54,209 nt of DNA from Bacteroidota bacterium (GTDB lineage: Bacteria; Bacteroidota; Bacteroidia; Flavobacteriales_D; Sanyastnellaceae). Where the stretch lies: assembly GCA_002746975.1 (NCBI GenBank), contig NVXE01000003.1:31111-85319 (forward strand), given 5' to 3'. Below, one piece after another: positions 1 to 54,209 of this stretch. The stretch's first letter is position 1, and every line of letters begins with the position of its first letter. The notes below the pieces were generated by a model. That model was not told the origin of the DNA. It worked only from the letters and a program-made list of their open reading frames with translations, and made no database searches. Position numbers and translations under genes: made by a program.

Positions 1-735
1 ATATCCTAGCACGAAGGGCGAGCTTTTCGATATCGATCGCTTTATAAGCTCAAGCGCGCTCCCCTTCTCGCTCCTGTTTTGTAAATACCTCACCCCCTCG
101 ATAGCAAGAATCGCTAATAGCACGAAAATCGTTGCGGGCCTTACCATTGCGAGCAACAATGCCCCTACGAAATACCAACTATATTTCTCCCTAACGATGC
201 CTATTGCGACCACGGTCATAAAGAGCATAAAAAGCGATTCCGAATATGGGATATGAAAAATAACCGTCGTGGGAAGTGTAACCAAAACTACATAAATAGG
301 AACCTTCTCTTTCGCACTCCCTTTATAAAAATGAGCCATCAAAATCGCGATACTCAAAATAAAAATCAAGTAATTAAACAACGAAATCTCTTTAGGAGAA
401 AAACCCGACGCTCCCCAAATCGATGGAAACATCGGAAAGAACGCTGCACGAATCTCCCCCTTAAATACCTTCTCTTTAACGTATTTTCTTTCCTTGATGA
501 AGTTGAAAATTTCAGCATCCCACCTCAGAAATAGTTCTTCCGAAGCCTCTACATAAGGCCTCGTGCTTTTTACTATTCTTTCTCCATCTTCTATATCTAC
601 CCGCTCATACGTATGCCCTACTTTACCTAGCGTGCTTTCGAACAGTTTTTCATTTTGAAGAGCCGAGAATACTCCCCAAAAAACACCTAGACAAATAACA
701 CCAACAATAAATAATCCTGTTATTTCCTTTTTCAT
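1..735 (-). CDS. PIG-V-like GT-C family membrane glycosyltransferase (partial, runs off left edge)
   Basis: Reading the minus strand from ATG at 735 gives 245 codons without a stop up to base 1, so the C-terminus is outside the window. The N-terminus is hydrophobic (ITGLFIVGVICLGVFWGVF), followed by an extracytoplasmic loop containing LRWDAEIFNFI, then AAFFPMFPSIWG, hydrophobic segments, PYSESLFMLF and AMVRPATIFV. The order RWD, FFPxFP, YSESLF, RPAT is the pattern of the PIG-V/GPI mannosyltransferase 2-like family, which moves a sugar from a lipid-phosphate donor. That family match is recognised from motifs; donor and acceptor are unknown. A TAnnTTTG box on the minus strand ends only 7 nt before the ATG. 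Confidence is good for a GT-C membrane enzyme, moderate for the exact family. Confidence 0.75.
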   Translation of the reverse strand, partial: MKKEITGLFIVGVICLGVFWGVFSALQNEKLFESTLGKVGHTYERVDIEDGERIVKSTRPYVEASEELFLRWDAEIFNFIKERKYVKEKVFKGEIRAAFFPMFPSIWGASGFSPKEISLFNYLIFILSIAILMAHFYKGSAKEKVPIYVVLVTLPTTVIFHIPYSESLFMLFMTVVAIGIVREKYSWYFVGALLLAMVRPATIFVLLAILAIEGVRYLQNRSEKGSALELIKRSISKSSPFVLGY

Positions 736-742
736 CTCTTAA

Positions 743-750
743 CAAAAGTA
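743..750 (-). promoter_or_regulatory. -7 promoter box TACTTTTG for the PIG-V-like gene
   Basis: The plus strand reads CAAAAGTA, so the minus strand carries TACTTTTG, matching the Bacteroidetes -7 consensus TAnnTTTG. It lies 7 nt before the ATG at 735, which implies almost no 5' leader. No clear -33 TTG was found. Confidence 0.5.
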
Positions 751-775
751 AACACAAAGCTGCGCCTTTTTCTTT

Positions 776-783
776 TAGCTTTG
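776..783 (+). promoter_or_regulatory. possible -7 promoter box TAGCTTTG for merTP
   Basis: TAGCTTTG fits TAnnTTTG and ends 4 nt before the ATG at 788. If used, the transcript would be leaderless or nearly so. This is a pattern match only. Confidence 0.35.
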
Positions 784-787
784 GATT

Positions 788-1414
788 ATGAAAAAATCAG
801 GAAAGGGTGCGATTGGAACTGGTGTAATAGCGGCTATAGCGGCATCTTCTTGTTGTATTCCTCCTGTACTAGCTGCCCTAGCTGGGGTTGGAGGGCTGGG
901 GGCTTCTATGTCGTGGATAGAACCACTTAGACCTTATCTAATCGCCTTAGCGGTTATAGCTATCGGATATGCTTGGTATGCCCACCTTCGAAAGCCTTCT
1001 GCGGACGAAGCGTGCGCTACGGATTGTTGTGAAACCGACGGTAAACCTTCCTTTTTTCAATCTCGTGGATTCCTAGTCTCTATAACGTTGTTCTCCGTTC
1101 TCTCTATAGGTTTCCCGTATTATTCTCACGTTTTTAATTCTGAAAATCCTACCACGAACTCCTTTGACGTAGATTCTGATAATCTCACTGTTGCTGAGTT
1201 AACTATAGACGGGATGACGTGCGGGGGCTGTGAAAACCATGTGAATTCGACTCTGATGAATAGTTTTGGTGTGATTGAAGCCCAAACCTCTTACCAGTCC
1301 GGAACTTCAAATATCAAATACGATAAATCCCTGACTTCGATTGAGGACCTAACTAAGGCGATAGAGGAAGAGACGGGGTATTTAGTAACCGAATCCCAGA
1401 TCCATGAAAATTGA
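788..1414 (+). CDS. merTP: mercuric transport fusion protein MerTP
   Basis: 208 aa. Residues 1-65 form the MerT-like part: two membrane helices, the first with the vicinal cysteine pair SSCCIPP (Cys22-Cys23) that takes Hg(II). A loop holds CATDCC (Cys76, Cys80, Cys81), and a third helix spans about 94-112. Residues 133-205 are a heavy-metal-associated (MerP-like) domain with GMTCGGCENHV (Cys145, Cys148). This is the MerT-MerP fusion layout known from Bacteroidetes, where Hg(II) bound by the MerP part is handed to the membrane part for import. The downstream cysteine-rich gene overlaps its stop by 11 nt, so the two are co-expressed. No mercuric reductase and no ArsR- or MerR-type regulator gene is nearby, so detoxification must be completed elsewhere or the metal is not mercury. 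Confidence 0.85.
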   Translation: MKKSGKGAIGTGVIAAIAASSCCIPPVLAALAGVGGLGASMSWIEPLRPYLIALAVIAIGYAWYAHLRKPSADEACATDCCETDGKPSFFQSRGFLVSITLFSVLSIGFPYYSHVFNSENPTTNSFDVDSDNLTVAELTIDGMTCGGCENHVNSTLMNSFGVIEAQTSYQSGTSNIKYDKSLTSIEDLTKAIEEETGYLVTESQIHEN

Positions 1415-1628
1415 GCTCATTTCCAAAATCACTTGTCCGCTATGTTCTTTCGAGAAGGAAGAAACTATGCCGACCGATGCTTGTCAATATTTCTACAAAT
1501 GTGATGGCTGTGGCGAAGTGCTTAAGCCGATAAATAACGACTGCTGTGTGTATTGTTCGTACGGCTCTATCCCATGTCCGCCCATCCAAGAAAACAAACC
1601 TTGCGATGACGATTCGTGCTGTGGGTGA
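1404..1628 (+). CDS. small GDCCVxC-type cysteine-rich protein
   Basis: 74 aa with twelve cysteines in pairs: CPLC (res 11-14), CDGC (33-36), NDCCVYC, a CPP near the middle and a C-terminal CDDDSCC. The segment NDCCVYCSYGSIPCPP matches the family named for the GDCCVxC motif, here with Asn in place of the Gly. These proteins are commonly found beside mercury-transport genes and their biochemical role is not established; metal or thiol chemistry is the obvious inference. The ATG lies inside the last codons of merTP (CATGAAAATTGA), in another frame, which points to translational coupling. The family call is fairly sure, the function open. Confidence 0.75.
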   Translation: MKIELISKITCPLCSFEKEETMPTDACQYFYKCDGCGEVLKPINNDCCVYCSYGSIPCPPIQENKPCDDDSCCG

Positions 1629-1688
1629 CCTAAAATCTATCTATTAAAACTCTTTAGATAGCCTCAATAAGGCCTTTTTATAATTTCT

Positions 1689-1736
1689 TTTAACCCGCCT
1701 ATTGCCTTGTAACACTAGGCTTAGTGGGGGTTTTTC
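1689..1736 (+). terminator. possible terminator after the merTP operon
   Basis: CACTA-GGCT-TAGTG forms a 5-bp stem at 1712-1725 followed by GGGGG and TTTTT; an outer AACCC at 1690 could also pair with the G run. This is a weak but plausible intrinsic terminator between the mer-type genes and the next promoter. Confidence 0.35.
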
Positions 1737-1775
1737 TTGGTGCTAAATTAAAAACAATAGTCTTCCGTGCTTAAT

Positions 1776-1798
1776 TAATAGCTTTACTATTATCTTTG
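1776..1798 (+). promoter_or_regulatory. promoter with overlapping dyad (candidate TetR operator)
   Basis: TATCTTTG at 1791-1798 fits the Bacteroidetes -7 box TAnnTTTG. A perfect inverted repeat, TAATAG-N5-CTATTA, covers 1776-1792 and overlaps the first two bases of that box. A dyad in that place just upstream of a TetR gene (ATG at 1832) is what an autoregulatory operator would look like. The binding protein is inferred, not shown. Confidence 0.5.
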
Positions 1799-1831
1799 CG
1801 ACAATTATTAACCTCTTTCTAACCATTAGAA

Positions 1832-2506
1832 ATGAACGAATTACTAAATCAGACAAGTATTAAAATAAATGACAAAGTCTTTTTGAAGAATCCTGAGTCA
1901 TCAAACCTTGGTCGAAATATTATTTCTGAGAGCATTTTTCTTATCAACGAACTTGGATTTGAAAAATTTACTTTTAGAAAGCTTAGCAATAAAATTGGCT
2001 CAACTGAAAGCTCTATTTATCGCTATTTTGAGAATAAGCACAAGGTTTTATTATACCTAACATCTTGGTATTGGTGCTGGCTTGAATATCAGCTCGTCTT
2101 TAAAACGGTTAATACCAAAGATCCCCAGGAAAAGTTGAAGACAGCAATAGAACTTCTTACTCAGACGGCAAAACAAGATTCAAATTACTCCTACATTAAT
2201 GAGAGTGTTCTACACAAGGTGGTCATTGCTGAATCCTCAAAATTATATCATACTCAAGAAGTAGATTCTGATAACAAGGATGGTCTTTTTCTAGTCTATA
2301 AAAGATTAGTACATAGGGTTAGCGTAATGGTGTTAGAGCTCAATCCAAATTATGAATACTCACATATGCTTATTTCAACAGTTATTGAGGGGGCTCATCA
2401 GCAAAAACATTTTGCTTTACACCTTCCAAAATTGACAGACACACAAGATGGTGAAAAGGGCATTACTCATTTTTTTACACAGGTAGTTTTTAGCTCAATC
2501 TCATAA
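1832..2506 (+). CDS. TetR/AcrR family transcriptional regulator
   Basis: 224 aa. An N-terminal helix-turn-helix lies around residues 30-80, with FTFRKLSNKIGSTESSIYRYF being the typical TetR recognition region (the SSIYRYFENK end is characteristic). The rest is an alpha-helical ligand/dimer domain with no recognised effector pocket. It is the first gene of an operon with the SulP transporter (8-nt gap), carbonic anhydrase and a DUF2490 protein, so its likely job is control of that operon and of itself through the dyad over the -7 box. The signal sensed is unknown. An N-terminal extension of about 25 residues precedes the DNA-binding domain. Confidence 0.85.
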   Translation: MNELLNQTSIKINDKVFLKNPESSNLGRNIISESIFLINELGFEKFTFRKLSNKIGSTESSIYRYFENKHKVLLYLTSWYWCWLEYQLVFKTVNTKDPQEKLKTAIELLTQTAKQDSNYSYINESVLHKVVIAESSKLYHTQEVDSDNKDGLFLVYKRLVHRVSVMVLELNPNYEYSHMLISTVIEGAHQQKHFALHLPKLTDTQDGEKGITHFFTQVVFSSIS

Positions 2507-2514
2507 ACAAAATC

Positions 2515-4104
2515 ATGATATCAAACAGTTTTTTTTCAAAAATTAAGCAAGACCTACCTGCGAGTGTGGTTGTCTTTTTTGTCGCTTTACCTCTTTGTCT
2601 TGGAATAGCAATGGCATCCGGAGCTCCTTTATTTTCAGGATTAATCTCGGGAATAATCGGGGGTATTGTAGTAGGCGCATTGAGCGGTTCATCTTTAGGG
2701 GTAAGTGGTCCTGCTGCGGGTTTGGCCGTGATAGTATTAACTGCGATTCAAGATTTGGGAGCTTTTGATATCTTCTTAGTTGCGGTTGTATTATCTGGAA
2801 TAATTCAATTAATTATGGGCTACGCAAAAGCTGGAATAATTGCATATTTTTTTCCGTCTAGTGTAATTTATGGAATGTTATCGGGAATAGGTATTATAAT
2901 TTTTATAAAACAAATTCCCCATGCCTTTGGTTATGATAAAGCCCCTGAAGGTGATTTTTCATTTATTCAGGTAGATGGGCAGAACACCTTTTCTGAGTTG
3001 CTAAATATGCTTGACTACATTAGTCCTGGCGCACTAATTATTGCTGCTGTTTCGCTAACTATCATATTGCTCTGGGAAACCAAAGCTCTTAAACGATTTA
3101 AGGTTTTTCAGTTAGTACAAGGGCCTTTAGTGGCTGTAGTCTCTGGTGTAATATTAAACTTGGTGTTTTCTAATTACTCCAGCCTCATGCTTAGTATGGA
3201 CCAAGTTGTAAGTGTCCCTGTTGCGGGTAGTGCGCAAGAGTTTTTCAGTAGTTTTACTTTACCCGACTTTAAGGCTCTTAATAATCCCGCTGTTTATATT
3301 ACTGCAATTGTAATTGCCGTTGTTGCCAGTTTGGAGACTTTATTGTGTGTAGAAGCAACTGATAAGCAAGACCCCGAGAAAAGAGTTACTCCTACAAATC
3401 GAGAACTAAAAGCCCAAGGGGTGGGTAATATCCTTTCTGGACTAATCGGTGGATTACCCATTACTCAAGTTATTGTTCGAAGTTCTGCAAATATGCAAGC
3501 TGGAGGTAAAACAAAGACTTCAGCAATTTTTCATGGAATATTATTATTAATCAGCATCCTGATTATTCCAAATCTTCTTAATATGATTCCGCTAGCCACT
3601 CTTGCTGCTGTGCTCTTTGTGGTGGGTTATAAATTGGCCAAACCCGCCATATTCAAAAAAATGTATCAACAGGGGATGGGTCAATTTATTCCTTTTGTAA
3701 TTACAATTTTAGGTATTGTATTTATCGATCTATTATGGGGCCTAGGGATAGGTCTAATGGTAGCCGTTTTTATCGTTTTAAAGAACAATTACGAAACACC
3801 ATATTTGATAACAAAAGAAGACCTGGGAGGCAAAAGAAGGGTGACTATAGAATTAGCTCAAGAGGTAACTTTCTTAAACAAGGCTAGCATCTTAAAGACT
3901 CTAGATGAGATGCCTGACAATATTGAGTTAATTATTGATGCCTCGAAGACTAGTTACATGCACTACGATGTGGAGGAGATTATACAAAACTTTCAAATAA
4001 GCGCTCCTGCAAGAGACATTCATCTCAAAATTGTTGATTTACATGCACATAGAGGCGATGTGCCACCACAGCACGTTACCGTTAATTTTAACGGTAACGC
4101 TTAA
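2515..4104 (+). CDS. SulP family anion transporter, probably bicarbonate
   Basis: 529 aa. An inner-membrane domain with 10 or more hydrophobic helices covers residues 15-420, beginning with DLPASVVVFFVALPLCLGIA and containing the glycine-rich segments typical of SulP/SLC26. The C-terminal part from about 430 is a STAS-like domain with IDASKTSYMHYDVEE. The family moves sulfate, bicarbonate and similar anions by Na+ symport or exchange. Direct linkage to a beta-carbonic anhydrase gene 23 nt downstream makes bicarbonate the best guess, as in BicA-like transporters, but substrate cannot be read from the sequence. A role in feeding anaplerotic carboxylation or in pH balance is inference. Confidence 0.85.
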   Translation: MISNSFFSKIKQDLPASVVVFFVALPLCLGIAMASGAPLFSGLISGIIGGIVVGALSGSSLGVSGPAAGLAVIVLTAIQDLGAFDIFLVAVVLSGIIQLIMGYAKAGIIAYFFPSSVIYGMLSGIGIIIFIKQIPHAFGYDKAPEGDFSFIQVDGQNTFSELLNMLDYISPGALIIAAVSLTIILLWETKALKRFKVFQLVQGPLVAVVSGVILNLVFSNYSSLMLSMDQVVSVPVAGSAQEFFSSFTLPDFKALNNPAVYITAIVIAVVASLETLLCVEATDKQDPEKRVTPTNRELKAQGVGNILSGLIGGLPITQVIVRSSANMQAGGKTKTSAIFHGILLLISILIIPNLLNMIPLATLAAVLFVVGYKLAKPAIFKKMYQQGMGQFIPFVITILGIVFIDLLWGLGIGLMVAVFIVLKNNYETPYLITKEDLGGKRRVTIELAQEVTFLNKASILKTLDEMPDNIELIIDASKTSYMHYDVEEIIQNFQISAPARDIHLKIVDLHAHRGDVPPQHVTVNFNGNA

Positions 4105-4127
4105 TTTTTAATAAAAATATCCTTAAA

Positions 4128-4748
4128 ATGAAAACACAAACTAAAGAAACGCAAAAAGCTATAACCCCGAAAAAAGCTGTTGAGATCCTAAAAGAGGGAA
4201 ACAATCGGTTTCTAAAACTATCACAAGTAGAACGAGATTTGTCTCTTCAAGTGACTGAAACAAGCTCTGGACAGTACCCTTTTGCCGTAATCCTAAGTTG
4301 CATTGACTCGAGAGTGCCTGCTGAATTAGTTTTCGATCAGGGAATCGGCGATATTTTTAACATTCGTATAGCTGGTAACCTTATTAACGAGGATATTTTG
4401 GGAAGCATGGAGTTTGCGTGTAAGGCTGCTGGATCAAAACTGATTGTGGTGTTAGGTCACTCGTCATGTGGTGCCATAGGTGGTGCTTGCGATAATGTAA
4501 AACTCGGAAACTTGACACGGCTACTCGAGAAAATACAGCCCGCCATTGATGCGGTCACTGAACTAGGCGATAGGTCTTCTTCAAATTCCGAGTTTGTACA
4601 AAAGGTGGCGGAAAATAATGTTAGGCAGTCAATGAAGCTAATTAGGGATAATAGCCCTGTTTTAAGTGAAATGTTTGAAAAGCAAGAAATAGGCATCGTC
4701 GGTGGTATGTATTCAGTTGAAACCGGAGAAGTAAAGTTTTTCGCGTAA
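4128..4748 (+). CDS. can: beta-class carbonic anhydrase
   Basis: 206 aa, the usual size for the class. It interconverts CO2 and bicarbonate with a Zn ion. The ligand set is visible: Cys58 and Asp60 with Arg62 in SCIDSRVPAE, then His111 and Cys114 in GHSSCGAIGGA. All four type residues are intact. No signal peptide is present, so the enzyme is cytoplasmic. It sits between the SulP transporter and a DUF2490 gene; its TAA stop shares one base with the next ATG (TAATG), which indicates coupled translation. With the transporter it forms a bicarbonate uptake and interconversion pair. Confidence 0.93.
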   Translation: MKTQTKETQKAITPKKAVEILKEGNNRFLKLSQVERDLSLQVTETSSGQYPFAVILSCIDSRVPAELVFDQGIGDIFNIRIAGNLINEDILGSMEFACKAAGSKLIVVLGHSSCGAIGGACDNVKLGNLTRLLEKIQPAIDAVTELGDRSSSNSEFVQKVAENNVRQSMKLIRDNSPVLSEMFEKQEIGIVGGMYSVETGEVKFFA

Positions 4749-5425
4749 TGAAGGGGGCTAATTATTTATTTTTATTCTTATGTCTTTTTGCTTTACCGCT
4801 TTCTCTGTCGGCGCAGCAGAATGGCAATTGGCTAATGTATTTTGGAACGAATCGAATAAGTGAAACGTTAAGCATACACACAGAAATTCAGCATAGAAAT
4901 AATACCATTGCTCCTGTAAATCTTGAGCAGTTATTGCTTCGTACTGGGCTGAATTATCACTTTTCCGACAAAGCCTTTGTTACAGCTGGATATGGTTATA
5001 TCACTAATTATGACATTGAAGGCTCGTTGGAAGGTCCTGAAAGTAAAGAACACCGGGTTTGGCAACAATTTATTCTAAATAACAAAATAGGTCGTGTGAA
5101 ATTCGAACACAGATATCGAATTGAGCAACGATGGGTAAACCTTAATTATAAAGCCCGTTTTCGCTACCGCTTAATGTTATTATTACCTATAAATAAACCT
5201 CAAATTGAGACTGGAACTTTATTTATAGGAGTTTACGATGAAGTCTTCATTAACTCTAAGTCCACTTTTTTTGACAGGAATAGGCTATATGGTGCACTTG
5301 GATATCAGTTTTCTAGTACAATCGGGGTTCAGCTAGGTGTTCTATTTCAGCAAGTTTCTGATTTTGGAAAGTGTTATTTTCAGTGTGGTGTGACTTATAA
5401 TCCTGATTTCAGTAATCGAGAATAA
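4748..5425 (+). CDS. DUF2490 outer-membrane beta-barrel-like protein
   Basis: 225 aa with a clear signal peptide (MKGANYLFLFLCLFALPLSLSAQ). The mature part is rich in alternating aromatic strands, starting NGNWLMYFGTNRISETLSIH, and contains EHRVWQQFILNNKIGRVKFEHRYR, the recognisable DUF2490 pattern. The family is thought to form a small outer-membrane barrel and has no defined activity. It is translationally coupled to the carbonic anhydrase gene. A role as an outer-membrane pore or scaffold for the SulP/carbonic anhydrase system is possible but only inferred from the operon. Confidence 0.75.
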   Translation: MKGANYLFLFLCLFALPLSLSAQQNGNWLMYFGTNRISETLSIHTEIQHRNNTIAPVNLEQLLLRTGLNYHFSDKAFVTAGYGYITNYDIEGSLEGPESKEHRVWQQFILNNKIGRVKFEHRYRIEQRWVNLNYKARFRYRLMLLLPINKPQIETGTLFIGVYDEVFINSKSTFFDRNRLYGALGYQFSSTIGVQLGVLFQQVSDFGKCYFQCGVTYNPDFSNRE

Positions 5426-5622
5426 TCTCACCTTTAATAGGCTTTGCTGCGGCTTTGGAGGCCGCCCATAGACAAGTGCTTTAGGGTTTCAGCGTTTTTG
5501 CTGCAAAACTGACCATATCATCTTTGTGTGCTTTTTAGAAACACCACTTTCATGTGGACATGCTAGACTATAATGGACAGTAAGTTAAATATTGTTTCTG
5601 TTTCCGTGTGAATTTAAGGAAA

Positions 5623-5982
5623 TTACCTCCCCCTATTATCGGCATCGTTTTCTATCTCTTCCAACATATCCAAATAGACGTCCTCAACATGCTCCCTCGC
5701 CCAAGGAGTGGTTCTCAAAAATCGGACGCTAGATTTCATCGTAGGGTTGTATTTGAAGCATCGGATATTCACTCTTTCTGCCAAATATCGCCAACCATAA
5801 TAGTCAACAACACGCTCTAATATCTGTACTAATTTCACACCGTGCAAAGGGTTGTTTAGCTGCTCTTCTGTCGCTTGCTTCCTTTTCCGCCTGTTAGGGT
5901 TCTCTTCGTTCAGCTGCTCGTTAGTTTTTTGCTGGAATTCGCCATTCGAAGGCTCGCCTTGGTGATCGTCTTGTGTGTCCAT
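5623..5982 (-). CDS. VF530 family (DUF2132) small DNA-binding protein
   Basis: 119 aa. Residues 43-112 match the VF530/DUF2132 family closely: NNPLHGVKLVQILERVVDYYGW, then NIRCFKYNPTMKSSVRFLRKT-like text (here FLRTTPWAREHVEDVYLDML). The family is named for a Vibrio fischeri protein with a DNA-binding-like fold; its role is not established. The first 40 residues are a charged, probably disordered tail with NRRKRKQ. The gene stands alone with its own promoter box at 6003-6010. Family call is strong, function open. Confidence 0.85.
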   Translation of the reverse strand: MDTQDDHQGEPSNGEFQQKTNEQLNEENPNRRKRKQATEEQLNNPLHGVKLVQILERVVDYYGWRYLAERVNIRCFKYNPTMKSSVRFLRTTPWAREHVEDVYLDMLEEIENDADNRGR

Positions 5983-6002
5983 CTTCTTTATTGCTGTATA
6001 AA

Positions 6003-6010
6003 CAAAAGTA
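6003..6010 (-). promoter_or_regulatory. -7 promoter box TACTTTTG for the VF530 gene
   Basis: The plus strand reads CAAAAGTA; the minus strand TACTTTTG fits TAnnTTTG and lies 20 nt before the ATG at 5982. No clear -33 TTG was identified. Confidence 0.5.
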
Positions 6011-6228
6011 AACGGTTTTGAGCTTGTTAATGAATATAAAATAAGGGCCGGGAGTTAGGCGATAACTGTATGACCCTTCGAAACACTCTTCGATTCTTTG
6101 GACTAACCCAAGCCCCTCAGCATAGGTGTAAATATATTTCGACTCCAGAAGTTACAGAGTGCTTATAAAAATCATCCGCCCCAGAATAGCAACCCGCGAT
6201 ATGCGCTAAGGCCTCATAATGTACGTAG

Positions 6229-7120
6229 CTATTCTTCGTAATGGTATCTTGTTCCTTTTAGCGTACCTGTTTTAAATAGTAATCCTTCGTTTACGAGGTA
6301 AGTTAAATCTTTTTTCAAAGTGTTTCGAGAATGATTCTTAAACGCTTCTACTATTTCACTAATTCGTGCTTTTTTCTGCTTTTTAACGAACTCTAAAACT
6401 CCTTGCTGTCTTTCGTTTAAATCTTTCTTTAGCTTACTGTAAACCTCGTATTTTGCTTCTAATCTCTTAATTAATGTAACCAAACAATCTAAGAAGAATA
6501 AAACCCATTTATCCATTTTTTCAGTTTCCTTATATCGATTTTTTTGCCCATACATTAAAGCTCCGTAATAATCATCTTTTCTTTCTTCAATAATGTGTTC
6601 AAAAGACACGTATTGCGCAAACTCGTAACCTTGTCGCATCAATAATAAAGTAGTCATTAACCGTGATAATCTTCCGTTTCCATCTTGGTAGGGATGGATA
6701 GATAAAAATTCATAAACAAAAGCTGCTGTTATCATTACTGGGTGCATATCTGCTTTTTCAAAACGTTCATTTACCCAACTCAACAAACCCTCCATTTCAC
6801 TTGCTGTCAAATGTGGTTCTGTTGTTCTAAAAATTGTTTTTTGTCTTCCATCAGGATAATTAGCTACTACTTGATTGGATAGGTTCTTAAATTTCCCTTT
6901 ATGTGTTTGGTCTTTATGGCTATGCTTCAATAAAATCCCGTGCATTTGATGAATGTAACTTTGTGTTAACGGTATTTCTTCAAAGTTTTCTAAGTTCTTT
7001 TAGGTGTTTGCTGTTGCTTAATTCTATCACTTCCCAGTTCCCTTTGAAGCTATCAATAACACTCAACTTCTTCATTATTTGCTGAAAAACTTCTCCTGTA
7101 AATTCTAATTTTTTATTCAT
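6229..7120 (-). pseudogene. Fic/DOC family protein, broken by an internal deletion
   Basis: Two pieces of one gene. The 5' piece (7120-6980, 46 codons) begins MNKKLEFTGEVFQQIMKKLS and ends at TGA. The 3' piece is open in another frame; its first ATG is 6945, but family-like sequence starts earlier (LENFEEIPLTQSYIHQMHG, reading into 6945). It carries the Fic motif HPYQDGNGRLSR (HPFxxGNGR pattern) and a C-terminal winged-helix region ending in GTRYHYEE. Intact relatives have about 60-80 more residues between the two pieces, including the inhibitory (S/T)xxxE(G/N) helix and the start of the Fic fold; here the join is within CTTAGAAAACTTTGAAG. A deletion whose length is not a multiple of three explains the loss and the frameshift. 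The 238-residue downstream frame could still be translated from 6945. Confidence 0.75.
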
Positions 7121-7126
7121 CTTTTA

Positions 7127-7149
7127 TGGATATACCCAAAGTGTATCCA
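7127..7149 (-). promoter_or_regulatory. dyad upstream of the fic gene
   Basis: TGGATA-N11-TATCCA forms an inverted repeat, extendable to 9-bp arms with one mismatch. It lies just before the fic ATG at 7120, and the minus strand inside it has TACACTTTG, close to a -7 box. An operator for the winged-helix domain of Fic is possible; this is inference. Confidence 0.35.
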
Positions 7150-7373
7150 AAAATAATTAGCCGTCTAAATTTTAACATCGCAATTTGCGACCTTAAAACT
7201 TAGAAGTGTTATAAGTTCTTTTATTTACTATCGTAATAACAACTTCAAGTAAGCTCGATTCTTGGTAATGATATTCTCTTTTTAGGGTGAATTTTAAAAA
7301 ACTAAGAACTCTTGAAAAATTGTCAAATTCGCGCTCGCTGCGCTCTGTGTTTCGTTATTCTTTTTGGAGAATG
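7150..7373. other. non-coding stretch between fic and tRNA-Leu terminator
   Basis: No credible gene. The sequence is AT-rich with many stops in all frames. Nothing resembling a tRNA, terminator with T-run or repeat array was seen, other than the short GC-rich run GCGCTCGCTGCGCTC at 7331-7345. Confidence 0.5.
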
Positions 7374-7398
7374 AAAAAAGCCGCCTTGGTAGGCGGCT
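7374..7398 (-). terminator. intrinsic terminator of tRNA-Leu
   Basis: On the minus strand AGCCGCC-TACCAA-GGCGGCT folds into a 7-bp GC-rich hairpin followed by TTTTT. It begins 17 nt after the tRNA 3' end. Confidence 0.85.
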
Positions 7399-7414
7399 CT
7401 TTTACTTTTTGTTG

Positions 7415-7496
7415 TACCCGAAGTGGGAATCGAACCCACACTCCTTGCGGAACACGAGTTTGAGTCGTGCGCGTCTACCAGTTCCGCCATTCGGGC
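7415..7496 (-). tRNA. tRNA-Leu (anticodon CAA)
   Basis: The minus strand folds as a class II tRNA of 82 nt: acceptor GCCCGAA pairing with TTCGGGT (the terminal pair is G-U), D arm with GGTAGAC, anticodon stem CACGA/TCGTG around loop CTCAAAC giving anticodon CAA, a variable arm TTCCGCAAGGA, and T arm GTGGG-TTCGATT-CCCAC. The discriminator base is A; CCA is not encoded. A long variable arm with CAA anticodon means leucine, reading UUG. Confidence 0.96.
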
Positions 7497-7508
7497 AAAT
7501 GGGGACGA

Positions 7509-7516
7509 CAAAAGTA
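7509..7516 (-). promoter_or_regulatory. -7 promoter box TACTTTTG for tRNA-Leu
   Basis: The minus strand reads TACTTTTG (TAnnTTTG), 12 nt before the mature tRNA 5' end, so the gene probably has its own promoter although it lies downstream of the GT2 operon. Confidence 0.5.
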
Positions 7517-7550
7517 ATGTAGAGGAGGGTTAATCACACTATTGCACGTA

Positions 7551-8462
7551 CTATTCGCTGAACTTTTCCCAGGCCGCAGTAACGGGGTCGGAAATTTTCA
7601 TTCTGGAGATGGGTAGGGAGGTAAGCTCGTCGTTGCGTTTTTCGAGCCAAACCTTCCGCGCTCGAAGGTCTTGGTGGGTTGCACTTCCAGGGATGTGACG
7701 ACATTTTTGGGCTACGTCCCAGCTTTTTAGGACCGAGGTTAGGCCATCCTTAGCGAGGTGAGAAAGTCGGACCGTCATCTCGGAATCGCCAGAACGGCGG
7801 ACCGGTAAGAATCCGCCCGCTCGCTCCCACGCAAATCGTGAGTGAATCGTGGGGCAATGTCCGAAATAAGCGTGGAGGGGAGTTTTAAGGTCAATGTCGT
7901 AGCGTTGTAGGAACGGTCGAACAGAGCCTTCCTGTTCGCCAAGGATGGAGAGGACGTGCTCAAGCCATCCGGGTGTTGCGACATCGTCTGGGTCGATGAA
8001 TGTTACGTGTGTCCAGTCTTTGCAAGGGTCGAAGGAGAGCGAAGCGGATATTCCAGTATTTCTTGCGATATACGCTCCTGCATTTTCTAATAATCGTATC
8101 GCGTGAATACGTGAGTCGAGAGAAATAAGGTTTGAAATGACCTCTGACGTGTCTGGCGAGGTAGATTTATCATCCACGATGAGAAGTTGCCAGTTGTGGT
8201 GGGTTTGGGCTAAAAGGCTATCAACACAATCCGGAAGGAAGCGAGTGTGGTTGTAGTGGGCGCATATCACAAGCACTTTCATCTCGGTGAATTTTTTTTG
8301 TGATATAGCAACTGAGTGGCCGTGTTTGCGGCGTAAAGTGTGGGCTTCTCGACGGTATAAAAGGGTTTGGATTTTTGTAGTTATTCCTCTTTTCCTAAGC
8401 CAAATCACCACGGGCACACGTATGCTCTCTGGGACTATTTTTCTTAAAAGAGAAACCTTCAC
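7551..8462 (-). CDS. family 2 glycosyltransferase
   Basis: 303 aa from a GTG start two nt after the preceding gene's TAA. After a basic N-terminal extension of about 60 residues comes the GT-A fold: MKVLVICAHYNHTRFLPDCVDSLLAQ, the donor-binding LLIVDDKSTSPDT, and the metal-binding FIDPDDVATPGW (DxD-type). The C-terminal part contains DSEMTVRLSHLAKDG. The family transfers sugar from nucleotide donors; donor and acceptor are not readable. It is the last gene of a minus-strand series after the sulfotransferase-like gene, so a surface glycan or glycolipid that is both glycosylated and sulfated is a reasonable guess. No membrane helices are evident. Confidence 0.85.
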   Translation of the reverse strand: MKVSLLRKIVPESIRVPVVIWLRKRGITTKIQTLLYRREAHTLRRKHGHSVAISQKKFTEMKVLVICAHYNHTRFLPDCVDSLLAQTHHNWQLLIVDDKSTSPDTSEVISNLISLDSRIHAIRLLENAGAYIARNTGISASLSFDPCKDWTHVTFIDPDDVATPGWLEHVLSILGEQEGSVRPFLQRYDIDLKTPLHAYFGHCPTIHSRFAWERAGGFLPVRRSGDSEMTVRLSHLAKDGLTSVLKSWDVAQKCRHIPGSATHQDLRARKVWLEKRNDELTSLPISRMKISDPVTAAWEKFSE

Positions 8463-8464
8463 TA

Positions 8465-9175
8465 TTACTTTTTTTCCGTGTTTTCTTCGCTATATCCATA
8501 CCCTAACGACTCGGCATAGGACTCAATTTCTTTAGCCAATCCCAAGTCTATTTTCCTCAACTCCTCCCAACTTAATGGCGAGGTACGATTCGTGTGTTTA
8601 TATCTTCTCCACTGAGTAATTGGGCCTACTTTAGGATTGAAGAGGGAGTTTGAAGCTCGAGCGGAGCCAGTATTCGCTCCATGACGAGCTCTATCGTAAG
8701 CCGACTTCCACTCTTCAGTACTTACCTCCCAACCTAAAACGCTTAGGATTTCTGGAGCTCTATTCTTCAAATCTTCGAGCCTCCATGTAAAACTCGACTT
8801 CTCCCCTGCCCTCATATTCCAATCTAGCCAATGTCGCATCGCTCTATGCATAATTTTTCTAGGCATCTTATCTACAGAAGGGCTGTTCTCTGTGATGTAC
8901 TTCCAACTCGCTCTATTAAAAGTGGTAAGCGAGCCTATCGCTTTAAGGGGGTTTCTAACTTGATGTCCGATAGCGAAGTTTTCTGTAATAGCATTCCCTC
9001 CTGGACCATAAACCGCTTCGTCACAATCTGCAACTAAACACCAAGAGGCAATCCCGTCTTCCCCAAATTTCTCATGCTGAACGTCTTTACCTAGCTCGTG
9101 AAGAACCGCCGCAAAAAAGTTCGTTCCAGACCTTCCCGTTCCGAGAACGGCAATTTTATTTTTATTCAAACTCAT
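8465..9175 (-). CDS. sulfotransferase-like P-loop protein
   Basis: 236 aa using the ATG at 9175. That start overlaps the TGA of the upstream histidine kinase gene as ATGA, which decides it over a start at 9292 that would run 40 codons into the kinase gene. Residues 6-25 read KIAVLGTGRSGTNFFAAVL, a 5'-phosphosulfate-binding-type loop as in PAPS-dependent sulfotransferases. IGHQVRNPLKAIGSL resembles the 3'-phosphate-binding strand and helix (RNP followed by a Ser further on). The rest is alpha-helical and ends in a basic tail. The enzyme would be cytoplasmic. Substrate is unknown; the neighbouring glycosyltransferase suggests a saccharide. Confidence 0.65.
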   Translation of the reverse strand: MSLNKNKIAVLGTGRSGTNFFAAVLHELGKDVQHEKFGEDGIASWCLVADCDEAVYGPGGNAITENFAIGHQVRNPLKAIGSLTTFNRASWKYITENSPSVDKMPRKIMHRAMRHWLDWNMRAGEKSSFTWRLEDLKNRAPEILSVLGWEVSTEEWKSAYDRARHGANTGSARASNSLFNPKVGPITQWRRYKHTNRTSPLSWEELRKIDLGLAKEIESYAESLGYGYSEENTEKK

Positions 9176-10665
9176 GCGGAAAGTTTTATTCTGAAAGTCG
9201 TACCCACGCCGACCTCTGATTTGAGAAGAGAAATTTTCCCCCCGTGGTATTCTTCGACGATGCGCTTTACAAGTGATAGACCTAGTCCCCATCCACGTTT
9301 TTTCGTAGTAAATCCTGGAGAAAACACGTCTTTAATGTCTGAGCGAGAAATTCCCTTTCCCGAATCTTCAACGTCTATGATTACGTCATCTCCTGTTTGG
9401 GCTAAAGTGACGTTAATTACACCTTTACCCTCCATAGCATCGACAGCATTGCGTAGTAGATTTTCTAAAACCCAGCTGAAAAGTGAGGCGTTGAAGAGTG
9501 CGATAATCGGCTCTGAAGGGTCAACTCCGTAGAGGTTTAATTCTACCTTTTTGCTAATTCTAGGCCTCATATAAGCAAGGGTGCGCTCTACTGAAAGGCC
9601 CAAATTCCCAGGTTCAAGCTTAGGTTGAGAGCCTATTTTGCTGAACCTGTCTGTAACGACATGCAGGCGTTTTACGTCCTTTTCCATTTCGATAAGCATA
9701 GACTGATCTACGTCTTTATTTTCTTTAAGCAAATCCACCCAAGCCATTAAAGAACTGAGGGGGGTTCCTAGTTGATGGGCTGTTTCTTTCGCCATCCCTA
9801 CCCAAACTCTGTTTTGTTCTGCTCTTCTAGAGCTACTAAAAACTAGGTATGCCGTCAAGAGGAATGCTGCAATGAGAATTAGCTGTATAATGGGGTAATA
9901 CTTCATCTGCGTAAGGACGTAGCTATCTTCAAAATAGATTAGGCGCCTTCCTTCTCCCGGAAGCACCACTTCTATCGGGGGGTTTATGTTAGCCATTTTC
10001 GCTAATCGTGCTTTTAGAGCTTTAGGGTCTGAAAGTGTCGCGGGAGATATCCCACGTGAGTTTATGACTTCTGATCTAGTGTCGTTTGTCATAATTACTG
10101 GCACTGACGCACTATTTAAAATGGTCTCAGAAATAAAGGACGAAATCAACTCCGACATAGCTTGTTTAAGCTCTTTTAGTCGGACGCTTTCGTCGTAGTA
10201 AACCGTGTGCCCTACTTCATCAAACCGGATAGGGTCGAATCGGGAGGCCATCTCGTCTCGTAAACTGTCGAAATTTGAGCCTTTTATCCCCAAGTTGATG
10301 CCATAAAGTTTTCTGCCATCATCATCGTAGATGAGTACTGGTACCGTCGTGTTAGACCATAAATAATCTGTCACGAAAGTTAAATCCATTCCGCTAGGTG
10401 GGTTGTCGATTATCCTATACGCATCAGCTAAGCGATCTGCTTTCTTCCTCTCATCAGACTCTAACTCACTGAATAACCGCTCTGTATATGCTACTAGGTG
10501 GCTTCTTTGGATAATAGCTTCAGACCAAACCTTAACTTTTGCCCTCTCTTCGTCTTTTACCCTTTTAGAAATTGAACTTGCGTACCAAAGGGTCGATCCA
10601 ACTATAACTGTGGCTGCAGCTAGAAGGAATCTTTTCCACCTTTGTTTTGTCGCTCGCGTTTTCAT
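9172..10665 (-). CDS. orphan membrane sensor histidine kinase
   Basis: 497 aa. One membrane helix near residues 13-30 and another near 256-277 enclose a periplasmic sensor of about 225 residues with no recognised fold. The cytoplasmic part has the phosphoacceptor region MAKETAHQLGTPLSSLM (His297), then N-box ENLLRNAVDAMEGKG, G1 DVEDSGKGIS and G2 GWGLGLSLVKRIVEEY of the HATPase domain; all core motifs are intact. There is no response regulator next to it. It starts 5 nt after the PorP/SprF gene and overlaps the sulfotransferase-like gene by 4 nt, so it is embedded in a cell-surface gene series. The signal and partner are unknown. Confidence 0.9.
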   Translation of the reverse strand: MKTRATKQRWKRFLLAAATVIVGSTLWYASSISKRVKDEERAKVKVWSEAIIQRSHLVAYTERLFSELESDERKKADRLADAYRIIDNPPSGMDLTFVTDYLWSNTTVPVLIYDDDGRKLYGINLGIKGSNFDSLRDEMASRFDPIRFDEVGHTVYYDESVRLKELKQAMSELISSFISETILNSASVPVIMTNDTRSEVINSRGISPATLSDPKALKARLAKMANINPPIEVVLPGEGRRLIYFEDSYVLTQMKYYPIIQLILIAAFLLTAYLVFSSSRRAEQNRVWVGMAKETAHQLGTPLSSLMAWVDLLKENKDVDQSMLIEMEKDVKRLHVVTDRFSKIGSQPKLEPGNLGLSVERTLAYMRPRISKKVELNLYGVDPSEPIIALFNASLFSWVLENLLRNAVDAMEGKGVINVTLAQTGDDVIIDVEDSGKGISRSDIKDVFSPGFTTKKRGWGLGLSLVKRIVEEYHGGKISLLKSEVGVGTTFRIKLSA

Positions 10666-10670
10666 ACCGT

Positions 10671-11612
10671 TTAGTCATATGCAGAACAATGCTCTGCCTT
10701 CTTACTTCTCATATCACATGCACTTAAAGCAAGGGTGATTTCATGAGAACTTCCCGAAGCGATTCTAATATCGGAAATCCCGAAATCATACGAATAACCG
10801 ACTTTAACATAGTCAAATAAAGCAAGTTGAAGGTGAGCGATAACAGCCGTTTGGTTTCTATACCCTACGCCTATGGAAATAATCTCGTCATAAACAATAT
10901 TACAGGTAACGTCTAGGGCTGGAGTGAGGCCCGACACAATTCGCACCTGCCCCGATGGCCTGAAAACGAACCTTCCATCAAGTTCGATAGATGTCCCACC
11001 AGTCGCTACTACATGTCTAGCCGTTTTCGTGCTAAGTGTCATCTCCGAAAGCTCAGCTGCGGTAGCGTTTATCAGAGTGATTCCTAAAAAACTATGTGCG
11101 TTTTCATACCAAATTCCAGCGTCTATCGAAGGAAATACAAATTGGGTAGTACCTACCACAGCAGGGTCGTTTGCTACTTCTACGTCTGGGAAATCTAGCC
11201 TTCCTGTGCTAAGTCTATGTTGGATAACTCCTACTGAAATCCCCGAACTTAACCAGCCTCCTCTAGTTAGTTGGATCTTGTAAGCGTAAGCAAGCGAGAA
11301 AGACGTGGTCCCCCACGGCCCCGCTTCGTCAGTTTCTATCCTTCCTCCTATTCCATGAATGCTGTTGTTTGTTTGGGCTATACGACCCGTAAGACTAGCA
11401 AAAGAGTAGGCTGGCGCACCCTCAAACCCCACCCATTGATTGCGAAACCCCATCCTCATGTCTAAGCATGGCTTGTTTCCTGCAGCAGCGACGTGATCCT
11501 GAAAAGGAGTCATTAAATAATTAGACCGTGCTGGAACCTGTTGAGCGGTTGCCGAGTTTGTAATTACGCAAACTGCTATCGCAAAAGTGGCATAAAGCAG
11601 AAAATTTCTCAT
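10671..11612 (-). CDS. PorP/SprF family type IX secretion membrane protein
   Basis: 313 aa with a signal peptide (MRNFLLYATFAIAVCVITNSATAQ). The mature N-terminus, QQVPARSNYLMTPFQDHVAAAG and then MGFRNQWVGFEGAPAYSF, is the hallmark of the PorP/SprF family, and the remainder is beta-strand rich as expected for an outer-membrane barrel. These proteins serve the T9SS and are often paired with a cargo bearing a type B (CHU_C) sorting domain, which they help to export or attach. Here the paired cargo gene lies directly upstream, overlapping by ATGA. Confidence 0.9.
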   Translation of the reverse strand: MRNFLLYATFAIAVCVITNSATAQQVPARSNYLMTPFQDHVAAAGNKPCLDMRMGFRNQWVGFEGAPAYSFASLTGRIAQTNNSIHGIGGRIETDEAGPWGTTSFSLAYAYKIQLTRGGWLSSGISVGVIQHRLSTGRLDFPDVEVANDPAVVGTTQFVFPSIDAGIWYENAHSFLGITLINATAAELSEMTLSTKTARHVVATGGTSIELDGRFVFRPSGQVRIVSGLTPALDVTCNIVYDEIISIGVGYRNQTAVIAHLQLALFDYVKVGYSYDFGISDIRIASGSSHEITLALSACDMRSKKAEHCSAYD

Positions 11613-12619
11613 CGTATTACGGCTACATTACCCGTGATAGGATCTAACTCCACTCCCGGTTCGTTTAACTCAATAATATAATAATATGTCCCGGCAGGAA
11701 CTGGAGTGCTCCTGTTTTTCCCGTTCCATGCGTTTGGATAAGCGATACTTCTCAAGACCAATTGTCCCCATCTATCATAGAGAGTAAGAATTGATCTCGT
11801 GTAGGACGATAGTCCTGTTATTCTCCAATAATCATTTATACCGTCGTCGTTAGGAGAAAATGCATTAGGTATGTCTATGTCTGTCCCCACCACGATTAAT
11901 ACTTGGTCCGAATATTGGCATTGTTCCACAAACCCTATTACTTCAAACACTGTCGTAGTAGGAGGAGTTACGGTTACAGAATACAATGTTGGGTTATCTA
12001 CGTATGCAGCCGGAGACCAAACATATCCCAGTCCCCCATCTCCACCTAACACATCGAGAGTTGCCGATTCTAGATAAGCTATGTTCGCAGGACAACAAGC
12101 TTCGATAGAGAGCGGCTCTCCAGATGCCATAATAGTAAGTCCACATGGGGTGGGGACTATGCTCGAGTTAGTGGAGATTAACACTAGATAATCCGTGTTC
12201 GTATATAGGTCGTAGGTCGTAATCTCAAAGTCTGTTGTCGAAGAGGTGCAATCTGAAACCGCCGTGTACAACGTCGTATTACAGGGGTCTAAAGCGTTAG
12301 GCTCAACAACTATCGCCTCTAGTGTCATTCCATTACATTCTACTCCGCTAAAGGAAATAGTCACTCCTTGTGTGGAGCCAAGGTATGTTGTGTGAAACCT
12401 TACAACACTTACGTTATTACCCGTAAGACAGCTGTCTATATCTAAGCCTAAAAAACTAGCCGGAACAAAGGTGGAAAGTGAATACGCCTCGTTCCCGCAT
12501 ATTTCCGTAGGATTATCACAGGTTTGGGCTAAAGAGAGGAAGGGAAATAGCGCCACAAATAATGCGACGAAAGTCAATTTATACATACTACTAAACGAGT
12601 TCGTTTGCTTATTTCGCAT
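11609..12619 (-). CDS. T9SS type B (CHU_C) sorting-domain protein
   Basis: 336 aa with a signal peptide (MYKLTFVALFVALFPFLSLAQ; this Met is codon 12, at 12586, and could be the real start). The middle, residues 35-240, is a cysteine-containing beta-rich region without a recognised fold. The C-terminal 90 residues are the gliding-motility type C-terminal domain: IPNAFSPNDDGINDYWRI, LYDRWGQLV, WNGKN, VPAGTYYYIIEL. This domain directs export through the T9SS. Its gene overlaps the PorP/SprF gene by 4 nt, the usual partner arrangement. The cargo function itself is unknown. Confidence 0.88.
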   Translation of the reverse strand: MRNKQTNSFSSMYKLTFVALFVALFPFLSLAQTCDNPTEICGNEAYSLSTFVPASFLGLDIDSCLTGNNVSVVRFHTTYLGSTQGVTISFSGVECNGMTLEAIVVEPNALDPCNTTLYTAVSDCTSSTTDFEITTYDLYTNTDYLVLISTNSSIVPTPCGLTIMASGEPLSIEACCPANIAYLESATLDVLGGDGGLGYVWSPAAYVDNPTLYSVTVTPPTTTVFEVIGFVEQCQYSDQVLIVVGTDIDIPNAFSPNDDGINDYWRITGLSSYTRSILTLYDRWGQLVLRSIAYPNAWNGKNRSTPVPAGTYYYIIELNEPGVELDPITGNVAVIR

Positions 12620-12640
12620 ATCCGAAAGTTACGGCTTCAA

Positions 12641-13120
12641 CTATGCCTCAAAAGCCACCAAGAGCTCACCCTTTTCAACAGCCATTCCTGACTTAGCGGG
12701 GACATCTTCGATTATGGCGCTAAAGGCCGCTTTAATTACGTTTTCCATCTTCATCGCTTCTAGTACAAGCAACGAATCCCCAGCTTCTACAGACTGTCCC
12801 GCCTCTACTAACACACTTAATACTTTTCCCGGCATGGGAGCGCAAAGCTGTAAATCAGCACTTGTATCGATTGTAGACATACCCATTTTATCTAAAAGAA
12901 GCGCTCTTTCGTCAAAAACCTGAACCTCCCTTTCCACTCCTTCAACGCTAACAATCATCTTTCCTTCAGGGTCGGGGCCTTCTATAGCCTCAACGATGTA
13001 GTTTTTACCTTCTATTTTTACCTGAAATACACCGTCTGCTTGTCGAGTCCACTCCCAGTTACTTGAAGGGTGCTCGGAAACTTGAATTATTTTATTTTCC
13101 CAACGAATTTCCATTGCCAT
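12641..13120 (-). CDS. biotin carboxyl carrier protein (acyl-CoA carboxylase type)
   Basis: 159 aa. The last 75 residues are a biotinyl domain: CAPMPGKVLSVLVEAGQSVEAGD followed by EAMKMENVIKA, with Lys124 as the biotinylated residue. The N-terminal half resembles the linker domain of carriers that serve propionyl- or methylcrotonyl-type carboxylases. No biotin carboxylase or carboxyltransferase gene is next to it, so the partner subunits must be elsewhere. Translation may also start at the second Met (codon 3). It lies 21 nt upstream of the type B cargo gene and may share its transcript. Confidence 0.88.
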   Translation of the reverse strand: MAMEIRWENKIIQVSEHPSSNWEWTRQADGVFQVKIEGKNYIVEAIEGPDPEGKMIVSVEGVEREVQVFDERALLLDKMGMSTIDTSADLQLCAPMPGKVLSVLVEAGQSVEAGDSLLVLEAMKMENVIKAAFSAIIEDVPAKSGMAVEKGELLVAFEA

Positions 13121-13124
13121 AGTG

Positions 13125-13132
13125 CGAAGATA
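13125..13132 (-). promoter_or_regulatory. possible -7 box TATCTTCG for the carrier-protein gene
   Basis: The minus strand reads TATCTTCG, one base from TAnnTTTG, ending 4 nt before the ATG at 13120. The whole divergent spacer to hemW is only 38 bp. Confidence 0.35.
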
Positions 13133-13158
13133 ACGCTGTTCCCCCCGACATTGCGACC

Positions 13159-14319
13159 ATGTCTGGAATCTACGTTCACGTCCCCTTCTGCCGTACGGCT
13201 TGTCATTATTGTGACTTCCATTTTTCGACCGCTCTTTCTGGGGTGGATTCTTTCGTACAGGCTATGTTGAAAGAGATAGAGATGAGGCGAGATAGCGGGG
13301 TTTGGAAGGACGTGTGTTTCGAGACTCTATATTTAGGGGGGGGTACTCCCTCGGTGTTAGATGCTAGCGATTTGAAATTAATCGTAGAGTCGATTAATTC
13401 GGCGTTTCGAAATCCTTTAGGCCAAAACGCTGTCTTCCTCGAATCCACCATAGAGGTAAACCCCGAGGATGTCAACGTCGAGTCGCTCAAGGGTTGGCGA
13501 GCGGCAGGGTTCGACCGTCTTAGCATAGGCGTACAGTCATTTCACGATTCTCAGCTTAAATGGATGAACCGAAAACATTCGGGCAAAGAGGCATTACGAG
13601 CTGTCGAACTAGCTTCTAGGGCGGGGTTCAATCGTATTTCTGTAGATCTTATTTATGGTTTACCACAATCGGAGGGTGATTGGGCGAAGACGGTCGAAAC
13701 AGCGCTCTCTCTCCCCATAGATCATATCAGTTGTTATGCTTTAACCGTAGAGCCGAGAACGGTATTAGGAGCTCGAGTTAAAAAAGGGATTGAAGTCGAA
13801 ATGCCCGACGAGAGATTAGAAAGAGATTATCTTTTCATTTGCGATTCTGCAAAAAAAGCCGGTTTTGATCACTATGAAGTTTCAAATTGGGCGAAAACGG
13901 AGAAAAGCCGAGCCGTACATAATTCCTCATACTGGTCTGGAGCTCCTTATCTCGGACTCGGTCCGGGCGCTCATGGATTTCGTTCAAATGAGCGATACTC
14001 CGTAGTTTCTAACAACCACCTTTACATTTCGTCCATAAACTCAGGTAAACTTCCCGACACAAGTGAAGTTCTTTCAAAGCGAGATAGGTGTAACGAAGTC
14101 ATGATGACGGGGCTTAGAACAGCAAAAGGTGTTGATTTCGAGCTATTGGAAAAAAAGTGGGGATACAACCCCGCAAAAATTAATTCTACTCAGTGGAATG
14201 CTCGATTAAAGTCGGGTGATATTATTCCTGTGAGGGCAGATAACGAAATTTATTTCAGAATACCAGAAAAAAAATGGCTGATAGGAGATAGCATTGCGTC
14301 CGATTTATTCGTAACTTAA
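13159..14319 (+). CDS. hemW: radical SAM heme chaperone HemW
   Basis: 386 aa, normal length. The N-terminal YVHVPFCRTACHYCDFHF carries the CxxxCxxC cluster (Cys11, Cys15, Cys18) followed by the extra FxF context that separates HemW from the CPO-type HemN. GGGTPSVL, DRLSIGVQSFHD and the SVDLIYGLPQ motif follow, and the HemW C-terminal domain is present. HemW binds heme and inserts it into respiratory proteins; older annotation as an oxygen-independent coproporphyrinogen oxidase would be wrong. The gene is divergent from the carrier-protein gene and is followed after 4 nt by a secreted nuclease-like gene. Confidence 0.93.
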   Translation: MSGIYVHVPFCRTACHYCDFHFSTALSGVDSFVQAMLKEIEMRRDSGVWKDVCFETLYLGGGTPSVLDASDLKLIVESINSAFRNPLGQNAVFLESTIEVNPEDVNVESLKGWRAAGFDRLSIGVQSFHDSQLKWMNRKHSGKEALRAVELASRAGFNRISVDLIYGLPQSEGDWAKTVETALSLPIDHISCYALTVEPRTVLGARVKKGIEVEMPDERLERDYLFICDSAKKAGFDHYEVSNWAKTEKSRAVHNSSYWSGAPYLGLGPGAHGFRSNERYSVVSNNHLYISSINSGKLPDTSEVLSKRDRCNEVMMTGLRTAKGVDFELLEKKWGYNPAKINSTQWNARLKSGDIIPVRADNEIYFRIPEKKWLIGDSIASDLFVT

Positions 14320-14323
14320 TAGA

Positions 14324-16156
14324 ATGAATTTTTTTAAATCGACCCTTTTATTGCTGATCCCAGGGCTTATTAGTCCCGTTTTTTTAGCCCAAAACATTAT
14401 TACTCTAGACAATCATTTCGAAGATTGGGTAGGAGCTCAAACTTGGACTTCTAATACCGGGGGCAACATAAATGAGGTGTCTGTCGCTCACACTAACGAG
14501 TGGGTTTATTTCTATATAAAAACTACTAACGAGGTCGCACTCGATGAAACGACTCTTCCTAATTCTATTCAGCTAGTTATCGATTTCGACAACAATCCCG
14601 GTACCGGAAGTAACTATCAGGGCCTGGGACTGGGGGCAGAAATGGTGATTAACTTTCCCACTCGAGCCGTAACTCTTTTTAATAGTTCTGGAGGCTCGTC
14701 TGGTCCTGGAATTAATGATGTCGGCGTTCACGTTTCTCCTGTTTACAGTGCTACTCAGTTTGAGATTGCTATAGACCGTTCGTTGGTAAATCTTGGGGAT
14801 GGGGTTATGAATTTCGTTTGGTATGAGTCATCGAGCGGAAGTGAAATCCCCTCTGGAGGAGGAACGCATACTTTGACGAGTTTTAACCCTGCGATAACAC
14901 CTACAGCAATTGAAAAGGCTCCGGGCACTGAGATTCGGGTAGCCTTCTGGAACGTAAACCGAAGGCTTGACGAGCCAGTAGCTCAACTTTCTGCCGAAAG
15001 AATTCTTAGCGCAACTCAACCCGACGTAATAGGGTTTTCTGAAGTCGATGACGTTACCGCAGCTTTTGTAACTGGACTTTTAAATAGCTGGATGCCCCTA
15101 CCGGGCGGCACAAGTTGGAATGTTGTTAAAGATGATTACGACCTTATGATAGCTAGCCGCTTCCCCATAGCCTCTACATATCCTGCTATTAGCAGGCAAT
15201 TACCTGGGATAATTAGCACGGAAGCTGTTTGGGGGGTCCCTATGCTGTTTACTAGCTCGCATTTAAAGTGTTGTAATGGTGATGTGCTTAGGCAACAGCA
15301 AGCTGATGAGTATATGGCTTTTCAGAGAGATGCAATGACCTCTGGTGGTTCTATAGACATTCCCGTGGGCTCGCCTATAGTTTATGGGGGTGATTTGAAT
15401 ATGGTGGGACTAGGTGGGCCAATTTATACTTTAGAGTCGGGAAACATTTTTGATAATGGCCAATATGGTGCTGATTTCCAGCCTGATTGGGACGGAACCC
15501 CTATGCTCCAGCTTGATGCTCGCCAAACCGATAGGTTGATGGACTACACTTGGAGAAGTGATTGGTCTTCATATATGCCTGGTAAGCTTGATTATATCCT
15601 CATCTCTGATGGTGTTATCGATGTATTAAACCAATTCACCCTCCAAACGTCTGATTTATCCCCAGCTCGATTATCCCAGTATGGTCTTCTCGCAGGAGAT
15701 GATTTGGCCGCCTCTGATCACTTTATTGTCGTCGCAGACCTTGCTCTTACTGGAGGCACTTCTCAGCAAGATTCTGATGGAGATGGCATTAATGATTCCA
15801 TCGATAATTGTCCTGATTTGGCAAATGCAGACCAAAACGATTTCAATGCCGACGGCATAGGCGATGCTTGCTCTGACTTTGATAACGACGGCCTGTCAGA
15901 TGAGTTAGAGATTCAAGTTTTAGGAACTGACCCTTCAATTCAGGACACAGACGGCGATGGATTAACTGACGGGATAGAGGTTTCGCTCTTTATAACAGAC
16001 CCCCTTCTTTACGACACTGACGGGAACGGGTTTAGCGACGCCGAAGATCTTCTATTCGCGGGCACTTCAACTTGTGCCGGTGACGCAAATGGTGACGGAA
16101 CCGTCACCGTTAGCGACCTCTTAGTAATTCTTTCGACTTTCGGAAATATTTGCTAG
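14324..16156 (+). CDS. secreted endonuclease/exonuclease/phosphatase-domain protein with Ca-binding repeats
   Basis: 610 aa. The signal peptide is FFKSTLLLLIPGLISPVFLA. Residues 24-195 form a beta-rich domain that starts ITLDNHFEDWVGAQTW, like the carbohydrate-binding/DOMON-type modules found before secreted enzymes. Residues 203-478 form the EEP domain: IRVAFWNVNRRLD, PDVIGFSEVDD (metal Glu), VYGGDLNMVG and AASDHFIVVADL (catalytic His). Residues 482-585 are DxDxDG thrombospondin type 3-like calcium repeats, and the end, DANGDGTVTVSDLLVIL, is dockerin-like. It may be a secreted nuclease or phosphodiesterase. No typical T9SS tail is visible, although the end may serve a sorting role. Confidence 0.8.
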   Translation: MNFFKSTLLLLIPGLISPVFLAQNIITLDNHFEDWVGAQTWTSNTGGNINEVSVAHTNEWVYFYIKTTNEVALDETTLPNSIQLVIDFDNNPGTGSNYQGLGLGAEMVINFPTRAVTLFNSSGGSSGPGINDVGVHVSPVYSATQFEIAIDRSLVNLGDGVMNFVWYESSSGSEIPSGGGTHTLTSFNPAITPTAIEKAPGTEIRVAFWNVNRRLDEPVAQLSAERILSATQPDVIGFSEVDDVTAAFVTGLLNSWMPLPGGTSWNVVKDDYDLMIASRFPIASTYPAISRQLPGIISTEAVWGVPMLFTSSHLKCCNGDVLRQQQADEYMAFQRDAMTSGGSIDIPVGSPIVYGGDLNMVGLGGPIYTLESGNIFDNGQYGADFQPDWDGTPMLQLDARQTDRLMDYTWRSDWSSYMPGKLDYILISDGVIDVLNQFTLQTSDLSPARLSQYGLLAGDDLAASDHFIVVADLALTGGTSQQDSDGDGINDSIDNCPDLANADQNDFNADGIGDACSDFDNDGLSDELEIQVLGTDPSIQDTDGDGLTDGIEVSLFITDPLLYDTDGNGFSDAEDLLFAGTSTCAGDANGDGTVTVSDLLVILSTFGNIC

Positions 16157-16167
16157 CGTTAGGATTC

Positions 16168-19100
16168 TTAGTTCCTCACGAACCTTACAAAGCCCTTTCC
16201 GATTTCTGTGTTTACGTTAATGGTATAGAAGCCCGCCCTTAATTGAGACGCGTCTATATCGAAAACTGTCGAGCTCGTACTTCCTCCACTTTTTACTACC
16301 CTTCCCTGTGAATCTACCACCTCCCAACCTAATACAGGACTCGGAGATGTAATATTAATCGTTTTCGAGGTCGGATTAGGATATGCAAGTATGTCTAAAG
16401 ATGTGATTTCATCTACTCCTACCCATATTGACACAATCTCTACAATTGTTTGGTTACTACAATTTCCGTCTTGACTAAATGCCGTTAGTGAAATAGAGAA
16501 TGTGCCTCCTTCCGAATACGTATGAATCGGTGTTTCATCATTATAAGACTCTCCGTCGCCCATATACCAAAGGTATCCGCTTGCCCCCGTGCTTAAATTT
16601 TCTAGCTCTATTGGGCCCAAAGACATATCCCAAGGCGAAACAACGGTAAAGTCAGCGTTTACTGGTTCTGTCAAGTCTGATTGACCTCTTGGAGCAATTG
16701 TATATCCGTCAACAAAGGGTGAGTTCGGGTCACGTTGACCTCCTATCCCCGTTACTCCGAAAGTACCTAAAGGAACATCTGTACCGAAGAGATCGGTGTT
16801 TGCGTCAATTCGCATTATGATTTCCTGAGCACCAAATGCCAATCGAACATCAAACCCAGGAGTTGTATTTGTCCAATCTAACGTGTCCACTAAATGGGTG
16901 CACTTTAAAGTAATAATTCTAGATTCTGTTTCCTCGTCCATTTCAAAGACTAGTTGAGGAGTGTCGGAAGGGAAACCGCTACCTTCAAAGATTAGAGTGT
17001 CAATTCTGATTTGGGCCAAACCTAAATACTGATCAATGACTCCCCTAACCCTTATGCTATCACCCTCAACTACAGAATAGCCAAAATCACTTACCGGGCT
17101 GAAAACATTAATCCCATTAGTAGGGTCGATAAGTGTAAACTGAAGGCCTGAAGGGTAATCATTCCAACCGTGTACTATTCCGCGAAGCTCACAGGCCGTG
17201 CCTATGCTGTCGAGAACGCCCTGAGGATTTACGCCTCTAACCTGATTTATCTCATAAACTGGATAGTCTAAATCCGAAGGGAGAATGTGAATCACTAGCG
17301 TGTCTATTCCTAAAATTGCGCCACCTGAAGTAATTTCTAGCGCGAGGATAACGTCCTCTTGAAGCTCTGGCTCTTCTTCGTCGATAGCAGAAAAAACAAA
17401 CGACTGGGAATTTAATTGGCCTATCTCAAAGTTAAAGTTCAATGGGAAAACGTCCGGGTAATCAATGCCTATAACGGCATCTCCCCCAACGATACTTACC
17501 TCTACTATTGCGTTCTCAAGAGGATAGAACGGAGACATCGAAACTTCGATTCCTCCCCCTTCGCTTACGTATAATTCTGGGGCATCAAATCCTATCGTCA
17601 TCTCGCCTAGTCCTCCACATGTAGCTGAATGGGAGCCTAAGAAATCAAAGGTATCTTGAGGGTACGAGTCCCATTGTGTCATCCCTTCTTCCCAATCAGT
17701 TGTGCCTTGACCGATGTTAGGTTTACGAACTAGTGTGTATTCTGCCATAGCCCCTCCTGAACTAACGGTCCAGGGGTCGCCTGGATCTACACCGATAACT
17801 CCCAACACATCAATTGGTACTCCGTTTTTTAATAACGCAAGGGCATCATTTCCATTATACCACGTAACTTGACTAGTTACATCGGCCATGTTTTGTAGAG
17901 AGGCTACGGACTGACTGTTGCCTACAACGAAGACATCTCCTGGTAAGATTTGGCCTTGAAGATCCAAAACCTGATTCGGATCAGTCGCACCATTATTGTA
18001 TAACTCAAGAGAATATTCCGCCAAATCTATTGTAATTGGAGAGGGATTATGGATTTCTATTGCTTTATTATGACTGTCACCCTCTATATATTCCGATATT
18101 ATTAAATCATCGCAAAGTCCTGCATCACCACACTCTAAAATGCTAACCAAAAGTGCAGATGCACCTACGCTGTCACATTCTTCAGCAGATGCAAACTGTA
18201 CATATGACCCCGCTGAAATAGATAATGTATCGAGGTCTCCTTGTGTGCTGATTCCCCAAACGTGATAATCGTTTACCCCTAAGGTTCCGAAGTCGAAATA
18301 TGGTTGAGAAACAGTGGTTATAATCGTATCATCAACTGTACAGATTGCAAAAACGAATTCGTCTTCCACAGCTTCAGAGTAGTATCCAAATGGGACTAAT
18401 GCGCCATCTGGTGTTAGGCACGCAAGAACTTCTTCTGACCCGCTAGCATCAAGCATAGTTCCTCCGTCGCAGGCTGGAGATTCACAAGTAATACAGAATA
18501 TCTCGTAGGGGAAAGAGCTTATGGATAAGCAATCTGGGCCTGAAAGATTTGAAATAGGCATCCCTTCACTCATTGATGCTGAATCTAGCGGAAGGTTGTG
18601 AGACACCGCTATAACCTCTAAGAGTCCGTCGCCCATCCCCTGAAAATTTATCGCGCTTCCCGACGCTGAGCTAAGAATATTTCCAGATTCAGGGTCTACA
18701 ATAAATAGAGTGAGGTCTCCAGTAGGGGCGTTTGTATTGTGAACGAAGGTTGCAATAGCAGGGCCTTGATCAGTGCAAAGTGTATCGTTAGCCAAGTTCG
18801 TTAACTCTAATGACCCTCCATCACATTCCAAAATATTCGAAACCCCTTGAGATGGCGGTTGTAAAACATAGGCGCTCAGGTCGAAAGACTCTCCCCCATT
18901 TGGTAGTCTCGAAAGAGAGTGTCCTTGGCTATTTTCCTCTGCTCCTTCATATAAAATCCCTGAGCCAAGCGGCATGAGAGCTTGTATCAAAATTGCTGCT
19001 TGAGGATGAGTTGGAGACGTGTTGCCGTATACCAAAGCGTCCACAATGGCGTCAGTGGGAGGGGCCTCTCCGACAATAATCGCGCTCAAATCTGATTCAT

Positions 19101-19422
19101 ATATCGCCACCGCTGCAATCGTAATATTCATTTCTAACGCCACAGACCAAAAACCCTCAGAATTCAATTGTTGGCCGTCTAACAACATTGCGTCATAAAC
19201 CTCAATGCCATAAGCCCCTCCTCCTAGCCAGCTAGATTTTACTAGAGCCAGGGAGAATCCATCTAAAGCCATGTTTGGCACACCACTAAGTTCAACAAAT
19301 TGTGGTGATTCCGCGACAAGGGCATCAACTTCGTTTATTACAACCACCTGAGCATTTAGTGATAAATTGGTGACAAAAAACAACGCAGAAAACAGAATAA
19401 ATTGAGAAATTTTAATCATCAT
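16168..19422 (-). CDS. large T9SS type A cargo with lamin-tail, OB-like and PKD domains
   Basis: 1084 aa with a signal peptide (ISQFILFSALFFVTNLSLNAQ). The first lamin-tail-type domain starts VVVINEVDALVAESPQFVEL; a second is near residues 440-545 (CDDLIISEYIEGDSHNKAIE). A Calx-beta-like region lies around 610-715, an OB-like domain around 725-830 (ACELRGIVHGWNDYPSGLQF), and a PKD domain around 920-1000 with WYMGDGESYNDETPIHTY. The last 75 residues, LDILAYPNPTSKTINITSPS to the basic end, are a T9SS type A sorting domain. It is convergent with the EEP gene, 11 nt apart. Lamin-tail plus OB domains normally accompany EEP nucleases of the ExeM kind. It would be cell-surface or secreted; no catalytic domain was recognised. 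Confidence 0.85.
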   Translation of the reverse strand: MMIKISQFILFSALFFVTNLSLNAQVVVINEVDALVAESPQFVELSGVPNMALDGFSLALVKSSWLGGGAYGIEVYDAMLLDGQQLNSEGFWSVALEMNITIAAVAIYESDLSAIIVGEAPPTDAIVDALVYGNTSPTHPQAAILIQALMPLGSGILYEGAEENSQGHSLSRLPNGGESFDLSAYVLQPPSQGVSNILECDGGSLELTNLANDTLCTDQGPAIATFVHNTNAPTGDLTLFIVDPESGNILSSASGSAINFQGMGDGLLEVIAVSHNLPLDSASMSEGMPISNLSGPDCLSISSFPYEIFCITCESPACDGGTMLDASGSEEVLACLTPDGALVPFGYYSEAVEDEFVFAICTVDDTIITTVSQPYFDFGTLGVNDYHVWGISTQGDLDTLSISAGSYVQFASAEECDSVGASALLVSILECGDAGLCDDLIISEYIEGDSHNKAIEIHNPSPITIDLAEYSLELYNNGATDPNQVLDLQGQILPGDVFVVGNSQSVASLQNMADVTSQVTWYNGNDALALLKNGVPIDVLGVIGVDPGDPWTVSSGGAMAEYTLVRKPNIGQGTTDWEEGMTQWDSYPQDTFDFLGSHSATCGGLGEMTIGFDAPELYVSEGGGIEVSMSPFYPLENAIVEVSIVGGDAVIGIDYPDVFPLNFNFEIGQLNSQSFVFSAIDEEEPELQEDVILALEITSGGAILGIDTLVIHILPSDLDYPVYEINQVRGVNPQGVLDSIGTACELRGIVHGWNDYPSGLQFTLIDPTNGINVFSPVSDFGYSVVEGDSIRVRGVIDQYLGLAQIRIDTLIFEGSGFPSDTPQLVFEMDEETESRIITLKCTHLVDTLDWTNTTPGFDVRLAFGAQEIIMRIDANTDLFGTDVPLGTFGVTGIGGQRDPNSPFVDGYTIAPRGQSDLTEPVNADFTVVSPWDMSLGPIELENLSTGASGYLWYMGDGESYNDETPIHTYSEGGTFSISLTAFSQDGNCSNQTIVEIVSIWVGVDEITSLDILAYPNPTSKTINITSPSPVLGWEVVDSQGRVVKSGGSTSSTVFDIDASQLRAGFYTINVNTEIGKGFVRFVRN

Positions 19423-19474
19423 AGTTCATTTACCGGACAGAAGGGCCAAGATACGTACCTTTAAGGGTCCGAAC

Positions 19475-22400
19475 ATGACTTATATCTCTCTCATAGAAAA
19501 ACTTGACGCTTTTGTGCGGAAATACTACCGTAACAAGGCTTTAAAAGGAATATTAATCGCTACAGCGACCGTAACTGCTGGCTTTTTATTGTTCGCTTTC
19601 ATTGAGTATATCGGCCGATTTGGCGTTCTTGGGCGCACAATCTTGTTTTGGTCTTTTTCCATAGCAACATTAGGCGTTATAGGTAAAATGATCTTAATTC
19701 CTCTGATGCACCTTGCCCGCTTGGGTAGGATAATCAGTCATGAAGAAGCGAGTAGAATTGTGGGTGATCATTTTCCTGAAGTAAAGGATAAGCTTCTTAA
19801 CACTCTTCAGCTTCAAGGCCAAATAGACAACAGCTCTGAAAGCGAAAATCAGCACGTAGAGCTATTGATAGCTAGTGTTGAGCAGCGCACTTTTGAATTG
19901 AGTCCGATATCATTTACTAGTGCGATTGATCTCCGAGAGAACGCTCGATATTTAAAATACGCAATCGGACCGCTAGTCATACTATTATCTGTGTTACTCT
20001 GGAAACCGTCTGTAGTTTCCGAGCCCGCAGAAAGACTAATTCAACACCGAACCTCCTTCGAGGCTCCTGCTCCTTTTAGATTCGTTGTCGTTTCTATTCC
20101 TCTCAAAGCTCCTGTAGGTGAGGATTTCGACTTGTTAGTCAAGGTCGAGGGAAGTACTGTGCCTGCAACCATTTATCTTGAAGAAAAGGGGAATAGATAT
20201 CGCATGGAAAGGCTTAAAGGCGGTATTTTTAGATACGTCTTCTCTTCATTAAAGGCAGACGCCACCTTTCGCTTGTCCGCAAATGGCTGGAGTTCCTCTA
20301 GCTACACCCTGCTCGCTCTGCCTGTTCCGACTGTTTTAGAATTCACTCTAAACGCTACCCCCCCTCACTACACGGGCGTTAATCCTATAGTCCAAACAAA
20401 TCACGGAGACATCGTAATCCCTGAAGGCACAGCCATTAAGTGGGAGTGCCGAGTTAAAGATACCGACAACTTTGGCATTCGTGTGGGAGACTCTTTGCTA
20501 ACAACGGAGAATATCACGGGTCACCTTTATATGGCTCATTGGGTAGCTAATAAAACGATTCCATATTGGCTCATCCCTAAAAACAAAGAGCTTGGGGCAG
20601 TCGATTCTTTGCGATTCGCTCTAAGGGTGATAGCAGATAGAAGGCCGGTAATTAAAGTTATCGAATTAGAAGATTCCACAACGAGACAACTGAGATATTT
20701 CTCTGGTGGTGTTAACGATGACTACGGATTTTCAAAACTTGCTTTTGCAGTTAAAAGGGCGGGTGAAAAATATCCTTCCTACACTTTACTTGATAGACCA
20801 TCTGGAAAATCGGATGAGTTTTTCTTCACGTGGGACATGACATCTCTTGAGCTATCTGCTGGTGATGCTGTGGAGTATTGGTTAGAGGTTTGGGATAATG
20901 ATGCGATAAACGGAGCTAAATCATCCAAAACTTCCACAAGAGTCTTTTCGGCACCTAACGAAAACGAGCTACTCGAAGAAAGAGACGAGGCAAATGAAGA
21001 AATTGAAGCTTCTATTGAAGATGCGGTAGAAAGAGCTGAAGAGTTACGAAGAGAAATGGAGGCTTTTAAAGAGCGCTTAAGGGAAGAAAGGGAGATGGAC
21101 TGGCAGGATAAGCGTGCTTTAGAAGAACTCTTGGAAAAACAGGAAGAGCTCCGTAAAAACATCGACGAAGTAAAAAAGGCAAACGAAATAAAGAACGAAA
21201 AGCTTAACGAGTTCTCTCCACAAAAGGAGAGGATAATGGAAAAACAGAACGAGCTACAAAAACTTATGGATGAGGTTATGTCCGACGAGCTTCGCGAACT
21301 TTACCAGAAAATGCAGGAGCTTATGGACGATATGAATCCTGACGAAATCCAAAAGCAGCTCGAAAAAATGGACGTTGGACAAGACGCTCTTGAGAAAGAG
21401 CTCGATCGCGCCCTAGAGCAGTTCAAGCAGTTAGAGTGGGAAGTTAAGATGGACGAAACCGTTGAAAAACTCAAAGAACTCGCTGAAAAACAGCAAGATC
21501 TAGCTGAAAAAACCGAAAATGAAGAATCTACAAGCGAGGAACTAAAGTCTGAACAAGACAGCCTAAACAAAGCTTTCGAAGACATTCAGAAAAAGATAGA
21601 CGAACTCGAAAAGGATAATAAAAAACTCGAAAATCCTAACCCTATGCTCGATAGCGAGGACGATGAAAAGTCTATTCAGGAGGACCAAAAAGAAAGTTCC
21701 GAAGAGCTCGACAAGGGGAAGGAGAAGAAGGCCTCCGAAAAGCAGAAAAGCGCTGCTAAAAAAATGGAGGATCTAGCACAGAGAATGCAGAGTATGCAAA
21801 TGCAGTCCGAAGAAGAGGATGACCAAGAGGACATGGATGCTTTGAGGGCTCTTTTAGAGAACATCATATCTCTTTCCTTTGACGAAGAGTCTTTAATGGG
21901 TGAGTTGGGGAAGACTGAAAACCAAGACCCTCGCTACGTAACACATGGACAAACCCAAAGGGCTCTTAAAGACGACGCAAAAATGGTTGCTGACTCTCTA
22001 TTTGCTCTATCGTTAAGGGTTCGTCAATTAGCCGGTGCGGTAAACAGAGAAATAGGGCTGGTAAATCATCACATGGAGAAGGCCTTAGGAGGGTTTGGAG
22101 ATAGAAAAACCTCTGATATTATAATGAATCAGCAATATGTAATGACTTCATTTAACAACCTTGCGTTGTTGCTTGATGAAGCCCTACAGCAGATGCAGAA
22201 AAAGCAGGAGTGTAAGAACCCTGGTTCTGGTAATTGTAATAAGCCTGGTGGCTCTGGGTCCAAACCATCACCTAAAGCTGGTGACATGAAAAAAATGCAG
22301 GAGGCTCTTGGCAAGAAACTTGAGGCCATGAAGAAGAAGATGGGAGACAAAGCAAATCAGGGCGAGTCTGGAAAAAGAGGGTCTGGAATGAGTAAAGAGT

Positions 22401-22816
22401 TGGCCGAAATGGCTGCCCAACAAGCCGCTTTAAGAGAAATGGCAAAACAAAAGGCACAAGAGCTTAATGAGGACGGGTCAGGAGATGGGGGTGAAATGAA
22501 AAAGATTGCTCAAGAAATGGAGGAGCTTGAGCGAGATTTAATAAATAGAGACGTGGATATAGCAACACTAGAAAGGCAACGAAATATCCTATCAAGGCTA
22601 CTTGAAGCCGAGGAGGCGGAAAGAATTCGAGGAGAAAAAGATGAAAGGAAATCACGTGTTGGAGACCAAACTCTTCACCCCGATTCTCCACAAATGATTG
22701 ATTATCTTAAGAATAAGGCTAATGAAATTGAATTGTTACGAACAGTTCCCGCTGATTTAGTTCCATATTACCGTGACAAAGTAAACGATTATTTTAATAT
22801 CTTAGGCGATAAGTAA
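19475..22816 (+). CDS. DUF4175 family membrane protein with long coiled coil
   Basis: 1113 aa. It has three hydrophobic segments near residues 26-44, 52-75 and 157-176, then a beta-rich region (about 180-490) including VPTVLEFTLNATPPHYTGV, then a very long, highly charged Glu/Lys coiled coil from about 495 to 800, and a further helical part with GKKLEAMKKKMGDKAN. This is the layout of the DUF4175 proteins found throughout Bacteroidetes, whose function is not established. It is the first of four closely spaced plus-strand genes (RsbW-like ATPase, ybeY, mnmG). Runs of open frame on the other strand here are by-products of the Glu/Lys codon bias. Confidence 0.85.
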   Translation: MTYISLIEKLDAFVRKYYRNKALKGILIATATVTAGFLLFAFIEYIGRFGVLGRTILFWSFSIATLGVIGKMILIPLMHLARLGRIISHEEASRIVGDHFPEVKDKLLNTLQLQGQIDNSSESENQHVELLIASVEQRTFELSPISFTSAIDLRENARYLKYAIGPLVILLSVLLWKPSVVSEPAERLIQHRTSFEAPAPFRFVVVSIPLKAPVGEDFDLLVKVEGSTVPATIYLEEKGNRYRMERLKGGIFRYVFSSLKADATFRLSANGWSSSSYTLLALPVPTVLEFTLNATPPHYTGVNPIVQTNHGDIVIPEGTAIKWECRVKDTDNFGIRVGDSLLTTENITGHLYMAHWVANKTIPYWLIPKNKELGAVDSLRFALRVIADRRPVIKVIELEDSTTRQLRYFSGGVNDDYGFSKLAFAVKRAGEKYPSYTLLDRPSGKSDEFFFTWDMTSLELSAGDAVEYWLEVWDNDAINGAKSSKTSTRVFSAPNENELLEERDEANEEIEASIEDAVERAEELRREMEAFKERLREEREMDWQDKRALEELLEKQEELRKNIDEVKKANEIKNEKLNEFSPQKERIMEKQNELQKLMDEVMSDELRELYQKMQELMDDMNPDEIQKQLEKMDVGQDALEKELDRALEQFKQLEWEVKMDETVEKLKELAEKQQDLAEKTENEESTSEELKSEQDSLNKAFEDIQKKIDELEKDNKKLENPNPMLDSEDDEKSIQEDQKESSEELDKGKEKKASEKQKSAAKKMEDLAQRMQSMQMQSEEEDDQEDMDALRALLENIISLSFDEESLMGELGKTENQDPRYVTHGQTQRALKDDAKMVADSLFALSLRVRQLAGAVNREIGLVNHHMEKALGGFGDRKTSDIIMNQQYVMTSFNNLALLLDEALQQMQKKQECKNPGSGNCNKPGGSGSKPSPKAGDMKKMQEALGKKLEAMKKKMGDKANQGESGKRGSGMSKELAEMAAQQAALREMAKQKAQELNEDGSGDGGEMKKIAQEMEELERDLINRDVDIATLERQRNILSRLLEAEEAERIRGEKDERKSRVGDQTLHPDSPQMIDYLKNKANEIELLRTVPADLVPYYRDKVNDYFNILGDK

Positions 22817-22830
22817 GAAGTCTATACACC

Positions 22831-23244
22831 ATGACAGCAACTATGCAAGAATTGCGCTTTCCTTCTAAGCTAGAAAACATCGCAATCGTTGAACATTTAA
22901 TAGATGATATCTGTGAAAAACACAGATTAATCGGAGATCATTATGGCGACGTTCTCATCGCAATGACAGAAGCTGTAAACAATGCAATTGTTCACGGTAA
23001 CAGACTTGACATAAAAAAGGATGTCGTAGTTGGTTATGAGGTAAGAGAGAAGGATTTGTTTTTTAGAATCGCAGACGAAGGTCCTGGTTTCGATTATGAT
23101 AATTTACCTGACCCTACTGCTCCAGAAAATATTGAGCGCCCAAATGGAAGGGGGGTGTTTTTAATGAGAAACCTTGCTGATCAGTGTGGCTTCGAGGATG
23201 ATGGACGTGTCGTTGAGTTAACGTTCTCTGGCGTACTTAGCTGA
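22831..23244 (+). CDS. RsbW-like ATP-binding (HATPase_c_2) protein
   Basis: 137 aa, a single GHKL ATPase domain. The N-box is AMTEAVNNAIVHGN, G1 is ADEGPGFDYDNLPDPT and G2 is GRGVFLMRNLADQCGF. This is the anti-sigma-factor kinase group (RsbW/SpoIIAB-like), which normally phosphorylates an STAS-domain partner, but no partner gene lies near. In Bacteroidetes the gene typically stands next to DUF4175 and ybeY, as here. Its target is unknown. The gap from the DUF4175 gene is 14 nt. Confidence 0.85.
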   Translation: MTATMQELRFPSKLENIAIVEHLIDDICEKHRLIGDHYGDVLIAMTEAVNNAIVHGNRLDIKKDVVVGYEVREKDLFFRIADEGPGFDYDNLPDPTAPENIERPNGRGVFLMRNLADQCGFEDDGRVVELTFSGVLS

Positions 23245-23289
23245 GCTCCTGCCTGCCCGTTTTTTTTCTGCCTTAAAGGCTTCTGTACA

Positions 23290-23718
23290 ATGATTTACTT
23301 TAGCGTAATAGACGTACCGTCTAAGATCATAGCAAAAAAAGCCGTGAAGGCTTGGCTCGAAAATGTAATCTCCTTAAAAAAACTAAGTTTAGGTGATATT
23401 AGTATAGTTCTTTGCTCTGATGAGCATTTGTTGAGCGTAAATAAAGAATACTTAGATCACGATTACTACACAGATATTATCACTTTTGACTATACTGAAG
23501 AAGATGTAATTAGTGGTGATTTACTAATTTCATATGACAGAGTTAAAGAAAACGCGCGAAAAGAGGGTGTTAGAGTTCAAGATGAATTAAAGCGAGTTAT
23601 GGTTCACGGGTTACTACATTTGTGTGGATATAAGGATAAGTCAAATAGGGATGCGAAAATTATGCGCTCCGAAGAGGATAAAGCTTTGAACTTGTTCCAC
23701 GTGGAACACACTAAATAA
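23290..23718 (+). CDS. ybeY: endoribonuclease YbeY (rRNA maturation)
   Basis: 142 aa. The zinc site is [17 protein letters not shown], the Bacteroidetes variant of HGxLHLxGxDH in which the third ligand region reads [26 protein letters not shown] and [10 protein letters not shown] are also typical. YbeY takes part in 16S rRNA 3' end maturation and ribosome quality control. The last codons, LFHVEH, contain a 16-bp palindrome that matches a parS site; those residues lie after the conserved domain. The mnmG gene starts 11 nt after the stop. Confidence 0.93.
23693..23708. other. parS-like centromere site 1
   Basis: TGTTCCACGTGGAACA is a perfect 16-bp palindrome and fits the ParB-binding consensus TGTTNCACGTGNAACA. 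It overlaps the last codons of ybeY. A second copy of its 14-bp core is found 1.2 kb downstream in a different codon frame. ParB binding is inferred from consensus only. Confidence 0.75.
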
Positions 23719-23729
23719 AATATACACCT

Positions 23730-25598
23730 TTGAAATTTCACACTACTTACGATGTAATTGTAGTCGGCGCAGGACACGCGGGTAATGAGGCGGCGGCGGC
23801 GGCGGCAAATACAGGTGCAAAAACCTTGCTCGTAACTATGAACATGGGGGTAATCGGTCAAATGTCCTGTAATCCAGCAATGGGAGGTGTTGCAAAAGGA
23901 CAAATTGTACGAGAGGTGGATGCTCTTGGTGGTTATAGCGGACTTGTTAGCGATCATAGTGCTATACAATTTCGAATGCTTAATCGATCCAAAGGCCCCG
24001 CTATGTGGAGTCCAAGGACTCAGAATGATAAATACTTATTCGCTCAGACTTGGAGAGAGATGCTAGAACGTACAGAAGGTCTTGACTTTTGGCAAGACTC
24101 TGTAACTAGCGTTATTGTCGAAGAGGGGCGTTGTGTGGGTGTTCGTACAGCATTGGGCACCGAGATAAGATCTAAAGCTGTCGTGCTTACAAATGGAACG
24201 TTCTTAAATGGATTGCTTCATATTGGGGAGAAACAATTCGGTGGGGGAAGAGCTGGAGAAAGAGCTTCGTCGGGAATTACTGAGCAACTAGTGGAGCTCG
24301 GTTTTGAGAGCGGTAGAATGAAGACGGGAACACCGCCGAGAGTTGATGGGCGAAGTTTGGATTTTTCTAAAATGGAGCTGCAACCCGGTGATGAAAATCC
24401 TACGCATTTTTCGTTCCTAAAAAGACGTGAAAACCTTAACGACCAACTTCCTTGTCATATCGCTTATACAAATAACGCAGTTCACGACGTACTACGGTCT
24501 GGCTTTGACAGGTCGCCAATGTTTAATGGACGAATTAGGGGATTAGGCCCTCGTTATTGTCCAAGTATTGAAGATAAAATAGATCGTTTTGCAGATAAGA
24601 GCAGGCACCAATTATTCGTTGAGCCCGAAGGCAGAAACACGGTCGAAATTTATCTAAATGGTTTTTCAACTAGCCTGCCTGAAGAGATTCAGTTAGAGGC
24701 AATGCGCCTCATTCCTGGTTTCGAAAACGCAAAGATGTTCAGGCCTGGTTATGCTGTCGAATACGACTACTTCCCTCCTACTCAACTTAAGCATAGCTTG
24801 GAAACAACTTCTGTTGGTGCTTTGTATTTTGCAGGCCAAATCAATGGTACTACTGGCTATGAAGAGGCCGCTTGTCAGGGTCTTATGGCGGGAATAAATG
24901 CGGCACGTTCCACGTGGAACAAAGAGCCTATTACGCTCAGCAGGTCTGATGCTTATATCGGGGTATTAATCGATGACCTAGTTACTAAGGGTACTGAGGA
25001 ACCGTATAGAATGTTTACTTCAAGGGCAGAGTATCGCATACTTTTGCGCCAAGACAACGCGGACGAAAGGCTTACACCATTGGGGCATAGTCTCGGTTTG
25101 GCCTCAGACGAAAGGCTTAAAAATCTGGAGAAAAAGCTAGATGGTGTCAAGAGTATTAGTTCGTTTCTCGATAAAACCTCTATTCATCCTGACGGGGCGA
25201 ATGATTATCTTGAAAGCAAGGGTAGCACGCTTATGAAGCAACGGGTAAAGGCTAGGCAAATTCTTACTCGACCACATATAACTTTAGCGGGAATGATAGA
25301 AAACATTCCTGAGCTTAGTTCAATTTCTGAATTCGATTCTGAAGTTCAAGAACAAGCAGAAATAAAAATCAAATACGAGGGCTATATCGAGAAGGAGCAG
25401 GCGATGGCTGACCGAATGTCTAAGCTCGAAAATCTTAGAATTCCCGACGACTTAGATTATTCAAAACTGGCATCTCTAAGTGCTGAAGCAAAACAAAAAC
25501 TTAGCGATAAAAAGCCTAAAACTCTTGGGGCTGCTGCAAATATTTCGGGAGTAAGTGCTTCAGATGTTAGCGTCCTTTTGATTTACTTGGGGCGGTAA
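23730..25598 (+). CDS. mnmG: tRNA uridine-5-carboxymethylaminomethyl modification enzyme MnmG
   Basis: 622 aa, the usual length, from a TTG start at 23730 (no ATG fits the conserved N-terminus [16 protein letters not shown]). The FAD-binding loop is GAGHAG, and [44 protein letters not shown] and [11 protein letters not shown] are all family signatures. With MnmE it adds the cmnm5 group to U34 of several tRNAs. Codons 393-397 (RSTWN) contain a second parS-like palindrome. The 3' end overlaps the convergent YkgJ-type gene by 32 nt. Confidence 0.96.
24906..24921. other. parS-like centromere site 2 (inside mnmG)
   Basis: CGTTCCACGTGGAACA has the same 14-bp palindromic core as site 1 and one mismatch to TGTTNCACGTGNAACA (first base). 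Here it is read as R-S-T-W-N, while site 1 is read as L-F-H-V-E-H, so the match is at DNA level and not from related proteins. Confidence 0.7.
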
Positions 25599-26082
25599 CG
25601 CCAGGGACTTTTTTCAATTTTTCTACAATCTCGTAGACGGCTGGACAAACTTCAATATTCTTAAGCGTGTAGTCAAGTATCTGTGTCTGCTTACGTCTAT
25701 CTGTGTGAGGAAACTCTCTGCATGCTTTAGGCCTTACGTCATAGATATAGCATTTATTATCTTCTCCCAGAAAGGTGCAAGGAACTGACTTCAAAACGAA
25801 ATCTCCTGAAGAGTCTTTCCTTAAATACTGTTCTTCAAACTCCACCGTTTTCATTTTGAAGAGTTTTGAAATTCTCGTAATATCCGATTCTATGAATTTA
25901 GGCCCGGTGGTTTTACAGCAGTTAGCACATTTAAGGCAGTCTGTACAAGAAAAAACCTCATCGTGAAGAGGGTGAATAAGTGTGTCAAGCTTTTGGGGCT
26001 TGAATTTTTTAAGGCGTTTAAGAAATTTTTCATTCTCTTTTCGCTTTAATTTTGATAGCTCTTTATGTCGTAATAAGTCCAC
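25567..26082 (-). CDS. YkgJ family cysteine cluster protein
   Basis: 171 aa from a GTG start (no upstream ATG in frame). The metal-binding pattern is clear: [16 protein letters not shown], then [25 protein letters not shown], and a late CPAVYE. This spacing of cysteines defines the YkgJ (formerly UPF0153) family of putative zinc- or iron-sulfur-binding proteins with no settled function. The last 32 nt lie over the 3' end of mnmG on the opposite strand. A basic N-terminus ([20 protein letters not shown]) precedes the domain. Confidence 0.88.
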
Positions 26083-26095
26083 AGGATTCTAATCG

Positions 26096-26103
26096 TATCT
26101 TTG
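26096..26103 (+). promoter_or_regulatory. -7 promoter box TATCTTTG for the aldehyde dehydrogenase
   Basis: TATCTTTG fits TAnnTTTG exactly and lies 33 nt before the ATG at 26137. The same octamer is used at 1791-1798. Confidence 0.55.
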
Positions 26104-26136
26104 CACCGCAATAACAGCAAAAAACATTCTTAATTT

Positions 26137-27666
26137 ATGGATATTCAAAAAATTCTTTCAGATTTAGGCATTAAAGACACAAACTCAGGAGTTATGATCG
26201 GCGGGCGTGAGCTCGGGTCTGGTCCTTCAATAGAGTCTGTTTCTCCTACTAACGGAAAAACTATAGCTAGCGTCACAACTGCGTCATCTGCTGATTATGA
26301 GGAGGTTATGGTCGCTTCTGGAAAGGCCTTTATCGAATGGCGCAAGTGGAGCGCTCCTGAAAGAGGAGAGGTCGTACGCCAATTTGGTGATGCATTACGT
26401 GAAAAAAAGGAATCATTAGGTGCTCTCGTTTCTTATGAAATGGGTAAAAGCTACCAGGAGGGGTTAGGTGAGGTTCAGGAGATGATTGACATCTGTGACT
26501 TCGCTCTAGGTCAAAGTCGCATGCTTTACGGTCTTACAATGCACTCTGAGCGTCGTAACCACCGTATGTATGAACAATACCACCCATTAGGTACGGTAGG
26601 AATTATCTCTGCGTTTAACTTCCCTGTTGCTGTTTGGTGCTGGAATACTGCGCTAGCATGGATATCTGGTGATGTTTGTATCTGGAAGCCGTCTGAAAAG
26701 GCACCGCTTTGTTCTATTGCATGCCAAAACATTTGGGTTGAAGTTGCCGAGGCGAATAACGTTCCTGAAGGGTTATCATGTATCATAAATGGCGATTACA
26801 AGGTAGGGGAGATGATGAGTGGGGATAAAAGGGTTCCTTTAATTAGCGCAACTGGTTCGACTAGAATGGGTAAAATCGTAGCTCAAGCAGTCGCCGCTCG
26901 TTTAGGTCGATCTTTACTAGAATTAGGAGGAAACAATGCTATTATCATTACTCCTGATGCCGACCTTAAGGTTGTCGTTCCTGCAACCGTTTTCGGGGCT
27001 GTCGGAACTTGTGGCCAGCGTTGCACTAGTACGCGTCGTGTGATTGTTCATTCTTCTATTTACGAAAAAGTGAAAGACCAGCTAACTCAAGCTTACACTC
27101 AGGTTCGTATTGGAGATCCTTTAGACGAAAAAAATCACGTAGGGCCGCTAATCGATAAGGGCGCGGTAGATCAGTACCTTTCAGCTTTAGAGGCGGTTAC
27201 TACACAGGGAGGGACTGTTCTCGTTCCTGGTGGAGTTCTTAAGGGCGAGGGTTATGAGAGTGGTTGTTACGTTAAGCCGGCTATTGCTGAGGTAACTAAC
27301 GATATGCAAATTGTGCAACACGAGACATTTGCTCCTATTCTTTACATTATGAAATACGAGACTGTAGAGGAAGCTGTTGCTCTTCAAAACGGTGTTGTTC
27401 AGGGGCTTTCTTCTGCAATAATGACTAACAACCTCCGTGAAGCTGAGCTTTTCTTATCTGCTGCGGGGTCTGATTGTGGTATTGCAAACGTAAACATCGG
27501 TACTTCTGGTGCAGAAATCGGCGGTGCTTTCGGTGGTGAGAAAGAGACTGGTGGTGGACGTGAGTCGGGTTCTGATGCCTGGAAAGCATATATGAGACGC
27601 CAAACGAATACAATTAATTACGGTCTAGACCTGCCTCTGGCTCAAGGAATTAAATTCGACCTTTGA
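26137..27666 (+). CDS. amaB: ALDH7-type aldehyde dehydrogenase (alpha-aminoadipic semialdehyde/P6C dehydrogenase)
   Basis: 509 aa. The catalytic set is Glu262 in LLELGGNNAIIITPDADL and Cys296 in VGTCGQRCTSTRR. The C-terminal NVNIGTSGAEIGGAFGGEK, GGGRESGSDAWKAYMRR and DLPLAQGIKFDL closely follow human antiquitin (ALDH7A1) and bacterial AmaB, which oxidise alpha-aminoadipic semialdehyde in lysine breakdown with NAD+. Family placement is strong; use of the lysine route in this organism is inferred. The start has a TAnnTTTG box 33 nt upstream. Its TGA overlaps the TTG start of the next gene. Confidence 0.92.
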   Translation: MDIQKILSDLGIKDTNSGVMIGGRELGSGPSIESVSPTNGKTIASVTTASSADYEEVMVASGKAFIEWRKWSAPERGEVVRQFGDALREKKESLGALVSYEMGKSYQEGLGEVQEMIDICDFALGQSRMLYGLTMHSERRNHRMYEQYHPLGTVGIISAFNFPVAVWCWNTALAWISGDVCIWKPSEKAPLCSIACQNIWVEVAEANNVPEGLSCIINGDYKVGEMMSGDKRVPLISATGSTRMGKIVAQAVAARLGRSLLELGGNNAIIITPDADLKVVVPATVFGAVGTCGQRCTSTRRVIVHSSIYEKVKDQLTQAYTQVRIGDPLDEKNHVGPLIDKGAVDQYLSALEAVTTQGGTVLVPGGVLKGEGYESGCYVKPAIAEVTNDMQIVQHETFAPILYIMKYETVEEAVALQNGVVQGLSSAIMTNNLREAELFLSAAGSDCGIANVNIGTSGAEIGGAFGGEKETGGGRESGSDAWKAYMRRQTNTINYGLDLPLAQGIKFDL

Positions 27667-28886
27667 TATTTAACACACTTACAAAGCGTTATCGTTCAAT
27701 ATTCCTATTCGTAGGTATATGTACTTTTGTTTTGTTTTCTTCGGGGTGCTCGACCGGAAATAACCGGTCTGAGCACCCTTTTTATATTGCCTCTTTTAAT
27801 CTCGATGACTCAACATCTATTGATGTACTTGTTTCTTTAAGTCCAGACGGTCTTGTCGTTCACAACGGAGAGGAAAGGGTAATGCTTGAGTCGAGGTCTG
27901 AGGGTTTACATAATGGCTTCTCCGATATTTACTCCGTCCCCGTCTTTAACGGTGCTTGGGTAGGGCATAACGTTGGAAGCGGGTGGGAGGGAGAGTGGGT
28001 AGATTCTCTTAGAACAAATGATTATCAAGTCCCGTTAACAATAAGGCCCCTAGAAATTGCCGCTACAAAAAATTCCTTTGAAAACGAGATAAATACTATT
28101 TGGGATACTGACTTAGGGAAGTTAAAATTAAAACAAAAAGGGGACTCTATATGGGGAACTTTTCTAACTTCTACTGGAGACTATAGATACCAAGCTGGTA
28201 AAATAAACTTGAGTTCTGGACGATTTACGCTTGGGAATTTTGACGGGATTCACTTGTTTTTATTTGAGGGAACTATTCGCGGTGATTCTATCGTTGATGG
28301 GGTATTTAAAAGCGGAACTCATTACTCAACGAATTGGGGTGGGGTTCTTTCGTCAGAAAACGAGGTCGACTGGAGCTCTGAACAACCGTGGTTAGAGGGT
28401 TCCGAAATAATCCTTCGAGGGATTAATTCTAACGGAAATGTGGTGATTTGGACACCACAGGATTTAATCAAATCCGGACATAAGTTACTTGTGGTAGACG
28501 TAATGGGTACGTGGTGCCCTAATTGTATGGATGAGGCAAGACTATTAAAAGAACTCTCGGAAGACTACCCTGAGATGTTGGTCATATCAATGGCCTTTGA
28601 GCGCTCAGTGGGAAAAGAGGCCGTAATAAGAGCTGCCGCTTTTAAAAAGAGCCTAAATCTACCTTGGGAAGTGCTTGTAGGTGGTCGCGCGAACAAGTCT
28701 GAAGCCGACTCCGCACTTAAGTTTATGGGGGGCATCAAATCCTTTCCCACAACAGCGTTCATCCCCGTTTATGGAGCTCCTGTAATACACACCGGCTTTA
28801 GCGGCCCCGCAACAGGGTCGGCTTATGAAGATGAAATCGCTTTTTTTAGGTCGACTATTGAGCGGTTTATTCGGGAAAGTCGTTAA
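27663..28886 (+). CDS. TlpA-like thioredoxin-fold lipoprotein
   Basis: 407 aa from a TTG at 27663 that overlaps the ALDH stop (TTGA). The N-terminus IFLFVGICTFVLFSSGC looks like a lipoprotein signal with Cys29 as the lipidated residue. Residues 38-235 form a beta-rich domain of the kind found before TlpA domains in Bacteroidetes, and 245-405 a thioredoxin fold with active site MGTWCPNCMDEA (Cys285-Cys288) and a cis-Pro region KSFPTTAFIP. It is probably a periplasmic thiol-disulfide reductase; substrates are unknown. Its 3' end overlaps the convergent RpiB-M28 gene by 20 nt. Confidence 0.85.
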   Translation: MIFNTLTKRYRSIFLFVGICTFVLFSSGCSTGNNRSEHPFYIASFNLDDSTSIDVLVSLSPDGLVVHNGEERVMLESRSEGLHNGFSDIYSVPVFNGAWVGHNVGSGWEGEWVDSLRTNDYQVPLTIRPLEIAATKNSFENEINTIWDTDLGKLKLKQKGDSIWGTFLTSTGDYRYQAGKINLSSGRFTLGNFDGIHLFLFEGTIRGDSIVDGVFKSGTHYSTNWGGVLSSENEVDWSSEQPWLEGSEIILRGINSNGNVVIWTPQDLIKSGHKLLVVDVMGTWCPNCMDEARLLKELSEDYPEMLVISMAFERSVGKEAVIRAAAFKKSLNLPWEVLVGGRANKSEADSALKFMGGIKSFPTTAFIPVYGAPVIHTGFSGPATGSAYEDEIAFFRSTIERFIRESR

Positions 28887-30828
28887 CGACATCAACTACT
28901 ATCTTCTCGTCTCTATTTAAAAGCTCCCAAGCAGTGTGAAACACCAAGCGTCCTATTTTTGCTGTTTTTGTAAACATTATTTTCTCTACATCATCTCCGG
29001 GAGCGTGGTAATCTTCATGAACCCCGCTGAAATAGAATATTACAGGAATGTTGTGCTTCGCAAAGTTATAGTGGTCTGAGCGGTAGTAAAATCTGTTTGG
29101 ATCATCTGGGGCATTAAAAGTGTAGTCCAAAGCCAAGTTCGTATATGTAGAGTTCGCTTTTTCAGAAATAGCGTGAAGTTCTGTACTCAACTTATCCGCC
29201 CCTATTAGATAAATATAGTTTTCATCATCCTCATGGGCTTCATCAACTCTACCTATCATATCAATATTAAGATTTGCTACTGTTTTTTCAAGAGGATAAA
29301 TAGGATGGTCTGAATACCATTCAGATCCTAAAAGACCCTTTTCTTCTCCCACAACATTCATAAATAAAACGCTTCTTCGGGGTCCAAATCCATCCTTAGA
29401 TGCTTCCATAAATAATCTAGCTAGCTCCATTACTGTTACTGTACCAGATCCATCATCATCTGCTCCATTGTTTATTTCTCCATCAATAATTCCTATGTGA
29501 TCATAGTGAGAAGTAATAATTACTACCTCATCCTTAAGTAACGAATCTGTTCCTGGTAAATAAGCCAAAACATTACTTGCAAAAAACTCCTGCCTGAAAA
29601 TTCCTAATTTATAACTCCATTCACTCTCTAATTCGCCAGTAATGCATTCCTGCTTTTTAATGGCCTTTTTTCTTATTTGAGCTATTGTCTTAACTCCTTT
29701 CATTGAAGAAACCCATGAGTCAGCAGAGTTTTCTGATAAGAAGAATGTGGGCATAGACGATCCTGTTCCGTCTTTATCTCGATTAAGAACGGTTGACTTT
29801 CTCATCATATAGTACTTCATGCGGCCACGGAATGTATTATAATCTCCATTGTCCATTAAGATAATTAAGGCTTTAGCCCCAAGTGAATCTGCTATTTCTC
29901 TTTTTTGTGATTTTGAGAACTCTTCCGATAATTCACCCTCTTCTCTATAATCACCTGACAAAATCACTACTGCTTTACCTTTTACATCTAGTCCTTCATA
30001 ATTATTAGTACTTCCATCGATAATTCCATATCCCGCAAATACCATATCTATACTATCCATTTGATGTACTCTAATACCTGGATAGCATAAAAAATCATCT
30101 ACAATATTTAATTTTTGGCCAGATATGTTTATTTCTCCTCCATTAATTTGAGAGTTAATCATTGGAACCTGTTGAACATATTTATCTCCATCATACGGTT
30201 TAAATCCAAGATTTATATAATAACTTTCTAGGTAAGCTGCTGTTAATTCTGCACCTCGTGTACCCGTCTCTCTACCCTCAAACCCGTCTGAAGCTATTAT
30301 GCTTAGATGGCCCTTAAGTTTTGTTGAATCGAGCATATTTGCATACTTCTCAGCTGTTTGACCAAACGATGTGCTTATTGCTAGCATCATAGCCATGATT
30401 CCACAGGCTATTTTCCCCACGCGTCTAGCGTGTCGTCCCCCTTCAAATTTTGAATCTACAAATGAGTCTACAATCATAATTGCTTCTTTTTCGTTAACAA
30501 ATCTAGCGGGAATACATATCACGTTAGCATCGTTATGAGTTCTTGCTAGCGAGGCCACTTCGGGTAACCAGGCGATTCCAGCTCTAACCTCTGGATGTTT
30601 ATTTGCCGTCATTGCAACACCGTTTGCTGATCCGCAAATTAAAATACCAAGTTCAGATGACTTATCAGCAATATCGTTAGCAACTGCGTGAGCAAAATCT
30701 GGATAATCTACACTCTCTAATAAGTCCGTTCCGCAATTCTTAACTGAAAAACCACGTTCTTTGAGGTGTTCAATTATTAAGTTTTTATATGCTGGTCCAG
30801 CATGATCACATCCGATGCTAAAATTCAT
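28867..30828 (-). CDS. RpiB-M28 peptidase fusion (ribose-5-phosphate isomerase B + secreted aminopeptidase)
   Basis: 653 codons in one frame. Residues 1-140 are a complete RpiB: IGCDHAGPAYK (Asp8, His9), LICGSANGVAMTANK (Cys65; GSA where relatives mostly have GSG), ARTHNDANVICIPARF, and the terminal FEGGRHARRVGKI where RpiB proteins normally stop. It then runs straight into a signal-peptide-like stretch IACGIMAMMLAISTSFGQ (140-157) and an M28 zinc aminopeptidase: SHYDHIG (His), NNGADDDGSG (Asp), GEEKGLLG (Glu), NIDMIGR (Asp) and RSDHYNF (His), all intact. An internal GTG at 30420 (codon 137) or ATG at 30396 could start a separate exported peptidase. So this may be two genes that lost the separating stop, or a true chimera. 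Confidence 0.85.
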   Translation of the reverse strand: MNFSIGCDHAGPAYKNLIIEHLKERGFSVKNCGTDLLESVDYPDFAHAVANDIADKSSELGILICGSANGVAMTANKHPEVRAGIAWLPEVASLARTHNDANVICIPARFVNEKEAIMIVDSFVDSKFEGGRHARRVGKIACGIMAMMLAISTSFGQTAEKYANMLDSTKLKGHLSIIASDGFEGRETGTRGAELTAAYLESYYINLGFKPYDGDKYVQQVPMINSQINGGEINISGQKLNIVDDFLCYPGIRVHQMDSIDMVFAGYGIIDGSTNNYEGLDVKGKAVVILSGDYREEGELSEEFSKSQKREIADSLGAKALIILMDNGDYNTFRGRMKYYMMRKSTVLNRDKDGTGSSMPTFFLSENSADSWVSSMKGVKTIAQIRKKAIKKQECITGELESEWSYKLGIFRQEFFASNVLAYLPGTDSLLKDEVVIITSHYDHIGIIDGEINNGADDDGSGTVTVMELARLFMEASKDGFGPRRSVLFMNVVGEEKGLLGSEWYSDHPIYPLEKTVANLNIDMIGRVDEAHEDDENYIYLIGADKLSTELHAISEKANSTYTNLALDYTFNAPDDPNRFYYRSDHYNFAKHNIPVIFYFSGVHEDYHAPGDDVEKIMFTKTAKIGRLVFHTAWELLNRDEKIVVDVVNDFPE

Positions 30829-31178
30829 GTTAAATAGGTGTTTTAGATGTACGCAAGTTAATTAACAACCGTTGTTGATAGAGCTCTTAAAATTGTTGGT
30901 GCTTTTTCATAAAAAGAGCTTTGATTTTAACTCCATAAAGACTAGGCAAACAACACTGTTATTAATCCTAATATTTTACACCACTATTTATAAGTTTATA
31001 TATACAAAATACCGAACTTTATTAACTTCTAAACAACGCAAAACTTACATTTCTTATTATAACCTGATTTTATAACAGCCCGTTGAAAACTACTCTTAAA
31101 TATCTGATTAATAAATATAAAGCATGTGAACAACATGTTCACTCTTCTATTAATTTTCTTGGCAACTTGATAAACCTA
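30829..31178. other. AT-rich non-coding stretch
   Basis: 350 bp between the divergent RpiB-M28 gene and the MORN-repeat gene. It is conspicuously AT-rich with short open frames full of Ile, Leu, Tyr and Asn codons that look like composition only. A perfect small inverted repeat AACAAC-C-GTTGTT lies at 30864-30876. No -7 box was found with confidence. Confidence 0.5.
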
Positions 31179-32771
31179 ATGTTTCATAAAATACTTTTAA
31201 GACATATCAACAAGACTACTATAACTATTAATTATTTAAAGAATATATATATATTATTACTGTGTGTGTATATCCAAAATATAAATTTTCAAGTTTTTTC
31301 TCAAAAAGATTTAACTGGATGTATTTGGACTGAATATTTTTATGAGGAAGGACAAATATCAAGTAGAGGATGCTTTATTAATGGTGTTCCAGAAGGAGTT
31401 TGGGAGTCATTTTATCCAGATAATTCTTTAAAAAGTTTTGGGATAAGAAAAAATAGTAAACTTGAAGGAAAGTGGGTTTTTTACAACCCAGATGGATCAT
31501 TGGATAAAGAAATTAATTACCTGGGTGATTTAAAAAATGGGAAGGAGATATTTTATGATGATCAGGGAAATATTTTAAGCGAAACTAATTGGATATCAGA
31601 TAAAAAAGAAGGAATTAAAATCATATATTTTCCAAATGGAGGAAAGAAATTTGATATAAATTATGAAAACGATGAAAAGCACGGTAAGACAGTAGAATAT
31701 GCAATTGATGGACGAAAAATATCTGTAATAAATTATAAAAATGGACTAATTACTTCTATTGAAAAATTTAATAGATTTAATAGAGATGGTAATAAAACAG
31801 GTGTGTGGAAAGAGTTTTATGATAATAATAAAATAAAAGAGGAGGGTCCATTTAAAAATGGAAAACGTCATGGAAATTTTAGATTTTACAATAAAAAAGG
31901 GGATTTAGAAGATATTATCAGATATGAAAATGGAGAAAGGGTAATAAATGATGAATTACTCAATGCAACAGAAGTAATACGTAGCTATCATGAAAATGGA
32001 GAAATATCAGAAGAAACAGCATATAAAAGAGGGTTGAAAAATGGTGTTTCAAGAGAAATGAATGAAGATGGTGAGATAATAAATGGTTCAATTTTTAAAA
32101 ACGGAGAAAAGATAGCTAACGGCATAACAGATAAATCAGGGAATAAACAAAACGACTGGGAGTATCTTTATTTGGACGGATCAATAAAAGCTAAGGGTAG
32201 ATATGAAAATGGAGAAAGAGTTGGTAAATGGACGTTCTATAGTCCTGAGGGGTGGGTAGATCAAGTAGGTTATTACAGACAAGGATTGTTTGATGGAAAA
32301 TGGGAGTGGTTTGATAAAAATGGCTTTGTTTTGAGAGAGGAATACTACAGGAAAGGTCTTGAAAATGGTGAATTTATTGAATATGATTCTGATAAAAATT
32401 TACTACTTAAAGGGTTGTATGAAAATGGGTTACGTATTGGATTTTGGATTTATCACGTAAATGATCATAAAGAAGAAGGAAATTATTTGAATGGTGAGAA
32501 GGATGGAAAATGGATTTATTGGTATTCTGATAAGCAAAAAATGTTTGAGGGAGGTTTTTCTTTTGGCCAAAAAGAGGGGCTTCATAGAACATGGTATTCA
32601 AATGGAATTTTAAAAAGTTCAGGAAAGTATGATGGAGATGTAAAGAACGGAAAATGGAGGTTTTACATGGAAAATGGCATGTTAAATCACACATATTTAT
32701 ACAAATACGGTAAATTGTGGAAAGTAGATGGAAGGAGAGTAGCTAGAAAGAGAGATTCATCACGAAATTGA
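31179..32771 (+). CDS. exported MORN/YwqK-like repeat protein
   Basis: About 530 aa if it starts at ATG 31179; the frame stays open to a TTG at 31083. A hydrophobic segment (IYILLLCVYIQNINFQVFSQ) precedes the repeats and looks like a signal peptide. The rest is roughly 18-20 repeats of 22-24 residues of the type ENGKRHGNFRFYNKKGDLED and ENGERVGKWTFYSPEGWVDQ, as in YwqK/MORN-variant proteins. Such repeats form extended beta sheets; the function is unknown, and the antitoxin name often given to these proteins has little support. The gene is much more AT-rich than its neighbours. The stop is 4 nt before the GTG of the histidine kinase, so the two are co-expressed. Confidence 0.75.
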   Translation: MFHKILLRHINKTTITINYLKNIYILLLCVYIQNINFQVFSQKDLTGCIWTEYFYEEGQISSRGCFINGVPEGVWESFYPDNSLKSFGIRKNSKLEGKWVFYNPDGSLDKEINYLGDLKNGKEIFYDDQGNILSETNWISDKKEGIKIIYFPNGGKKFDINYENDEKHGKTVEYAIDGRKISVINYKNGLITSIEKFNRFNRDGNKTGVWKEFYDNNKIKEEGPFKNGKRHGNFRFYNKKGDLEDIIRYENGERVINDELLNATEVIRSYHENGEISEETAYKRGLKNGVSREMNEDGEIINGSIFKNGEKIANGITDKSGNKQNDWEYLYLDGSIKAKGRYENGERVGKWTFYSPEGWVDQVGYYRQGLFDGKWEWFDKNGFVLREEYYRKGLENGEFIEYDSDKNLLLKGLYENGLRIGFWIYHVNDHKEEGNYLNGEKDGKWIYWYSDKQKMFEGGFSFGQKEGLHRTWYSNGILKSSGKYDGDVKNGKWRFYMENGMLNHTYLYKYGKLWKVDGRRVARKRDSSRN

Positions 32772-32775
32772 GCCC

Positions 32776-35718
32776 GTGAATAAACTAGATAAATTAGAAA
32801 GTATTCTTTTTGAGAAATCGATAGAAGCACGATTTATTCTTGAGAAAGGAAAAGTAATAAATAGCAATAGACACGCTAGGAGAATATTCCATTGTGAGGA
32901 AGATTCATGGATAGGATTTAAGCCGCTTTCTAAAAATTCAGGAATATTTAATTACCTACCTGATGAGCACAGCTTACTAATGAGTAAGCTAAAAAAATCA
33001 CGAAAAACAGGAAGGGTAATTAAAATATGTGTGCTTGCTAGAAGGATAGATGGAAGTGAATTTCATTGCGAAATAAAGATTGCGCAATTAGAAAAAGACA
33101 TTGAAGTTTTACAGGTAAGGGATATATCTGAACGGCTTTTTTATGATAATGAAATAAGGGAAAGTGAGGCTAGGTTTAGAGCATTATCACAATTTGCTAT
33201 GGAGGGAATCGTTTTTTTGAATAATTCTATTATTGAAGATTCTAACGAACAATTTGCTGTGATGTTTGGTTATGAAAAGGTTCCAATTGGAAAATCTATT
33301 CTAGACTTTATAGACGAAAGGGACTGGCAAAGATTATCTGCAAGAAGAAATTGGGGTATGAGATGTGAGCTAAGGGGTGTAACTAAACAGGGTAGATCCA
33401 TTTATTTAGAAGCTACTAGAAGTGATGGAAAAGATGAGGGAAGCGAACAGATTTTAATGGTTTACGATATTACCGATCGTAAAAGAACAGAATTTGATCT
33501 ACTCCAAACAAAAGAGAGGTTTAGAATGCTTGTAGAATCTAGTCCTATCGGGCTTTTCTTAATAGTAGATGGAAAAATAAAATATACAAATACGGGAGGG
33601 TTAGAGCTGCTAAATGAAAGGGTAGAAGATTATATATACGACGAGGTTTTTATTGATCTTTTTAACGACGAGGACAAGGTAATAGTAAGTAATGACATAG
33701 AAAAAGTTAGAAACGGAGAAAGACCTCCGTATCGAGAAGTGATAATGATGTTGCGAGACGGAACCTCAAAGGAAGTTGGTATAAGAATGACGCTTTCTTT
33801 TCACGATAGATCCCCAGCGATACAAATTACAGTTACAGACCTTAGCACTAGAATACAGTTGATTAGAGAGCAAATGCGTGCAACTCTTGCAGAAGAGTCA
33901 AACACCATGCTTAAGGAAGAAATAGATAAACACAAAAAAACTCAGCTACGGTTAAGAGAAGCCGAAGAGTTTAATAGATCTATTATAGAATCGTCTATTG
34001 ATATGATTGTAGCGTTTGATATGTCAGGTACTTTACAACAGTATAATCACGCATTTTCAGTAGAGTTTGGAGTTGAACCAGGAAAAGAGAAAAAGATAAA
34101 TTTCAAACAGTTTATTGCAAATAAAAAATCCTCGGAGGAGGTGTGGAATGCACTGCAACAAAGAAGTTATTATTCCGGAGAGATAGAGGGTAAGAGACTT
34201 TCCGGAGAGATATTCAGTATGTTTATTTCAGTTGCGACAATGCGTGATGGGTATGGGAGAGCTCTTGGGGCTATGGCTGTAGGAAGAGACATTACAGACA
34301 TGAAGCTTGCGGAAGCGGACTTAAAGGCTAGCGAGGAAAGACATAGAGATATCTTAGACAATGCGACAGATATTATTTTTGTAGTAGATTCTTTGGGATT
34401 CTTTACCTACGCAAACCCATCATTTTATAAGAAACTAGGATATACTGAGAAGACGCTTGCTAAGGTGAAAATAATGGACGTGATAAAGCAGTTTCCAACA
34501 AAGAATAAAAATTGGATTAAAGCATTAGATAACGTTCAACAAGAATACACTTTTATAGATGCCAAAGGTGGTGAAATATTAGTGTTAGGAGCAGGGTCGG
34601 CACAGTATGAGGAAGGGGGAAGAATTGTGGGTATGAGGGGTATATACCTTGATATTACAGAGATGAGAAAGCACGAAAAAGAGGCAAAAACTCAATCGGC
34701 TAAGCTTGAATCAATCTTCGACTCGACCCAAAACCTTATCATGTTCACACTAAGCAGCTCGGATAAAATCACCTCGTTTAATAATAATTTTAGGCGATTG
34801 ATGGAGGAGGAGTTTGGTAAAGAAGTGGAGTTAGGGATGTCATTTATTTCTAATATTTCAGGCCTGATAGATGATGAGTCTTATCAAGGCCAAATTAGAT
34901 TGTTCAAAAATGCTCTAAAGGGCAGAGCAAAAGATTTCGAGCTTCCTCTAAAAACGGAATCGGGAATTTCTAAGTGGTATCACATTTTTCTTAACCCTAT
35001 TTCACTTGACGATTCTTCGAATGAAATTAGCTGTATAGCATATGATATTTCAGAGAGAAAGGAGATAGATAAAGCAATTCGTTTGGCCTTAAAAGAGAAA
35101 GAAATACTACTGCAAGAAGTTCATCACAGAGTAAAAAATAATTTACAGGTGATAAGTAGTTTGATGAGTTTGCAAAAGTCGTTTGTTAAAGATCCGACAC
35201 TTGTTCAGGTTCTTGAAGAAAGCCAAAGCCGTATTGCAACAATGAGCTACATACACGAGTCCCTTTATAGACACACGGACTTTTCGTCAATTAGTTTTTC
35301 GGAATACCTTCAAAGGCTAAGCACGAATTTGATTCACAGTTATTCTACCCCTGACTGCGAGGTGATTTTGCAAACAGCTTTCGAGGATGTTTTCCTAACT
35401 TTAGATCAAGCAATTCCGAGTGGGCTTATTGTTAATGAGCTAGTTTCGAATGCTTTAAAATATGCTTTCCGTGGAAAAAAAACCGGTACCGTTCTATTAA
35501 GGGTGGCTAAAACGGAAGGCAAAATAGAAATAGAAGTGAGTGATGATGGGGTGGGACTGCCTGATGGATTTGATCTTGAAAAGAGAGAGTCACTAGGATT
35601 ATACCTAATTCAAGCCCTAACAGAGCAGTTAGATGCTGAGTTAATAATAGAAAGCACAAAGGAGGGACGTAAAGGAAGTTCTTTTTTAATTAGCTTTGAA
35701 GCGCAAAACCTGAATTAA
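32776..35718 (+). CDS. soluble multi-PAS sensor histidine kinase (HisKA_2 type)
   Basis: 980 aa from GTG at 32776. No membrane helices are seen. The N-terminus and then five or six PAS-type modules (for example ESEARFRALSQFAMEGIVFL, RFRMLVESSPIGLFLIVDG, SEERHRDILDNATDIIFVVD) fill residues 1-765. The phosphoacceptor block is LLQEVHHRVKNNLQ (His783 or His784), the HisKA_2 pattern, followed by a HATPase domain with IVNELVSNALKYAF, EVSDDGVGLPDGF and SLGLYLIQAL. It is the middle gene of an operon with a MORN-repeat exported protein and a LytTR response regulator 16 nt downstream, which is the obvious partner. The signal is unknown; PAS domains may bind small ligands. Confidence 0.92.
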   Translation: MNKLDKLESILFEKSIEARFILEKGKVINSNRHARRIFHCEEDSWIGFKPLSKNSGIFNYLPDEHSLLMSKLKKSRKTGRVIKICVLARRIDGSEFHCEIKIAQLEKDIEVLQVRDISERLFYDNEIRESEARFRALSQFAMEGIVFLNNSIIEDSNEQFAVMFGYEKVPIGKSILDFIDERDWQRLSARRNWGMRCELRGVTKQGRSIYLEATRSDGKDEGSEQILMVYDITDRKRTEFDLLQTKERFRMLVESSPIGLFLIVDGKIKYTNTGGLELLNERVEDYIYDEVFIDLFNDEDKVIVSNDIEKVRNGERPPYREVIMMLRDGTSKEVGIRMTLSFHDRSPAIQITVTDLSTRIQLIREQMRATLAEESNTMLKEEIDKHKKTQLRLREAEEFNRSIIESSIDMIVAFDMSGTLQQYNHAFSVEFGVEPGKEKKINFKQFIANKKSSEEVWNALQQRSYYSGEIEGKRLSGEIFSMFISVATMRDGYGRALGAMAVGRDITDMKLAEADLKASEERHRDILDNATDIIFVVDSLGFFTYANPSFYKKLGYTEKTLAKVKIMDVIKQFPTKNKNWIKALDNVQQEYTFIDAKGGEILVLGAGSAQYEEGGRIVGMRGIYLDITEMRKHEKEAKTQSAKLESIFDSTQNLIMFTLSSSDKITSFNNNFRRLMEEEFGKEVELGMSFISNISGLIDDESYQGQIRLFKNALKGRAKDFELPLKTESGISKWYHIFLNPISLDDSSNEISCIAYDISERKEIDKAIRLALKEKEILLQEVHHRVKNNLQVISSLMSLQKSFVKDPTLVQVLEESQSRIATMSYIHESLYRHTDFSSISFSEYLQRLSTNLIHSYSTPDCEVILQTAFEDVFLTLDQAIPSGLIVNELVSNALKYAFRGKKTGTVLLRVAKTEGKIEIEVSDDGVGLPDGFDLEKRESLGLYLIQALTEQLDAELIIESTKEGRKGSSFLISFEAQNLN

Positions 35719-35734
35719 AACCTAACCCAGCAGT

Positions 35735-36484
35735 ATGGCTATAAATATTTTAGTAACAGAGGACGAAAGCATTGTTAGAAAGGATATCGAAAGGTGTCTT
35801 GAGCAATTAGGATATAATATTATTGCTTCAGCAGACAATGGCGAAAAGGCTATAGAGCTAGCTCTAAAACACAAACCTGACCTATGTCTTATGGACATAA
35901 TGATTAAAGGAGATATGAATGGCATAGCAGCTGCAGAGGAAATAAAAAGAAACCTAGACGTTCCTATTATTTTTTTAACAGCGTATGCTGATGAAAGCAC
36001 ACTAGCCCAGGCAAAAATGGCCGAACCGCACGGCTACATACTGAAACCGTTTAAAGACGCGGACATTCAGTCTGCTGTCGAAATGGCTCTACACAAGCAC
36101 GGGAAAGAAAAGGAGCTTAAGCAGGAAGCAGAATTTCTTCGCAGTCTTACAGAGCACAACTCAAATGCAGACATCATCTTCGTGAAGAACAGAAGTAGAC
36201 TGATGCACATAAAGCATGACGACCTGTTGTTTGTTGAGGCTCTTAAGGACTACGTTGTAATTCACACGAGAAAGGAGAGCTATACTATTCACAGCACGAT
36301 GAAGGAAATAGAGCGAAAGCTCAGTGACAGAAGATTTGTTAGGGTTCATAGAAGTTACATAGTAAATCTAAACGCCATAGAAAGCATTAAGTACTCTAAC
36401 ATCATAATGGAGGATATGGAAAAAGAAATCCCAGTTGGGGGGTCTTATAAAGAAGCTCTTGCAAGTAGAATAAACTTATTATAA
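35735..36484 (+). CDS. LytTR family response regulator
   Basis: 249 aa. The receiver domain occupies residues 3-120: acidic pair Glu9-Asp10, phosphoacceptor Asp54 in LCLMDIMIKGDMNG, Thr in IFLTAYAD and Lys in ILKPFKDAD. A linker follows, and the LytTR DNA-binding domain covers about 145-248 with DLLFVEALKDYVVIHT, FVRVHRSYIVNLNAI and the C-terminal IPVGGSYKEALASRI. It most likely receives phosphate from the PAS kinase encoded 16 nt upstream. Target genes are unknown. The gene converges on phoU with 12 nt between the stops. Confidence 0.93.
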   Translation: MAINILVTEDESIVRKDIERCLEQLGYNIIASADNGEKAIELALKHKPDLCLMDIMIKGDMNGIAAAEEIKRNLDVPIIFLTAYADESTLAQAKMAEPHGYILKPFKDADIQSAVEMALHKHGKEKELKQEAEFLRSLTEHNSNADIIFVKNRSRLMHIKHDDLLFVEALKDYVVIHTRKESYTIHSTMKEIERKLSDRRFVRVHRSYIVNLNAIESIKYSNIIMEDMEKEIPVGGSYKEALASRINLL

Positions 36485-36496
36485 AGTAAAAATCTG

Positions 36497-37159
36497 CTAA
36501 CCGTTTTTCTTGTGTTTTAAAATTTCTGCCTCTAGATAGAATATTAACTCTTCAGCGATATTCTTAATATGATCTCCAACACGTTCTAGCTTTCGAATAG
36601 TGGAAAAAAGAAAAAGTGACTGTACAATAATATCAGGATCCTTCTTGGCAAAGTCACAAATCACACTTGATGAATTCTTATTAATCATGTTTAATTCAAC
36701 ATCTTTTTTGTAGACCTTCATAGCTAATTTATCGTCCTCCTCATCAAAGGCTACCATAATATCTTGAGCCATAGAAATCGCAATATCGAACATCAGATTT
36801 AGTTTTGTAGCTTCGATTAACTCCGCTCTAAGGTCTTGATCAAAATCAACTACGTATGAGGCTATTCCCTCTGCGTAGTCGGCAATTCTTTCAAGGTCTG
36901 AATTAATTTTAAGCATTGCTATAACGAACCTCAAATCTGAAGCCACAGGATTGAAAAGGGCAAAAATATTTTCACAATCTCGATCAATGCTTAGCTCTAT
37001 TGCATTCATTCGTTTTTCATTATGAATAACCACTTGCGCTATTTCAGTATCCATGTTCATGTAAGCGTCTTTCGCTTTTTTAAGTTGACTTATTGCCAAA
37101 GCAGTCATCTCAAGAACAGATTTTTTTAAGCTTTTCAACTCCTCTTCTAAATGTGTCAT
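36497..37159 (-). CDS. phoU: phosphate signalling protein PhoU
   Basis: 220 aa, two PhoU helical repeats (residues about 10-100 and 115-205), with the conserved MNAIELSIDRDCENIFALFNP and DLERIADYAEGIA in the first and KLERVGDHIKNIAEELIF in the second. PhoU restrains phosphate uptake by the Pst transporter and Pho signalling when phosphate is plentiful. It is the last gene of the pst operon, 15 nt after pstB. Cytoplasmic. No odd features. Confidence 0.95.
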   Translation of the reverse strand: MTHLEEELKSLKKSVLEMTALAISQLKKAKDAYMNMDTEIAQVVIHNEKRMNAIELSIDRDCENIFALFNPVASDLRFVIAMLKINSDLERIADYAEGIASYVVDFDQDLRAELIEATKLNLMFDIAISMAQDIMVAFDEEDDKLAMKVYKKDVELNMINKNSSSVICDFAKKDPDIIVQSLFLFSTIRKLERVGDHIKNIAEELIFYLEAEILKHKKNG

Positions 37160-37174
37160 TGTGTCATGTTTTTT

Positions 37175-37921
37175 CTACCCAAACCGGCCACTTATATAGT
37201 TTTCCGTTTTTTTGTTCTTAGGGTTGGTGAAAATTTGCTTTGTATCACCAAATTCAACTAACTCACCAAGATAAAAGAATCCTGTCTTATCGCTTATTCT
37301 CCCGGCTTGATGCATATTATGAGTTACCACAACTATAGTATAGTTTTGCTTTAACTCGTAGATTAAAGACTCAATTTTTGCTGTTGATATAGGGTCTAGT
37401 GCAGACGCAGGCTCATCCATCAAGATAATAGATGGCTCAACAGCAAGTGTTCTGGCTATGCAAAGCCGTTGTTGCTGTCCTCCAGATAAGGCCAAAGCAT
37501 TTTTTTTCAAATCGTCTTTCACCTCATCCCAAAGAGCTGCTTTTTTAATAGATTTTTCGACGGCCTCGTCTAAAACATCCTTATTGTTAATTCCTTGAAT
37601 TCTAAGGCCATAAGCTACATTTTCATAGATAGATTTTGGAAAAGGGTTTGGTTTTTGAAATACCATACCTACAGTTTTTCTTAGCTCTTCTATCTCGGCG
37701 TCTTTTCTATAAATGTCTTTACCGTCGATTAGAATATCACCCTCCTTTCGGAAGTTTTCGATATAATCATTCATCCTATTAAAGAGACGTAAATATGTAG
37801 ACTTTCCACATCCTGACGGACCAATTAGAGCAGTTACGGTGTTTTCAGGAACTTGAAGAGTTACATCTTGCAACACTTTTTTATCGCCATAAAAAACGTT
37901 TACGTTTTTGGACTCTAGCAT
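37175..37921 (-). CDS. pstB: phosphate ABC transporter ATP-binding protein PstB
   Basis: 248 aa from the ATG at 37921, which follows AAAGGGGGG by 8 nt and matches where relatives begin ([13 protein letters not shown]). The frame is open further up, with ATGs at 37951 and 37972, so the start is not certain. Motifs: Walker [11 protein letters not shown]-loop [17 protein letters not shown], signature [16 protein letters not shown], Walker [15 protein letters not shown]-loop VVTHNM. It drives phosphate import through PstC-PstA. It lies between pstA and phoU. Confidence 0.95.
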
Positions 37922-38007
37922 ATAAGAACCCCCCTTTATCCGATCTTTCATTTCTCCAGACTCCTTTAACATTAATTTTATCTATGATTAGCTATTGAAA
38001 ACCCGAA

Positions 38008-38865
38008 CTACCACGGGTTTTTTTTCTGAGCCCTGTTTCGAATATAAACAGCAATGCCTATCATAAGAAACACAAAACACAATAAAACGATAATAGCTGC
38101 CGCGGCATTAATAGTAAACCCATGCTGAGGTCGTGATACCCAGTTGAATATTTGCATTGGTAATACGGTAAATTCATCCATAGGCGTTTTAGCAACAAAT
38201 GGTACATAAGCTAACGCCCCCACGACAATCAAAGGTGCCGTTTCACCAACAGCTCGAGATAGAGCAAGAATTATACCCGTAATAATACTGCTTGCAGATG
38301 CGGGCAGAACCTGACGGCTTATTGTTTGCCACTTGGTCGCCCCAAGAGCGAAAGAGGCCTCTTTGATAGTTTTAGGTACAGCTCTGATTGCCTCTCTTGT
38401 AGCAACAATAATTATAGGTAGTATTAAAAGAGCAAGCGTTAAGCTACCCGCGAGTAAACTAGCTCCGAAACCGAGTATTCGGACAAAGACCTCTAGGCCT
38501 AAAATACCGTAAATAATAGATGGTACCCCTGCAAGGTTAGCAATATTTATTTCCAACAAATTTGCTAACCAGCCCTTTTTACTGTACTCTTCAAGATAAA
38601 CCCCAGCACCGACGCCTATGGGTATAGCTATTGCTGCGGTTAAGCAAAATATCCAAAATGTTCCTGTCCAAGCAGTTAATATACCAGCTCTTTCAGGAAA
38701 TCGTGAGGGCAAACTACTCATAAAACTCCAGTCAATTCTTTGAACTCCATCGATTAGAATATTAAGAATAAATATTGCTAGAATAATTAACCCAGATAGT
38801 GTACAAACTATGCCGAAGTACTTAAACAGAACATCCTTAATTCTATTTACACGGGCATTATTCAT
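38008..38865 (-). CDS. pstA: phosphate ABC transporter permease PstA
   Basis: 285 aa with six hydrophobic helices. The region ATREAIRAVPKTIKEASFALGATKWQTI is the EAA-type coupling loop that contacts PstB; INIANLAGVPSIIYGILGLEVF is characteristic of PstA. The start overlaps the end of pstC by 8 nt, so the two permease subunits are translated together. Inner membrane. A basic C-terminus (RNRAQKKNPW) faces the cytoplasm. Confidence 0.94.
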   Translation of the reverse strand: MNNARVNRIKDVLFKYFGIVCTLSGLIILAIFILNILIDGVQRIDWSFMSSLPSRFPERAGILTAWTGTFWIFCLTAAIAIPIGVGAGVYLEEYSKKGWLANLLEINIANLAGVPSIIYGILGLEVFVRILGFGASLLAGSLTLALLILPIIIVATREAIRAVPKTIKEASFALGATKWQTISRQVLPASASSIITGIILALSRAVGETAPLIVVGALAYVPFVAKTPMDEFTVLPMQIFNWVSRPQHGFTINAAAAIIVLLCFVFLMIGIAVYIRNRAQKKNPW

Positions 38866-39736
38866 ATTGTATTCTATATTTTTTCTTTATCCAAAAACTT
38901 ACACTGTTCAAAATAAAGGTTAGAGCAAACAAAGAGATGCCCGCGGCAAAAATGCTTTGGTGCTCCAGAGACCCAAATTGAACATCACCTGAACTGACCT
39001 GAACGATATAAGCGGTGATAGTTTGCACAGGCTTAAGCGGATTAAGAGTAAGCCCAGGCATTTGACCAGCAGCAATCGTAACAATCATGGTTTCTCCTAT
39101 AGCTCTAGAAATAGCGAGTATCGTTGATGCAGTGATGCCCGATGATGCAGACGGAATAGTTACTCTAAATACGGTCTGTAGCCTTGTGGACCCCATCCCA
39201 TAAGCGGCTTCTCGCAAAGACTTCGGTACCGCGTGTAAAGCATCTTCACTCATGGAAGAGATAAATGGAATAATCATAACCCCCATTACAATACCTGCCG
39301 AAAGGGCATTGAACCCCGATACTCCAGGAATGATGTTTTGTAGAAAGGGGGTAACTACCATAAGGGCGAAAAACCCGTAAACAACAGTTGGTACAGCTGC
39401 TAATAGTTCTAGAAGTGGTTTTATTATTTTCCGAAACGATCTGGGGGCATACTCACTTAGGTAAATAGCAATACCCATCCCTACAGGAAGGGCAACCATA
39501 ATAGCAATCACGGTAGTTAGAAAAGTTCCAGCTAATAAAGACAGTATCCCAAAATGTTTTTCAGAGTACAGAGGCGTCCACTGTGGATCAGTAAAAAAGT
39601 CATATAAAGAAACGTTTCTAAAGAAAGAAAACGCTTCTACAGTTAATATTAGGATAATTCCTGCCGTAGTCAGAACAGTAATAAGAGCGCACATAAACAG
39701 CGCCTTTTCAATAATATATTCCTTAATTTTTAACAT
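38858..39736 (-). CDS. pstC: phosphate ABC transporter permease PstC
   Basis: 292 aa with six hydrophobic helices. LPVGMGIAIYLSEYAP, ELLAAVPTVVYGFFALMVV and the coupling loop DALHAVPKSLREAAYGMGSTRLQTV are the PstC hallmarks. It partners PstA in the inner-membrane channel and is fed by PstS encoded 23 nt upstream. All parts are intact. It is the second gene of the pst operon. Confidence 0.94.
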   Translation of the reverse strand: MLKIKEYIIEKALFMCALITVLTTAGIILILTVEAFSFFRNVSLYDFFTDPQWTPLYSEKHFGILSLLAGTFLTTVIAIMVALPVGMGIAIYLSEYAPRSFRKIIKPLLELLAAVPTVVYGFFALMVVTPFLQNIIPGVSGFNALSAGIVMGVMIIPFISSMSEDALHAVPKSLREAAYGMGSTRLQTVFRVTIPSASSGITASTILAISRAIGETMIVTIAAGQMPGLTLNPLKPVQTITAYIVQVSSGDVQFGSLEHQSIFAAGISLFALTFILNSVSFWIKKKYRIQYE

Positions 39737-39759
39737 CTTCAGACGCTGAAATAAGGAGG

Positions 39760-40698
39760 CTACTTGATTGAAAAGGCATTAAATTTTGCCAATGTGTTGC
39801 TATATTCAGAATCAGAAAGAGGGATATACCCAACGTCCTTAGATAGCTGCGCGGCGTTTTTAATATAAAACTGAACGAACTCCCTTACGTTATCTCGTTT
39901 GGCAGATTTTTCATTTACATAGATAAACAATGGACGAGCAAGTGGAGAGTATGTTCCATCTCCAACAGTTTTAAGCGACGGTAGAACGGCACCGTTTCCG
40001 CTATCAACCCCAATTAATTTAAGCTGGTCTTTGTTTTCCGTGTAATATGCCAAACCAAAATACCCAAGCGCATTTTCATTTGTGCTAATTCCTTTAACGG
40101 CAACATTGTAATCTGAAACAGCGTTGTAATCTGAACGACTCGCCCCAGATTCCCCAACGATTTCTTCAGTGAAAAAATCATAAGTTCCGTGTGCAGTACT
40201 TGGACCAAACAATTGTATATTTTCAGACGGCCACTCTGGTCTAATATCGCTCCAGGTCTGAACAGGACTATTAGGTTTCCACAGCTCCTTAAGCTCTTCA
40301 GTAGTAATAGTTTCCAGCCAGCTATTATTCTTGTTTACAACAATAGCAATTCCATCAAGGGCGACTCTAATTTCGAGATATTTGATATTGTTTTCTTTAC
40401 AAGCCCTTACTTCTTTTGCCTTAATTGCACGTGAAGCATCTGAAATATCCGTTTCTCCTCGCGCAAACTTTTTAAAGCCAGCACCTGAACCAGAAGATCC
40501 AATAGTTACCTTGACTTTCGGCTGTTCTACTCTAAATTCTTCAGCTACGGCCTCTGTAATTGGGTAAACAGTGCTGGACCCATCAACTTGAACAGCTCCA
40601 GACAGCTCAGAATCGTTGTTTTTTTGTTGAGAACCGTTACAAGATGTCAGTAATCCCCCAGCACACATTGCTAAAATTGATATAGCGAATATTTTCAT
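39760..40698 (-). CDS. pstS: phosphate-binding lipoprotein PstS
   Basis: 312 aa. The signal ends in the lipobox LLTSC (Cys20), so it is a membrane-anchored periplasmic protein. VDGSSTVYPITEAVAEEF, IGSSGSGAGFKKFARGETDISDASR and the later FGPSTAHGTYDFF are the phosphate-contacting loops of the PstS family. It delivers phosphate to PstC-PstA-PstB. It opens the pst operon and has an upstream set of four 11-bp-spaced repeats (see 40721-40776), so starvation control is likely. Confidence 0.95.
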   Translation of the reverse strand: MKIFAISILAMCAGGLLTSCNGSQQKNNDSELSGAVQVDGSSTVYPITEAVAEEFRVEQPKVKVTIGSSGSGAGFKKFARGETDISDASRAIKAKEVRACKENNIKYLEIRVALDGIAIVVNKNNSWLETITTEELKELWKPNSPVQTWSDIRPEWPSENIQLFGPSTAHGTYDFFTEEIVGESGASRSDYNAVSDYNVAVKGISTNENALGYFGLAYYTENKDQLKLIGVDSGNGAVLPSLKTVGDGTYSPLARPLFIYVNEKSAKRDNVREFVQFYIKNAAQLSKDVGYIPLSDSEYSNTLAKFNAFSIK

Positions 40699-40720
40699 AA
40701 TTCAGATATTAAATATACCA

Positions 40721-40776
40721 CAAAAGTAGTTTTGTAGTGTTAATTTAAAATTAATGGGACTTTAAGCATTTGTTAA
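40721..40776 (-). promoter_or_regulatory. pst operon promoter with four-repeat Pho box
   Basis: The -7 box TACTTTTG lies at 40728-40721 on the minus strand. Upstream, TTAACA (40776-40771), TTAAAG (40765-40760), TTAATT (40754-40749) and TTAACA (40743-40738) repeat at an exact 11-bp period, in the direction of pstS. The last hexamer ends 9 bp before the -7 box. An 11-bp period of direct repeats is the layout of PhoB/PhoP binding sites. No separate -33 element is visible, which suits an activator-dependent promoter. Confidence 0.75.
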
Positions 40777-40829
40777 GAATATAAGTCTTTAGATAAGATA
40801 TAATCAACAAATACCTATTAGTTGACCCA

Positions 40830-43685
40830 CTACTTTATCGTGTAGGAAAGGCTTAGAGAGTAAGTACTTCCTAGCTTGTGTGATTCATTCAAATAAGTAT
40901 TTTCTTTAAATGTCTGAAGAGTTAAGTATTCAGCATTCAGTATATTATTGATTCGAAACTTCAGGTTTAAATGTTTTTTAAAAGATTTAGTGATAGATAG
41001 ATTAAGCATACCCCTTGGTTGGTCATAAATATCAGGCAAACCCTTTAATCCTATTGCTGCTAACCTTTTTCCAAAGACGTTATAGCTAATATTTGTTCCA
41101 AAATCATTTTTGACAGAATAAAAGGACAATATGGTGTTAAGAAGAAAAGGCGACTGCCCTTGAAAAGGTCTATAAGAATCAATTTCAGAGTTTATTTCAG
41201 ACAACATTAGGTATTCAGAAGGGTCTAATGCAACTCGAGAAATGATATATGAAAAGTTTGTGTTTATTTTGAAGTTTTTCAACTTAGGGTCTATAAAAGA
41301 CAAATTCTTCCTTACGTCTATTTCAAAACCGTAAACATCAGCGTCGTTAGTGTTTTGATAGATTATTTCTGGATTTATCGCCTCAGTGTTGTAGGCCTTA
41401 ACAATAGGGCTAGAAAAATGTTTATAGTATCCACTTATTGCAAGAATTTCACCGGGTTTAATATAATGCTCCCATCGAATGTCATAATTATTAATCAAGG
41501 TTGTTTTTAATTGGGGATTTCCAAGATAAAGGAAACCTCCTATAAAGTCGAAAGTAACAAATGGAGCAAGTTCTCTCATCGTAGGGCGGGCAATTGTTTG
41601 GCTAAACGAACCTCTAAAATTCGTACTGCTATTTAAGCTATAGATTAGATTAATAGAAGGAAAAAAGTTAAACTGATTAATATCTCCTTTCGTTTGTGTG
41701 GTATCAGCGCTTTCAACATGCATCACCATTTTTTCTACTCTACCACCACCAGAAAACATAAGATTCTTTGTAATACCGTACATCCCCATTAGGTAGAATG
41801 CAGTAATGTTCTCAAAACCGGAGTAATGATTAGAGTTTTTCGTGTTGTTAACTAAATAATTCCCTATGATTGAGTTGTCTAGTATAGAGTCATGACCAAT
41901 AACTCCAGTGTTTTGTGGCCCAAAGAACGCATACTGATCTCCTTGGTAACTCTCACCATCTTTGCTATTATAGTAAAATCTATATTCCTTGAAGTCTCGT
42001 TCTTTTTTGTTTGTTCTAAAACCAAACTTAATTTTATTTAAATTATTCGACTCCTTGGATAGCGGAATAGTAACGTCAAGCTTAAACTCCAATGCCTCAT
42101 CCTTCAAAAACCTAAAGTAGTGATAAGGTAAGTCGTACTCTGAAACGGAAATGTAATAAACCGAATCGCCGATATTTTCATTAGCAAAGAAACGAAGGTC
42201 TGGCTCATCCTGAAAAGACTTTGAGTAAGCCCCGACCCATTCTAGTTCAGAATTGCGCAGGCTTTTAAACAAATGTTTTCCTTTTAGCTGAGTAGTGTTT
42301 AACCCTCTTTCCCGAAACTGAAGAGTACGCGTTTCAAAAACATTGTTACTTCCAGAGACAATACCGGGAATTATTCCACTCTGAAATCGGGACACCTTTT
42401 CTGTGTCGTGATTATAAAGATTGAGAACTCCTATTTCATGATTAGGCCCTAACTTATACGTAGCTCCTATCATACCGCTAAGAACAGGATTTTCTACACT
42501 TTTGGTATCCTTTAGATCATAATATGTGAACAGCTCATCAGCCGCTGAGCCAGTAATGTCCCATGCCCGATTACGCCCATTCTCATAAAAAGTATAACTC
42601 CTATTATGATTAATCCCCAATATTATTCCTAAGGGATTATTAAACAAAGAGTATTGATTACCAAAAGAAAATGAGGTGTTGTAATTTGTTAGTGAAGTTT
42701 TAGGAGTTGCTTCCATTTGAGAGTTAAGAGACCTTGAAGCCTCATCTAATAATAAAGCATCCTCTTCGTTTCTTCTTGCCTGAATATAAAAAATAGGGGA
42801 ACTTAAAGTCGAAAGATTAGCCTCATTACCCAAAACCGAGGGCAGTTCTCTTGAGCCATCATCATAACCAAGCCAATCATACTTTCCTCCTTCGTGCGAA
42901 AGAAAATTCCGATTAAATGACGACTGACGATTGTATGAGATGCCATTAGAAAAAGTCAAGGTCATTTTTTCAGGAATGTCCTTAGTATTTAAATTGACGA
43001 TTCCACCAGCAAAGCTTCCCGGCTGATCTGGCGATGCTGTTTTTACCGTAATTAAATTGTCTAATAAGTTTGAGGGGATTAAATCAAGAGGAACACTGTT
43101 AATGTATGGATCAGTACTAATAAGGCTTGCCCCATTGAGCTGTGCGGAGGTATACCTATCTCCTAGCCCTCGAACATAGACATATTTACCGTCTATTACA
43201 GAAGTCCCCGTAATCTTTTGTGCAGACTCTGCCGCGTTGCTTGCTCCCACACGAGTTATCTCTTCAGAAGAAATACCGTCTTGAACAGAAAAAGATTTTT
43301 TTTGTAGAGATAACAGGGCGTTTTCAGAACTCTTAACCGCCTTAACAGAAACCACAGCCTCGGCTAATTCGGTAGAACGTGTTTCCATAATAAAATCGAC
43401 AACCAACACTTCGTTTGCTTTAATCTCAATATTAGAAATAGACTTCTTCTCATAAGTAATAAAGGAACCCACAAGGGTGTAAATACCAGGAGGAATCCCC
43501 TCAATTAGATAATTCCCGCTAAGGTCCACACTACTACCTAAGTATAATTCATCTAGATACACATTTGCTCCTATCATTGGCTCGCCTGTCTCCAAGTCGG
43601 TTACCCTTCCTTGAATTGCTCCACTTTGTGCCAAACAAAACAACGGGATTTGGCATATAAATACCAGTAAGGTTATGAATTTCAT
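40830..43685 (-). CDS. TonB-dependent receptor, likely phosphate-linked
   Basis: 951 aa from ATG 43685, whose product starts with a normal signal peptide (MKFITLLVFICQIPLFCLAQ); the frame is open to 43724. Residues 20-105 form the carboxypeptidase-like regulatory domain GAIQGRVTDLETGEPMIGANVYL, then a plug (LQKKSFSVQDGISSEEI, VYVRGLGDRYTSAQLNGA), then a beta-barrel of outer-membrane type ending in an aromatic-rich strand (YSLSLSYTIK). It sits 66 nt after the T9SS beta-helix gene and directly before pst, so uptake of a phosphorus source across the outer membrane under phosphate limitation is likely. Substrate is not readable. Confidence 0.9.
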   Translation of the reverse strand: MKFITLLVFICQIPLFCLAQSGAIQGRVTDLETGEPMIGANVYLDELYLGSSVDLSGNYLIEGIPPGIYTLVGSFITYEKKSISNIEIKANEVLVVDFIMETRSTELAEAVVSVKAVKSSENALLSLQKKSFSVQDGISSEEITRVGASNAAESAQKITGTSVIDGKYVYVRGLGDRYTSAQLNGASLISTDPYINSVPLDLIPSNLLDNLITVKTASPDQPGSFAGGIVNLNTKDIPEKMTLTFSNGISYNRQSSFNRNFLSHEGGKYDWLGYDDGSRELPSVLGNEANLSTLSSPIFYIQARRNEEDALLLDEASRSLNSQMEATPKTSLTNYNTSFSFGNQYSLFNNPLGIILGINHNRSYTFYENGRNRAWDITGSAADELFTYYDLKDTKSVENPVLSGMIGATYKLGPNHEIGVLNLYNHDTEKVSRFQSGIIPGIVSGSNNVFETRTLQFRERGLNTTQLKGKHLFKSLRNSELEWVGAYSKSFQDEPDLRFFANENIGDSVYYISVSEYDLPYHYFRFLKDEALEFKLDVTIPLSKESNNLNKIKFGFRTNKKERDFKEYRFYYNSKDGESYQGDQYAFFGPQNTGVIGHDSILDNSIIGNYLVNNTKNSNHYSGFENITAFYLMGMYGITKNLMFSGGGRVEKMVMHVESADTTQTKGDINQFNFFPSINLIYSLNSSTNFRGSFSQTIARPTMRELAPFVTFDFIGGFLYLGNPQLKTTLINNYDIRWEHYIKPGEILAISGYYKHFSSPIVKAYNTEAINPEIIYQNTNDADVYGFEIDVRKNLSFIDPKLKNFKINTNFSYIISRVALDPSEYLMLSEINSEIDSYRPFQGQSPFLLNTILSFYSVKNDFGTNISYNVFGKRLAAIGLKGLPDIYDQPRGMLNLSITKSFKKHLNLKFRINNILNAEYLTLQTFKENTYLNESHKLGSTYSLSLSYTIK

Positions 43686-43751
43686 CAGATGTTCATAATT
43701 GTATAATCGAAACATAGAGGACAAGCGAGCTAAACAGAAATAGACGAGTTG

Positions 43752-45461
43752 TTATTGAACAATAAAAGGCTTGCTGTAAACAACGGAGGGAGTGCTTGCC
43801 TTTAAAAGGTATACTCCTGGAACTAAAGCGTCAGTATTCCAAGACACTTTTCTGTTTCCATTTTGAAATTTATTTCCAATCTCTGTTATCAACTTTCCTG
43901 AGAGATCGTACACCTCTAGCTTACAAGTTTCAACAGTGGCATTTGTTAGCTCTATGAAAACAACTCCGCTTGTAGGGTTTGGATATAGGTTGATTTCAGA
44001 ATTGCTCCGCGCGTATAATTCATTAACAGATGTTGTCGTAGGCAAGTATCCGTATTCAGACAAGGCACTCCAGCCATCTATCCAAAGGTTATTTTCGACA
44101 GAATCAAAGGCCCCCTTGTAATCCACGGCTGTAAAAAACGCGTCAACAGGACTTGCTGCTAAATCTAACAGAGCAGGACTATCCACTTGTGGCCTAGGGT
44201 CTAATAGGCCGTTTGGCAACCTACTAATACTGTTAAGCATAGGGTTAGAAATCTGGTTGTTATTCGTAGTCAGGTGGTTAATTAGGTAAGTACACGAGTT
44301 ATCATCTCCACCAGTTGTGAACCGAATGATTCCTGTGTTTGGATTTGCATCAAGTGTTGTAAATGTGTTAAAGCCATACCAAAGATTGTTTAAGAGGCTA
44401 ATTTCTCCATTTTGTAGTCTAGTATAACTGTCAATTCCACTTGCTGAAGGAAGGTCTTCTATCTCCAAGGCCTTATTCGCGTATTCAGTAAAAATGCTAT
44501 TAGCAACAGTTCCAGCAGTTGCATCACGCATTAATATAGCATTAGTATTGTTAGCAGAAACAGACTCTGTTCCGCTTCCGATAAAAGTTAGGTTATACAC
44601 TGTTGGGTTTGAGTAAATAGAGTTTCCGTCAGGTTTCGCACCATCCCACTCTCCACCATTATCTGCGGCATCACTACCCTGAAGTACGAACCAAAACTGT
44701 CCATTTCCGACCCATCCCAAATCCCAATCAAACCCGTCGTCTCCACAAAAAGCTACGGCTGCGTTTTTTATATTAACAGCACCTCCAAAAATCTCAATTC
44801 CATCATCTAGGTTTGAAAAGACCTCGATATGTTCAACTACTGTTCCGCTTCCTACACCACCTAATGTCAATCCATTAATTTCATTGCCAGGAGAAAGCTC
44901 TGTTCCACCATGTCGTATAGAAACATATTTAAGCGTTCCGACGTTATTTTCATTATTAGTACCGCCGAACTGAGCCCTAGTTTCAGTTGTAGGTATCCCC
45001 TCAATGTTTGACGAAACAGTAGTGTTTCCTAAAATACCATCTCCTAAAAGTATTAACCCCCCCCACAAACCTCTATCAGTTGCTGTGAGATCAGCGGATT
45101 CGTTAAGGTCGTCTATCTCAGAAGTAAAAATAATGGGCTGTTCGGCAGTCCCCTCAGCTTCAATTCTAGCGCCTACGGTTATTATTAGAGCAGAAGCGTT
45201 GTCACTAGAGCTAGGACTTGCTTTGGCCTTTATAACAGTACCTGCCTGAATGTTTAGAACACCACCCGATTCAAGATATACAAACCCATCTAGGACATAA
45301 GTATTATTGTTTGTCCAGTTGTAGGTACCTGTGCCTAAGCTCTCGTCATTGATTGTAATTGTTTGAGCAAAAGATTCTTTTGATATCACAAACAATGACA
45401 CAAACAATAAACAAACGACACTTGATGTACTGAAGAGCCTTGAGTAAGAAAATATTTTCAT
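43752..45461 (-). CDS. T9SS type A beta-helix protein of the phosphate cluster
   Basis: 569 aa with a signal peptide (ending VISKESFAQ). Residues 30-440 are a right-handed parallel beta-helix-like region with many short Gly-rich turns: LNIQAGTVIKAKASPSS, LWGGLILLGDGILGN, NVGTLKYVSIRHGG, DDGIEIFGGAVNIKNAAV. The C-terminal 75 residues (EINLYPNPTSGVVFIELT to the end KPFIVQ) are a T9SS type A sorting domain, so it is exported to the surface. Homologues are often misnamed multidrug transporter; nothing here supports that. It precedes the TonB receptor and shares its Pho-box-like promoter, so a role in binding or releasing organic phosphate is plausible. Confidence 0.85.
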   Translation of the reverse strand: MKIFSYSRLFSTSSVVCLLFVSLFVISKESFAQTITINDESLGTGTYNWTNNNTYVLDGFVYLESGGVLNIQAGTVIKAKASPSSSDNASALIITVGARIEAEGTAEQPIIFTSEIDDLNESADLTATDRGLWGGLILLGDGILGNTTVSSNIEGIPTTETRAQFGGTNNENNVGTLKYVSIRHGGTELSPGNEINGLTLGGVGSGTVVEHIEVFSNLDDGIEIFGGAVNIKNAAVAFCGDDGFDWDLGWVGNGQFWFVLQGSDAADNGGEWDGAKPDGNSIYSNPTVYNLTFIGSGTESVSANNTNAILMRDATAGTVANSIFTEYANKALEIEDLPSASGIDSYTRLQNGEISLLNNLWYGFNTFTTLDANPNTGIIRFTTGGDDNSCTYLINHLTTNNNQISNPMLNSISRLPNGLLDPRPQVDSPALLDLAASPVDAFFTAVDYKGAFDSVENNLWIDGWSALSEYGYLPTTTSVNELYARSNSEINLYPNPTSGVVFIELTNATVETCKLEVYDLSGKLITEIGNKFQNGNRKVSWNTDALVPGVYLLKASTPSVVYSKPFIVQ

Positions 45462-45516
45462 GACTTGATTTTTTTTCAGCCCTTATAATTTTAGGCCGGT
45501 TTAATAATTAATACTG

Positions 45517-45572
45517 CAAAGCACGGATTCATATCTTAAGTTAATATGAAGGGCGTATTAAGTAATTATTAT
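45517..45572 (-). promoter_or_regulatory. Pho-box-like promoter of the T9SS/TonB pair
   Basis: On the minus strand ATAATA (45572-45567, weak), TTAATA (45561-45556), TTCATA (45550-45545) and TTAAGA (45539-45534) follow each other at 11-bp period. After 9 bp comes GTGCTTTG (45524-45517), a poor TAnnTTTG box. The geometry, including the 9-bp gap, is identical to the pstS promoter. Confidence 0.6.
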
Positions 45573-45703
45573 GTTAAAAAGAAAACCAAAGCACTAGAAA
45601 CAATAAAATGATTGAATTATTAGCTAATAGAGGAGTTGAAAATTTGGCTATGGAGACTTAAAAAAGCCGTTAGAAGCAACCTCAAATAAAGTGTTATTGC
45701 GCG

Positions 45704-45731
45704 AAAAAGCCGCCTATTGCGGGCGGCTTTT
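45704..45731 (-). terminator. intrinsic terminator of tRNA-Asn
   Basis: On the minus strand AAAAGCCGCC-CGCAATA-GGCGGCTTTT makes a long GC-rich hairpin running into a T-tract, starting 6 nt after the tRNA 3' end. Confidence 0.85.
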
Positions 45732-45736
45732 GATTG

Positions 45737-45810
45737 CTCCTCCTCTTGGACTCGAACCAAGGACCCTCTGATTAACAGTCAGATGCTCTAACCAACTGAG
45801 CTAAGGAGGA
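45737..45810 (-). tRNA. tRNA-Asn (anticodon GTT)
   Basis: The minus strand folds as a 74-nt class I tRNA: acceptor TCCTCCT/AGGAGGA, D arm with AGCTCAGTTGGTTAGAGC, anticodon stem TCTGA/TCAGA around loop CTGTTAA giving GTT, T arm CTTGG-TTCGAGT-CCAAG, discriminator G. CCA is not encoded. GTT means asparagine. Confidence 0.97.
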
Positions 45811-45825
45811 ATTCATATTGGTGCG

Positions 45826-45856
45826 CAAAAATACGTCAAGGAAGGACATTCCGCAA
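45826..45856 (-). promoter_or_regulatory. promoter of tRNA-Asn (TTG-N20-TATTTTTG)
   Basis: On the minus strand TTG (45856-45854) and TATTTTTG (45833-45826) are separated by 20 nt, a full Bacteroidetes-type promoter (TTG, 17-23 nt, TAnnTTTG). It ends 15 nt before the tRNA. Confidence 0.7.
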
Positions 45857-45864
45857 TACTTTTG
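45857..45864 (+). promoter_or_regulatory. possible -7 box TACTTTTG for the PfkB kinase gene
   Basis: TACTTTTG on the plus strand fits TAnnTTTG and lies 47 nt before the ATG at 45912. It abuts the divergent tRNA-Asn promoter. No clear -33 TTG. Confidence 0.4.
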
Positions 45865-45911
45865 TGCAGCTTTTATCTTTTAAGTGAATTTTTTATACAA
45901 AACACGACAAA

Positions 45912-46835
45912 ATGTCTTTAGTTACAGTAGGTACGGTTGCATTTGATTCAATTCAAACCCCTTCAGGCAAGGCTGACAGGGTTGTAGGTGGGGCGGCAAG
46001 TTACATAGCTCTAGCAGCCTCTCATTTCGTTAGAGAACAAGAACTTATTTCTGTAATTGGTGAAGATTTCCCCGAGGATTTCTTATCTACCCTTGAATCA
46101 AGAGGGGTAAGAACAAACGGGCTTGTAACAATTAAAGGAGGTAAGAGTTTTTTTTGGGAAGGCAGCTATCACGAAGACTTAATAGGTCGTGACACTGTAA
46201 CGACGGAGCTTAATGTTCTAGAAGGGTGGGTGCCTACTGTTCCAGAATCGGCAAGAGACTCAAAATTTGTAATGTTAGGCAACCTAGACCCATCAGTTCA
46301 GCTTTCTGTAATCGACCAATTATACGAGCCGCCAAGACTTATAGTTTTAGACACAATGAATTTCTGGATGGATATAGCGATGGAAAACCTAAAAAAGGTA
46401 ATCTCTAAAGTTGACGTTCTTATGATTAACGACGATGAGGCTCGACAGCTTACTGGTCATAAAACCCTTCCGTTAGCCGCCGCCGCCGTTCATGAAATGG
46501 GTCCTAAAACTGTAGTTATAAAAAAAGGAGAGCACGGTGCGATTATGTTTGAGGAAGGCCAAACCTTCTTCAGCCCCGCTATGCCTCTAGAGAAAGTAGT
46601 TGACCCGACCGGTGCAGGCGACACTTTTGCAGGCGGGTTCATCGGATACCTAGCTCGACTAGGCGACACTTCGTGGGAAGCAAAGAAGCAAGCGGTGGTT
46701 GTGGGTTCAGTCATGGCGTCATTTACATGCGAGGCATTTGGGACAGAAAGACTTCAGTCACTACAAGAATCGGAATGGCATAAACGCATGAGTCAAATGC
46801 GAGCAATGGTTAAGTTTCGTTCAATTAGAGGCTAG
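45912..46835 (+). CDS. PfkB family carbohydrate/nucleoside kinase
   Basis: 307 aa. The N-terminus LVTVGTVAFDSIQTPSGKADRVVGGAASYIALAAS is the typical ribokinase-like start with a GG substrate loop; VDPTGAGDTFAGGFIGYLA carries the anion hole and catalytic Asp. The fold is intact. Homologues in Bacteroidetes are named sugar or adenosine kinase without direct proof; substrate cannot be read. Cytoplasmic. It is followed by a convergent M23 peptidase gene. Confidence 0.9.
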   Translation: MSLVTVGTVAFDSIQTPSGKADRVVGGAASYIALAASHFVREQELISVIGEDFPEDFLSTLESRGVRTNGLVTIKGGKSFFWEGSYHEDLIGRDTVTTELNVLEGWVPTVPESARDSKFVMLGNLDPSVQLSVIDQLYEPPRLIVLDTMNFWMDIAMENLKKVISKVDVLMINDDEARQLTGHKTLPLAAAAVHEMGPKTVVIKKGEHGAIMFEEGQTFFSPAMPLEKVVDPTGAGDTFAGGFIGYLARLGDTSWEAKKQAVVVGSVMASFTCEAFGTERLQSLQESEWHKRMSQMRAMVKFRSIRG

Positions 46836-46853
46836 GCAAAGCTCAAGCTTATG

Positions 46854-47747
46854 TTACAGGTTATTTGGGAAACTCAACCATGGAGAAGGATCAATTGGTT
46901 GACCGTTCACCCACCATTCAAAATGAAGATGTGGGCCTGTAGTTTGTGTCCCGCTGTTACCGATTGAAGCAATGGCATCTCCTGTTTTTACCAAATCCCC
47001 CACCTCTTTTAGAAGAGAAGCGTTGTGTTTGTAGATAGAAACGCGATTATTACGATGTTGAACAACGATTACATATCCATGCTCAACGGTGTAGTCAGAG
47101 ATTAAGACAACTCCAGCGTCTACGGTATGAACCAGCACCCCCTCCGCCGCTTCGATATCTACACCCCTGTGCCCTAAACTCAAGTCAAACCCATCGGAAA
47201 CGCCACCTATAACAGGCTGAAAACCAAACCCTAAAGTGCTTAGCGATTCCGGCCCACTTCTTCTTAACGCGAACCGATCCTCATTTTCTACACGTGCCCT
47301 TAATGCATAATCCTCACCACTCGCTTCAGGTAAATCACCCTCTATCTTTTCAAGATTTACACTATCAGCTCCTATATCGACAGGGACTTCGCCACTAAGG
47401 ATTAATTTCAGATTTTTTAAATATTTTTCTTGAGATAACAAGACGAATAAAGCGCTATCAGATTGTTGTTTTGCAATGGCAGCATCAACCCTAAATTGAT
47501 TTGCTATAAATCCAGGGACTAAGTATTCAGCAAGAGGTGTGTGCGCTACGCTAATATAGGTGAAACCACTAATAAATATGACTACTCCAGCGACAATAGA
47601 GGTTATCCTTCTTCCCGATAAAAGGTAGGCTCTACGCTCGTGAAAAGTGGACTCTTCTTGGATTGTAATCCGAAACCTCTGACGCCAAAAGCGTTTTTTA
47701 TTTTTGTCTTTTTCAGTGTTACTCACACTGCGAATATCGGTTAACAA
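46854..47747 (-). CDS. M23 family peptidoglycan metallopeptidase
   Basis: 297 aa from a TTG at 47747; a GTG at 47726 (product MSNTEKDKNKKRFWR) is as good a start. A basic cytoplasmic tail precedes one membrane helix (ITSIVAGVVIFISGFTYISV), then a coiled region, then the LytM/M23 domain at about 185-290: GHRGVDIEAAEGV (His and Asp zinc ligands), VEHGYVIVVQHRNN and GPHLHFEWW (HxH). All zinc ligands are present, so it is probably an active endopeptidase for cell-wall cross-bridges, anchored in the inner membrane. The gene is divergent from porW. Confidence 0.88.
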   Translation of the reverse strand: MLTDIRSVSNTEKDKNKKRFWRQRFRITIQEESTFHERRAYLLSGRRITSIVAGVVIFISGFTYISVAHTPLAEYLVPGFIANQFRVDAAIAKQQSDSALFVLLSQEKYLKNLKLILSGEVPVDIGADSVNLEKIEGDLPEASGEDYALRARVENEDRFALRRSGPESLSTLGFGFQPVIGGVSDGFDLSLGHRGVDIEAAEGVLVHTVDAGVVLISDYTVEHGYVIVVQHRNNRVSIYKHNASLLKEVGDLVKTGDAIASIGNSGTQTTGPHLHFEWWVNGQPIDPSPWLSFPNNL

Positions 47748-47833
47748 GAGACAACTGTAAAGTTATTAGTAAAATCCATCAAGAATCCAATAATTTAGCA
47801 ACTTCGTACGTTGCCCTATGATGAACCATTATA

Positions 47834-50497
47834 ATGTCTAAATTTTCACGTTCTCTTCTAGTAATAATTATCACCACTTTTGTGGTGCAGGGCTGTACGA
47901 CGAAACGTGATGGACGAGCTTATAGGGCTTATCACAACACTACAGCAAAATACAACGGTTTTTTTTACGCCAATGAATCAATGGCAGAGGCGGAGAAGAA
48001 AATAGAAGATCTATACGAACCTAACTGGGATGAAGTATTGCCAGTTTTTCTAGACGTAGACGAAAACTCGGCCCAGCAAGTTTATCCTTTAATGGAAAGG
48101 GCAATTGAAAAATGCTCAAAAGTGGTTGATAGACACACTATGAACCCACCTAAAAGGGAGAGGAAGTCGTTTAAGAGGCCACAAATGAATAAGTGGATTG
48201 ACGATAACTATACGGTTATAGGCCGCGCATATTACATGAAAGAGGATTTTGCCAAGGCAGAAGAAGTGTTTCTTTTCTTAGCAAGGACAGTAGATACGCA
48301 AGACGCTCAAGCATGGTCATACAGTTGGTTAGGGAGAATTTACCTTAGAACGGGAAATATGGTGAAAGCAAAAAACATGCTTTCAAAAGCGGAACAATAC
48401 TCTGACGAATCAGTGGATGTGGGGGTACATACAAATTTGGTATTTGCACAATACTATATTAAAAAGGAGAGCTTTGAAGATGCGGTTAACTATCTTGAAA
48501 AAGCACTTGCTTTAATTAAAAAGAACAATGATAAAGCTAGGCCTCTTTTCATTTTAGCTCAATGCCTTAGAGAATCTGGGGACAGTGAGGGGGCTATCGA
48601 AACGTTTAAAATGGTTGCAGACCTTAGGACGCCTTATGAACTCGAATTTCAGTCAAACATCCAGCAGGCAATGACTTATGAAAGAAGGGAAGGAAATAGC
48701 GACCCTATTATAGAGCTTCTTGAAGAGATGCTTGAAGACGATAAGAATACGGAATACTTAGACCAAATATACTACGCACTAGCAGAAGTTGCTTTGGAGG
48801 ACAGGAAGAGGAGTGAGGGTATTGATCTATTAGAAACGTCAGTATTTGTGAGTGATGGGAACTCAAGACAATTAGGAAAAAGTTATTTAAGGTTAGCGGA
48901 TCTTCATATGGAAGACCTTCATTATGAAACAGCTCAAGCATATTATGATAGTGCGCTTGTACACCTTCCGGAAGATAATGATCGAATAGAAGATGTGACA
49001 AATCTCGCCTCTAATTTGACAGACCTTGTAGTGAATCTTAGAATAATTGAAGAGCAAGATAGTTTAATGGAGCTTTGCGATTTGTCAGATGATGATAGAA
49101 GGCGTTTAATAGAAGGTTTATGGGAGGATATGGTTGATGATTTGGAAAGAAAAAAGGCGGATAGAGAAGCGGCAATTGAAGCAGCAGTTTTAGCTGCGGG
49201 AACAGCTGGAGCGGGAATGTTTTGGCCTTATAATGGCGCCTTAAGGGTAAGCGGGCAGCAAAATTTTGTAGAGTATTGGGGAGATAGAAAGTTAGAAGAC
49301 TTCTGGCGTATTGAGAGTAAACAAGGAAGCTTATTTATGGATGACTTTGACAAAAGCGAAGAAATGTCACTTGTTTTAATCGATAGATTTGATCCAGCCA
49401 ATCTTCCTACTGTAGAAGAAATGTTATCTGAGCTTCCCTGCGATTCGACTAAAAAATCAATTTCTCAAGAGCTACTAGCAGAAGCATATTACAAGGCGGG
49501 ACTTGATTATAGAGAGAAGCTATCAGACCCTGAGAATGCAATCGAAACTTGGCAAGAATTGCTAGAGCGTCTAGACAGTAGCGCGTATCACCCTACAGCG
49601 ACGTACCAACTGTTCAGAACATACCTTCAGAGAGAGTTAGAGGAAGACTATTCTAATCCCTTTTGTGAATCTTGTAACTCAGGATTTTGGGCAGACCAAA
49701 TTGTGAAAAACTATCCAGGTAGCGAGTGGGCAAATCTGATAGAGAACCCCGATTTATTAGACGCTGAGGAGGAGGCTTACGAAGCCGAAAGGATATCATA
49801 TGAAGCTTTATTATCTCGATACTATGCAAAAGAATACCAATCAACACTTCTAGAGATTGACATAATTATTAGAGAGCGCCCAGAAAATCCTTTATCGTGT
49901 AAGTACGAGCTTCTTAGAGCTCAATGTGTTGGCGGTCTCACGAGTTATACAGGAGATAGAACACCATATTTTGACGCCCTTAAATCAATTATGGATTTTT
50001 GTCCAGAAACAGAAGAGTCAGAATATGCGGCTTCACTATTATCTCAATTAGGCGTGGCTTTAGGTTCGGTGGGAACGGTGCCAGAAGTAGCAGAAGAGGA
50101 AGAATCGCCATTTACAGTAGTTGAGAACAAGGAACACTATTTCGCAATCATAATTCCCGTTGAAATGGGTAACGGGTCAGAAGTAAAAGCGAAAGCTTCT
50201 GATTTTAACAAGGCGTTCTTTGCCTCAAAGAATTTGAAAATAACAAGCAATTTATTAAGCAGGACACACCAAATAATTCTCGTAAAATCCTTTATTAATC
50301 AATCAAAGGGTATGGATTATTACAATATATTTACGGGAAATAGAGAGATGTTGATAGACATCAATTCTGGTGGATATGACATGTTTGTTATAAATAGTGG
50401 AAACTATATAGAACTTTTTAAAAACAAGGACATAGAAGGGTATCGAGAATTCTTCAACACTCACTACCTTTCGGCAAAATCCAAACAAGCACCATGA
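47834..50497 (+). CDS. porW: T9SS periplasmic lipoprotein PorW/SprE
   Basis: 887 aa. The signal ends VVQGC (Cys21 lipidated). The start of the mature protein, YRAYHNTTAKYNGFFYANES, and the VLPVFL-type motif that follows are diagnostic of PorW/SprE. TPR-like helical repeats run through about residues 115-400 and again from 555-730 (YYMKEDFAKAEEVFLFLA, YYKAGLDYREKLSDPENAIE). It is an outer-membrane-associated lipoprotein of the T9SS needed for secretion and gliding in model flavobacteria. The stop overlaps the bactofilin ATG (ATGA), and the atp genes follow, an arrangement seen in many Bacteroidetes. Confidence 0.92.
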   Translation: MSKFSRSLLVIIITTFVVQGCTTKRDGRAYRAYHNTTAKYNGFFYANESMAEAEKKIEDLYEPNWDEVLPVFLDVDENSAQQVYPLMERAIEKCSKVVDRHTMNPPKRERKSFKRPQMNKWIDDNYTVIGRAYYMKEDFAKAEEVFLFLARTVDTQDAQAWSYSWLGRIYLRTGNMVKAKNMLSKAEQYSDESVDVGVHTNLVFAQYYIKKESFEDAVNYLEKALALIKKNNDKARPLFILAQCLRESGDSEGAIETFKMVADLRTPYELEFQSNIQQAMTYERREGNSDPIIELLEEMLEDDKNTEYLDQIYYALAEVALEDRKRSEGIDLLETSVFVSDGNSRQLGKSYLRLADLHMEDLHYETAQAYYDSALVHLPEDNDRIEDVTNLASNLTDLVVNLRIIEEQDSLMELCDLSDDDRRRLIEGLWEDMVDDLERKKADREAAIEAAVLAAGTAGAGMFWPYNGALRVSGQQNFVEYWGDRKLEDFWRIESKQGSLFMDDFDKSEEMSLVLIDRFDPANLPTVEEMLSELPCDSTKKSISQELLAEAYYKAGLDYREKLSDPENAIETWQELLERLDSSAYHPTATYQLFRTYLQRELEEDYSNPFCESCNSGFWADQIVKNYPGSEWANLIENPDLLDAEEEAYEAERISYEALLSRYYAKEYQSTLLEIDIIIRERPENPLSCKYELLRAQCVGGLTSYTGDRTPYFDALKSIMDFCPETEESEYAASLLSQLGVALGSVGTVPEVAEEEESPFTVVENKEHYFAIIIPVEMGNGSEVKAKASDFNKAFFASKNLKITSNLLSRTHQIILVKSFINQSKGMDYYNIFTGNREMLIDINSGGYDMFVINSGNYIELFKNKDIEGYREFFNTHYLSAKSKQAP

Positions 50498-51006
50498 TAG
50501 GTTCAATGAAGCGCTCAAAAGGAGCATCGACAATAAGTCCAGACAGCGGTATTAACCGAATAGTCGAAGGAACAATAATAGAAGGAACAATTACGAGCGA
50601 CAGTAATTTGAGGATTGATGGCGTTTTTATTGGAGAGCTGATTACAAAAGGTCGCCTAGTTGTAGGGCCTAATGGGAAAGTTACGGGTAGTGTAAATTGT
50701 TTGTGCTGTGATGTTGAAGGCACGTTAGAAGGAGAGATAACAGTATTAGAGCTGTTAGCGATGAAGAAGTCAGCAACAGTACAAGGAGACCTTTACTACG
50801 GACAACTATCAGTTGAGGCGGGAGCAAAAGCATTAGGAACGTTCCGTATGGGAGTCCCAAACAAAAAGAACAAGATTAGTGAAAAAACAGCTACAAAAGC
50901 AGATGCAATAGCTTCTCTTAAATCGTCAAGAATCCCTTCAGACGATGAAATAAGGTCTAACGAAAATAACCAGATTGGAAGCAAGTCAGAATTCTCAAAA
51001 GCCTAA
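50494..51006 (+). CDS. bactofilin (polymer-forming cytoskeletal protein)
   Basis: 170 aa. Residues 17-120 are the bactofilin beta-helix: IVEGTIIEGTITSDSNLRID, GVFIGELITKGRLVVG, GKVTGSVNCLCCDVEGTLEG, KKSATVQGDLYYGQLSVE. The disordered tails are polar. Bactofilins form nucleotide-independent filaments and often organise cell-wall enzymes. The start overlaps porW, and the downstream AtpZ gene begins inside its 3' end. Confidence 0.92.
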   Translation: MIGSMKRSKGASTISPDSGINRIVEGTIIEGTITSDSNLRIDGVFIGELITKGRLVVGPNGKVTGSVNCLCCDVEGTLEGEITVLELLAMKKSATVQGDLYYGQLSVEAGAKALGTFRMGVPNKKNKISEKTATKADAIASLKSSRIPSDDEIRSNENNQIGSKSEFSKA

Positions 51007-51217
51007 GTTTAATTCTAAAGTAAAAATATCTAAGACGGCATTACGATTTGCGGGCCTAGGTACCACTCTTGCGGCTTCAATAGGGCTTGGGGCTTTCGGA
51101 GGAAGGAAGTTAGATGAATACATGGGAGCGGAAAAACCACTAGGTACTGCAGCAGGCGCTTTAATTGGGTTAGGTGTTGGAATGTGGTCAGTATTGAGAA
51201 ATATACAATCAAAGTAG
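50975..51217 (+). CDS. atpZ: AtpZ/AtpI family ATP synthase accessory protein
   Basis: 80 aa from TTG 50975, which lies 32 nt inside the bactofilin gene in another frame. It has two hydrophobic segments with RFAGLGTTLAASIGLGAFGGRKLDEYMG and PLGTAAGALIGLGVGMW, the AtpZ pattern (gly-rich hairpin). The family precedes atp operons and may help assembly of the c-ring or carry Mg2+/Ca2+; no firm role. Good family call, uncertain start. Confidence 0.85.
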   Translation: MEASQNSQKPKFNSKVKISKTALRFAGLGTTLAASIGLGAFGGRKLDEYMGAEKPLGTAAGALIGLGVGMWSVLRNIQSK

Positions 51218-51225
51218 ACGAATCA

Positions 51226-51588
51226 ATGAGTTTTTCGATTAAAACAATCATACTGGCTATACTGTGTGTAGTTACCGGACACCTTTTGCCTTTTTTCCAA
51301 GATTTGGCTGGCGAAGTGATTTGGTACTCAACTGTTGTAGGATATGCTGTACTTACTCTATTGTTAAGGAAGTGGGTCGCAAATGCACAAAAAGGCTCTG
51401 CAATAAAGTTTACCACAGCGGTTAATGGAACCACAGCAATAAAAATGTTACTTACTTTAGTACTTGTAACGGGATATTTAGTTGCAAAACTCCCCTTTCC
51501 TAGACAATATGTTTTTGGTGTTTTTGTAGTGTTTATAGCCTTTACGGCCTTGTTTGTAATAGAGACTCAGCGAATAGTTAGGAGTTGA
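51226..51588 (+). CDS. small four-helix membrane protein at AtpI position
   Basis: 120 aa using ATG 51226, 9 nt after the atpZ stop (the frame is open back to 51184, inside atpZ). Four hydrophobic segments (IIILAILCVVTGHLLPFF, VVGYAVLTLLLRKW, MLLTLVLVTGYLVAKL, VFGVFVVFIAFTALFV) make a compact inner-membrane protein. Sequence similarity to AtpI is weak, but the place, between atpZ and atpB, is where Bacteroidetes have an AtpI-like gene. Function is inferred from position only. Confidence 0.65.
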   Translation: MSFSIKTIILAILCVVTGHLLPFFQDLAGEVIWYSTVVGYAVLTLLLRKWVANAQKGSAIKFTTAVNGTTAIKMLLTLVLVTGYLVAKLPFPRQYVFGVFVVFIAFTALFVIETQRIVRS

Positions 51589-51669
51589 CAAAAGAAAAGT
51601 GATTTAAGAGCATTTTTTAAAGCTAACATGTGCGTATTTTTGCCCCGATTTTTCGAACCGTCTAGAAGC

Positions 51670-52821
51670 ATGATATTCCGTCATATAAAACGACTTTCAT
51701 TTACCGCACTTTATTTGGGTGCTTCATTCTTTACGTTTGCACAAACGGAAGGGCATGATAGTGGAGCAATGGATAGTCATGCGACGCAAGAGATTCACGC
51801 TACTCATGAAGAGCACGCGTTTCACAATTCAGAAGCAGAAGAGCACGGTAGCTTTGTCGCTGGAGACTTCATCATTCATCATATTGCAGACGCAAACGAA
51901 ATTCACTTTTTTGGTGATATAAACGTTCCTCTACCTATGATATTCTATGTCGAAGGTAAAGGATTTGATGTATTTATGAGCTCTGAATTTAAATCAGAGG
52001 GGCATGGGCATAATGCTCACGCTATAAAAATGGCTACGGGACCTAATACAGGAACGACATACACTAAGGATCCGGATACTGGAATTAGCGCTCAAGGAGG
52101 GGAAGTTTTTTGGGATATATCAATTACAAAATCCGTATTTGGAATGTTTTTCATTCTTATTATGCTTATTGTAGTGCTTCGCTCAATGGCGAAAAGTTAT
52201 TCAAAGAAACCAGGGACAGCACCTACGGGTCTTGCAAATGCGTTAGAGCCATTAGTGCTGTTTGTAAAAGACGACATTGCTGTGCCTATTATAGGAAAAG
52301 GGAAGGCAGATAAGTTCTTACCGTTTTTGTTGACTACCTTCTTTTTTATTGTTGCTAGTAACCTTTTGGGTTTAATTCCTTTTATCGGAGGGTTTAACAT
52401 TACAGGAACTATTGGCGTAACAATTGTTTTGGCATTCTTCGTTTTCGTAATTTCTACAGTAAGTGGAAATAAGAATTACTGGGGCCACCTCTTTTCACCC
52501 CCAGGAGTTCCTAACGCAGTAAAGCTTATTGTTGTTCCTATCGAGATATTTGGAGTGTTTTTAAAGCCCGCGGTATTAATGATACGTCTAACGGCAAATA
52601 TTTCAGCAGGTCACATTATCATACTTTCATTTGTTAGTTTGATATTTATCTTTAACCAAAACTTCGGAGCAGGTGGAGGGATAGGTATAGGGGTGTTTTC
52701 TACCCTATTTATGATATTTATGAATTTATTGGAACTCCTTGTGGCGTTCCTTCAAGCATACGTTTTTACACTTCTTGCAGCTATTTATTTTGCTGATGCG
52801 ACGCAAGAAGCGCATCATTGA
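51670..52821 (+). CDS. atpB: ATP synthase F0 subunit a (AtpB)
   Basis: 383 aa from ATG 51670, whose product has a signal-type start (HIKRLSFTALYLGASFFTFAQ); the frame is open to 51628. A His/Glu-rich N-terminal segment (DSHATQEIHATHEEHAF) follows, then the conserved membrane part with the essential Arg in LKPAVLMIRLTANISAGHII and the terminal half ALLLVAFLQAYVFTLL-type helix (here LLELLVAFLQAYVFTLLAAI). It forms the proton half-channels beside the c-ring. The extended N-terminus is typical of Bacteroidetes. Confidence 0.95.
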   Translation: MIFRHIKRLSFTALYLGASFFTFAQTEGHDSGAMDSHATQEIHATHEEHAFHNSEAEEHGSFVAGDFIIHHIADANEIHFFGDINVPLPMIFYVEGKGFDVFMSSEFKSEGHGHNAHAIKMATGPNTGTTYTKDPDTGISAQGGEVFWDISITKSVFGMFFILIMLIVVLRSMAKSYSKKPGTAPTGLANALEPLVLFVKDDIAVPIIGKGKADKFLPFLLTTFFFIVASNLLGLIPFIGGFNITGTIGVTIVLAFFVFVISTVSGNKNYWGHLFSPPGVPNAVKLIVVPIEIFGVFLKPAVLMIRLTANISAGHIIILSFVSLIFIFNQNFGAGGGIGIGVFSTLFMIFMNLLELLVAFLQAYVFTLLAAIYFADATQEAHH

Positions 52822-52848
52822 TTAATTTTTATACTAAAACAACCCATC

Positions 52849-53094
52849 ATGGAATTGTTGAGCATTATTTTTGAAATTACTACTGGCCACGGACTCGCGG
52901 CACTTGGAGCTGGAGCAGCTGCTATTGGAGCTGGAATCGGTGTAGGTACAATCGGTAAAGCTGCCCTTGAGTCTATGGCTCGTCAGCCTGAAGCTGCAGA
53001 TGACTTACGCGCAAACATGATTCTTGCTGCCGCTCTTGTTGAGGGAGTAGCTCTCTTCGGAATTATTATCTGCCTTCTAGTAGCTCTAGGCTAA
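52849..53094 (+). CDS. atpE: ATP synthase F0 subunit c (AtpE)
   Basis: 81 aa, two membrane helices. The first has the glycine-rich GAGIGVGTIGKAALESMARQPEA; the polar loop ARQPEA is conserved; the ion-carrying carboxylate in helix 2 is Glu65 in AAALVEGVALFG. The lack of the Q-x-x-ES pattern of sodium enzymes points to protons. It forms the rotor ring. The gap to atpF is 3 nt. Confidence 0.96.
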   Translation: MELLSIIFEITTGHGLAALGAGAAAIGAGIGVGTIGKAALESMARQPEAADDLRANMILAAALVEGVALFGIIICLLVALG

Positions 53095-53097
53095 AAA

Positions 53098-53595
53098 ATG
53101 GGCACGCTGTTAACACCCGCTTTCGGGACGGTATTTTGGGCAACTTTGGCCTTTCTTGCTACGCTTTTTATTCTTAAGAAGTTTGCTTGGGGGCCTATCC
53201 TAGAAGCACTGAAAGCACGTGAGGAAAGTATTGGCAATGCGCTTCTTTCTGCTGAAAAAGCAAGAGAGGAGATGGCAAATCTTAATTCGGACAACGAAAG
53301 ACTTTTACAAGAAGCACGTGCATCACGTGACGAAATGTTAAAAGAGTCGAGAGAAATGGCCGACAAGGTTGTTTCAGATGCAAAAGCAAGAGCTAAAACG
53401 GAAGCTTCGAGAGAGGTTGAAATAGCTAGAGTTGCTATTGCTACCGAACGCAAAGCCGCAATCGCTGAACTAAAAGCAGAAGTTGCGAAACTATCGATTA
53501 ACATAGCGGAGAAACTTCTTCGCGATGAGTTAGCAGATAGTGACAAGCAGAAAGCACTAGTTGATAAACTAATTAGTGAATCAACACTGAATTAA
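53098..53595 (+). CDS. atpF: ATP synthase F0 subunit b (AtpF)
   Basis: 165 aa: one N-terminal helix (VFWATLAFLATLFILKKF) and a long charged coiled coil to the end (ALKAREESIGNALLSAEKAR and on). This is the peripheral stator stalk that binds AtpH. It begins 3 nt after atpE. Confidence 0.95.
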   Translation: MGTLLTPAFGTVFWATLAFLATLFILKKFAWGPILEALKAREESIGNALLSAEKAREEMANLNSDNERLLQEARASRDEMLKESREMADKVVSDAKARAKTEASREVEIARVAIATERKAAIAELKAEVAKLSINIAEKLLRDELADSDKQKALVDKLISESTLN

Positions 53596-53599
53596 GAAC

Positions 53600-54157
53600 A
53601 TGGCTAGTAAACGAGTTACATCTAGATACGCCAAGGCACTACTTGGTTTAGCTTCAAAAAGAAATGAATTAAGTACGGTGGAGTCAGAACTCCGCATGAT
53701 TTCTTCTTTGATTGAGGCTTCGCGTGATTTAGAGTTATTATTAACTAGCCCCATTGTTAAACCACACAAGAAAAAAGCTGTACTTGAAGCTATTTTTAAG
53801 GACGGTTTAAGCGATTTGACATTTGGATTCATAAATATTTTGGTTTCCAAAGGAAGAGAGTCGATTCTACTAGCAATAGCTGAAGAAGGACTTGCGCAAA
53901 TTCGCAATATGAATAACATCAAGGTTGTAGAAATACGTTCTGCATCAAACCTTGATGAAGCTTCTCGAAATTTAATCTTAGCCGAAGTTGCTAAAATTCA
54001 TAATGGAGAAGTAGAACTTAAAGAAACGGTAGATCAAGATCTTCTAGGAGGGTATATTCTCACTATAGAGGACAAACAGATCGACGCTTCATTAAAGCGC
54101 CAGCTAAGTACGCTGCGCCGTAAACTATCTGAACACGATTACGAGCCTGAATTTTAG
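53600..54157 (+). CDS. atpH: ATP synthase F1 subunit delta (AtpH)
   Basis: 185 aa. The N-terminal RYAKALLGLASKRNELSTVESEL, a helical domain to about 105, and the terminal DQDLLGGYILTIEDKQIDASLKRQLSTLRRKL are OSCP/delta signatures. It joins the stator stalk to the F1 head. It starts 4 nt after atpF and precedes atpA by 17 nt. Confidence 0.95.
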   Translation: MASKRVTSRYAKALLGLASKRNELSTVESELRMISSLIEASRDLELLLTSPIVKPHKKKAVLEAIFKDGLSDLTFGFINILVSKGRESILLAIAEEGLAQIRNMNNIKVVEIRSASNLDEASRNLILAEVAKIHNGEVELKETVDQDLLGGYILTIEDKQIDASLKRQLSTLRRKLSEHDYEPEF

Positions 54158-54174
54158 GCCCAAACGAAAATCAC

Positions 54175-54209
54175 ATGGCTGAAATCAATCCAGCAGAAGT
54201 ATCTTCAAT
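54175..54209 (+). CDS. atpA: ATP synthase F1 subunit alpha (AtpA), first codons only
   Basis: The ATG at 54175 opens MAEINPAEVSS before the window ends. The start matches AtpA of Bacteroidetes (MAE-x-x-PAEVS) and its place after atpH fits. Only the first 11 codons are visible. Confidence 0.8.
   Translation, partial: MAEINPAEVSS

Follow-up and report, generated by a model that had tools for sequence, protein, structure and literature searches.

Genes and repeat arrays of the locus

The window analyzed here, a 54,209-nt stretch of a Bacteroidota genome (contig NVXE01000003.1, positions 31,111 to 85,319), carries the gene of the phosphate-binding protein PstS on its minus strand (pstS, 39760..40698; TIGR02136, 293 bits against a cut-off of 206.6). 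Downstream of pstS lie pstC, pstA, pstB and phoU (36497-39736), and phoU is adjoined by a gene for a LytTR regulator (35735-36484). A search for close homologues of PstS in 59 near relatives, own genome aside, returned weak matches only, in 6 of them (19-25% identity), and no PstS homologue was found in 13 congeners, several of whose assemblies are incomplete.

Also on the minus strand lies bh (43752..45461), which encodes a secreted protein with a T9SS sorting tail (PF18962, TIGR04183). Assuming the first start codon, it is followed after 27 bp by the gene of a TonB-dependent receptor with a carboxypeptidase-like N-terminal domain (40830..43724, minus strand; PF00593, PF07715, PF13715). Short strands predominate in the AlphaFold2 model of bh (mean pLDDT 88.9). 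For a putative right-handed, pectin-lyase-like beta-helix in bh, whole-length comparison with the PDB gave weak similarity (TMq at most 0.26 among the matches listed, including AlgE4/AlgE6 and tailspikes) and no convincing relative among these matches. The sorting tail matched 8glk_D structurally, and a sequence search of the PDB returned no relevant match.

In each promoter, hexamers resembling TTAACA recur four times with a step of 11 bp, and 9 bp separate the final one from the -7 box. This common geometry, described in the first-pass annotation, proved exact. The pstS array (40738..40776, minus strand) reads TTAACA, TTAAAG, TTAATT and TTAACA, with first bases at 40776, 40765, 40754 and 40743, and is followed 9 bp past the last repeat (phase 9 mod 11) by the -7 box TACTTTTG (40721..40728, minus strand). 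The array before the bh-TonB pair (45534..45572, minus strand) reads ATAATA, TTAATA, TTCATA and TTAAGA, with first bases at 45572, 45561, 45550 and 45539; its -7 box GTGCTTTG (45517..45524, minus strand) lies 9 bp past the last repeat and 31 bp past the best-scoring pair. A Pho box consists of tandem direct repeats of 11-nt period with at least two units, and each promoter has four.

Enrichment of the repeats before bh/TonB genes in related bacteria

To score the repeats, we used a two-hexamer matrix derived from 25 of 29 pstS promoters in other genomes, with a call threshold of 10 bits. Genes were called with a simple longest-ORF script (at least 90 aa, genes cut at a locus end excluded), and promoters were scored only if at least 70 bp preceded the gene. 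As the first-pass annotation required, the repeats are conserved upstream of pstS, in 25 of the relatives' 29 promoters, which form the training set; two of the four repeat-less promoters (L035, L037) have, judged by eye, the coding end of a response regulator directly upstream.

Outside the window, 101/194 bh/TonB promoters reached 10 bits, compared with 46/578 other promoters, which answers the concern that such repeats might be equally common before unrelated genes. In the first locus set the counts were 50/85 (window's bh counted) versus 16/301, and in the second 52/110 versus 29/287, with 42/67 for the first genes of units. The two sets overlap partly, sharing for example the genomes G409 / OX638295.1 and G123 / BQMY01000102.1. 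Pooled, 118 of 213 promoters scored at least 10 bits and 95 fell below; this count includes 18 pstS promoters, 16 of them scoring, whose scores are no test since pstS promoters trained the matrix. The bh proteins were aligned in two groups, comprising 19 of 36 (window's included; A1) and 39 of 51 together with the window's (A2).

Shuffled sequences reached the threshold in 28 of 1065 cases, six of these with a -7 box and two with the box in phase. Arrays also occur where the flanks, judged by eye, seem rich in GC (e.g., L027, L030 and L091).

Matrix score and phase single out the arrays

In the 2.39-Mb assembly, the pstS promoter is the sole place with four mismatch-free TTAA words at 11-bp steps. 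The pattern is self-complementary, so every occurrence is reported once for each strand. Allowing up to two mismatches, we obtained 13 matches on each strand, which make up 12 distinct stretches as two of them overlap, versus 14 in the reversed control. The bh site is one of the two-mismatch places, and the bare words therefore do not single it out; what does so is its matrix score together with its phase to the -7 box. We rejected the bare pattern as a genome-wide detector since it equals the control at two mismatches, and used it only along with matrix and phase. The first-pass annotation had put its weight on geometry, TTAA being common in AT-rich DNA. Among the places with up to two mismatches, only three lie outside ORFs of at least 100 aa and combine at least 11.8 bits with a best downstream -7 box at 9 + 11n: pstS, bh and a porin gene (L155, which overlaps L165); the place L160 scores 11.7 bits and has no in-phase -7 box.

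Scanning the whole window with the matrix gave five places of at least 10 bits, topped by the bh array (13.9 bits) and including the pstS array (11.8 bits). The others are 14881 (plus strand, 12.6 bits) and 15631 (minus strand, 11.2 bits), both intragenic, and 6953 (plus strand, 10.4 bits). The latter is followed in phase by GGTGTTTG, and no plus-strand ORF of at least 60 aa starts within 1.3 kb of it. Among the 15 promoter regions that were scored in the window, bh ranked first and pstS second, and the next best reached 8.1 bits.

The -7 box keeps a phase of 9 + 11n

The arrays keep a fixed placement relative to the core promoter: with the window excluded, the -7 box lies at phase 9 mod 11 in 63 of 79 promoters that reach 10 bits and have a clear box. 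For bh/TonB promoters of this kind, it is found 9, 20, 31, 42 or 53 bp past the best repeat pair in 57/70, most commonly at 31 bp. After similar flanks are merged, 49 of 62 clusters are in phase. Six of the 13 out-of-phase boxes lie one base later and one lies a base earlier. In pstS promoters alone the box is in phase in only 5/8, and 38/117 promoters reaching 10 bits have no clear -7 box.

Four slots upstream of the -7 box are strong and those farther out mostly weak. The promoters behind this profile had been picked with the two-hexamer matrix and in part for their phase, which makes two neighbouring slots high by construction, and a separate count was restricted to unselected slots. In the 28 promoters whose best pair is the distal one, with the box at 31, agreement with TTAACA is 3.82 and 3.82 of 6 positions for the two proximal slots and 1.93 of 6 for the next slot upstream. 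Taking all 100 bh/TonB promoters together, agreement at the third and fourth downstream slots is 3.21 and 2.91, versus 1.64 off register.

That the arrays are chance words of AT-rich DNA would agree with the two-mismatch pattern being no commoner than in the control, but the matrix enrichment, the shuffles, the phase distribution and the arrays in GC-rich-looking flanks rule this explanation out, and we give it practically no weight. Phased A/T tracts could also act through DNA curvature or as an RNA polymerase UP element, with no specific activator; the units are rich in A and T and recur at close to one helical turn. However, the unit is a word, TTAACA, with a favoured C and a single orientation, and its occurrence is linked to phosphate genes, which makes this second explanation very improbable.

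The proximal units cover the place of the -33 element

Housekeeping promoters of Bacteroidota have the consensus -33 TTTG / -7 TAnnTTTG. The pstS box TACTTTTG conforms to the latter, while the bh box is weak (4.1 bits) and lacks the TA. At both promoters the -33 TTTG is absent, and its place is occupied by the units TTAATT (pstS) and TTCATA (bh). The second slot spans -26 to -21 relative to the -7 box, and among in-phase Pho promoters TTTG occurs at the -33-like place in 2/67. At exact TAnnTTTG boxes, TTG was found 21-25 bp upstream 25 times at 109 sites of other promoters versus once at 32 sites of the Pho set, which lends modest support to the earlier suggestion that the -33 contact is replaced. 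The first-pass annotation had also taken the poor -7 box of bh as fitting activator dependence. The remark on the box is fair, but such a box is not special, as in-phase boxes elsewhere begin with GA in 14/67 and with TT in 13/67.

The sequence of the arrays, their conservation, their spacing rule and their linkage to genes come from the analysis itself. On this basis, both arrays are very probably Pho boxes, predicted to bring an activator of the PhoB type to promoters with a Bacteroidota -7 box and to cover the -33 place. We infer that PhoB binds and activates here and that the arrays depend on phosphate. The regulator would bind head to tail along a single face of the DNA, occupying the four units of 11 bp each. 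Since the proximal units, 9 bp upstream of the -7 box (TAnnTTTG), would cover the place of the -33 element, the bound activator may recruit the housekeeping sigma factor in lieu of the -33 contact. Low phosphate would then induce the bh-TonB surface pair jointly with pstSCAB-phoU, and likewise the genome's phosphate-selective porin and the PHO4-like gene that follows phoBR.

More tentatively, and with slightly less than even confidence, we propose that Bacteroidota and neighbouring phyla have a common Pho-promoter grammar, in which PhoB would nucleate on a strong distal pair and extend as a filament over the weaker units, 11 bp at a time, until it met sigma at the unit lying 9 bp upstream of the -7 box; the number of units would tune phosphate sensitivity. 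Such spreading would allow the best pair to sit at any of several 11-bp steps with the phase kept. The strict 9 + 11n rule makes the contact of an OmpR-family activator with the unusual Bacteroidota sigma factor, the -33 element missing, a testable question.

Further members in the genome and the candidate regulator

Four promoters of the window's genome fit the pattern, which is common to its phosphate genes and conserved in relatives: pstS, bh-TonB, the phosphate-selective porin and the PHO4-like gene. The porin gene (PF07396) is preceded by TTAATA, TTAACA, TTAACA, then 20 bp and TTCCTTTG. The PHO4-like gene behind phoBR scores 24.9 bits and has an imperfect -7 box, either GACCTTGC at 31 or TGACCTTG at 30. 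In the congener G008, which has no PstS match, the gene order is phoB-phoR-534-aa gene-bh-TonB, with 23.2 bits before the 534-aa gene and only 9.3 before bh itself. The matrix found no match before phoB of the window's genome (best -3.1 bits), where phoB overlaps the gene upstream.

The regulator is most likely the phoB product L008, which has receiver and Trans_reg_C domains and whose gene is adjoined by that of a histidine kinase (phoR). Against its two best models, both for PhoB, L008 scores 215 and 208.6 bits, in each case under the curated cut-off (270 and 296.2 bits). Another regulator might bind instead, namely the RprY-like L010, the RpaB/YycF-like L009 or the LytTR protein encoded next to phoU: all three OmpR-type regulators of the genome (L008, L009 and L010) carry Trans_reg_C, and the LytTR gene is a neighbour. 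We regard this as unlikely, as the arrays precede phosphate genes (pstS, the PF07396 porin, the PHO4-like gene) and L008 is the closest of the three to each of the OmpR-type regulators counted in the bh/TonB and pst loci retrieved (22/22). The count covers OmpR-type proteins only, those matching any of the genome's three at 1e-20, a few of which share a locus or genome.

Relation to known Pho boxes

Pho boxes of B. subtilis PhoP consist of a TTAACA-like unit at an 11-bp step. The arrays described here have a very similar word and the same step, but belong to another phylum and promoter type, with the best pair 9, 20, 31, 42 or 53 bp above the -7 box. In E. coli, the Pho box of PhoB comprises two 11-nucleotide direct repeats, and B. 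subtilis is named among species with similar features (PMC4415409). As described there, the E. coli box resembles our arrays in lying upstream of Pho genes and in repeating an 11-nt unit in tandem, some positions of which are conserved better than others. It differs in its CTGTCAT unit, whereas the arrays have TTAACA-like units, a four-unit core, the Bacteroidota -7 box TAnnTTTG as partner and the 9 + 11n spacing.

In B. fragilis, low-phosphate expression of pstC requires PhoB of the PhoRB system; a Pho box is mentioned in this connection without its sequence, and the words 'consensus', 'direct repeat' and 'TTAACA' are absent from the main text (PMC3547664). Pho boxes as such are known; in the literature that we searched, we did not find their Bacteroidota form or its spacing rule described. 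With them, the operator through which phosphate would control Bacteroidota genes can be put in quantitative terms, and Pho regulons, including genes like the bh-TonB pair, may be read from sequence in uncultured members.

As the same spacing rule precedes matching genes in many related bacteria, the bh-TonB pair would belong to the phosphate-hunger response. The proposed joining of this outer-membrane pair to the pst regulon is supported across many genera and agrees with F. johnsoniae, in which the TonB-dependent receptor Fjoh_0545 and the IPR011050 lipoprotein Fjoh_0546, encoded beside phoBR, are strongly induced by phosphate depletion; the main text of that study does not contain the words 'Pho box' or 'promoter' (PMC8115612). 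Going by the arrangement of the genes and by what PMC8115612 describes, bh may be a low-phosphate surface protein of the FII / ElpS type, comparable to Fjoh_0546 or ElpS. The same kind of gene pair, with the same linkage to phoBR, is found in our loci L201, L218 and L228.

Two probable Pho-box arrays in the window

The first-pass annotation had described two promoters with four-repeat Pho boxes of 11-bp period and had proposed a PhoB-like activator for them. On checking the sequence, both arrays of four TTAACA-like hexamers (units) were found exactly where it had placed them, each with a 9-bp gap to the TAnnTTTG-like -7 box. The first array precedes pstS, followed by pstC, pstA, pstB and phoU. 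The second precedes bh, which encodes a secreted protein with a T9SS tail, and behind it a TonB-dependent receptor gene (TonB). The genome assembly comprises 2.39 Mb in 14 contigs and is 95% complete; the presence of T9SS genes agrees with placement in Bacteroidota. The sequence GTGCTTTG occurs twice upstream of bh (window 45594 and 45524), 70 bp apart, and the array precedes the second copy only. A multi-PAS HisKA_2 kinase and a LytTR response regulator (window 32776-36484) directly adjoin phoU and are convergent with it.

The Pho box is established as two 11-nt direct repeats (PMC4415409). For Bacteroides fragilis, pstC is PhoB-dependent, the passage that describes it giving no operator sequence (PMC3547664), and the plcP clusters of marine bacteria are drawn with predicted Pho boxes, without a Bacteroidota consensus in that part of the source (PMC4796936). 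Our searches of open-licence papers turned up no Bacteroidota Pho-box consensus; a description elsewhere is possible.

Conservation upstream of pstS

PstS of the window's type is patchily distributed. Near relatives gave only weak matches, in 6 of 59 genomes besides its own and in none of 13 congeners. Across the phylum, a match at 1e-20 was obtained in 205 of 395 genomes, its own included, and the best match elsewhere, 63% identical, belongs to another family. Given that the 59 nearest genomes searched hold no close PstS, we read the pst operon (window 36497-40698) as probably gained by transfer or lost repeatedly.

A weight matrix describing a pair of hexamers at an 11-bp step was trained on the pstS promoters of the 29 best relatives, leaving the window out. 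It converged on acTTAACATTtaGTTAACAtaa and used 25 of the 29 promoters, so that the repeats are kept upstream of pstS in relatives. The promoters lacking repeats are L024, L035, L037 and L039; by eye, a response-regulator reading frame ends directly upstream in L035 and L037.

Enrichment at bh and TonB promoters

At a threshold of at least 10 bits, the matrix matched 50/85 bh/TonB promoters in the first locus set (the window's bh included) versus 16/301 other genes. In 80 loci of named genomes, located with a bh profile, the counts were 52/110 versus 29/287, and 42/67 when each bh/TonB unit was represented by its first gene alone. When the loci were pooled and the window excluded, the count was 118/213 for the bh/TonB/PstS/porin set, including 18 PstS promoters that are training members of the matrix or similar to them, versus 46/578 for other genes; unrelated genes are thus not equally rich in the repeats. 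Dinucleotide shuffles gave 28/1065 and 43/2890, respectively.

Several of the 'other' matches are probably phosphate genes themselves. A protein of 748-772 aa recurs among them (L210, L217, L224, L225, L235, L240) and shares its start with a PHO4-family protein of L120. Genes resembling inositol monophosphatases or calcineurin-type phosphoesterases also lie beside bh-TonB (L140, 3330-4121; L186, gene 3; L167, gene 4) and score 11.9-16.7 bits, two of them in phase. These matches may belong to either gene, the intergenic region being common with bh.

Candidate regulators and gene neighbourhoods

Three proteins of the assembly carry an OmpR-type DNA-binding domain. The two best curated models of L008 are both PhoB, below cut-off, and relatives of its DNA-binding domain include the E. 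coli PhoB structures 1gxp and 3t72. The adjoining histidine kinase has PnpS and PhoR among its best models, likewise below cut-off. L010 is RprY-like and L009 RpaB/YycF-like. Among regulators encoded in loci retrieved from other genomes, 22 matched any of the three at 1e-20, and all 22 were closest to L008.

Of the 77 named loci in which bh was annotated, 23 contained a PhoB, PhoR, PstS/C/A, PhoU or porin gene, with flanks of up to 7 kb considered. The congener G008, which has no PstS match, shows the order phoB, phoR, a 534-aa protein, bh, TonB; the gene of the 534-aa protein is preceded by a place scoring 23.2 bits. In Pontibacter diazotrophicus (L204), phoU-pstBACS-porin is divergent from bh-TonB, and the matrix scores are 21.7 (porin), 21.0 (pstS) and 15.1 bits (bh). 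In Flavobacterium johnsoniae, Pi depletion is described to induce a TBDT/IPR011050-lipoprotein pair beside phoBR (PMC8115612), likened by its authors to the Caulobacter low-Pi lipoprotein ElpS (PMC2996285).

The TonB-bh pair also stands beside pst or phoB at L195, L202, L205, L212, L213, L220 and L237. These records are assigned to Latescibacterota, Gemmatimonadales, Chitinivibrionales, Opitutaceae and Zixiibacteriota, and the linkage therefore extends past Bacteroidota.

Spacing and number of units

Spacing was measured in 117 promoters of at least 10 bits outside the window (55 TonB, 45 bh, 16 PstS and 1 porin). We took the distance between the end of each promoter's best repeat pair and its best-scoring TAnnTTTG-like box, looking no further than 55 bp. 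A clear -7 box was present in 79, and in 63 of these it lay at 9 + 11n bp (9, 20, 31, 42 and 53 bp in 10, 11, 30, 3 and 9 promoters). The bh/TonB promoters gave 57/70, or 49/62 once those with similar flanks were merged; among the 13 out-of-phase cases, six were off by +1 bp and one by -1 bp. PstS promoters were in phase in just 5/8, and the spacing rule therefore rests on the bh/TonB set.

When in-phase promoters were aligned on the -7 box, slots -15, -26, -37 and -48 matched TTAACA at 3.75, 4.33, 4.54 and 4.48 of 6 positions (3.29, 3.93, 4.11 and 4.03 without in-phase selection). Slots -59 and -70 matched at 2.7-2.8, and other phases averaged 1.6-1.9. Since a two-hexamer matrix had selected these promoters, a fair test has to use slots outside the picked pair. 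With the picked pair distal (28 promoters), the two proximal slots both matched at 3.82 and the next slot upstream at 1.93. In eight promoters with the box at 53 bp, the pair lay further up and six slots were filled; in eight with the box at 9 bp, the fourth slot was weak (2.25). The four-unit array, which the first-pass annotation had put forward on the basis of two promoters, thus stands as the commonest core, but arrays of two to six units occur.

Starting from the observed words, 11-bp steps, phase, conservation and gene linkage of the arrays, we propose that under low phosphate PhoR would activate PhoB, which would line up on the four units. Counting from the -7 box, the second unit occupies the -33 place, where TTG is rare in the Pho set; the proximal units may substitute for the -33 element and bring the activator into contact with sigma. 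Most often the best pair lies 31 bp from the -7 box, and the distal pair is therefore often strongest, which suggests that PhoB may nucleate at a distance and then spread toward the promoter.

Further candidate members and the bh protein

In a 4xTTAA search of this genome, three places outside ORFs scored well and were in phase: pstS, bh and L155. The last precedes a 374-aa phosphate-selective porin (PF07396), and 20 bp separate its final repeat from TTCCTTTG. The fourth strong place scores 24.9 bits, has an imperfect -7 box and lies between phoR and the gene of a 331-aa protein whose PHO4 match, at 27.4 bits, falls short of the cut-off of 33.7. This protein is related to the 534-aa protein (39% over 254 residues). 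Members beyond pstS, bh, the porin and the PHO4-like gene are possible, these four having come from 4xTTAA places and local matrix scans.

A PHO4-like gene with a strong Pho box is found behind phoBR in the same genus (L247, 4767-5762; L142, G008). The 331-aa protein does not align to residues 101-254 of its 534-aa relative, and its gene is followed by that of an SBF-family transporter, ACR3-like by eye.

The AlphaFold2 model of bh is confident (pLDDT 88.9) and built of short strands. Whole-length PDB matches are weak and include beta-helix proteins (mannuronan epimerases, tailspikes); the T9SS tail is clear in the fold search. From its regulation and gene order, we infer a part for bh in phosphate scavenging. 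Elsewhere, bh is repeated within one reading frame of 1383-1867 aa (L106, L174, L175, L186, L188, L219, L220) or of about 1000 aa, as in L085.
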